From the IMG/VR virus record IMGVR_UViG_3300042894_000765, positions 1 through 28,156 of that record: DNA of 28,156 nucleotides; one strand, given 5' to 3'. This DNA is from a virus. The position numbers and the translations under genes are program-made. Under the pieces are notes generated by a model that had not been told where the DNA came from, did not search any database, and saw nothing but the letters and a program-made list of their open reading frames with translations. The stretch's first letter is position 1. Each line of letters opens with the position of its first letter. Shown here piece by piece: positions 1-28,156 of this stretch.

Positions 1-1
1 G

Positions 2-643
2 TCTGGCAACGCCACTTGGGTTTATGATGTGTCTACCCAAGCCTGGCACGAACGTGCTGGATTTGATGCGGGTCAGTTTATGCGGCACCGCAGCAACTGC
101 CAATGCAACTTTGGTGGCAACATCGTTGTTGGCGACTTTGAAAACGGCAACCTTTACAGGTTTGACCTAGACGTTTACGCTGACAACGGCGGGGTTCAAA
201 AGTGGTTGCGTTCGTGGAGAGCGCTGCCACCCGGCGAAAACAACTTCAAGCGCACGGCACACCATACGCTGCAACTTAACGCTGAGACTGGCGTTGGGTT
301 AAATGGATTACTTAACCCAGAAACAATATATCTTGTGACTGAAAATGAAGATTTTCTAATTACCGAAAACGATGATTTTCTAATTGCAGAACAACAAGCA
401 CTGGCAACGCAGGGTGCTAACCCGCAAGTTATGTTGCGCTGGAGCGACGACGGCGGCCATACTTGGTCAAACGAGCATTGGGCCAGCATGGGGCAGATTG
501 GTGAGTATGGCTACCGCACGTTCTGGCGTCGGCTGGGCATGACGCTCAAGCTGCGTGACCGAGTGTATGAGGTCAGCGGCACTGACCCGGTAAAAATTGC
601 CATTACTGGCGCTGAGTTGGTGCTGAGTCCAACAAAGTCTTGA
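2..643 (+). CDS. P22 gp10-like packaged-DNA stabilisation / tail protein (5' end missing)
   Basis: The frame is open to the left edge, so this is the C-terminal 213 residues of a longer protein. It would act in the short tail, below the portal, closing the head and holding the packaged DNA. The stretches GQFMRHRSNCQCNFGGNIV, LRWSDDGGHTWSNEHW and YGYRTFWRRLGMTLKLRDRV followed by GTDPVKIAI are the hallmark C-terminal features of the gp10-like stabilisation family as I remember it. A GTG at 29 could be read as a start, but the coding frame continues upstream with ordinary residues, so I treat the gene as truncated by the window. An A/T-rich insertion carrying two near-identical TENxDFLI units lies at 338-385. 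It ends one base before the next gene, consistent with a tail-gene operon. Confidence 0.85.
   Translation, partial: SGNATWVYDVSTQAWHERAGFDAGQFMRHRSNCQCNFGGNIVVGDFENGNLYRFDLDVYADNGGVQKWLRSWRALPPGENNFKRTAHHTLQLNAETGVGLNGLLNPETIYLVTENEDFLITENDDFLIAEQQALATQGANPQVMLRWSDDGGHTWSNEHWASMGQIGEYGYRTFWRRLGMTLKLRDRVYEVSGTDPVKIAITGAELVLSPTKS
338..385 (+). repeat. Imperfect 24-bp tandem repeat encoding TENxDFLI units
   Basis: Two adjacent 24-bp units (338-361 and 362-385) encode TENEDFLI and TENDDFLI; a partial unit (YLV) precedes them. The units differ at only a few bases and are more A/T-rich than the surrounding gene. They sit in a loop between the conserved DAETG-like segment and the LRWSDDGG segment of the gp10-like protein. 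Similar LITEnGDxLI repeats occur in many phage structural proteins, by memory. Confidence 0.8.
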
Positions 644-644
644 C

Positions 645-1427
645 ATGGCAAACATCACCCAGATTCCCGCACCTCGCGTTCCTTTGCTGAACGCGCAGAC
701 TGGTGCTGTGTCTATGGAGTGGTTTCTCTGGTTCAACAACGTCTACACCATCACAGGCGCTGGCCTTGCCATTACGCCGGTTATCAATGGCGGCACGGGT
801 CTTGGCACTATCCCTACCAACGGCAAGCTGCTGATTGGCAATGGCACGGGCTACGCATTAGGGACGTTGACCGCCAGCACGGGCATTACCGTGACCAACG
901 GCGCAGGCACCATCACGGTGACAAACAGCCTGCCTGACTTGACGGTAACGCTGACAGGCGCAGGCACGACGGTAGTAACCGGGACATATCCCAACTTCAC
1001 CATCACCAGCAACGATGCGTTTGTCGGCACGGTGACTAGCGTTGGCGGTACAGGTACGGTCAACGGCATTACGCTGACAGGCACGGTCACCACAGCAGGT
1101 AATTTGACGCTTGGCGGGACGCTTAGTGGGGTGAGCCTGACCACTCAGGTCAGTGGAACTTTGCCAATAGCTAACGGCGGTACGGGTACAACGGCTACGA
1201 CTTTTGTTAATCTTACAACCAATGTATCTGGTATCCTCCCTGTAGCCAATGGGGGGAATGGATTAGGCGCAGCGTACACAGTAGCAACCCTTCCAGCAGC
1301 CGGTACACAAGGCCGCAGATCATGGGTGACTAATGCCTTAGCGCCTGTATTTTTAGCTGCCCCTGTTGGGGGTGGTGCGGTGGTTTGCCCGGTGTTTGAC
1401 AATGGCACGGCCTGGGTGGTTGGGTAA
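645..1427 (+). CDS. Tail fibre-like structural protein, Gly/Thr-rich repeats
   Basis: A 260-aa protein beginning MANITQIPAPRVPLLNAQTG, an N-terminal signature I recall from phage tail or appendage proteins of Burkholderiales phages. The middle is a low-complexity beta-rich stretch of short Gly, Thr, Val and Ser repeats such as GTGLGTIPTNGKLLIGNGTG, which suggests a fibrous trimer. Two copies of an SGxLPxANGGxG motif occur near residues 168 and 193; this motif is common in fibre shafts. The C-terminus ends VCPVFDNGTAWVVG, also typical of this group. It follows the gp10-like gene by one base. Attachment to the tail tip and a role in receptor contact are inferred from composition and position; no enzymatic domain is seen. 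Confidence 0.65.
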   Translation: MANITQIPAPRVPLLNAQTGAVSMEWFLWFNNVYTITGAGLAITPVINGGTGLGTIPTNGKLLIGNGTGYALGTLTASTGITVTNGAGTITVTNSLPDLTVTLTGAGTTVVTGTYPNFTITSNDAFVGTVTSVGGTGTVNGITLTGTVTTAGNLTLGGTLSGVSLTTQVSGTLPIANGGTGTTATTFVNLTTNVSGILPVANGGNGLGAAYTVATLPAAGTQGRRSWVTNALAPVFLAAPVGGGAVVCPVFDNGTAWVVG

Positions 1428-1441
1428 CAAGGAGAAAGATT

Positions 1442-2248
1442 ATGGGTTGGGCACAATTAATAGGTGGCGCGGCGGGATATTATTTTGGTGGGCCAGCAGG
1501 CGCTGCTGCGGGTGCTGCTCTTGGTGGCGGTCTTGAGGAAGCTACTGGTGGCGGCGCGTCAGGTGCGGCAAGAGAGGCCGCGAACACATCTGCTGCTGCT
1601 AATGATCGTGCTTTGGCGTTGCAACAGCGTATGTACGAGGAAGGCGTTGCTAGACAACAACCAAGGCTGGCAGCAGGCAACAACGCACTAGCGCAGATGC
1701 AAAGCGGCGCGTTTGCACAACCCGCAGCGTTTAAGTTTGGCGCGGGGGATTACCAAGCTGACCCAGGCTATGCGTTTCGGCTGGCAGAAGGCCAGAAATT
1801 ATTGGACAGAACAGCAGCGCGAGAAGGCAGAATTTTTTCTGGAAGTGCGTTAAAGGCGGCAACTCGTTACGGCCAAGACATGGCTTCGCAAGAGTTTGGC
1901 AATGCCTACAACCGCGCTTTGACCGGCTACAACGCTGACGTAGCACGTTCAAACACTGGTTACAACCGTTTGGCTGGACTTGCTGGTGTAGGGCAAACAG
2001 CCGGGACTCAAATTGGCACTGCCGGTCAAAGTTACGCGACCAATGCTGGAAATCTGATGATGAACCAAGGCGATGTTCAAGGTAATGCCATGTTAGCGTC
2101 TGAACGCGCTAGGCAGTCGGCCTACGGCAACATTGGAAAAGCACTTGGTTCTGGTGGGTTTGACAGCCTAGTCAGTGGTTTCTATGGCCCCGGCCAGTAC
2201 AACCAAAGAATGGGCGTTAACTTTAACGACCCATACACTTACGGTTAA
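1442..2248 (+). CDS. P22 gp7-like DNA ejection (internal virion) protein
   Basis: A 268-aa protein. It has a glycine/alanine-rich N-terminus (GGAAGYYFGGPAGAAAGAAL, residues 8-27) that could insert in membranes, as expected of proteins expelled from the capsid to build a conduit for DNA. The central pattern, with YEEGVARQQP, DPGYAFRLAEGQKLLDR and SGSALKAATRYGQDMASQEF, is the signature of the family usually annotated as DNA transfer or ejection protein. ATG follows an AAGGAGAAAG ribosome-binding site. It is the first of three consecutive candidate ejection genes, matching the order gp7-gp20-gp16 of P22. The family match is by memory; the role is inferred from family and order. Confidence 0.7.
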   Translation: MGWAQLIGGAAGYYFGGPAGAAAGAALGGGLEEATGGGASGAAREAANTSAAANDRALALQQRMYEEGVARQQPRLAAGNNALAQMQSGAFAQPAAFKFGAGDYQADPGYAFRLAEGQKLLDRTAAREGRIFSGSALKAATRYGQDMASQEFGNAYNRALTGYNADVARSNTGYNRLAGLAGVGQTAGTQIGTAGQSYATNAGNLMMNQGDVQGNAMLASERARQSAYGNIGKALGSGGFDSLVSGFYGPGQYNQRMGVNFNDPYTYG

Positions 2249-2257
2249 GGACATATC

Positions 2258-3646
2258 ATGGCACTTAATTTTGGAGTTCTTGACCAAGGTGGCCCTTCAA
2301 ATTTCTTTGAGGGCTACTCTCAAGGCCAAGAGAAAATGCAGGCCAATGCAATGGCCCAGCAAAAAGCAGCGCAGGCCCAGCAAGAGTTTGGTATGCGCCA
2401 GCAGGAGTTTGCCGCTGGGCAGGCGGATAAAAAACGCGCGGCTGATGCGGCGATGGTCACACAACGAACACTGGCTTCCCGTGATGCGCTGCTCCGCGCT
2501 CGTACTCCAGACGAGGCCCGTGCAATTGTCCGGGCGCGACATAACGACCCGTATCTTGGACGGATTAGTCAACAGTTTGGCAGCGTAGAAGCAGACTTGG
2601 CTGAAGTTCCTGACGAGCCAACGGCTTTTCAGCAGTACAAAGAACGAGAGGCTATGGGCGCGGAAGCGTTCCTGAAGCAACAAGCCGGTTCTAGAGAGTT
2701 TGCCACTGCTATGGGTGGCGCTCAGGCTATGCCTCAAGCAGCGCCTACTAACGCTATGGCTCCTGTTGGGCCTGCTGCTCCAGCCGCGCCTGTTAACGCT
2801 ATGGCTGCACCGGCAGTGTCAGGCGAATTGCAAAACAAGTTAGACCAACGTAAACGATTGGCATTAATTGCCAATCAAGACCCTCGCGTTAAAGCCAATA
2901 TTGACATTCTAGATAAAGAGATTGCTCGGCTGTCGCCTGCGGCACCGACACCGCCAGCAAGTATTGCTGAATTTGAACGCGCAAAAAGAGACCCACAGTT
3001 CATGAGATTTTTGCAGGAGCGTGCTGCTGCTATTCGTCCCCCAGCAGCGCCTCGGCCTGAACCAGCGCCACGAACACAACAGATTACACTTTCTGATGGT
3101 AGCCTTGGAATTGTCAACATGGATACTGGGGTAATAACGTCTTCAACTTTAGCTGGCGCACCTGTTAAAGGCAGACCGTCTGCTACCGCAGAAAAAGCAG
3201 CGCTACAACGCAAACAGCTTAATTTAGACCTTGACCGTGCCATTATTGAACTTACAGATGCAACAAAAGACGGCGGTTTAATTGATAAATCAACCGGCAG
3301 TGGCGCGGGGCGACTTATAGACCTTGCTGCGGGTTTTGGTGGTAAAGCTACGTCAGGTGCAATTGCCATTGGTGAACTTCAGCCAATTGCGGACATGGCT
3401 CTAAAAATGGTGCCTAGATTTGAAGGCCCACAATCTAACGCTGATACAACGTCCTACAAGCAAGCGGCGGGTCAATTAGCTGACCCAACATTGCCTAGAG
3501 AAATTAGAAAAAAGGCAGGCAAAACTGTGTTGCGTTTAATGAAAGACCGCAAAGGCCAGTTTGCATCTACCGCAATGGAAGCGGAAGGCGTGTCGCCAGC
3601 GCCTGCTGCGGCAGGGGGTGTAATTGACTTTGGGAGCCTACGATAA
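2258..3646 (+). CDS. Putative second ejection protein (gp20 position)
   Basis: A 462-aa protein starting MALNFGVLDQGGPSNFFEGY, an N-terminus I recall from internal virion proteins of related phages. Residues 23-65 are rich in Gln, Ala and Lys and look helical. A proline/alanine linker (about 158-185, with three NAMA repeats) separates the N-terminal helical part from the rest. No catalytic motif is visible. It lies between the gp7-like protein and a 776-aa protein, occupying the place of P22 gp20. Sequence similarity to gp20 itself is not evident, so the function is inferred from order and composition. Its stop overlaps the next start in a TAATG. Confidence 0.5.
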   Translation: MALNFGVLDQGGPSNFFEGYSQGQEKMQANAMAQQKAAQAQQEFGMRQQEFAAGQADKKRAADAAMVTQRTLASRDALLRARTPDEARAIVRARHNDPYLGRISQQFGSVEADLAEVPDEPTAFQQYKEREAMGAEAFLKQQAGSREFATAMGGAQAMPQAAPTNAMAPVGPAAPAAPVNAMAAPAVSGELQNKLDQRKRLALIANQDPRVKANIDILDKEIARLSPAAPTPPASIAEFERAKRDPQFMRFLQERAAAIRPPAAPRPEPAPRTQQITLSDGSLGIVNMDTGVITSSTLAGAPVKGRPSATAEKAALQRKQLNLDLDRAIIELTDATKDGGLIDKSTGSGAGRLIDLAAGFGGKATSGAIAIGELQPIADMALKMVPRFEGPQSNADTTSYKQAAGQLADPTLPREIRKKAGKTVLRLMKDRKGQFASTAMEAEGVSPAPAAAGGVIDFGSLR

Positions 3647-5976
3647 TGGACGTTCGTTTACCCGATGGCACAGTCATTAAAGGCGTACCCGATGGCATGA
3701 GTAAGGCTGATTTGACAGCCAAACTACAAGCCAATGGGTACGATGTCAGCAAACTTATGGGCAACCAATCGGTTGCGCCCCAGCCCGAAGCCCCCGCTAA
3801 AAGCACATCATTTGCTCAAGACACGGGCCAATTTTTAGGCAATGTCGCAGCCGGTGCGTTGCGTGGAGCTGGCTCAATCGGCGCTAGTTTGATTCGTCCT
3901 TTTGAATCTGGAGAAGAAAATACTGCTAGACGCCTAAAAATGGATGAAGCCTTACAAAGCATGGGCGCGGAACCAGCGTCTTATGCTTATGGAGGCGGCA
4001 AATTAATTGGTGAAGTTTCTGGAACATTGCCTCTTGGCGGTTTGTTGGCGCGTCCGTTGGCGGCAGTAGCTCCATATGCACCCGGATTAATTAATCCCGT
4101 TGTCAACGCCATGCGGTCGTCTGGTTTCAGTTCTGGCATTCCTGTAGCTAAAGGCGTTCCATTGGCTACCCGCGCTGCGGATATTGGCGCAAGAGTTGTC
4201 GGTGGCGGTGTAACTGGTGGCGCAACTGCAGCGCTTACTAACCCGGATGAAATTGGAACCGGCGCTGGTCTTGGCGCGGGGTTGGGCATAGTTGCGCCTC
4301 CTGCAGTCAAAGCGTTGGCTAAAAGTGCCGGGTTTCTAAAGGATGCTTTCACTGGTCAATTGGCCGCAGTTGGCGCAGGCAAGATTGCGCGTGATGTTGC
4401 GGGTGATCGGATTGGGGCTATTCGTGCTGCGCTTACCGCTTCACCGGCTGACATTACCGCAGCGCAGGCCGCATCAGGCATTCAAAACAATGCTTTTCAG
4501 GCTCTTGGGGCTATGACAAGTAAAACAGATCAAGTATCTGCTTTGCTGAAGCGCCAAGCGGCAGATGATTTAGCGCAATTGCAACGCATGGCTGAAGGTG
4601 GCAATGAAACAGAAGCACGGGCGGCGTATGAGGCGTCAATTAAAAGGCTGAATCAACTGACCGCCGATATGCGGAATGTAGAGTTGCAGGCAGCTAATCA
4701 GGCGGCACAGACCGTGAACCAGTTGGCTCCAAAACTGCAACAGCGTGAAGCCAGCATGGTAAACGCGCTGCGTGGCGGTATCCCCGCGCCAGTTTCAGCC
4801 CCTCTATCTGGAGGTTTGACTCAAGGCACCGTAACAGGCCCAGCCCGCACCGGCCAAGCAACCATTTCGCCAGCAACTGAAGCCGCGCAGCAAGCCGCAA
4901 CCGCAGCTAAAGGAAAGCCTGGGTTTTTATCGGCTGGTGATCGTTCTCAAGAGTGGAAACAAACATCAGATACGTTTGCCGCTATTGCCAATCAACGCCG
5001 CGCAGAAGCTGGGTTTATTGAGCGTCAAATTGGCAGCCTTGAAGACTACGGGCTACGTCCACTAGATGCTGGCGGCATTACGGCGGCTATTGACGCCAAA
5101 CTTGCTGCGCCTGGACTCCGCGCTAGTTCCAACATGACCAAAGTGTTGCAAGCCGTCAAAGATGATATTGCCAATTTGACAGAAAAAGGCGGCGGCGTCA
5201 TTGACGCGCACGATCTGTACACCCTCCGCAAAGAAGGCATAAATGAGCGCATCATGCAGATTCTTGGACAGACTGACCCAAAGATTAGCGCCAAAGTAAC
5301 GCGCAAAACGCTTGAGGAAGTTCGCCCTTTGATTGATGACGCCATTGAAAAAGCTGGTGGTACTGGATGGCGCAATTACCTTAAAACGTATTCTCAAGGT
5401 ATGCAAGCCATTGACCAAAAAGCAATGGCATCACAAGCGGCAAAGTTGTTTGAAAACTCTCCGCAAGAATATGTGCGGCTTGTGCGTGGCAACAATCCTG
5501 ATGCTGTAGAAGCAATATTTGGCCCCGGCAGCTACGATATTTTTAAAGAGATGGGCAGCAAGATGCCTTCTTTGGAGAAAGTGGCGTCCAATATCCAACG
5601 CACTGGCGAAATGAAAGAGGCAGCGACTGCTGGTACGGAAAAACTTGGAGAAATTATTGGTCAAGATTCATTTCGCTTGAGGTTTCCAAGCCTTTTGAAT
5701 CGCGCAACAACAGCGGCTAACCTTACGCTAGACATTTTGGAAAAACGGCTGGACAAAAAAATCTTTGCCGAACTGCAAAAAGGTATGCTTTCTGGCAAAA
5801 GCGCATTAGAAATGCTGGATACTTTGCCAGCGGCTGAAAAAAGTAAAGCACTCAAAGTATTGGCTGATCCAGCATCGTGGGGAAAAGCTGGCGCAGTTTC
5901 TGCGAGAATTGCCACACGTCAAGAACAACCTAAAAATGCCCTTGCCCCAGCCAACCAAAACGCAATGACGCAGTAG
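3646..5976 (+). CDS. Large putative ejection protein (gp16 position)
   Basis: A 776-aa protein that opens with MDVRLPDGTVIKGVPDGMSK and continues ADLTAKLQANG. This short N-terminal module (PDGT..kgvPdg.sk..l.akL) recurs at the start of internal virion and injection proteins of many podoviruses. Residues 65-90 and 180-225 are glycine/alanine-rich and moderately hydrophobic, compatible with membrane insertion. The rest is long helical sequence, including a Gln-rich segment near 340-375. It starts on the last base of the previous stop codon (TAATG), pointing to translational coupling. By position and size it is the third ejection protein, like P22 gp16. No lytic transglycosylase or protease motif is recognised. 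Confidence 0.55.
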   Translation: MDVRLPDGTVIKGVPDGMSKADLTAKLQANGYDVSKLMGNQSVAPQPEAPAKSTSFAQDTGQFLGNVAAGALRGAGSIGASLIRPFESGEENTARRLKMDEALQSMGAEPASYAYGGGKLIGEVSGTLPLGGLLARPLAAVAPYAPGLINPVVNAMRSSGFSSGIPVAKGVPLATRAADIGARVVGGGVTGGATAALTNPDEIGTGAGLGAGLGIVAPPAVKALAKSAGFLKDAFTGQLAAVGAGKIARDVAGDRIGAIRAALTASPADITAAQAASGIQNNAFQALGAMTSKTDQVSALLKRQAADDLAQLQRMAEGGNETEARAAYEASIKRLNQLTADMRNVELQAANQAAQTVNQLAPKLQQREASMVNALRGGIPAPVSAPLSGGLTQGTVTGPARTGQATISPATEAAQQAATAAKGKPGFLSAGDRSQEWKQTSDTFAAIANQRRAEAGFIERQIGSLEDYGLRPLDAGGITAAIDAKLAAPGLRASSNMTKVLQAVKDDIANLTEKGGGVIDAHDLYTLRKEGINERIMQILGQTDPKISAKVTRKTLEEVRPLIDDAIEKAGGTGWRNYLKTYSQGMQAIDQKAMASQAAKLFENSPQEYVRLVRGNNPDAVEAIFGPGSYDIFKEMGSKMPSLEKVASNIQRTGEMKEAATAGTEKLGEIIGQDSFRLRFPSLLNRATTAANLTLDILEKRLDKKIFAELQKGMLSGKSALEMLDTLPAAEKSKALKVLADPASWGKAGAVSARIATRQEQPKNALAPANQNAMTQ

Positions 5977-5985
5977 GAACCTGAT

Positions 5986-6711
5986 ATGTACTACCTCAAT
6001 GCTTTCAACGAGATGCTGCGTAAGCGTCAATCGCAAAACCAGATGATGGGTGGTGGGCAAGAGTATGGCGTCGCCCCTGCCGCACCATCTGGCCCACTTG
6101 GGCTAGGCCCGGCGCAAGATCGGAATGCTTTTCGGGATACGCTCAACAGTATGTCGCCCATGTCGCGGTTTGCTGTGGGCATGATGCCTGTCATTGGCCC
6201 AGCGTTCAATGCTGGAAGGTTAGTTGACGCAGGTATATCGGCATACCAAAATTCGCAGCTTGCGCCAAGCCGGGACGCTAGAGAACGGGCGCAAGATCAA
6301 TTTAGGGCGTCTGAAATATCAGAGATGAATGCGCCTGCTTATGCTGATGACAGCATGGATAGGTTGTCGTTTAACGCGCCCTCGCCGGTGTCGCAGTCAT
6401 CATTTACCAGCCAAGAGTTAGCCCCCATGGCTCCCGTAGCTTTTAGCTCGCCCGTAAGTAGTGGATCAGCTGTTGCTGACAATAGCTACGGTGGCTTTGG
6501 CGACGACACGGGCGGCAGTGACACAATGGGGTTTGCTGGGACTTACGCCCACGGCGGCATGGTAGATGCCCGTCACCTCAAAGGCAAAGCCACTGCTCCA
6601 GACGATGGGTACGGTGCTTTGCAGGGTGGCGAGTACGTTATCACTAAGGCGGCGGTGGAGAAGTACGGCAAGCGTTTGCTCGACGCGATTAATAACGGGA
6701 CATTCCGATGA
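5986..6711 (+). CDS. Phage structural-region protein with conserved C-terminal GGEYVI motif
   Basis: A 241-aa protein of unknown function. The N-terminal half is low complexity (Met, Gln, Gly, Pro) with a small hydrophobic patch around residues 62-80. The C-terminal 50 residues (AHGGMVDARHLKG, then DDGYGALQGGEYVITKAAVE, then KYGKRLLDAINNGTF) form a motif I recall at the C-terminus of many otherwise unrelated phage tail or assembly proteins. It follows the ejection genes by nine bases and overlaps the next gene by ATGA, so it belongs to the late operon between virion and lysis genes. It may be a virion or chaperone component; nothing in the sequence decides this. Confidence 0.55.
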   Translation: MYYLNAFNEMLRKRQSQNQMMGGGQEYGVAPAAPSGPLGLGPAQDRNAFRDTLNSMSPMSRFAVGMMPVIGPAFNAGRLVDAGISAYQNSQLAPSRDARERAQDQFRASEISEMNAPAYADDSMDRLSFNAPSPVSQSSFTSQELAPMAPVAFSSPVSSGSAVADNSYGGFGDDTGGSDTMGFAGTYAHGGMVDARHLKGKATAPDDGYGALQGGEYVITKAAVEKYGKRLLDAINNGTFR

Positions 6712-6962
6712 CTGACGATGATTTCAGACGCCTTGAAAGCAAGGTCGACAAGCTGACGGATGCCGTGGGCAAGCTGATTTTGTTTGAGGAAAGGCAAGCC
6801 ACCCAGGGTGAACGCATTGGCAGTGTGGAAATCAAACTTGGTATGCACGATGTGTCCCTACAGCGCGTTGACCGTAAGATTGATCAGTGGGTTAACCGCG
6901 GCATTGGTGTTTGGGCAGCAGCAGCCATCGTCTATTCACTCATCCAGTTTTGGAAGAAATGA
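6708..6962 (+). CDS. Small coiled-coil protein with C-terminal membrane anchor
   Basis: An 84-aa protein. Residues 5-57 form an amphipathic heptad-like stretch (FRRLESKVDKLTDAVGKL and on), and residues 64-81 are one hydrophobic helix (RGIGVWAAAAIVYSLIQF) followed by WKK. This layout matches small phage membrane proteins found in lysis cassettes, including hemolysin XhlA-type and holin-accessory proteins. Both ends overlap neighbours by ATGA, and two genes downstream is a clear holin. A role in holin regulation or lysis is an inference; it could equally be an uncharacterised membrane protein. Confidence 0.6.
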   Translation: MTDDDFRRLESKVDKLTDAVGKLILFEERQATQGERIGSVEIKLGMHDVSLQRVDRKIDQWVNRGIGVWAAAAIVYSLIQFWKK

Positions 6963-7414
6963 TTGACGTAACTAAGGCCATTGGAGCAGTTGCAGCAAGC
7001 ATTGCGGCAATTGGTGGGGGCTACACCCTTGCTGACAAGTTTGGATGGTTTGACAGGACCATTCTTGAATGGCATCCAGAGCATTTCAAAATCTTAGCTG
7101 AAGCAGGAAAGCCAATCAACGTCACTGTTGCTAGAGTTAAAAAGCGTGATGATTGCTCTGTAGAAAGTTTCACCCCAAGTGTCCGTGACGCATCAGGTAT
7201 GGTGCATGAAGCCACCACCACGGCCAGCAAGTTCAGCGGCCCAGCAGGGCCAACAATTGATACGTTTACCTACCAGTTGACAATGGTGAGGAAAGAGAAG
7301 ATTGCCCCTGGGGCAGCAACTCTGTTGGCAACCATCAAATACAAATGCCCAGAAGGGGAACGTGTTGTTCAATACCCCCGCCATGCCAATCTTAGTTTTG
7401 ATCTGAAAGGCTAA
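6959..7414 (+). CDS. Hypothetical membrane-anchored protein in lysis cassette
   Basis: A 151-aa protein. I place the start at the ATG at 6959, which overlaps the previous stop (ATGA), rather than at an in-frame ATG at 6911 deep inside the previous gene. The first 25 residues contain a hydrophobic helix (IGAVAASIAAIGGGYTLA) that would be a membrane anchor or uncleaved signal. The remainder (DKFGWFDRTILEWHPEHFK, then a beta-rich part with two cysteines at about 62 and 130) is likely exposed outside the cytoplasm. I recognise the N-terminal pattern from phages, but not a function. The position between a coiled-coil membrane protein and the holin suggests a part in envelope disruption or exclusion. 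Confidence 0.55.
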   Translation: MIDVTKAIGAVAASIAAIGGGYTLADKFGWFDRTILEWHPEHFKILAEAGKPINVTVARVKKRDDCSVESFTPSVRDASGMVHEATTTASKFSGPAGPTIDTFTYQLTMVRKEKIAPGAATLLATIKYKCPEGERVVQYPRHANLSFDLKG

Positions 7415-7416
7415 TC

Positions 7417-7908
7417 ATGCTGACCCTACTCTCTACCCTGATCAGCTTCCTGGCTGGTGGTTTACCAAAACTACTCGGTTTCTTTCAGGACCGTGCTGAC
7501 AAGAAGCATGAGATGGCAATGGCTCAACTCCAGATTGAGCGCGAGTTGGAACTCCGCAAAGCAGGGTTTGAAGCGCAGCAGCGGGTTGAGGAGATTCGGG
7601 TAGAGGGCCAGATGATTGAGGCAGAGGCATCAGAACGCTCTGCAATCTACGCGCACGACATTGCCATAGGTCAGGGTGCATCACAGTGGATGATCAATCT
7701 GAGGGCCGGTGTAAGACCGTTGTTGACCTATGGATTCTTTCTACTGTTTGCTTTTGTTGAAGTTGGTGGTTTTATATACGCTTGGAATCACGGCATTGCT
7801 TTTGATGTTCTGATTGCCAAACTCTGGGATTCTGATACGCAGATCATCTTTGCATCGATCATTAGCTTTCACTTTGGTGGCAGGGCATTCAAGGGCGGTA
7901 AAGATTGA
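7417..7908 (+). CDS. Holin, three-helix GTA/3TM-like family
   Basis: A 163-aa protein with hydrophobic segments at about residues 3-22, 102-123 and 142-153. A charged helical region (about 25-80) between the first two is predicted to be coiled. The C-terminal half, with RAGVRPLLTYGFFLLFAFVE then SDTQIIFASIISFHFGGRAF, fits the three-transmembrane holin family first noted in gene transfer agents. It would permeabilise the inner membrane at a set time to release the lysozyme. The lysozyme start overlaps its stop. The topology is read by eye; the family assignment rests on the conserved RP..TY...F and FASIISF.FG pattern. Confidence 0.75.
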   Translation: MLTLLSTLISFLAGGLPKLLGFFQDRADKKHEMAMAQLQIERELELRKAGFEAQQRVEEIRVEGQMIEAEASERSAIYAHDIAIGQGASQWMINLRAGVRPLLTYGFFLLFAFVEVGGFIYAWNHGIAFDVLIAKLWDSDTQIIFASIISFHFGGRAFKGGKD

Positions 7909-8381
7909 AAGTCTCTCAGCAATGTAAGGACATGATAAAACATCATGAAGGTGTCCGGTACAAGCCATACCGTTGCCCTGCTCGACTCTGGACCATAGGA
8001 GTAGGCCATGTTCTCTATCCCATTCAGGGTCGTTTACCTTTGGATCAAAGAGACTCTTACTCATTGCATCCAGAACATAACCGGACGTTTTCCAAGGATG
8101 AAGTAGATGGAATCCTTAGTGCTGATCTCCAGCGATTTGAAGCTGGGATTGCCAAACTTTTTCCTATGGTACTTACCCAAGGTCAGAATGACGCTCTTGT
8201 CAGCTTTGCTTTTAATCTTGGTCTGGGAGGCGTACAGCGTAGCACCCTCCGTCAGAAGGTTCTTCGGGGTGAGATTGAAGCGGCGGCAGATGAGTTCCTA
8301 AAGTTCACCAGGGGCGGTGGCAAAATTCTCCCAGGATTAGTTAAACGTCGACAGGACGAACGCTCACTGTTTTTATCCTGA
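7905..8381 (+). CDS. Endolysin, GH24 lysozyme (T4/P22-type muramidase)
   Basis: A 158-aa enzyme that cleaves the MurNAc-GlcNAc bond of peptidoglycan. The catalytic block reads HHEGVRYKPYRCPARLWTIG followed by VGH, giving Glu15, Cys24 and Thr30 in the spacing of the T4 lysozyme Glu-Asp-Thr triad. Cys replaces Asp, as in many phage GH24 enzymes. Downstream, LTQGQNDALVSFAFNLG is the second family block, and the length is normal. The start is a TTG overlapping the holin stop (TTGA); an ATG nine codons later would leave only five residues before the catalytic Glu, so TTG is preferred. No signal peptide is seen, so it depends on the holin. Its 3' end overlaps a leftward gene by 41 bases. Confidence 0.93.
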   Translation: MKVSQQCKDMIKHHEGVRYKPYRCPARLWTIGVGHVLYPIQGRLPLDQRDSYSLHPEHNRTFSKDEVDGILSADLQRFEAGIAKLFPMVLTQGQNDALVSFAFNLGLGGVQRSTLRQKVLRGEIEAAADEFLKFTRGGGKILPGLVKRRQDERSLFLS

Positions 8382-8520
8382 GTAGGTTCATGGCATCCCG
8401 CAGGTCACCCCTGAGTTGTTCAAGCGCCTCTTGCTGGGCCTGTAGCCGTAGATAGGCGTCCAGGGCAAACCTGTCCAGCGTCGTTCTCTCCCAAGCCGGG
8501 AAGTTCGGTAGATCGTTCAA
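8341..8520 (-). CDS. Small 59-aa ORF (TTG start), last gene of the leftward operon
   Basis: A 59-codon ORF starting MNDLPNFPAWERTTLDRFAL and continuing with DAYLRLQAQQEALEQLRGDL. It has a plausible protein composition, with a Gln/Leu-rich helical stretch. A TTG start follows AAGGA with six bases between. It lies in a different frame inside the 3' part of the 71-aa gene and extends past it to overlap the end of the lysozyme gene tail to tail. It may be a separate gene, or the displaced C-terminus of the upstream gene after a frameshift. I do not recognise the product. Confidence 0.5.
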   Translation of the reverse strand: MNDLPNFPAWERTTLDRFALDAYLRLQAQQEALEQLRGDLRDAMNLLRIKTVSVRPVDV

Positions 8521-8635
8521 TTTGGTTCCTTATCCATTCGGGGCCACCGAGTTTAATCAACTGGATGCGCTGAGTTTGAGTGAGTTTGATACTGTAAAAC
8601 ACGTTCATGGGTTCGCCGGGTCGTTTAGCACTCAT
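8420..8635 (-). CDS. Small conserved phage protein, possible DNA-binding helix
   Basis: A 71-aa ORF. The start at 8635 shares a base with the upstream stop (TAATG), which I prefer over a GTG-type start further upstream. The first 45 residues (VFYSIKLTQTQRIQLIKLGG then PEWIRNQIE) look like a short conserved phage helical domain. The shape resembles small ribbon-helix-helix-like or regulator fragments, but that is a guess. The last 25 residues are unlike the start in composition and overlap the 59-aa ORF in another frame. The natural protein may therefore be shorter, or may continue by frameshift. Confidence 0.45.
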   Translation of the reverse strand: MSAKRPGEPMNVFYSIKLTQTQRIQLIKLGGPEWIRNQIERSTELPGLGENDAGQVCPGRLSTATGPARGA

Positions 8636-8931
8636 TACATCAACCCCGCCCACACACCCATTTTACGGTGGGTTTTTGCTGTCAGGTAGGCGCTGAAAGT
8701 CTGATTGATTGCAGGTTTTGGCGGTGGCTTTTTGGCGTCCCTAGCGTACCCGGCAGCATAGACCTGTGTTCCATCCTCCCAAGCGCAAACATAAATCTGT
8801 TTCAGACTTTTGAGTGAAACAATGGCTTTATGCACATCTTGGCTCGGCAGTCGTAATTGCAAACTAAGTTCGTGAACTGTCATGGGGCCAATTGTGATTA
8901 AAGAATCTTGAATTTCAGCCTCGTATTTCAA
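8635..8931 (-). CDS. Winged-helix-like small protein
   Basis: A 98-aa protein starting at TTG 8931, whose TTGA overlaps the upstream stop and which has GAGGAA six bases before it. A longer TTG-initiated frame exists but lacks this site. Residues 17-60 (MTVHELSLQLRLPSQDVHKA, then SLKSLKQIYVCAWEDGTQVY) fit a helix-turn-helix/winged-helix fold. The second helix is followed by a beta wing with an aromatic-rich strand. The C-terminus is basic. A role in DNA binding or regulation is inferred from the fold. It sits in the chain of coupled small leftward genes. Confidence 0.6.
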   Translation of the reverse strand: MKYEAEIQDSLITIGPMTVHELSLQLRLPSQDVHKAIVSLKSLKQIYVCAWEDGTQVYAAGYARDAKKPPPKPAINQTFSAYLTAKTHRKMGVWAGLM

Positions 8932-9173
8932 GGGCGTTTCCTCGGCAGTGGAGCCCAAAAATCCCAGAACTGTGTCTCATTGGGCCGGTGGAAATACTGA
9001 CCTAGCGAAGCCACGCCACCGCGCCCAAGCAGCAGGATTTTCACACTAGTTGGCGTGCTGGCATCGATGGGTATCCAGTAATAATCGTTCGACACAACTG
9101 CGGCCTTTGTGCTGTCCAGCCGGAACTTCTGTTCCATCTCAATCCGTTCAAACTCGTCGTCTTCAGTGATCAT
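8928..9173 (-). CDS. DUF551-like small phage protein
   Basis: An 81-aa protein whose core, WIPIDASTPTSVKILLLGRG then FWDFWAPLPRKRP, resembles the DUF551 pattern W-P......vll......W.PlP common in phage accessory regions. Function is unknown. The start at 9173 overlaps the end of the upstream gene by 11 bases; a shorter start at Met13 is possible. No catalytic or metal-binding residues stand out. Confidence 0.55.
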   Translation of the reverse strand: MITEDDEFERIEMEQKFRLDSTKAAVVSNDYYWIPIDASTPTSVKILLLGRGGVASLGQYFHRPNETQFWDFWAPLPRKRP

Positions 9174-9582
9174 TTTTAGCTTTCAGTTTGGCTTCCACAG
9201 TACGGGCAAACTCAATCCACTTGCTGCCGTAAACATTGTTCCTGTCAAACAAATCAAGTATCTCTTCCTCCGTCAGCCCTACCCACGGGCGCTGTGAGCA
9301 AACGTGACCGCAGCGGGGGCAGTCAACCTGCTCTGTCTGTGCTGCGGGTGGGGTGGCAAAGTGATCAGCTAACTCCCGCGCCTTGTGCTTGTTGATACCC
9401 TCTCGGACTAGGTTGACTACTACCATGTCGCGCCACTGACTCGGCTCCTGCTCTGGCTGCTCCAGCGCGGCTTTCAGGGCGGTGATTGGCCCGACTACCT
9501 TCAATAAATCTGGCAACTGGAGTGACAAATACACACCCTCCAACGCCTCCAGCGCCTGCTGCATTACTTCTCTGTCAGTCAT
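9163..9582 (-). CDS. Modular small phage protein with ALEQPEQEP linker and CxxC
   Basis: A 139-aa protein with three pieces. The first is an N-terminal helical piece (MTDREVMQQALEALEG to residue 40) that ends in KAALEQPEQEP. The second is a middle part with CPRCGHVC (near residue 88), a possible single zinc site. The third is a C-terminal WVGLTEEEILDLFDRNNVYG segment. I recall these pieces shuffled among small proteins of Burkholderiales phages. Function is unknown. Its start overlaps the upstream stop by ATGA, and it shares a nearly identical DNA stretch with the next upstream gene. Confidence 0.6.
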   Translation of the reverse strand: MTDREVMQQALEALEGVYLSLQLPDLLKVVGPITALKAALEQPEQEPSQWRDMVVVNLVREGINKHKARELADHFATPPAAQTEQVDCPRCGHVCSQRPWVGLTEEEILDLFDRNNVYGSKWIEFARTVEAKLKAKNDH

Positions 9583-9740
9583 GTCCCCTCCTTAATGCCG
9601 TGGGCGGCTTCGATGGCTCTGGCAAAAGCAAACGCAATCCGTTCGTCTTGTGGGCGTAGTGTTTGGTTTGCAGCGGTGATGTACGCTGTGTAAATCTCCC
9701 CACCCGTCAGCGGCTCCTGCTCTGGCTGCTCCAGTGCGGT
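9441..9740. repeat. Dispersed near-identical repeat (CGGCTCCTGCTCTGGCTGCT)
   Basis: The + strand shows CGGCTCCTGCTCTGGCTGCT followed by CCAGyGCGG at about 9441-9470 and again at about 9711-9740, in the same orientation. It encodes the shared ALEQPEQEP segment on the minus strand of two adjacent small genes. Such conserved linkers can serve as recombination points for shuffling protein ends. Confidence 0.75.
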
Positions 9741-9833
9741 GCGGAGGGCTGTAAGGGCGCGGTCCATCCCCTGCACGCCATGGTCGGTAACGAGGTCGAG
9801 TACCGTTTGCGCGGCTTGTCTTAGGTCAGTCAT
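9579..9833 (-). CDS. Small helical protein sharing the ALEQPEQEP module
   Basis: An 84-aa protein. The first half (MTDLRQAAQTVLDLVTDHG, then ALTALRTALEQPEQEP) parallels the N-terminal module of its downstream neighbour. The second half (IYTAYITAANQTL then RIAFAFARAIEAAHG) is a different helical segment often found at the end of such small phage proteins. It is flanked by ATGA overlaps on both sides. No motif suggests a biochemical role. The shared module points to duplication or recombination within the cluster. Confidence 0.6.
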   Translation of the reverse strand: MTDLRQAAQTVLDLVTDHGVQGMDRALTALRTALEQPEQEPLTGGEIYTAYITAANQTLRPQDERIAFAFARAIEAAHGIKEGT

Positions 9834-10060
9834 GTGTTTCCCCTCGTTCTGATGGCGGCGGCAAGACCTATTGAAGAGAACTGGTGCTCCTCACACACCT
9901 TCGCGCATTGCTCACGCTCGGCAGCGGCTACAAGTTTGGCAAAGGCTTCAAGCTCTGGGACTGGCGCAACAGTTACGGTCTTAGAGCCGTCTGGGTGGAT
10001 AGCAACCACCCTTTCAAACCCAGCCTCCCGCGCCAGCTTGATGATGTCGTCTTTGGTCAT
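9830..10060 (-). CDS. Small conserved phage protein (MTKDDIIKLAREAGF)
   Basis: A 76-aa protein opening MTKDDIIKLAREAGFERVVA, with a later helix (FAKLVAAAEREQCAKVCEEH) and a C-terminal AAAIRTRGNT. This composite of N- and C-terminal blocks is frequent in small proteins of phages infecting Burkholderiales and relatives, by memory. No known function. There are two cysteines (CAKVC) but no full metal site. It is coupled by ATGA to the genes on both sides. Confidence 0.6.
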   Translation of the reverse strand: MTKDDIIKLAREAGFERVVAIHPDGSKTVTVAPVPELEAFAKLVAAAEREQCAKVCEEHQFSSIGLAAAIRTRGNT

Positions 10061-10188
10061 GTCAAGTACCCCACAAGGAAAGCAAATGCAGCCAAAGAGA
10101 TCGCGGTGATCGCTACTGCAATGGACAGTGCAATCCAGTCGGGTTTGTAGAGGTCTTCTACTTCATCGTCTTGGTTGTGGTCAGTCAT
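10057..10188 (-). CDS. 43-aa single-pass membrane protein
   Basis: A 44-codon frame from 10188 with ATGA overlaps at both ends, which is strong support for such a short gene. The N-terminal 16 residues are acidic (MTDHNQDDEVEDLYKPDW). They are followed by one hydrophobic helix of about 23 residues (IALSIAVAITAISLAAFAFL then VGYLT). It would be an inner-membrane peptide with an acidic cytoplasmic tail. The function is unknown. Small early membrane peptides of phages can act in exclusion or host take-over, but nothing here shows which. Confidence 0.7.
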   Translation of the reverse strand: MTDHNQDDEVEDLYKPDWIALSIAVAITAISLAAFAFLVGYLT

Positions 10189-10412
10189 TTCTTTACTCCT
10201 TCTGCTTTAGCTATAGCGGCACGGGCGTTCATTAACGCCAACCCGTACTCAACAAAGTTACAAGCAGATATCGTGCTATTCAACGCCGCCAGCAGTTCCT
10301 GATTCACCTCATGCAACCGGCGCAGTTCGGCGGCGGCTTCGTCGCAAGTCAGGTCAAGTCGATTGCGGTCTGTCAAATAATCAGCCAGCCGCAAGGCTTC
10401 TGGTTGTGTCAT
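10185..10412 (-). CDS. Small helical phage protein
   Basis: A 75-aa protein (MTQPEALRLADYLTDRNRLD, then AAAELRRLHEVNQELLAALN) that looks all-helical, with a leucine-rich central helix suited to dimerisation. The ending NARAAIAKAEG is a recurring tail in small phage proteins of this type, also echoed by the ATAIAKATG-like end of the gene at 18958-19197. Unknown function. ATGA overlaps on both sides place it firmly in the leftward chain. Confidence 0.6.
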   Translation of the reverse strand: MTQPEALRLADYLTDRNRLDLTCDEAAAELRRLHEVNQELLAALNSTISACNFVEYGLALMNARAAIAKAEGVKK

Positions 10413-10672
10413 GTCCGATTCCCCCGGCTCGGCAAGCTGAATGCTCGCAGGCTACCTTCTCTCGGAACCTGTGCGGTGTAGTCACCGTCACCCGTTTTGT
10501 AGTGGCCGCGCTGCCACAAGTTGTTCTCTGCTGCCTTCACTTCACCGGGCAGCTTCTCGCGCTCGACGTACTTGCCCATGCTTTGCCGAGCTTCCCGGCT
10601 CAAGGTGAGGCTCGGGGTACGCACCATATGCGTCGGTGTGCGGTTGACTTTGATCTCTTCCAAGATACTCAT
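10409..10672 (-). CDS. Hypothetical basic protein
   Basis: An 87-aa basic protein (MSILEEIKVNRTPTHMVRTP, then SREARQSMGKYVEREKLPGE, then YKTGDGDYTAQVPREGSLRA). The middle part resembles short conserved segments of phage accessory proteins, but I cannot name a family. High Arg and Lys content could suit nucleic acid binding. It overlaps its neighbours by ATGA at both ends. Confidence that it is a gene comes mainly from the coupling. Confidence 0.55.
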   Translation of the reverse strand: MSILEEIKVNRTPTHMVRTPSLTLSREARQSMGKYVEREKLPGEVKAAENNLWQRGHYKTGDGDYTAQVPREGSLRAFSLPSRGNRT

Positions 10673-10764
10673 AGCGGACTCTCTTCATGGTTTGCAGGGT
10701 TGAAAGGCATTGGCGGTACAGGCCTATTAGGCGGTAGTTCAGTTGGGAAGGGCCAGATGCTCAT
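10669..10764 (-). CDS. 31-aa proline-rich small protein
   Basis: A 32-codon frame bounded by ATGA overlaps at both ends, encoding MSIWPFPTELPPNRPVPPMP and a short tail FNPANHEESPL. Eight prolines in 31 residues suggest an extended peptide. Without it there would be an 88-base hole in an otherwise gap-free chain of coupled genes, which is the main argument for its reality. Function unknown. Confidence 0.55.
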   Translation of the reverse strand: MSIWPFPTELPPNRPVPPMPFNPANHEESPL

Positions 10765-10961
10765 ACTGCCTTCTCCGCATCGGTTAAGAACTTACGCAGG
10801 CGTTTTATCCTGGCGTCCTCATAGCTGACCACACTGGTGGCGTACTCCACCGCACTGTGAGCTTCCAGGCGGTGCAGTTCGGCTTCTGCCAACTCTGTGG
10901 CTGCCATCTCCACGGGGGTAAGGCGTCTGATAATCCGTTTAAGTTGTTGCGTGATAGTCAT
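10761..10961 (-). CDS. Small coiled-coil phage protein (RRLTPVEMAA family)
   Basis: A 66-aa helical protein with RRLTPVEMAATELAEAELHR then EYATSVVSYEDARIKRLRKF. I recall a small phage protein family with this LTPVEMAA.ELAEAEL pattern. It is predicted to be one long amphipathic helix or a hairpin of two helices. Unknown role. It is coupled upstream by ATGA to the gene ending at 10958; a run of seven A bases just before that overlap may allow ribosome slippage between the two frames. Confidence 0.6.
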   Translation of the reverse strand: MTITQQLKRIIRRLTPVEMAATELAEAELHRLEAHSAVEYATSVVSYEDARIKRLRKFLTDAEKAV

Positions 10962-11146
10962 GGTTTTTTTCCTTCTTTCAAAATCTCCAACCGTTCCCGA
11001 TTGGCTCTCATGGTGCAGTAGCGCTGGTGAATGCGCTCCAGCATGGACACTCTGCGGTGCTTCAATCGTTCTTCATCCAGCAAAGCCAACAAGTCAGCCT
11101 CGCTGTAGTTGGGCAGTTCACTTTGAAATTTTCTCCAGGTCAGCAA
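10958..11146 (-). CDS. Small basic phage protein (TTG start)
   Basis: A frame ending EGKKP whose conserved-looking part is YSEADLLALLDEERLKHRRV then MLERIHQRYCTMRANRERLE. The upstream gene ends at 11118, so the longer frame to 11230 would lie mostly inside it. I choose the TTG at 11146 because GGAG lies seven bases before it; this gives 62 aa and a 29-base overlap. The protein is helical and very basic in its second half. Function unknown. The start is the least certain in this cluster. Confidence 0.55.
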   Translation of the reverse strand: MLTWRKFQSELPNYSEADLLALLDEERLKHRRVSMLERIHQRYCTMRANRERLEILKEGKKP

Positions 11147-11282
11147 TGCGTTTCTCCAATTCGGCAATGTGTGCCGTAACTTTGTTGTAAGCCCGTGACG
11201 CACTGTTGTGCGTCCGGGTGCGGATTGCAAGTTCAGCCTGTGCGGCCCTCAACTTAGCTTTGAGTTGGGTTAGTCTGTTCAT
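11118..11282 (-). CDS. 54-aa coiled-coil protein
   Basis: A 54-residue protein from ATG 11282 (MNRLTQLKAKLRAAQAELAI, then AYNKVTAHIAELEKRIADLE). The heptad spacing of Leu, Ile and Val marks it as a coiled coil. The open frame extends upstream to 11369 but that part overlaps the primase-helicase end and looks non-coding. It is separated by 26 bases from the primase-helicase gene and starts the chain of tiny genes. No strong ribosome-binding site is visible. Function unknown. Confidence 0.6.
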   Translation of the reverse strand: MNRLTQLKAKLRAAQAELAIRTRTHNSASRAYNKVTAHIAELEKRIADLEKISK

Positions 11283-11308
11283 GTCAAGAAGTTTAGCACA
11301 GTTAATTG

Positions 11309-13330
11309 TTATGTTGAATCTTTCTTCAACATCATTCCTGATGCTGTACCGGGATCGATCACAATCCAACCGTTCTCATGGACTTCAATCAACTTGGCGT
11401 CCAACAGATTGATGATGTATCTGGCGTTCTTGCCATCGATCAGGTTTCGGCGGGAACCGGCTGCCATCGCCCCGGCAAAGGTTGAAATGCCATTGGCAAC
11501 CGCGTACTCGCGCATCACTGACTTGGTGAGATAAGGTGCGCCACCTCGATCTTCAGCACCTGATGACCACCAGGCTTTCTCAAAGTCGGCAAACCCCAGC
11601 GACTTATCCTTTTGCTTGGACTCAGGCACTTCACCCTTCACTACCACTGCACTAGTGACCGCCTCGCCATCTTCATCAAACCAGCCGGGTATTGCCACCG
11701 ACTCCAGGTCAACATAGACGGGCATTGCCATCTCGGCGTCTTTGCTTTTGCGCTGCACAATCTCAATGGACTTGTCGCCCTTGGCGGGAATGACGCTGAT
11801 CTCTATGTCCAATGCGCCACGCCATGCGGATGAGCCTCGCGCCCGGTGCTGGGCTTCCTCGCTGACGCCTGTGTGGTGAACCAGAATGACAGTGCAGCCA
11901 AACTCTTGCATGAGGGCCGCGCAGGCGTCCAGCATGGTCTTAGCGTCTTGGGCTGAGTTTTCATCACCGGCCATGAAGCGGTGCAAGGTGTCCACCGTAA
12001 TCACATCAGGCTTGATCTTGAGCGCCCGTATGGCTTCCACCACCTTTAGGTAGCCCTCGGCAGTGTTGAGGTCACATCCAGCCTCAGATGACCAAAAACT
12101 TGGATCAGAAATATTGTTTTGATGACCCCAAGCTGCAAGCCTGCTTTTTAAACCGTGATGCCCTTCGCCTGCCAAATAAACAATTTTGCCGGGTCTGACC
12201 TTGTGACCAAACCAAGTGGCTTTTCCACTGGCAATGTGCAACATCCAATCCAGCACCACAAACGTCTTGCCGCCGCCACTAGGGCCGTGAATCATTACCA
12301 GTGCCTTGTCTTGTATCCAGTGCTTTACAAGCCATGAGATCGGTGCAGGCTGCGAAGCTGTAATGATAAATTTGTTGAGTTTGTATTCAGAAGTTGACGG
12401 CTTGAGCAACAGAGCCAAGTCATGCCCCGCTTGGACATAATCATTAGCATCCCCCGGCACTGGCGGTGTTGTCATGCGTACCCCAAACTTTGCACTGGCT
12501 TGTTCGGCGTAGCGTTGCCCCACACCACTAGCGTCATGGTCAGCCACGATGCAAATGTCCAGCGTCGGGTGGCCTTCCTTCAGGATGCCCGTGACCGGCA
12601 CTAGGTTGCTGGCGCTGTACGCCACCGCGCAGGGCTGGCCTGTCACCTCCGCTATAGTGGCGGCGGTTGCAAATCCCTCGGCAATGTAGAGTGTGGTGGC
12701 GTCATCCATGCTGCCGACCAGCCAATACATCGAGCCGGTCTGTCCACCAGGGTGATACAGCTTGCCGCCTTGATGGTCAATGTACTGAATGCTGGAGAGT
12801 TCGCCGTCTGAGTTGTACAGCGGCACCATCAGCCTGCCGTCACCCGTAATCCTTGCGCCATGCGTCTTGATGCCTTTGCGCTGTAGATAGGGATGCTCTG
12901 CGCTTGCTGCCCCTGCCTGCGACCAAATGAGATCGACGGTGTTGGCAGCCACCTCACGCGCCTTTTTCACCTCTGCATCCCGCTGGGTCTTGGCCTCTGC
13001 CAAGCGCCTAGACTGCGCCATTTCCTCCACTGGCGTCAGACTGCGGCCAATGTCTGCTTTCCAACTGGATTCAAAGCCAGAGCGCCAGCAGCCAAAGCGC
13101 CCTGCTGGTACGCCATCACTGAAAACCACATACCAACCAGGCTTGTCGTGGCCTTTTTCGCCCTTGGTGCCACTGTTGAAGCGGTGCAATTTGCCGTCCA
13201 GATAGATCACATCTGGTGGCTTCAACCCTGCGCCAAGCATGGCGTCTTTGAGTTGTATGTCAGGTGCATCTACCTGCTTTTGAGAGGGCGGCGACCAAGG
13301 GCCACCGAGAATATTTGAGAGGTCTGCCAT
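11309..13330 (-). CDS. Primase-helicase: TOPRIM domain plus RepA/RecA-like ATPase
   Basis: A 673-aa replication protein. The N-terminal part (about 40-100) resembles the accessory domain of phage primases (GWYVVF.DGVPAGRFGCWR) but has no zinc cysteines in order. A TOPRIM fold at about 210-300 shows LYIAEGFATA (Glu218) and IVADHDASG (Asp264, Asp266), the metal-binding residues for primer synthesis. A RepA-like hexameric helicase ATPase follows, with Walker A GPSGGGKT (349-356), YLAGEG (Glu388), a Walker B ending DVITVDTLH (Asp447), VILVHHTG and the GSSAWRGALD motif. It would make primers and unwind DNA at the phage fork. It is the first and only large leftward gene, divergent from the recombination module. 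The C-terminal 100 residues look like a winged-helix tail. Confidence 0.88.
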   Translation of the reverse strand: MADLSNILGGPWSPPSQKQVDAPDIQLKDAMLGAGLKPPDVIYLDGKLHRFNSGTKGEKGHDKPGWYVVFSDGVPAGRFGCWRSGFESSWKADIGRSLTPVEEMAQSRRLAEAKTQRDAEVKKAREVAANTVDLIWSQAGAASAEHPYLQRKGIKTHGARITGDGRLMVPLYNSDGELSSIQYIDHQGGKLYHPGGQTGSMYWLVGSMDDATTLYIAEGFATAATIAEVTGQPCAVAYSASNLVPVTGILKEGHPTLDICIVADHDASGVGQRYAEQASAKFGVRMTTPPVPGDANDYVQAGHDLALLLKPSTSEYKLNKFIITASQPAPISWLVKHWIQDKALVMIHGPSGGGKTFVVLDWMLHIASGKATWFGHKVRPGKIVYLAGEGHHGLKSRLAAWGHQNNISDPSFWSSEAGCDLNTAEGYLKVVEAIRALKIKPDVITVDTLHRFMAGDENSAQDAKTMLDACAALMQEFGCTVILVHHTGVSEEAQHRARGSSAWRGALDIEISVIPAKGDKSIEIVQRKSKDAEMAMPVYVDLESVAIPGWFDEDGEAVTSAVVVKGEVPESKQKDKSLGFADFEKAWWSSGAEDRGGAPYLTKSVMREYAVANGISTFAGAMAAGSRRNLIDGKNARYIINLLDAKLIEVHENGWIVIDPGTASGMMLKKDST

Positions 13331-13358
13331 TTATTTCACATCTTTCGTAATAAAGTTG

Positions 13359-13389
13359 TTGACACTGTACCATGAACTTGTGATACACT
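13359..13389 (+). promoter_or_regulatory. Candidate rightward early promoter in divergent region
   Basis: TTGACA at 13359-13364 is followed 19 bases later by TACACT at 13384-13389. TG sits one base before TACACT, so the -10 is of the extended type (TGATACACT). The motif ACACTGTACCA (13362) and ACACTGCAACCA (13385) repeats 23 bases apart around it, suggesting an operator. It lies 55 bases before the Sak4-like start, which has GGAG eight bases ahead. The remaining bases of 13331-13444 show nothing else clear. Confidence 0.5.
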
Positions 13390-13444
13390 GCAACCACGTT
13401 CCGAACTGAGTCCAGACGGGAACGCAAACTGAAGGAGAGCCAAC

Positions 13445-14125
13445 ATGGCTATATCGTTGAAACGCACTGGCGGCCTGTCGGCCAACGGTGTTAAGTTGCT
13501 TGTCTACGGGCAAGCTGGAGCTGGCAAGACCAGCTTGATCAAGACTCTGCCAAACCCGGTAGTGCTGTCAGCCGAGGGTGGATTATTGTCCATCCAAGAC
13601 GCTGACTTGCCATTCATTGAGATCGCCTCAATGGACGACTTACATGAAGCCTATTCTTGGGTGCTGGAATCTGACTACAAGTCAGTGGCGCTGGATTCAA
13701 TTAGCGAGATTGCTGAAGTCTGTTTGAATGCAGAAAAGAAAGTAAAAGTCAGTGGGAAATTGGTTGACCCACGCCAAGCCTACGGTGCCATGCAGGAACA
13801 GATGGCCGACATTATCCGTGCCTTCCGTGACATTCCCAAACGCCATGTCCTGATGACCGCCAAACTGGAGAAGACCCAAGACGAAATGGGCCGGGTGCTG
13901 TATTCGCCTTCTATGCCGGGCAACAAGACCGGGCAGGCGCTGCCTTACTTCTTTGATGAAGTGCTGGCGCTGCGTGTCGAGAAGGATGCCGAGGGTGGTA
14001 CTCAACGCGCCTTGATGTGCGATAGCGACGGCCTGTGGCTGGCAAAGGATCGGTCAGGCAAGCTGGGAACTTGGGAAGCGCCTGACCTTGGCGAGATCAT
14101 CAACAAGATTGGCGGTGCAGCATGA
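13445..14125 (+). CDS. Sak4-like RecA-family ATPase (single-strand annealing)
   Basis: A 226-aa RecA-core ATPase. Walker A is GQAGAGKT (22-29), followed by LSAEGGLLSI as in phage AAA_24/Sak4 proteins, and a Walker B-like YKSVALDSISEI with Asp84. The later PSMPGNKTGQALPYFFDEVL matches the conserved C-terminal block of the family. Sak4 proteins anneal or pair single strands in phage recombination, usually alongside an ssDNA-binding protein. A DUF669-type candidate lies two genes downstream. The start has a good GGAG site. It is the first gene of the rightward early operon and overlaps the next gene by ATGA. Confidence 0.85.
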   Translation: MAISLKRTGGLSANGVKLLVYGQAGAGKTSLIKTLPNPVVLSAEGGLLSIQDADLPFIEIASMDDLHEAYSWVLESDYKSVALDSISEIAEVCLNAEKKVKVSGKLVDPRQAYGAMQEQMADIIRAFRDIPKRHVLMTAKLEKTQDEMGRVLYSPSMPGNKTGQALPYFFDEVLALRVEKDAEGGTQRALMCDSDGLWLAKDRSGKLGTWEAPDLGEIINKIGGAA

Positions 14126-14316
14126 GCGCCCCATCAGTCGGACTCATTGCCCTTTGGACTGGTGAATTGACAGCCAATGTGGAACACATGAAAAGCATGG
14201 CGATTCACCAAATGGACGATGCTGAACTTGACCAGTTTGCCAAATACGTCAAAGAAGTTGGTTATTCCATTTCTTCCCTTTCTAAATATGTCAAAGAATG
14301 TCAGGAACAATCATGA
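14122..14316 (+). CDS. Small hypothetical protein in recombination module
   Basis: A 64-aa protein (MSAPSVGLIALWTGELTANV, then MDDAELDQFAKYVKEVGYSI). It is mostly helical with no motif I can name. ATGA overlaps with both the Sak4-like gene and the next gene show that it is translated as part of the module. It could be an accessory subunit of the annealing complex, by position alone. Confidence 0.6.
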   Translation: MSAPSVGLIALWTGELTANVEHMKSMAIHQMDDAELDQFAKYVKEVGYSISSLSKYVKECQEQS

Positions 14317-14687
14317 ACACACTTTACCAACGCTGGCTTGACGCCAAGAAATTGGAGACCGCTGCGGTGGCCGAGCGTCGCCAATTGGAAGACCAAATGG
14401 CCGAGGAATTTGGCCTCCCCAAAGACCTTGACGGCACGGTCAACCATCAGGTTGACGGCTACAAGATCAAAATGGAAGGCCGAATCAACAAGAAGATTGA
14501 CGCCGACAAACTCCAGATGTTGGCCGCCGAGGCCGGTCTGTCCGAACATCTTTCCAACCTTTTTAGGTGGAAACCAGAAATCAATGTAAAGGTTTGGAAT
14601 GCGGCTGCTGAAGCCGTGACCCAACCTCTGCTTGGTGCTATCACGTCCACCCCTGGACGCCCCACTTTTTCAATAACTAAGGAATAA
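14313..14687 (+). CDS. Conserved phage protein next to Sak4, function unknown
   Basis: A 124-aa protein. I start at ATG 14313, which overlaps the previous stop and follows AGGAAC, rather than at an ATG five codons earlier. The sequence MNTLYQRWLDAKKLETAAVA then ERRQLEDQMAEEFGL begins a helical N-terminus. A beta-rich part (GYKIKMEGRINKKIDADKL) and FRWKPEINVKVWNAA then follow. I recall proteins of this pattern beside phage annealing proteins and DUF669 proteins. No catalytic residues are evident. An accessory role in recombination is inferred. Confidence 0.6.
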   Translation: MNTLYQRWLDAKKLETAAVAERRQLEDQMAEEFGLPKDLDGTVNHQVDGYKIKMEGRINKKIDADKLQMLAAEAGLSEHLSNLFRWKPEINVKVWNAAAEAVTQPLLGAITSTPGRPTFSITKE

Positions 14688-14689
14688 TC

Positions 14690-15187
14690 ATGGCTTTCCT
14701 CGACGAAGAATTTACCCTCGACACTCTCCCCGTTGGCAACACCGGCAACTTTGAACCTCTGCCCGAGGGCTGGTACAACTCCACCATTACCGGCGCTGAG
14801 ATCAAGGCCACCAAGGCTGGTGACGGCAAGTACATTGCTGTCAAGTACACCATCACTGGGCCCAGCCATCAAGGCCGGGTGATCTTTGGCAACTTGAACA
14901 TAAAAAATGCTTCAACTAAGGCCGAGGAGATTGGACGCCAGCAGCTTGGCGAGATCATGCGAGCCATTGGCTTGGCAAAGGTGCAGGACACCGACCAACT
15001 GATCGGCGGCAACCTGGGCATCAAGTTGGTCGTCAAGACTGGTGAGTACGCAGGCAACGAGATCAAGGGCTACCGCGCTTTGGGTGGCGTGACACCGGCT
15101 GCGGTTGCGCCGTTCAAGCCTGTTGGGCCATCGGCTGCTGCTGGTATGCCTGCTGCTAAGTCTGCGCCACCTTGGGCTAAGAAGTAA
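14690..15187 (+). CDS. DUF669-type protein, candidate ssDNA-binding protein
   Basis: A 165-aa protein. The core (GNFEPLPEGWYNSTITGAEI, then DGKYIAVKYTITGPSHQGRV, then LVVKTGEYAGNEIKGY) has the strand pattern of the DUF669 phage family, which is thought to include OB-fold ssDNA-binding proteins. An acidic beginning (FLDEEFTLD) and a flexible Ala/Pro tail ending PPWAKK replace the usual acidic SSB tip. In this context it would coat single strands for the Sak4-like annealer and exonuclease. It follows the previous stop by two bases. Confidence 0.7.
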   Translation: MAFLDEEFTLDTLPVGNTGNFEPLPEGWYNSTITGAEIKATKAGDGKYIAVKYTITGPSHQGRVIFGNLNIKNASTKAEEIGRQQLGEIMRAIGLAKVQDTDQLIGGNLGIKLVVKTGEYAGNEIKGYRALGGVTPAAVAPFKPVGPSAAAGMPAAKSAPPWAKK

Positions 15188-15190
15188 GTT

Positions 15191-15272
15191 TTGGGGGGAA
15201 AGTTGCTGGGAGAGCTTAGTCAGTAAGCAGGTCACAGGTGCAAGTCCAGTCCCATGCAGCGAGTACCCCCAC
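15191..15272 (+). ncRNA. Candidate structured RNA with tRNA-like T-arm
   Basis: Directly after the DUF669 stop the + strand can fold. TGGGGG (15192-15197) pairs with CCCCCA (15266-15271). GTTGCTGGGA (15202-15211) pairs with TCCCA plus GCAGC (15250-15254, 15256-15260) with one bulged T. GCTTA (15214-15218) pairs with TAAGC (15224-15228). The remaining segment AGGTCACAGGTGCAAGTCC resembles a tRNA variable loop and T-arm with one mismatch, and also fits GGTGnnAnTCC of cobalamin aptamers. It is not a canonical tRNA: the anticodon arm is five bases short and extra bases precede the 3' acceptor strand. Function unknown. Confidence 0.35.
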
Positions 15273-15274
15273 CC

Positions 15275-15305
15275 AAAAAAAGACCCCGCTTGTGACGGCG
15301 GGGTC
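15275..15305 (-). terminator. Intrinsic terminator facing leftward inside a rightward operon
   Basis: GACCCCGC (15282-15289) and GCGGGGTC (15298-15305) form a perfect 8-bp GC-rich stem with an 8-base loop. On the minus strand it is followed by seven T (15281-15275), a textbook intrinsic terminator. On the plus strand no T-run follows. The loop shares TGTGACGG with the terminator near 18890. Confidence 0.7.
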
Positions 15306-15340
15306 AATATGAGCAACAACAACCAACAGGAACACTAACC

Positions 15341-16354
15341 ATGAGAATCCCTGAATCGGATATTACCATCACCAGCCTGATCGATCAAGCCCATGAAGCC
15401 CGGACTGAGAAGCCCCGCGCTCATATGGGTTGCTCTACGTTAGGCCATCATTGTGAACGCTGGCTTTGGCTATCGTTTCGCTGGGCGGTGGTTGAGAAGT
15501 TCCAAGGCAGGATCCTGAGACTGTTTAGGCGTGGATTCAATGAGGAGGCCACCATCATCAGTGACCTACGCGCCATTGGCATGAGCGTGTCAGGAACCCA
15601 ACGCCGGGTGAACTTTGGCAGTCATGTATCGGGCAGCCTGGACGGTATCGGCAAGGGTGTGCCTGGTGCGCCAAAGACTGAACACGTGCTGGAGTTCAAG
15701 ACCCATTCGCTCAAGAGCTTCAACGACCTTGAGAAGAATGGAGTGCAAAAGTCCAAGCCCCAGCATTACACCCAATGCCAAGTGTACATGCACGGCACCG
15801 ACCTGAAACGTGCCTTGTACGTTGCCGTCTGCAAGGATGACGACCGCATCTATACAGAGCGGCTGGAGTATGACCGCGACCATGCCATCAAGGCCATCGA
15901 CAAGGGCCAACGGCTGGCGCTGACTGACCGCCTGCCACCGCCGATAAGCACCGACCCGACATGGTTTGAGTGCAAGATGTGTGCAGGCCATGACTTCTGC
16001 CACGGAAGCAAAACCACTAAGCAGGTCAACTGCCGAACGTGCGCCCACATCACGCCGTTGTCAGATTCGACTTGGCACTGCGCTAAGTGGGACGCCATTG
16101 TGCCGCTGGATGCCCAACTTACAGGCTGCGAGAGCCACGTTATCCACCCTGACCTTGTGCCTTGGAAACGCCTAGAGGGGCCAAGCGACTGGGTTGCAGT
16201 CTATGAGATCAATGGACAAAGCATTGCCAATGGTGAACCAGACGAGGGCGTTTACGCCAGCAAGGAACTGTTAGCTAACACCGCCGCCTGCGTTGACGCC
16301 GACCCGCAGGTCATGGCGCTGCGGAAAGAATGGGATGGGAGGGTAGTGGGATGA
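15341..16354 (+). CDS. PD-(D/E)XK (Cas4/RecB-like) exonuclease with extra zinc-type Cys clusters
   Basis: A 337-aa nuclease candidate. The PD-(D/E)XK core shows GSLDGIG (Asp101) and VLEFKTHS (Glu118, Lys120), followed by QHYTQCQVYM, the usual helix after the active site. Cysteines at 31 and 38 (CSTLGHHC), 211, 214 and 220 (CKMCAGHDFC) resemble the iron-sulfur or zinc pattern of RecB/Cas4 nucleases. A second cluster, C231-C234-C247-C263, would make a separate zinc ribbon. It likely resects DNA ends to feed the Sak4-like annealer. The start is ATG 15341 after AGGAAC; the end overlaps the methyltransferase by ATGA. The core is by motif; the metal type is undecided. Confidence 0.75.
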   Translation: MRIPESDITITSLIDQAHEARTEKPRAHMGCSTLGHHCERWLWLSFRWAVVEKFQGRILRLFRRGFNEEATIISDLRAIGMSVSGTQRRVNFGSHVSGSLDGIGKGVPGAPKTEHVLEFKTHSLKSFNDLEKNGVQKSKPQHYTQCQVYMHGTDLKRALYVAVCKDDDRIYTERLEYDRDHAIKAIDKGQRLALTDRLPPPISTDPTWFECKMCAGHDFCHGSKTTKQVNCRTCAHITPLSDSTWHCAKWDAIVPLDAQLTGCESHVIHPDLVPWKRLEGPSDWVAVYEINGQSIANGEPDEGVYASKELLANTAACVDADPQVMALRKEWDGRVVG

Positions 16355-16797
16355 ACAACGAATTAATGTTTTCAAGTAAAACTGATATGTGGGCTACACC
16401 ACAAAAGTTTTTTGACAAACTTCATGCTTTGTTTAGGTTTGAATTAGACGTTTGCGCTACGCAAGAAAATGCCAAATGCCCAAACTATTTTACAGAAAAT
16501 TATGATGGATTAGCTCAAGATTGGATAGGAACAGTATGGATGAATCCGCCGTATGGTCGAGACATTGGGAAATGGGTAGCAAAAGCATATAAACAAAGTC
16601 GTTTGCATGGCTCAACTATTGTTTGCTTGCTTCCAGCAAGAACCGACACAAAATGGTGGCATGACTATTGTGTAAAAGGCGAAATTACGTTTATTAAAGG
16701 CCGTTTGAAATTTGGAGACGCAAAAAATAGCGCACCATTTCCAAGCGCCATAGTAATTTTTAGGCTAACGGTGGAGGATGCGCTTAATGCTCCGTGA
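16351..16797 (+). CDS. DNA N-6-adenine methyltransferase (phage Dam family)
   Basis: A 148-aa protein. WATPQKFFDKL, FELDVCATQENAKCPNYF, and the catalytic VWMNPPYGRDI (NPPY at 65-68) are diagnostic of the small phage Dam-type family (PF05869). LLPARTDTKWWHDY and GRLKFGDAKNSAPFPS complete the family pattern. It transfers a methyl group from S-adenosylmethionine to adenine, possibly protecting phage DNA from host restriction. The start is ATG 16351 in an ATGA overlap; the longer frame from 16330 is unnecessary. It is visibly more A/T-rich than the genes on both sides, which suggests recent acquisition. No partner endonuclease adjoins it, apart from general nucleases. Confidence 0.88.
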   Translation: MNNELMFSSKTDMWATPQKFFDKLHALFRFELDVCATQENAKCPNYFTENYDGLAQDWIGTVWMNPPYGRDIGKWVAKAYKQSRLHGSTIVCLLPARTDTKWWHDYCVKGEITFIKGRLKFGDAKNSAPFPSAIVIFRLTVEDALNAP

Positions 16798-18373
16798 ATA
16801 CCAAACCCGCACCATTGACCAACTGTACGCATGGTTCAGCGCAGGCAACACCGGCAACCCTTGCCTAGTGCTGCCCACCGGCTCCGGCAAGTCTCACATC
16901 ATTGCTGCGCTATGCAAGAACGCGCTTCAATCCTGGCCGGAAACCCGCATCTTAATGCTGACGCACGTTAAGGAACTGATCGCCCAGAACGCCGAAAAGA
17001 TGCGCCAGCACTGGCCGAATGCACCGCTTGGCATCTACTCTGCCGGGCTGCGCCAAAAGGAACTTGGCGAACCGATAACCTTTGCCGGGATCCAGTCCGT
17101 CCGCACTAAGGCAAAGCAAATCGGCCATGTTGACCTTGTAATCATCGATGAGGCTCATCTGGTGAGCCACAAAGACGAGGGCGGCTATCGGACACTTCTA
17201 TCAGACATCTATCGGACAAATCCGAACGTGAGGGTGATAGGATTAACCGCTTCGCCTTACCGCCTGGGCCACGGCTACATCACCGACGATCCCGCCATAT
17301 TCGACGCCCTGATCGAGCCGGTCAGCATCGAGGAACTGATTCACAAGGGCTACCTGTCAACCCTACGCAGTAAATTGACCGCCACCAAACTGGAAGTTGA
17401 CGGGGTGAAAAAGCGTGGGGGCGAATACATTGAAGCAGAGTTGCAGGCTGCGGTTGACACCACCGACAAGAACCGCATGGTGGCCGCTGAGATTGTTCGT
17501 TTGGGGTTTGAGCGCAAGTCTTGGCTGGTGTTCTGCGCCGGGGTTGCCCATGCCCAGCATATTGCCACCGCACTACAGGCCCAAGGCATCACCACCGAAT
17601 GCGTGACCGGCGAAACGCCAAGCGCCGAGCGTGACCGCATACTGACCGACTTCAAAGCAGGGCGCATTCGGGCGTTGACTAATGCCAATGTACTCACCAC
17701 GGGATTTGATGCGCCTGGGATCGATCTGGTGGCTATGCTGCGCCCAACTATGAGCCCCGGCCTGTACGTTCAGATGGCCGGGCGTGGCCTGCGGATCGCG
17801 CCCGGCAAAACTGATTGCCTAGTCCTAGACTTTGCTGGCGTGGTCGAGCAACATGGGCCCATCACCGCCGTGAGAGCGCCACCAAAAAAGGGCGACAAGC
17901 AGGGCGAAGCGCCGGTGAAAGTATGTGACCATTGCCAAGAGATATGCGCCTTGAGCGTGAGGGTCTGCCCAGCTTGCGGTGAGGCATTCCCCGAGCCGGT
18001 GAAGCCAGCCTTAAAACTGCACAATCTGGACATAATGGGCGTAGAAGGCACCGATATGGACGTGAGCGCCTGGACGTGGCGAAAGCATATATCTCGCGCC
18101 AGTGGCCGGGAGATGTTGAGCGTGACGTACTACGGGGGGCTAAGTGACCCGCCAGTGATTGAATACTTGGCAGTGACGCATGAGGGCTATGCCGGCGAAA
18201 AAAGCAGGCGCCTACTGGCTGACATTGCCCATAAGGCAGGCGTGACGCTGGATTATGCTGCCGTTGACCTGCATCAGATGGCCCAGCAGATGACAGAAGG
18301 CAAGCCACCGGCCACCATAGAATTCAAAAAAGAAGGCAAGTTTTTTACCGTACTAAAGAGGACATTTTTATGA
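16787..18373 (+). CDS. SF2 DEAH helicase (SSL2/RecG-like) with zinc finger
   Basis: A 528-aa helicase. It shows REYQ near the N-terminus, motif I LPTGSGKS (29-36), motif II IIDEAH (DEAH 121-124), motif III-like LTASP (153-157), a TTGFDAPGID block and motif VI QMAGRGLR (329-336). A Cys4 zinc finger (Cys380, 383, 394, 397) follows, then a C-terminal domain of unknown fold. ATG 16787 has GGAGG nine bases upstream; the ATG at 16778 touches that site and is unlikely. It overlaps the methyltransferase by 11 bases. It would remodel forks or recombination intermediates together with the annealer and nucleases. Confidence 0.88.
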   Translation: MLREYQTRTIDQLYAWFSAGNTGNPCLVLPTGSGKSHIIAALCKNALQSWPETRILMLTHVKELIAQNAEKMRQHWPNAPLGIYSAGLRQKELGEPITFAGIQSVRTKAKQIGHVDLVIIDEAHLVSHKDEGGYRTLLSDIYRTNPNVRVIGLTASPYRLGHGYITDDPAIFDALIEPVSIEELIHKGYLSTLRSKLTATKLEVDGVKKRGGEYIEAELQAAVDTTDKNRMVAAEIVRLGFERKSWLVFCAGVAHAQHIATALQAQGITTECVTGETPSAERDRILTDFKAGRIRALTNANVLTTGFDAPGIDLVAMLRPTMSPGLYVQMAGRGLRIAPGKTDCLVLDFAGVVEQHGPITAVRAPPKKGDKQGEAPVKVCDHCQEICALSVRVCPACGEAFPEPVKPALKLHNLDIMGVEGTDMDVSAWTWRKHISRASGREMLSVTYYGGLSDPPVIEYLAVTHEGYAGEKSRRLLADIAHKAGVTLDYAAVDLHQMAQQMTEGKPPATIEFKKEGKFFTVLKRTFL

Positions 18374-18561
18374 GACACCCCGAACCCCCCAGCGTGATTC
18401 ACTATCGCGCCACTATCAAGGCAGAGCCGCCAATGGTCTGCCATACCTGTGACTGGTACACGAAGGACGGGATTTGCGCTGAATTCGGCGAAGCCCCGCC
18501 TGAGGCTTTCGCATCAGAACCTGGGGAATGTTCATTGTGGGTCTGGGAGGTGCCATTTTGA
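18370..18561 (+). CDS. Small Cys-rich (zinc-finger-like) phage protein
   Basis: A 63-aa protein. MVCHTCDWYTKDGICAEFG then a late GEC give Cys at about 24, 27, 36 and 54, enough for one zinc site. The pattern of a CxxC...C......C knuckle with aromatic residues is common in small proteins of phage replication regions. It overlaps both neighbours by ATGA and TTGA. It may help the helicase or the following nuclease bind DNA; this is by position only. Confidence 0.6.
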   Translation: MRHPEPPSVIHYRATIKAEPPMVCHTCDWYTKDGICAEFGEAPPEAFASEPGECSLWVWEVPF

Positions 18562-18896
18562 CCGCACCATCAGAACACCTAGAACAGGTGCGCCTAGTTA
18601 GTTGGTTTCGTCGCAACTATCCCGGCGTGAGAGTCTTTGCGATACCGAATGGGGGACTTAGAAGCGCCAGCCAAGGGGCTGCGTTAAAGGCTTCCGGTAC
18701 TGTTGCGGGAATCCCTGACCTTTTCGTGCCTGAGTGGCTATTGTGGGTGGAGATGAAACGCGAGACGGGCGGCGTGGTGTCGCCAGTACAAAAGGATTGG
18801 ATCGCGTACCTAGAGAGTATCGGCCACAAAGTTATCGTGGGGCGGGGCTTTGAGGATGCCAAGCGCCAGATTGAGGACGTAAAAAAGCCCCTGTGA
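18558..18896 (+). CDS. VRR-NUC family nuclease
   Basis: A 112-aa nuclease. I start at TTG 18558, overlapping the previous stop, because GGGAGG lies seven bases before it; an upstream ATG at 18528 lacks this site. The family motifs are present: FAIPNGG, AGIPDLFVP (Asp54), WVEMKRETGG (Glu65, Lys67) and SPVQKDWI (Gln78). Stand-alone phage VRR-NUC proteins are thought to cut structured DNA such as Holliday junctions. Here it ends the rightward replication/recombination module, fitting a junction-resolving role. Its stop codon lies inside the loop of the terminator hairpin. Confidence 0.88.
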   Translation: MTAPSEHLEQVRLVSWFRRNYPGVRVFAIPNGGLRSASQGAALKASGTVAGIPDLFVPEWLLWVEMKRETGGVVSPVQKDWIAYLESIGHKVIVGRGFEDAKRQIEDVKKPL

Positions 18897-18908
18897 CGGG
18901 GCTTGTTT
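18881..18908. terminator. Bidirectional intrinsic terminator between convergent operons
   Basis: GCCCC (18887-18891) and GGGGC (18898-18902) form a GC stem with loop TGTGAC; A6 precedes it and TTGTTT follows, allowing extension of the stem. On the minus strand the stem is followed by six T, a strong terminator for the leftward genes. On the plus strand the T-run is interrupted but still plausible for the VRR-NUC operon. Confidence 0.7.
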
Positions 18909-18910
18909 GG

Positions 18911-18964
18911 TTACAGGTTAAGAATCAGGGCCATGAGCCCCGCCACTATGGCGGCGGCTAACAT
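18911..18964 (-). CDS. 17-aa hydrophobic peptide ORF (tentative)
   Basis: The frame encodes MLAAAIVAGLMALILNL, a single hydrophobic helix. Its ATG overlaps the stop of the upstream gene, matching the tight coupling used elsewhere in this genome, and it ends just before the terminator. At 17 residues it could be chance. If real it would be a membrane-inserted micropeptide. Confidence 0.3.
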   Translation of the reverse strand: MLAAAIVAGLMALILNL

Positions 18965-19197
18965 TTGGCCCCCCCGGTGGCTTTGGCGATGGCAGTCTGC
19001 ACCATGGCCCACGCATGATGCGGGATGCTACCGTCGTCGTTTTCCAGGTTTTGCAGCGCCTCCAGCAGATCAGGCGCAGCTGCGATTAGTTGAGCATCTT
19101 TTTTGTTTTGCGGTATCCAACACTCCAAATCAGGCTGATGCACCGCCATCAATGCTTGAGGGTGAACAGCCCACGGCCCCGGCGTATGGTTGCTCAT
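18958..19197 (-). CDS. Small conserved phage protein (HTPGPW...LIAAAPDLLEAL)
   Basis: A 79-aa protein with MSNHTPGPWAVHPQALMAVH, KKDAQLIAAAPDLLEALQNL and MVQTAIAKATGGAKC. The HTPGPW start and the LIAAAPDLLEAL block are a very common small phage protein signature across proteobacterial phages. Function remains unknown to me. It overlaps the zinc-finger gene upstream by ATGA. Confidence 0.75.
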   Translation of the reverse strand: MSNHTPGPWAVHPQALMAVHQPDLECWIPQNKKDAQLIAAAPDLLEALQNLENDDGSIPHHAWAMVQTAIAKATGGAKC

Positions 19198-19361
19198 ATC
19201 TCCCCTTCTCCCTTACAGGTGCCGCAAGTGGTGCCTTCGTGCATCCCTTCGCCTGAACCATTACAAGCAGGGCAGATACCGGGCTCTGAGTCGTCCGGGC
19301 CATCGTCTGCCATGAGTCGGTCGTAATCTTTGTCGTCGTCGTAGTCGTGCCAGTTGGTCAT
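19194..19361 (-). CDS. 55-aa DnaJ-type zinc-finger protein
   Basis: A 56-codon frame from ATG 19361 with ATGA overlaps on both ends. The first half is very acidic (WHDYDDDKDYDRLMADDGPD), the second half carries CPACNGSGEGM and TTCGTCKGEGE. This makes two CxxCxGxG-like knuckles as in the DnaJ central domain, enough for one zinc ion. It may bind proteins or nucleic acid; the acidic tail argues for protein binding. It is a short gene easily missed by length cut-offs. Confidence 0.7.
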   Translation of the reverse strand: MTNWHDYDDDKDYDRLMADDGPDDSEPGICPACNGSGEGMHEGTTCGTCKGEGEI

Positions 19362-19555
19362 GCCACCACCCCATCATGTAATCCGAGCCGCAATTCGGTG
19401 CCGAGGATATCCCCCATAAGCCACCATCCGACAGTCTGACAGTTTGGCATGAGTCCGTAAACATGGACTTCGCCGTTGCAAGTTATGCGATAGCGTCGTG
19501 GCCCGAATTTCGTTCTTAGGGCGTCACGTAGGGTTTTGATTTGTGTGTTTTTCAT
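19358..19555 (-). CDS. Small conserved phage protein
   Basis: A 65-aa protein (MKNTQIKTLRDALRTKFGPR, then YRITCNGEVHVYGLMPN, then VGWWLMGDILGTEL). An N-terminal basic helix is followed by a short beta-sheet segment. I recall the RRYRIT..GEVHVYG pattern from phages of Burkholderiales; function is unknown. It overlaps the zinc-finger gene by ATGA. Confidence 0.65.
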   Translation of the reverse strand: MKNTQIKTLRDALRTKFGPRRYRITCNGEVHVYGLMPNCQTVGWWLMGDILGTELRLGLHDGVVA

Positions 19556-19561
19556 GGTTTC

Positions 19562-19735
19562 TTAAACCTTTCTGTAACTGCCAGCAGCATAAGCTGGCAC
19601 CATGTATCGTGTAATAAAGCACTTGGCAGCATGTAGGCTTTTAAAGTGTCGCATGCGACTACATGCCATCAGGTCGCAAAAATAAACATCTTTTTTATCG
19701 ACATGAGTAAATATCTCAAAGTTTTTGTAAATCAT
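19562..19735 (-). CDS. Small hypothetical protein
   Basis: A 57-aa protein starting at ATG 19735 (MIYKNFEIFTHVDKKDVYFC, then MRHFKSLHAAKCFITRYMVP). The larger frame running to 19990 covers two other coupled genes and is rejected. It is aromatic and basic, with Cys at 20, 25 and 39. The ATG overlaps the stop of the upstream membrane peptide (ATGA). Function unknown. Confidence 0.6.
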   Translation of the reverse strand: MIYKNFEIFTHVDKKDVYFCDLMACSRMRHFKSLHAAKCFITRYMVPAYAAGSYRKV

Positions 19736-19830
19736 GGTTTCATGCTCCAAAAGTAATAAATAAAGGGTAAGCCCCATACGGCAGCGCCGATAAGGCCTTG
19801 GACTAGGGTTATGAGTAATTTGCGCATCAT
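19732..19830 (-). CDS. 32-aa single-pass membrane peptide
   Basis: A 33-codon frame starting MMRKLLITLVQGLIGAAVWG and ending LPFIYYFWSMKP. A basic start precedes one hydrophobic helix. ATGA overlaps with both flanking genes support it as real. It is probably an inner-membrane peptide; the role is unknown. Confidence 0.6.
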   Translation of the reverse strand: MMRKLLITLVQGLIGAAVWGLPFIYYFWSMKP

Positions 19831-20009
19831 TTGCCCAATGTGAAAAAGGAACGAAACCCGTTTTCGTCGATGACGTAGGCCAATGGTTTGCCATATGACT
19901 CACTATCGATAACATCGGCCATGTACTCTGACATGAGGCCGGGCATGGTGTCTGAACCCAGATAAACGGGATTCGCTGGCAGGGCCTCATAAGATGGGTA
20001 CAGTTTCAT
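19827..20009 (-). CDS. Small hypothetical protein
   Basis: A 60-aa protein (MKLYPSYEALPANPVYLGSD, then YMADVIDSESYGKPLAYVID, then GFRSFFTLGK). A clear AGGAG lies nine bases before ATG 20009. It is acidic, with a mixed alpha/beta look. No family is recognised. It begins a short leftward unit behind a 17-bp palindrome. Confidence 0.65.
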   Translation of the reverse strand: MKLYPSYEALPANPVYLGSDTMPGLMSEYMADVIDSESYGKPLAYVIDENGFRSFFTLGK

Positions 20010-20038
20010 GGTGTAACTCCTAAAATGATAGCTATAAA

Positions 20039-20055
20039 CCCTTACACTGTAAGGG
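20039..20055. promoter_or_regulatory. 17-bp palindrome, candidate operator
   Basis: CCCTTACA C TGTAAGGG is perfectly symmetric apart from its central base. It lies 30 bases before the start of the gene at 19827-20009, in the 70-base gap after the Cys-rich gene. On the minus strand it overlaps potential promoter sequence (TTGATC upstream, TTTATAG downstream). The half-site CCCTTACA recurs at 21572-21579. Confidence 0.55.
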
Positions 20056-20079
20056 CTAGAGGGTTATTTGATCAATAAA

Positions 20080-20835
20080 TTACGCGGTAGCTATCGCGAT
20101 AGTGCGACGCTGATGGCCCACAGCATGGTCTGCAATGACGATATCGCGCGCCTTGATTGACGTACCACTGCACAATGTACATTTAGCGCAAGTTGACTTG
20201 CGACCAGCTTCGGCACTGGCAGGGCAAACAGCTTCGCCGGGCTGTACGTCAATGCCCTGCGAGACGCGAAACACTCGCATGCCCAATAGGTTAGCCTTCG
20301 CGGCCTGATCAATAGTATCGGCACTAGCCATAACCAATGGTGCCCACGCGTCAACGTCAAACCCGGGTTCATTCCATTGATGGGTATAACCCCTGCGACC
20401 TAGTGCATAACGTGTTATCTGATTCCACATTTGAACGGGAGCGGCTGCACCATCACCATAAGTACCGATACGTACAATTTTGCCCTCAAGCGCTTTCGCT
20501 ATTGTCGCCGGATCAGCTTTCACATAGCGTCCGCGAAGATATGCGCCATAAACAGATAACACCGACTTAGCCACCTGTACATAGCATGGTGGTTTTCCCG
20601 TCTCGCGCGCATTAATAGGTCGGTGTTCACAGTTACCGCATATTGATTTGTCATCGCCAGTTTGAAGCGCTTTAAATGGATCGATGTCAGACCGAATAAT
20701 GAAAGATTGAACAATCGCGCCAGTCTTATCGTTTTTGGAATTAACGTCAATTCGATTAATAATGACTACGATAGGTTTACCATCGATAAGTGATGGCCCC
20801 TCATATGCGATATAACCCAAAATTTTGTTCCCCAT
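20080..20835 (-). CDS. Cys-rich conserved phage protein of unknown function
   Basis: A 251-aa protein. I start at ATG 20835, with GGAG five bases before it, rather than at 20883. The N-terminus MGNKILGYIAYEGPSLIDGK, the cluster CGNCEHR (66-72) with Cys84, the block RIGTYGDGAA.PVQMW, GYTHQW, and the late CPASAEAGRKSTCAKCTLCS (Cys204, 216, 219, 222) define a family I have seen across many phages without known function. Two separate cysteine clusters could each bind zinc or an iron-sulfur cluster. The ordered conserved blocks suggest an enzyme. It is the largest gene of the leftward right-hand operon, so likely expressed early. Confidence 0.7.
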   Translation of the reverse strand: MGNKILGYIAYEGPSLIDGKPIVVIINRIDVNSKNDKTGAIVQSFIIRSDIDPFKALQTGDDKSICGNCEHRPINARETGKPPCYVQVAKSVLSVYGAYLRGRYVKADPATIAKALEGKIVRIGTYGDGAAAPVQMWNQITRYALGRRGYTHQWNEPGFDVDAWAPLVMASADTIDQAAKANLLGMRVFRVSQGIDVQPGEAVCPASAEAGRKSTCAKCTLCSGTSIKARDIVIADHAVGHQRRTIAIATA

Positions 20836-20868
20836 AATTACTCCAATAGTTGATAGGCATAATTGCCC

Positions 20869-20893
20869 GTTAACCCTAATCAATAGGGCTAAC
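20869..20893. promoter_or_regulatory. Hairpin-forming inverted repeat between leftward genes
   Basis: GTTA-A-CCCTA (20869-20878) and TAGGG-C-TAAC (20884-20893) form a 9-bp stem with one A-C mismatch and loop ATCAA. It lies between the gene ending at 20900 and the Cys-rich gene starting at 20835. No T-run follows on the minus strand, so an operator or mRNA element is more likely than a terminator. Confidence 0.5.
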
Positions 20894-20899
20894 AGTCAA

Positions 20900-21148
20900 T
20901 CACGCTTTAACCATAATGTGGCAATAATCACCATTGGGCAAAGTGCCGGATTCCAAAACACCATAATTTGGGTTATTCCAATAGAGTTTAATTTGTAATT
21001 GTTCAGCGCAATAGCGGTGCATTTCATCGGTGTAGGCACTGGGGATGCTATGGATTGACATTGTCAATTCACCTGACCACGCCCACGCCTTGATCCTTGT
21101 AGGCTTTGTACTGGTACATGGCAAAATTTTGGTCTGGATAGCTTGCAT
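20900..21148 (-). CDS. Small conserved phage protein (MQAIQTKILP)
   Basis: An 82-aa protein starting at ATG 21148 after AGGATC; the frame to 21202 is longer but lacks such a site. MQAIQTKILPCTSTKPTRIK then AWAWSGELTMSI matches a small phage protein pattern (MQAIQTKFLP.T.TKgsRIKA) that I recall from many phages. The rest is helical with a YWNNPNYGVLESG ending. Function unknown. Confidence 0.7.
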   Translation of the reverse strand: MQAIQTKILPCTSTKPTRIKAWAWSGELTMSIHSIPSAYTDEMHRYCAEQLQIKLYWNNPNYGVLESGTLPNGDYCHIMVKA

Positions 21149-21188
21149 GGTTGATCCTAGGTTGTTTGATTGTTCGATGTCGGATGAC

Positions 21189-21224
21189 ATCACATAGCCC
21201 ACAGAATGGGCTACAGGATGTGAT
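21189..21224. promoter_or_regulatory. Long imperfect hairpin upstream of the 20900-21148 gene
   Basis: ATCACA (21189-21194) pairs with TGTGAT (21219-21224), and TAGCCCA (21195-21201) pairs with TGGGCTA (21207-21213). The loop is CAGAA, with a five-base bulge on one side only. It starts at the stop of the 21224-21454 gene. No T-run follows, so RNA processing, attenuation or protein binding are alternatives to termination. Confidence 0.55.
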
Positions 21225-21454
21225 CAGACGTTATCTAAGATGGCCTGTACTTCCTCGACTTTAAGCTGCTGGTTGAGATAGTTGGTGTAACGTGCTGTCA
21301 AGCTTGCATGCTCGTCTAGGTTTTTCTCGTTGGTGATCTTTACACTGATGTCTGACATCAGCTTGGCCAGATGATCCCATTCACGGTTCAGGCCATTGCT
21401 CACGACACGACGAGCGGCTTTGTCAAGGGTTAGGGCGATTGCTTTGTTAGTCAT
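21224..21454 (-). CDS. Small hypothetical early protein
   Basis: A 76-aa protein from ATG 21454 (MTNKAIALTLDKAARRVVSN, then LAKLMSDISVKITNEKNLDE, then QQLKVEEVQAILDNV), preceded by AGGAC. The open frame to 21562 runs through the promoter region and is rejected. It appears all-helical and charged. It is the first gene after the leftward promoter and thus probably among the earliest expressed. It could be a regulator, but no helix-turn-helix is convincing. Confidence 0.6.
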   Translation of the reverse strand: MTNKAIALTLDKAARRVVSNGLNREWDHLAKLMSDISVKITNEKNLDEHASLTARYTNYLNQQLKVEEVQAILDNV

Positions 21455-21486
21455 TTGGTGTTGTCCTAGTTGGTTGGTATGGCTAC

Positions 21487-21515
21487 AGTGTAACAGATTT
21501 TGTAGCACTGCAACA
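21487..21515 (-). promoter_or_regulatory. Candidate leftward early promoter with extended -10
   Basis: On the minus strand TGTTACACT (21495-21487) is an extended -10, with TTGCAG (21513-21508) 15 bases upstream as a weak -35. The downstream continuation ACACTGTAGCCA matches the rightward promoter at 13385 (ACACTGCAACCA). CAGTG and CACTG face each other across the element, giving an inverted repeat that could be an operator. Confidence 0.45.
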
Positions 21516-21586
21516 TCTTTCTTGTAGGTACTTTCCCTAGGTTGTACTGTATGGATAACCATTAGGGTTTACCCTTACATTTCATG

Positions 21587-21611
21587 CACAATGTATGCAC
21601 TGTGCATTGTG
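21587..21611. promoter_or_regulatory. Nested palindromes, candidate operator
   Basis: CACAATG (21587-21593) and CATTGTG (21605-21611) are perfect inverted arms. Between them lies a second palindrome, ATGCAC T GTGCAT (21595-21607). They sit immediately upstream of the TTGACA of the rightward late promoter candidate, a position suited to an activator or repressor. Confidence 0.55.
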
Positions 21612-21618
21612 TAAGGTA

Positions 21619-21647
21619 TTGACATTGAACGTGTCGTTTTACACAAT
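21619..21647 (+). promoter_or_regulatory. Candidate promoter for the packaging/late operon
   Basis: TTGACA (21619-21624) followed by 17 bases and CACAAT (21642-21647). The -35 is a consensus hexamer with ideal spacing, the -10 is weak, as expected for an activator-dependent late promoter. It lies about 107 bases before the small terminase start. Confidence 0.5.
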
Positions 21648-21651
21648 TTAC

Positions 21652-21736
21652 ACACACTTCTAAGGAAGTGTGTATTTGTGTATGACATGTTGCGCTTGTT
21701 TATGCCTAAAATGACCACTTGCTGACCGGGTGGTCA
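21652..21736 (+). promoter_or_regulatory. Two leader hairpins upstream of the small terminase gene
   Basis: ACACACTTC (21652-21660) and GAAGTGTGT (21665-21673) form a perfect 9-bp stem with loop TAAG just after the -10. TGACCAC (21712-21718) and GTGGTCA (21730-21736) form a 7-bp stem 18 bases before ATG 21754. Both would be in the leader RNA of the late operon. They may also be protein-binding sites on DNA. Confidence 0.5.
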
Positions 21737-21753
21737 GTAAATTGGAGAATTGA

Positions 21754-22239
21754 ATGGCAGCGTTGAAAAACAGGGATGAACTGGCTGAACTGGTTCCCGA
21801 GTACATGGCAGATGGGCTGTCGATGCGTCAAAGCTGCATTAAAGCGGGGTTAACGGCTCAGACGTTCTTACGGGCTGTCGATGCTTCGCCGGCGCTTGCG
21901 GAGCGTTATGCACAGGCGCGCGGGGCATTGCTAGACGCTATGGTCGATCAGATTCTCACATTGGCGGATGCCCCTGTACCCGTGCTCGAGAATGGTGCAA
22001 CTGATCCAGGTATGGTGCGACAGCGCCAGCTACAGATCGACGCGAGACGCTGGGTACTGTCAAAGCTCGCGCCTAATAAGTATGGCGACAGGCTAGATGT
22101 GAGCGTCACCGACACACGCATCTCGATATCAGGTGCCCTTGCCGCTGCACAAGCTCGCCTAGTCGACGTTGTGGACGTTACACCGCGCATCAGTGCATCG
22201 CCTGTGCATGATGTGCATGACCAGGACGACCAGGGGTAG
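21754..22239 (+). CDS. Terminase small subunit (Sf6/P22-like)
   Basis: A 161-aa protein. The N-terminal helix-turn-helix (LSMRQSCIKAGLTAQTFLRA) and the following helices with ALAERYAQARGALLDAMVDQ then RQRQLQIDARRWVLSKLAPN are the classical pattern of the Sf6-type small terminase family. It recognises the packaging site and delivers DNA to the large subunit. GGAG lies before ATG 21754. It is first in the late operon; the large terminase is one gene downstream, separated by an unexpected protease-like gene. The acidic His/Asp tail (HDVHDQDDQG) is distinctive. Confidence 0.85.
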   Translation: MAALKNRDELAELVPEYMADGLSMRQSCIKAGLTAQTFLRAVDASPALAERYAQARGALLDAMVDQILTLADAPVPVLENGATDPGMVRQRQLQIDARRWVLSKLAPNKYGDRLDVSVTDTRISISGALAAAQARLVDVVDVTPRISASPVHDVHDQDDQG

Positions 22240-22344
22240 GGGGGATGGGCCGAGCGCTGGGGCGGCTGTGGCTACGGATGGCTCGTGAACAATTTTTAAT
22301 TTTTTGTTGCGATAATGCCACCACCCTCTTGCTAGGAACCCATC
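22240..22344 (+). other. 105-base gap between small terminase and protease-like gene
   Basis: The gap is G-rich at its start, then contains AACAATTTTTAATTTTTTGT, a weak A/T inverted repeat that could form a poor terminator, then GATAATG and an AGGAA ribosome-binding site. No convincing promoter or ORF. Such a gap is unusual in this genome, where late genes are tightly packed, and fits insertion of the downstream gene. Confidence 0.4.
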
Positions 22345-23052
22345 ATGGCTACAAACAATCTTGCGCCTAAAAATGTCAACGTGCTAAGAAGCCTAGCGGA
22401 GCATCCCAACCCATTGCAGTATTTGATGCAACTGGCGTCTGAGCGGCCTGAGTACGCAGCGTTGGCTAATTACCTTACAAGCCGCAGTGCAATGCCGCCG
22501 GTGTCGTTTGGGGCTTTGCCTGCTGGAACAAACGCTGAATTTGGAATAGCAGGAGGTTTTAATAATAAAAATATTCCAGAAACTGGTGCTATTACTTTAA
22601 GCAACAAATATTTAAACAAAGGTTACGACCCAACAAACGCTGTGCCAACTTTGACGCATGAATTAACTCATGCAGCTCAAGGAGAAATGTCAAAACAAAG
22701 ATCGCAAAAAGAAATATTAGATCAAAATGCTAAACAACAATTTTTAGATGCATACAAAAAATTAATTTTTAATCCAGATGGATTTAAAACTAATAGAGAA
22801 AGATATGCACAAGGTGTATTAGCTGATAAATTAAATCCAGCATGGGTAAAAGAAAATAAGGATTACCGTTCATCAATAGATGAATTACCGGCGTGGGCGA
22901 TGGGTGCAGCTGCTCATCAAAATCCATTATATGAATATGATGATTACAACGCACCGGCGCATTTAAACCCAACACTGGCTACTGAATATCAAATATTGTT
23001 AGATTTAGCCACAAGAGATGCTAAAGCAAATCCAAAGAAAAAGAAACCATAA
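22345..23052 (+). CDS. HELTH-motif zinc metalloprotease-like protein between the terminase genes
   Basis: A 235-aa protein with AVPTLTHELTHAAQGE, a full HExxH zinc motif at 105-109. IDELPAWAMGAAAH (Glu180) gives a suitable third ligand for a gluzincin-like site 71 residues later. The N-terminal 60 residues (LAPKNVNVLRSLAEHPNPLQ, YLMQLASERPEYAALANYL) are helical, the C-terminus is Lys-rich (NPKKKKP). AGGAA precedes ATG 22345 and the stop overlaps the large terminase start in TAATG. From about 22,550 the gene is sharply A/T-rich. It may process a virion protein, act on host targets or be injected; the sequence does not decide. No signal peptide is seen. Confidence 0.6.
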   Translation: MATNNLAPKNVNVLRSLAEHPNPLQYLMQLASERPEYAALANYLTSRSAMPPVSFGALPAGTNAEFGIAGGFNNKNIPETGAITLSNKYLNKGYDPTNAVPTLTHELTHAAQGEMSKQRSQKEILDQNAKQQFLDAYKKLIFNPDGFKTNRERYAQGVLADKLNPAWVKENKDYRSSIDELPAWAMGAAAHQNPLYEYDDYNAPAHLNPTLATEYQILLDLATRDAKANPKKKKP

Positions 23053-24599
23053 TGCAAACCACAATATATAAACCAGAAGATGAACAAGAGTTAATGGCGG
23101 TACTTTGGAGTCCTGCATTAAAAGATAATCCCCTGGCTTTTGTTAAATACCTATTTCCTTGGGGAGTTAAGGGTACTCCACTGGAGCATTTCTCTGGCCC
23201 ACGTAAATGGCAGCGTGAGGTATTAAATGATATTGCGGTGCATATTGCTGCGAATAAGATTGCTGGAGATAATAAATCTACCGAGGAGATAATGTACAAG
23301 GTATTGCAAGAGGCAATATCTTCTGGGCGTGGTATTGGTAAGTCGGCATTAGTGTCATGGCTGACTATATGGATGGTGTCAACTCGTATTGGCTCGACAA
23401 CCATTATTTCGGCGAATAGCGAGAACCAGTTACGCAGTATTACCTGGGCAGAGATAACCAAGTGGCTGGCTATGGGGTTAAATTCGCACTGGTTTGAGGT
23501 GAGTGCGACAAAAGTGGCACCTGCTAAATGGTTGACTGACCTGGTGGAGCAGGATTTGAAGAAGGGTACACGATATTGGGCGGTAGAAGGTCGGCTTTGG
23601 AGTGCTGAAAACCCGGATGCTTATGCTGGTGTGCATAATTTTGACGGTGTGCTGGTGATTTTTGACGAGGCGAGTGGTATTGATGACTCGATTTGGTCGG
23701 TTACTGGTGGATTCTTCACGGAAAACACGCCGAATCGTTTCTGGCTGGCGTTTTCTAACCCACGGCGCAACACGGGGTACTTTTACGAGACTTTTCACTC
23801 AAAAAGGGACTTTTGGGCGACTAAGGTGGTGGATGCGCGGACGGTGGAAGGGACGGACAAGGCGGTTTATGAGAGGATCATTGCGGAGTACGGGCCGGAC
23901 AGCGCCCAGGCGCACGTTGAGGTGTATGGTGAGTTCCCACGGGCGGGAGATGACCAGTTTATACCGTCGGACATCGTGGACGAGGCGATGAAGCGGCCTA
24001 AGTACAAAGATGGGACGGCCCCTATCATTATTGGCGTTGATCCGGCGCGGTTTGGGGCAGATGCGACTGTGATTGCGGTCAGACAGGGGCGGGATATTGT
24101 GGCGATCAAGAAGTATCGGGGGGATGACACCATGACGGTGGTGGGGCATATCATTGAGGCAATTGAGGAGTACAAGCCTGCGCTGGTGGTGATTGATGAG
24201 GGTGGGTTGGGGGCGGGGATTGTGGATAGGCTGAAGGAGCAGCGGTACAAGATCAAGGGGGTGAACTTTGGAAACAAGTCAAAAAACCCGATAATGTATG
24301 GAAATATGAGGGCGCAGATGTGGGGGGATATGAAAGCGTGGTTGAAATCTGCTAGTATTCCGCACGATAGGTTTTTGAAGACAGACCTGATTTCGCCCTT
24401 GATGAAGCCTGATTCACGGGGTACGATCTTCTTGGAAAGCAAGAAAGAGATGAAAGCACGGGGTTTAGCCAGTCCAGATGCTGCGGATGCTATCTGTGTG
24501 ACGTTTGCTTTCCCTGTGGCGCATCGGGAGTATCGTGAGGCGACCCCTCGCAGGTACTCTGACTATTCGGCGGTATCAACTGGATGGATGGGTTCATGA
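23052..24599 (+). CDS. Terminase large subunit (packaging ATPase-nuclease)
   Basis: A 515-aa packaging motor. The ATPase domain has Walker A SGRGIGKS (91-98) and Walker B VLVIFDEASG (Asp205, Glu206), followed by the FSNPRRNTGYFYE coupling block. The RNase H-like nuclease has GVDPARFGADATVI (Asp330), VVIDEGGLGAG (Asp382) and SPDAADAI (Asp476/479). It translocates DNA into the prohead through the portal and cuts the concatemer. The length is normal. The start shares one base with the previous stop. The first 250 bases are A/T-rich like the preceding gene, while the last third is rich in GGG- and GCG-type codons, so the gene may be a mosaic. Confidence 0.93.
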   Translation: MQTTIYKPEDEQELMAVLWSPALKDNPLAFVKYLFPWGVKGTPLEHFSGPRKWQREVLNDIAVHIAANKIAGDNKSTEEIMYKVLQEAISSGRGIGKSALVSWLTIWMVSTRIGSTTIISANSENQLRSITWAEITKWLAMGLNSHWFEVSATKVAPAKWLTDLVEQDLKKGTRYWAVEGRLWSAENPDAYAGVHNFDGVLVIFDEASGIDDSIWSVTGGFFTENTPNRFWLAFSNPRRNTGYFYETFHSKRDFWATKVVDARTVEGTDKAVYERIIAEYGPDSAQAHVEVYGEFPRAGDDQFIPSDIVDEAMKRPKYKDGTAPIIIGVDPARFGADATVIAVRQGRDIVAIKKYRGDDTMTVVGHIIEAIEEYKPALVVIDEGGLGAGIVDRLKEQRYKIKGVNFGNKSKNPIMYGNMRAQMWGDMKAWLKSASIPHDRFLKTDLISPLMKPDSRGTIFLESKKEMKARGLASPDAADAICVTFAFPVAHREYREATPRRYSDYSAVSTGWMGS

Positions 24600-24850
24600 A
24601 AAAGAATGTATCTCTATCAGTCGGGCGGGGCGAAAAGTTGCCGGTCAGCAAGGGTGCGGGTCTGACTGCCAAGGGCCGGGAAAAGTACAATGCTGCTACT
24701 GGCTCTAACTTGAAGGCTCCTGCGCCTAGCCCCAAGACCAAGGCAGACCAGGGCCGCAAGGATTCATTTTGTGCCCGGATGGGTGCGGTAGCGGCTAATG
24801 CCAAAGATGGCGAACGCGCCAAGGCTGCTCTTAAACGATGGAAGTGCTGA
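24596..24850 (+). CDS. Small basic phage protein (DUF6321-like)
   Basis: An 84-aa protein from ATG 24596 (ATGA overlap with the terminase). SVGRGEKLPVSKGAGLTAKG, REKYNAATGSNLKAP and DSFCARMGAV, ending RWKC, are the blocks of a small Lys-rich family found near terminase genes; I think this is DUF6321. It may bind DNA or act in packaging or virion structure. No enzymatic residues. Confidence 0.75.
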   Translation: MKKNVSLSVGRGEKLPVSKGAGLTAKGREKYNAATGSNLKAPAPSPKTKADQGRKDSFCARMGAVAANAKDGERAKAALKRWKC

Positions 24851-24851
24851 T

Positions 24852-25007
24852 ATGAAATCTACCAAACCCGGCCTCTATGCTGCAATTCACGCCAAACAAG
24901 CCCGTATCAAAGCCGGTAGCGGTGAGAAGATGAACAAGGTTGGCAGCAAGGCAGCGCCTACTGCCAAGGACTTCAAAGACTCTGCCAAAACGGCTAAGAA
25001 GAAATAA
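24852..25007 (+). CDS. Small Lys-rich phage protein (GLYAAIHAKQARI)
   Basis: A 51-aa protein starting at ATG 24852, one base after the previous stop. KPGLYAAIHAKQARIKAGSG then EKMNKVGSKAAPTAKDF is a widespread short phage pattern often located next to terminase, portal and coat genes. Very basic and probably disordered. A DNA-contacting or virion role is possible but unproven. A longer frame from 24798 lies in the previous gene and is rejected. Confidence 0.75.
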   Translation: MKSTKPGLYAAIHAKQARIKAGSGEKMNKVGSKAAPTAKDFKDSAKTAKKK

Positions 25008-25008
25008 C

Positions 25009-25653
25009 ATGGGCGATACAAAGCCGATTGGCGTTGCGTACCGTGATCAAGACCTAGACGGCAGCACTCTGACGGCGGTAAGAACCGCTGGTCTGACTGG
25101 CTATCTATACGGCAACGGTTCAACAACGCCAATTACTGCTTCGCCAACCATACCGTATTCAGCCATTTCCGGCGTCGCTTTGCAAGCAGACTACGGCGCT
25201 TTTTCGTACATTGACGGCCCACAAACTGCTGCCGCTGACACAGTTGCGGTACTAGACTTAAACACCACTGACGAGTCTAACGGTGTGTCTCTTGGTAGTC
25301 CAACTTCTAGAGTTGTCATTAGCACCACGGGCGTCTATAACATTACCATCAGCATTCAAGTTGCAGGGTCAAGCGCACAGGTAGATGACTTTACGCTGTG
25401 GGTGCGTAAAAATGGTACAGATATTGCAAATTCTGCCAGTGTAAATGGCACGCCAGCAAAACACGGTGCAATTAACGGCCACCTTATTTTGTGCGTTAAT
25501 TTTGTGTATTCTTTGGCGGCAAATGATTACATACAGTTTTGTTGGACAACCAAGGATGGAACCTCGTCCGTAATTACATACCCAGCCTCAACAGTCGCGC
25601 CTATACATCCGGCAGCGCCTGCTGTAATTCTTACCGTCATTCAAATCGCCTAA
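25009..25653 (+). CDS. Beta-sandwich (C1q/TNF-like) structural protein
   Basis: A 214-aa protein from ATG 25009, one base after the previous stop. After an N-terminal segment (GVAYRDQDLDGSTLTAVRTA), the C-terminal 130 residues show alternating strands: RVVISTTGVYNITISIQVAG, DDFTLWVRKNGTDIAN, LILCVNFVYSLAANDYIQFC. That order (GvYni.is.q, dft.lwvrkNG, l.andyiqf) is the jelly-roll pattern of phage C1q-like domains. It is likely a virion decoration or fibre-tip protein. Its place between packaging and portal genes is uncommon for a receptor-binding protein, so a head decoration is also plausible. Family assignment by pattern only. Confidence 0.55.
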   Translation: MGDTKPIGVAYRDQDLDGSTLTAVRTAGLTGYLYGNGSTTPITASPTIPYSAISGVALQADYGAFSYIDGPQTAAADTVAVLDLNTTDESNGVSLGSPTSRVVISTTGVYNITISIQVAGSSAQVDDFTLWVRKNGTDIANSASVNGTPAKHGAINGHLILCVNFVYSLAANDYIQFCWTTKDGTSSVITYPASTVAPIHPAAPAVILTVIQIA

Positions 25654-25662
25654 AGGTCTACA

Positions 25663-25800
25663 ATGCCTCTAGTTAAGTCAAAAACACTTGAAGCCTTCCG
25701 CAAAAACGTCAAGGCCGAAGTTGCCGCCGGTAAGCCGGTGAAGCAGGCAGTTGCGATTGCATATGCTGTCAAGCGTGCGGCACCAAAAGGCAAAAAATAA
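25663..25800 (+). CDS. 45-aa basic protein (AEVAAGKPVKQAVAIAYAVK)
   Basis: A 46-codon frame (MPLVKSKTLEAFRKNVKAEV, then AAGKPVKQAVAIAYAVKRAA). The pattern of alternating Lys and Ala with KPvKQAvAIAy is a recurrent small phage protein near portal and terminase genes. Its stop overlaps the portal start (TAATG), which supports translation. A basic helical peptide, possibly DNA- or virion-associated. Confidence 0.75.
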   Translation: MPLVKSKTLEAFRKNVKAEVAAGKPVKQAVAIAYAVKRAAPKGKK

Positions 25801-27956
25801 TGGCTGACTACACGGGCATCAACAAGGTCGGTCAAGTTGCCAATGTTGGCGGGGGGCCGGGCGAGCAGGACGACCAGCGCGATATGTTGGCGACGATGCG
25901 CTCACGCCTTACTATGGCGGTGGATGCCTACAGCGACTCGCGCAGCAACGAACTGGATGACTTGCGGTTCATGGCGGGTAGCCCGGACAATCAGTGGCAG
26001 TGGCCTGCTGACGTACTGGCGACTCGCGGGGCTGTCCAGGGGCAGACGATCAACGCCCGTCCCTGCCTGACCATTAACAAGCTGCCGCAGCACGTTCGGC
26101 AAGTTACCAACGACCAGCGCCATAACCGTCCAAGCGGCAAGGTTATCCCTGCCGACGAGATTGGCAATACGGAGATGGCGGAAATTTTTAACGGCATCGT
26201 GCGGCACATTGAATACATCAGTGACGCCGACACGGCCTACGACACGGCCTGCGAGAACCAGGTTACTTACGGTGAAGGCTACATTCGCGTACTGACTGAA
26301 TACTGCGACGAGAACAGCTTTGACCAAGACCTGAAGATTGGCCGGGTTAGGAATTCGTTTTCGGTGTTCATGGATCCTGCTATCCAAGACCCATGCGGTG
26401 CGGATGCGCGGTGGTGCTTTGTCACGGAGGACGTACCCAAGGACGAGTACGAGCGCCTGTACCCGGACGCCGCGCCGATTAGCAGCTTGCAGTCCCTTGG
26501 CATTGGCGACCAAGACCTGACGCAATGGCTGCGGGACGAGACAGTGCGGATTGCTGAGTATTTCTACGTGGAGTACAAGCCTGAGACACTGAACCTGTAC
26601 CCCAACAACATCACGGCGTTCAACAACACGCCTGATGACAAGCAACTAAAGGCACTCTACGGCAAACCGCTAAAGAACCGGGTTGTGCAGCGGCAGAAGG
26701 TTTGCTGGGTCAAAACCAACGGTTACGAAGTGCTGGAAAAGCGCGATTGGGCTGGTAAGTACATTCCCATCGTGCGCGTGGTGGGCAATGAGTTTGAGGT
26801 TGACGGGCAGATTTATGTCTCTGGTCTGGTGCGTAATGCCAAGGACGCACAGCGGATGTACAACTATTGGGTGAGCCAAGAAGCCGAGATGCTGGCCTTG
26901 GCACCCAAAGCACCGTTCATTGGCTACGGTGGGCAGTTTGAAGGGTATGAGTTGCAGTGGAAGACTGCCAACACCACCAACTGGCCGTATCTGGAGGTCA
27001 ATCCAGACGTTACAGACGGCGCTGGTGCGACTCTGCCACTACCCCAGCGTGCGCAGCCACCAATGGCGTCTAGTGGCCTTTTACAAGCCAAATCTGGCGC
27101 TTCTGAGGACATCAAAGCGGCGACCGGGCAATACAACGCTAGTTTGGGCATGGCTGGCAACGAGCGCAGCGGAAAAGCCATTCTTGCCCGGCAGCGCGAA
27201 GGTGATGTTGGCACTTACCACTACGTTGACAACTTGGCTCGGGCCATTCGCTATGTAACCCGCCAACTGGTGGACATGATCCCCAAAATCTACGACACCC
27301 AGCGGGTGGCTCGGATTATTGGCGAGGATGGCGTTACCGACATGGCGAAGATCGACCCGTCACAGCCAGAGCCGGTCAAAAAGATCGTTGACCAACAAGG
27401 TGTTGAGATCGAAAAGATTTACAATCCTAGCGTCGGAAAATACGACGTAGTAGTGACTACCGGCCCAAGCTACAGCACCAAGCGGGTAGAGACTCGGGAG
27501 GAAATGTCAAACCTGCTGCAAGGCAACCCGCAATTGTGGGCAGTGGCTGGTGACCTGTTTGTCAAGAACATGGACTGGCCTGGTGCTGATGAGTTGGCTA
27601 AACGTCTGGCTAAGACCATTGACCCCAAACTCATGGGTGATGACAACGACCCAGCCCTGCAAGCCGCCAATATGCAGATGCAGGCTATGGGGCAGGAAAT
27701 GCAGCAGATGCAAGAAATGCTGCAAAACGTCCAGCAGTCGATGGAAGCGCAGACGCTGAAGGTCAAAGAATTTGAGGCCGAGGTCAAGGCATACGATGCT
27801 GAAACCAAGCGCATCAGTGCGGTGCAGGCCGGTATGACTGAGCAGCAGATTCAAGACATTGCTATGGGTGTGGTTGCTGCGGCAATGGAATCGCAAGGCG
27901 GTCAAATGCCGGATATGCCAGAGCAGCAGATGGACGTTGAAGGAGCCATGCAATGA
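25800..27956 (+). CDS. P22-like portal protein
   Basis: A 718-aa protein, near the 725 of P22 gp1. Family blocks include ELDDLRFMAGSPDNQWQW, RPCLTINKLPQHVRQVTNDQ, YDTACENQVTYGEGYIRV, FVTEDVPKDEYERLYPDA, YNYWVSQEAEMLALAPKAPF and AMASSGLLQAKSGASEDIKA-like sequence at 420-440. The C-terminal 120 residues form a long Gln/Met-rich coiled coil, the barrel helix. Twelve copies form the vertex through which DNA is pumped and later ejected, binding the terminase and the gp4/gp10 tail factors. The start overlaps the preceding stop. Downstream is the start of a small gene by ATGA. Confidence 0.92.
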   Translation: MADYTGINKVGQVANVGGGPGEQDDQRDMLATMRSRLTMAVDAYSDSRSNELDDLRFMAGSPDNQWQWPADVLATRGAVQGQTINARPCLTINKLPQHVRQVTNDQRHNRPSGKVIPADEIGNTEMAEIFNGIVRHIEYISDADTAYDTACENQVTYGEGYIRVLTEYCDENSFDQDLKIGRVRNSFSVFMDPAIQDPCGADARWCFVTEDVPKDEYERLYPDAAPISSLQSLGIGDQDLTQWLRDETVRIAEYFYVEYKPETLNLYPNNITAFNNTPDDKQLKALYGKPLKNRVVQRQKVCWVKTNGYEVLEKRDWAGKYIPIVRVVGNEFEVDGQIYVSGLVRNAKDAQRMYNYWVSQEAEMLALAPKAPFIGYGGQFEGYELQWKTANTTNWPYLEVNPDVTDGAGATLPLPQRAQPPMASSGLLQAKSGASEDIKAATGQYNASLGMAGNERSGKAILARQREGDVGTYHYVDNLARAIRYVTRQLVDMIPKIYDTQRVARIIGEDGVTDMAKIDPSQPEPVKKIVDQQGVEIEKIYNPSVGKYDVVVTTGPSYSTKRVETREEMSNLLQGNPQLWAVAGDLFVKNMDWPGADELAKRLAKTIDPKLMGDDNDPALQAANMQMQAMGQEMQQMQEMLQNVQQSMEAQTLKVKEFEAEVKAYDAETKRISAVQAGMTEQQIQDIAMGVVAAAMESQGGQMPDMPEQQMDVEGAMQ

Positions 27957-28156
27957 CCGCCGCGCAACTGATGGGCATACTGTTTTTGGGCCGTAACGTG
28001 GCCCATTCAGTGCATTTGAACACCCGCAGCTACTCTAAGCACATGGCGTTAAACACGTTCTACGACAGCGTAATTGATGTGGCGGATGCGTTTGCGGAAG
28101 CCTACCAAGGCCGAAATGGCCTGATTGGCCCCATTGCTATCCCTGCTGCCAAGAAG
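27953..28156 (+). CDS. Small conserved phage protein (DUF5856-like), 3' end missing
   Basis: The first 68 residues of a gene cut by the window. MTAAQLMGILFLGRNVAHSV, HLNTRSYSKHMALNTFYDSV and AFAEAYQGRNGL match the small DUF5856-like family of phages, whose members are about 100-130 aa with conserved His and Glu residues in helices. The pattern His-x..-Glu resembles helical metal-binding folds such as ferritin-like proteins, but this is a guess. It overlaps the portal stop by ATGA, placing it in the head operon. Confidence 0.75.
   Translation, partial: MTAAQLMGILFLGRNVAHSVHLNTRSYSKHMALNTFYDSVIDVADAFAEAYQGRNGLIGPIAIPAAKK

Follow-up and report, generated by a model that had tools for sequence, protein, structure and literature searches.

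PeSL cassettes of T4-type phages are intergenic stem-loops that are shuffled between phages and carry early promoters, and the loop-E or bulged-G motif, in which AGUA stands opposite GAA, is a recurrent RNA building block rather than a family. In phage T4, the repressor site of gene 32 is located in the leader of the message. This autoregulatory site serves as a translational repressor site on the gene's own mRNA (PMC535899). The STAXI RNA motif consists of a repeated pseudoknot with frequent UUCG loops and lies near genes for ssDNA-binding and other DNA-handling proteins; between RNA and ssDNA, its authors preferred RNA (Weinberg et al., 2010; PMC2864571). Structured RNA located 3' of one gene class, with a suggested effect on the gene in front of it, is exemplified by the L17 downstream element and by phage retroregulation (PMC2864571).

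Here we describe a structured element at positions 15191-15272 of the window, i.e., the whole stretch of 28,156 nucleotides analyzed in this study (positions 1 to 28,156 of the IMG/VR virus record IMGVR_UViG_3300042894_000765). The element belongs, in diverged form, to a large family of phage RNAs, the loop-E platform, which is well supported and apparently undescribed. We found no description of it in Rfam 15 or in the papers searched; its absence from the papers is weak evidence, since few subscription papers were covered.

The window element and its family

The gene directly upstream of the element (14690-15187, plus strand; Pfam DUF669, E=1.4e-11) encodes a ssDNA-binding/annealing-type protein of 165 aa, a close homologue of which matches the PHROG SSB families phrog_6015 and phrog_378. 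Behind its TAA stop codon (15185-15187), the original prediction had placed a closed multi-stem fold, and all of the parts it described are present exactly where it put them. These are a 6-bp outer stem (P1, 15192-15197/15266-15271), the 3' strand of which is followed by the common ACC flank, a 10-bp stem (P2, 15202-15211/15250-15260) and a 5-bp hairpin (15214-15218/15224-15228). P2 is formed by GTTGC and TGGGA on the 5' side and by TCCCA and GCAGC on the 3' side, where T15255 (U in the RNA) is bulged. P1 and P2 are separated by an internal loop of GAAA (15198-15201) and GAGTA (15261-15265), which is invariant in the alignment, its letters being required by the family searches themselves, and which we take to be a putative loop-E-like (bulged-G) loop. 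The variable tip (15212-15249) carries a D-arm-like hairpin (15214-15228) and a T-loop-like segment (15230-15247) with the predicted letters AGGTCACAGGTGCAAGTCC; the pairing of this T-arm-like part is weak, with about two G-C pairs and one pair past an A-A mismatch. The predicted fold energy of the whole element is -31.2 kcal/mol (z = -2.98), better than that of 200/200 dinucleotide shuffles.

The GAAA of the window element begins 10 nt past the DUF669 stop codon. A second hairpin follows directly 3' of the element, and the next gene (15341-16354), on the same strand as DUF669, encodes a PD-(D/E)XK/Cas4-like exonuclease, so called after its counterparts in annotated named relatives. We looked for a promoter-like site at the element and found none, nor is there an intrinsic terminator, i.e., a G+C-rich hairpin with a T run, on the plus strand; the sole one found reads on the minus strand (15305-15282). 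This minus-strand hairpin with seven T (window 15282-15305) resembles an intrinsic terminator for antisense transcription within the plus-strand operon and is kept in nearly all DUF669 relatives that lack the element.

As the original prediction had stated, the element is neither a full tRNA (ARAGORN, 0 genes in the window) nor a known riboswitch. Rfam searches of the window and its relatives at gathering and relaxed thresholds gave no significant match, to tRNA or any other family. Rfam ribozyme families did not match the element either, and a GcvB hit (E 0.87) lay below the threshold of that family and was taken as chance. The suggested echo of the cobalamin aptamer comes down to a short word in common; the Rfam cobalamin covariance model found nothing at E<=10 in the 301 bases searched. 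The proposed likeness to tRNA holds for the variable tip, with its D-arm-like and T-loop-like pieces, and fails for the conserved P1/loop-E base. Moreover, over a stretch of 32-38 nt there is 84-88% identity with a portion of Aeromonas phage sequences, one of them annotated as tRNA-Phe, and the tip may derive from a tRNA gene. For the family, we reject a decayed tRNA gene because its conserved part is the base, which is not tRNA, and the tips of most members do not resemble tRNA. Since an independent family model matches the window element (see below), a decayed tRNA, a mimic of tRNA, and a riboswitch, for instance of the cobalamin class, are all very improbable readings.

The family was gathered by searching viral contigs for the shared ends of the element, and all counts given here are among the matches listed. 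After removal of duplicates, it comprises at least about 270 distinct elements on at least 240 viral contigs. A further 53 stretches came from a third search, which asked for the stem and GAAA/GAGUA with other sequence beside them. All members share a covarying P1, the GAAA/GAGUA internal loop and a hypervariable tip, and most also have a second stem. Covariance model R1, built from the 61 members of alignment A3, which were chosen with P1 and from which the window was excluded, matches 15191-15272 over model positions 1-71 (32.1 bits, E=4.6e-7). This is its sole match in the window, and R1 also finds the other elements in DUF669 context, with E down to 5.5e-13. The window element thus joins the family by its R1 score, by a P1 that closes GAAA...GAGUA (15192-15201, 15261-15271) and by a distance to the stop codon of about 9-13 nt. 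The core of the main subfamily, which defines this subfamily and not the family, is GAAAGCGGAUGC on the 5' side and GCAGCGAGUA on the 3' side. In the window, the 3' side is exactly GCAGCGAGUA and the 5' side reads GAAAGUUGC, without the CGGA bulge of the main subfamily, so that the window element belongs with variants such as L409/L410, in which the bulge is absent and P2 runs uninterrupted.

The exact core occurs in eight genome-collection records, including Limnohabitans, Comamonas, Xylophilus, and Pelomonas. When R1 was run on 300 Burkholderiales genomes, only the Comamonas genome that we had started from matched, which suggests that the element is rare in bacterial chromosomes and mainly a phage feature. 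R1 had no match in nine regions of named phages that encode related SSBs; most of these regions contain other structures at this place. Short-query BLAST of the element in named phages returned only chance-level matches. A multi-copy dispersed repeat was not supported, as each record holds at most one exact copy (counted over the shorter tip range), tandem stacks aside.

Compensatory changes support the outer stem. Among 116 distinct listed elements fetched without a demand for P1, 103 (89%) form at least 4 contiguous bp of P1, compared with 24% for shuffled partners. These 116 elements have 37 different P1 arm pairs, and 54 of the 67 arms other than GGGG are fully complementary. Among the inserts of the DUF669 spacer, L016 has the compensated outer stem GGGCC/GGCCC. 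In A3, an alignment of members selected with P1, 95% of cells pair, compared with 37-63% for slid partners, and both sides have changed in 8 of 9 pairs; 0/500 shuffles reach any of these measures. The first P2 pair is G-U in 16 of 60 alignment rows and 21 of 36 variants. As G-U would be A-C on the other strand, this fits a sense-strand RNA rather than DNA or an antisense RNA. Conservation and covariation are thus both found in relatives, and together with the match of the independent covariance model they bear out the proposal that the recombination operon holds a compact structured RNA of the phage. Despite this conservation in the family, close relatives of the window often lack the whole element.

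Position behind stop codons and neighboring genes

Counting same-strand upstream ORFs with 60 codons or more, we found that GAAA starts 9-20 nt, mostly 10-11 nt, past a stop codon in 170 of about 222 listed elements with enough flank; hence P1 usually begins 4-8 nt behind the stop. In most elements the distance is 9-13 nt. At control positions shifted by 200-500 nt, a distance of 8-14 nt to a stop was seen 1-5 times per ~220 elements, and on the opposite strand 9 times. Reading frames through the element are open in 77 and closed in 93 cases, which is about chance and gives no indication of stop-codon readthrough.

Clustering of the upstream ORFs of 233 listed elements showed that the gene in front of the element usually encodes a ssDNA-binding protein, drawn from several unrelated families. 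The largest are SSB (phrog_7364), a 317-aa family, an 83-aa family with SSB-like acidic PF tails, and DUF669, followed by a 49-aa Cys-rich family, a 213-aa family, Enc34_ssDNA-bd/Gp2.5-like proteins, Pam3_Gp34, and OB-fold SSB. A direct SSB profile match (PHROG/Pfam) exists for the families of 76 of the 233 upstream ORFs. The model of the 213-aa family has T4 gp32 and SSBs among its structural matches (Z 5.7 and lower), although an integrase-RDF fusion is the better match (Z 8.1), and the AlphaFold model of the 317-aa family is of low confidence, with a best structural match of Z 5.0 and several OB folds among the matches. A C-terminal xPF tail is found in 24% of the upstream proteins and in 2% of all ORFs of the same loci. 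The downstream genes are very diverse and fall into 107 clusters, which indicates that the element is associated, not exclusively, with the upstream gene. Some copies follow genes that we take to encode RecT or an exonuclease.

Two further observations concern the upstream side. The 49-aa Cys-rich protein (L295 and 17 other loci) has a signal-like N terminus and no Pfam or PHROG match; its gene lies directly upstream of the element in 18 of 233 cases and downstream in 8. Five loci (L182, L192, L214, L223, L315) share a recurring upstream stretch, ACTGGAACCTGCG..GTC(GT)GTCTCCATACCAG, with a P1 of TCGG/TTGG and no stop codon at this place. Some of these and a few others run on into ..ACGCATGAGGATTG, perhaps representing another context or a second motif.

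The position of P1 just past the stop codon would also suit a translational insulator or protein-binding site, i.e., a structure at the leading edge of the ribosome, or a loop-E bound by a protein, that controls downstream reinitiation. Feedback by the SSB would be one version, for which autogenous control by T4 gp32 provides a precedent (PMC535899). The downstream Shine-Dalgarno sequence and start codon often lie within ~20-26 nt of GAGUA. However, this spacing is loose, the downstream genes are very diverse, and no frame is kept open through the element. In addition, the upstream SSB families are unrelated, which makes it unlikely that one loop is recognized by all of them. We therefore regard this explanation as doubtful.

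Tip exchange, stacking, and site gain and loss

The tips vary far more than the base. Among 236 listed main-subfamily elements there are 205 distinct tips, and at about ten sites different tips are found between identical flanks. Conversely, one tip, TGACCAGTTAGCTGAAATGCAAAGGCAGT, recurs in 12 contexts, where the preceding gene comes from several families and the P1 stem differs. We considered whether tips are matched to the SSB family, and rejected this since the same tip stands behind several families and one SSB family is followed by many tips. The tip of the window element is found only in the near relatives L007/L157, L158, and L159. The L341 tip was called as tRNA-Thr and the L024 tip is, judging from its sequence, a cloverleaf-like remnant. 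The D-arm-like and T-loop-like pieces of the window element are in keeping with such tips, but only 7 of 238 tips contain a strict T-loop-like motif. One tip family (L201, L222, L224, L235, L236, L273, L276) has a covarying hairpin stem beside a constant GGACGAAC and forms a small module of its own. Eleven tips are minimal, such as CCGAAAGG, and 4-nt loops occur, which means that the base can stand alone and that a payload is not obligatory. Elements also occur in tandem, separated by short linkers, with up to four in L294. There (2686-2993, minus strand), four elements with different tips and P1 stems stand behind one SSB-like gene.

This diversity brings in the main rival to a role in cis, namely a payload that acts in trans. 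The base would then be a nuclease-resistant handle and the tip a small functional RNA, highly expressed from the SSB transcript, that acts against a host factor, perhaps a defence system, as decoy, mimic, or inhibitor and is exchanged in the course of an arms race. The number of distinct tips, their swapping between identical flanks, the reuse of one tip behind unrelated genes with different P1, the tandem stacks, the tRNA-body tips of L341 and L024, and tip families in which a loop motif such as GGACGAAC is conserved all agree with such a cassette. The minimal tetraloop tips do not, and inner tips are only mildly stabler than shuffles (mean z -0.7), while the fixed spacing to the stop codon and the association with SSB genes point to a role in cis. 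On balance, we consider a payload in trans unlikely, if still worth weighing. In a related picture, the element would be a natural RNA display platform, in which a constant handle behind a needed early gene is loaded by recombination with modules, tRNA bodies included, that act on host factors and whose tips diversify in an arms race; this, too, appears rather unlikely.

The DUF669-exonuclease spacer provides a view of gain and loss. Among 60 distinct spacers in IMG/VR, 8 contain an additional unit that immediately follows the stop codon, and most have only a hairpin of the GACCCCGC...GCGGGGTC type. In the closest relatives of the window, L002 and L003, which have an identical DUF669 protein and 95% nucleotide identity upstream, the whole inserted unit (15189-15273) is missing as one block. 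The BLAST alignment breaks off at 15188 and continues from 15274, and the relatives read TAAGC-AAAAAAA, a clean empty site at which we found no target duplication. The inserts share common ends, GGGGGGAAAGCGGATGCTG ... GTGCAGCGAGTACCCCC, of which the window has a variant 5' end, and differ strongly in their interiors. In other relatives, the same spacer hosts genes containing GIY-YIG, HNH, and NUMOD3 (L123/L069, L143/L144, L047/L048), which marks it as an insertion hot spot.

Gain and loss, tandem stacking, and tip exchange resemble mobility at the DNA level, so that the element could also be a folded ssDNA, serving as a replication, recombination, or mobility site. Its location in a recombination/replication module beside SSB genes, the usual presence of one exact copy per record, and the HNH and GIY-YIG genes in the same spacer fit this idea. 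It is opposed by the orientation of the element, which is mostly sense to the upstream gene at a fixed distance from the stop, by the many G-U pairs, and by the lack of a target duplication at the empty site. A DNA element is thus improbable.

A proposed role at the 3' end of SSB messages and comparison with known systems

Strong structure right behind the stop codon seems to be a recurrent feature of SSB genes, also where the loop-E platform is absent. In a small, hand-picked set of 13 SSB-family genes without the element from named records, in which some of the hairpins are terminator-like, the 45 nt past the stop have a median folding energy of -15.6 kcal/mol compared with -6.2 kcal/mol for neighboring genes (p=2.6e-4). 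Burkholderia phage Bm1 (L480:1876-1960) has a complete tRNA-Met with CCA 6 nt past the SSB stop and just before the DNA polymerase gene, and in DSL-LC04 an 8-bp hairpin lies six nt behind the SSB stop. The loop-E platform would then represent one elaborate form of such a structure.

We therefore infer, tentatively and at slightly less than even confidence, that the element is a 3'-flanking structure of the SSB gene, which acts as an intercistronic boundary, stabilizes or defines the end of the SSB message, and uncouples the downstream gene. On a polycistronic early mRNA, the base would fold as soon as the terminating ribosome allows and form a stable boundary that sets the SSB message apart from the gene behind it. 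Once the mRNA is cleaved, the base could shield, or determine, the 3' end of the SSB part; it could also uncouple downstream translation, such that SSB is made in excess of the downstream proteins. Because 4-nt loops occur, the tip would not be needed for the function of the base, and foreign RNA modules could be swapped into it by recombination, some of which may have gained functions of their own. The element is not essential, given that only 8 of 60 DUF669 spacers have it and most relatives do without. It also speaks against a 3'-flanking role that some copies stand behind other genes and that in the window a second hairpin follows directly. Moreover, a plain hairpin would suffice for stabilization, so that the invariant loop-E and the elaborate tips suggest a role more specific than stabilization.

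If confirmed, the loop-E platform would be a widespread class of phage RNA that has gone unannotated and that accompanies one functional class of genes, whose proteins come from unrelated families, suggesting a shared need to shape the SSB mRNA right after the stop codon. It would also provide a natural scaffold in which very different RNA inserts are tolerated, and a case where the exchange of RNA modules between phages can be counted.

By context, STAXI is the closest described motif, since both are structured and lie near SSB or DNA-handling genes; STAXI is tandem-repeated, and tandem elements near SSB genes occur in relatives. STAXI differs in being built of pseudoknot repeats, whereas the platform consists of P1, the GAAA/GAGUA loop, and a variable tip, and the Rfam covariance model of STAXI matched neither the window nor 18 relatives. 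PeSLs resemble the platform as shuffled intergenic cassettes, but they bring early promoters, and the window element has no promoter-like site. tRNA is shared in part: some tips are tRNA bodies or D/T-arm pieces and the Bm1 tRNA sits at the same place, yet the P1/loop-E base is not tRNA. The loop-E/bulged-G motif has AGUA opposite GAA in common with the platform, where it is read from the sequence. The L17 downstream element and retroregulation offer the likeness of a 3' structure and a precedent for acting on the upstream gene; the L17 element belongs to another gene class, has another fold, and has not been described with exchangeable tips. Finally, the T4 gene 32 site is, like the platform, an RNA structure in a phage SSB mRNA, whereas the platform lies behind the stop codon.
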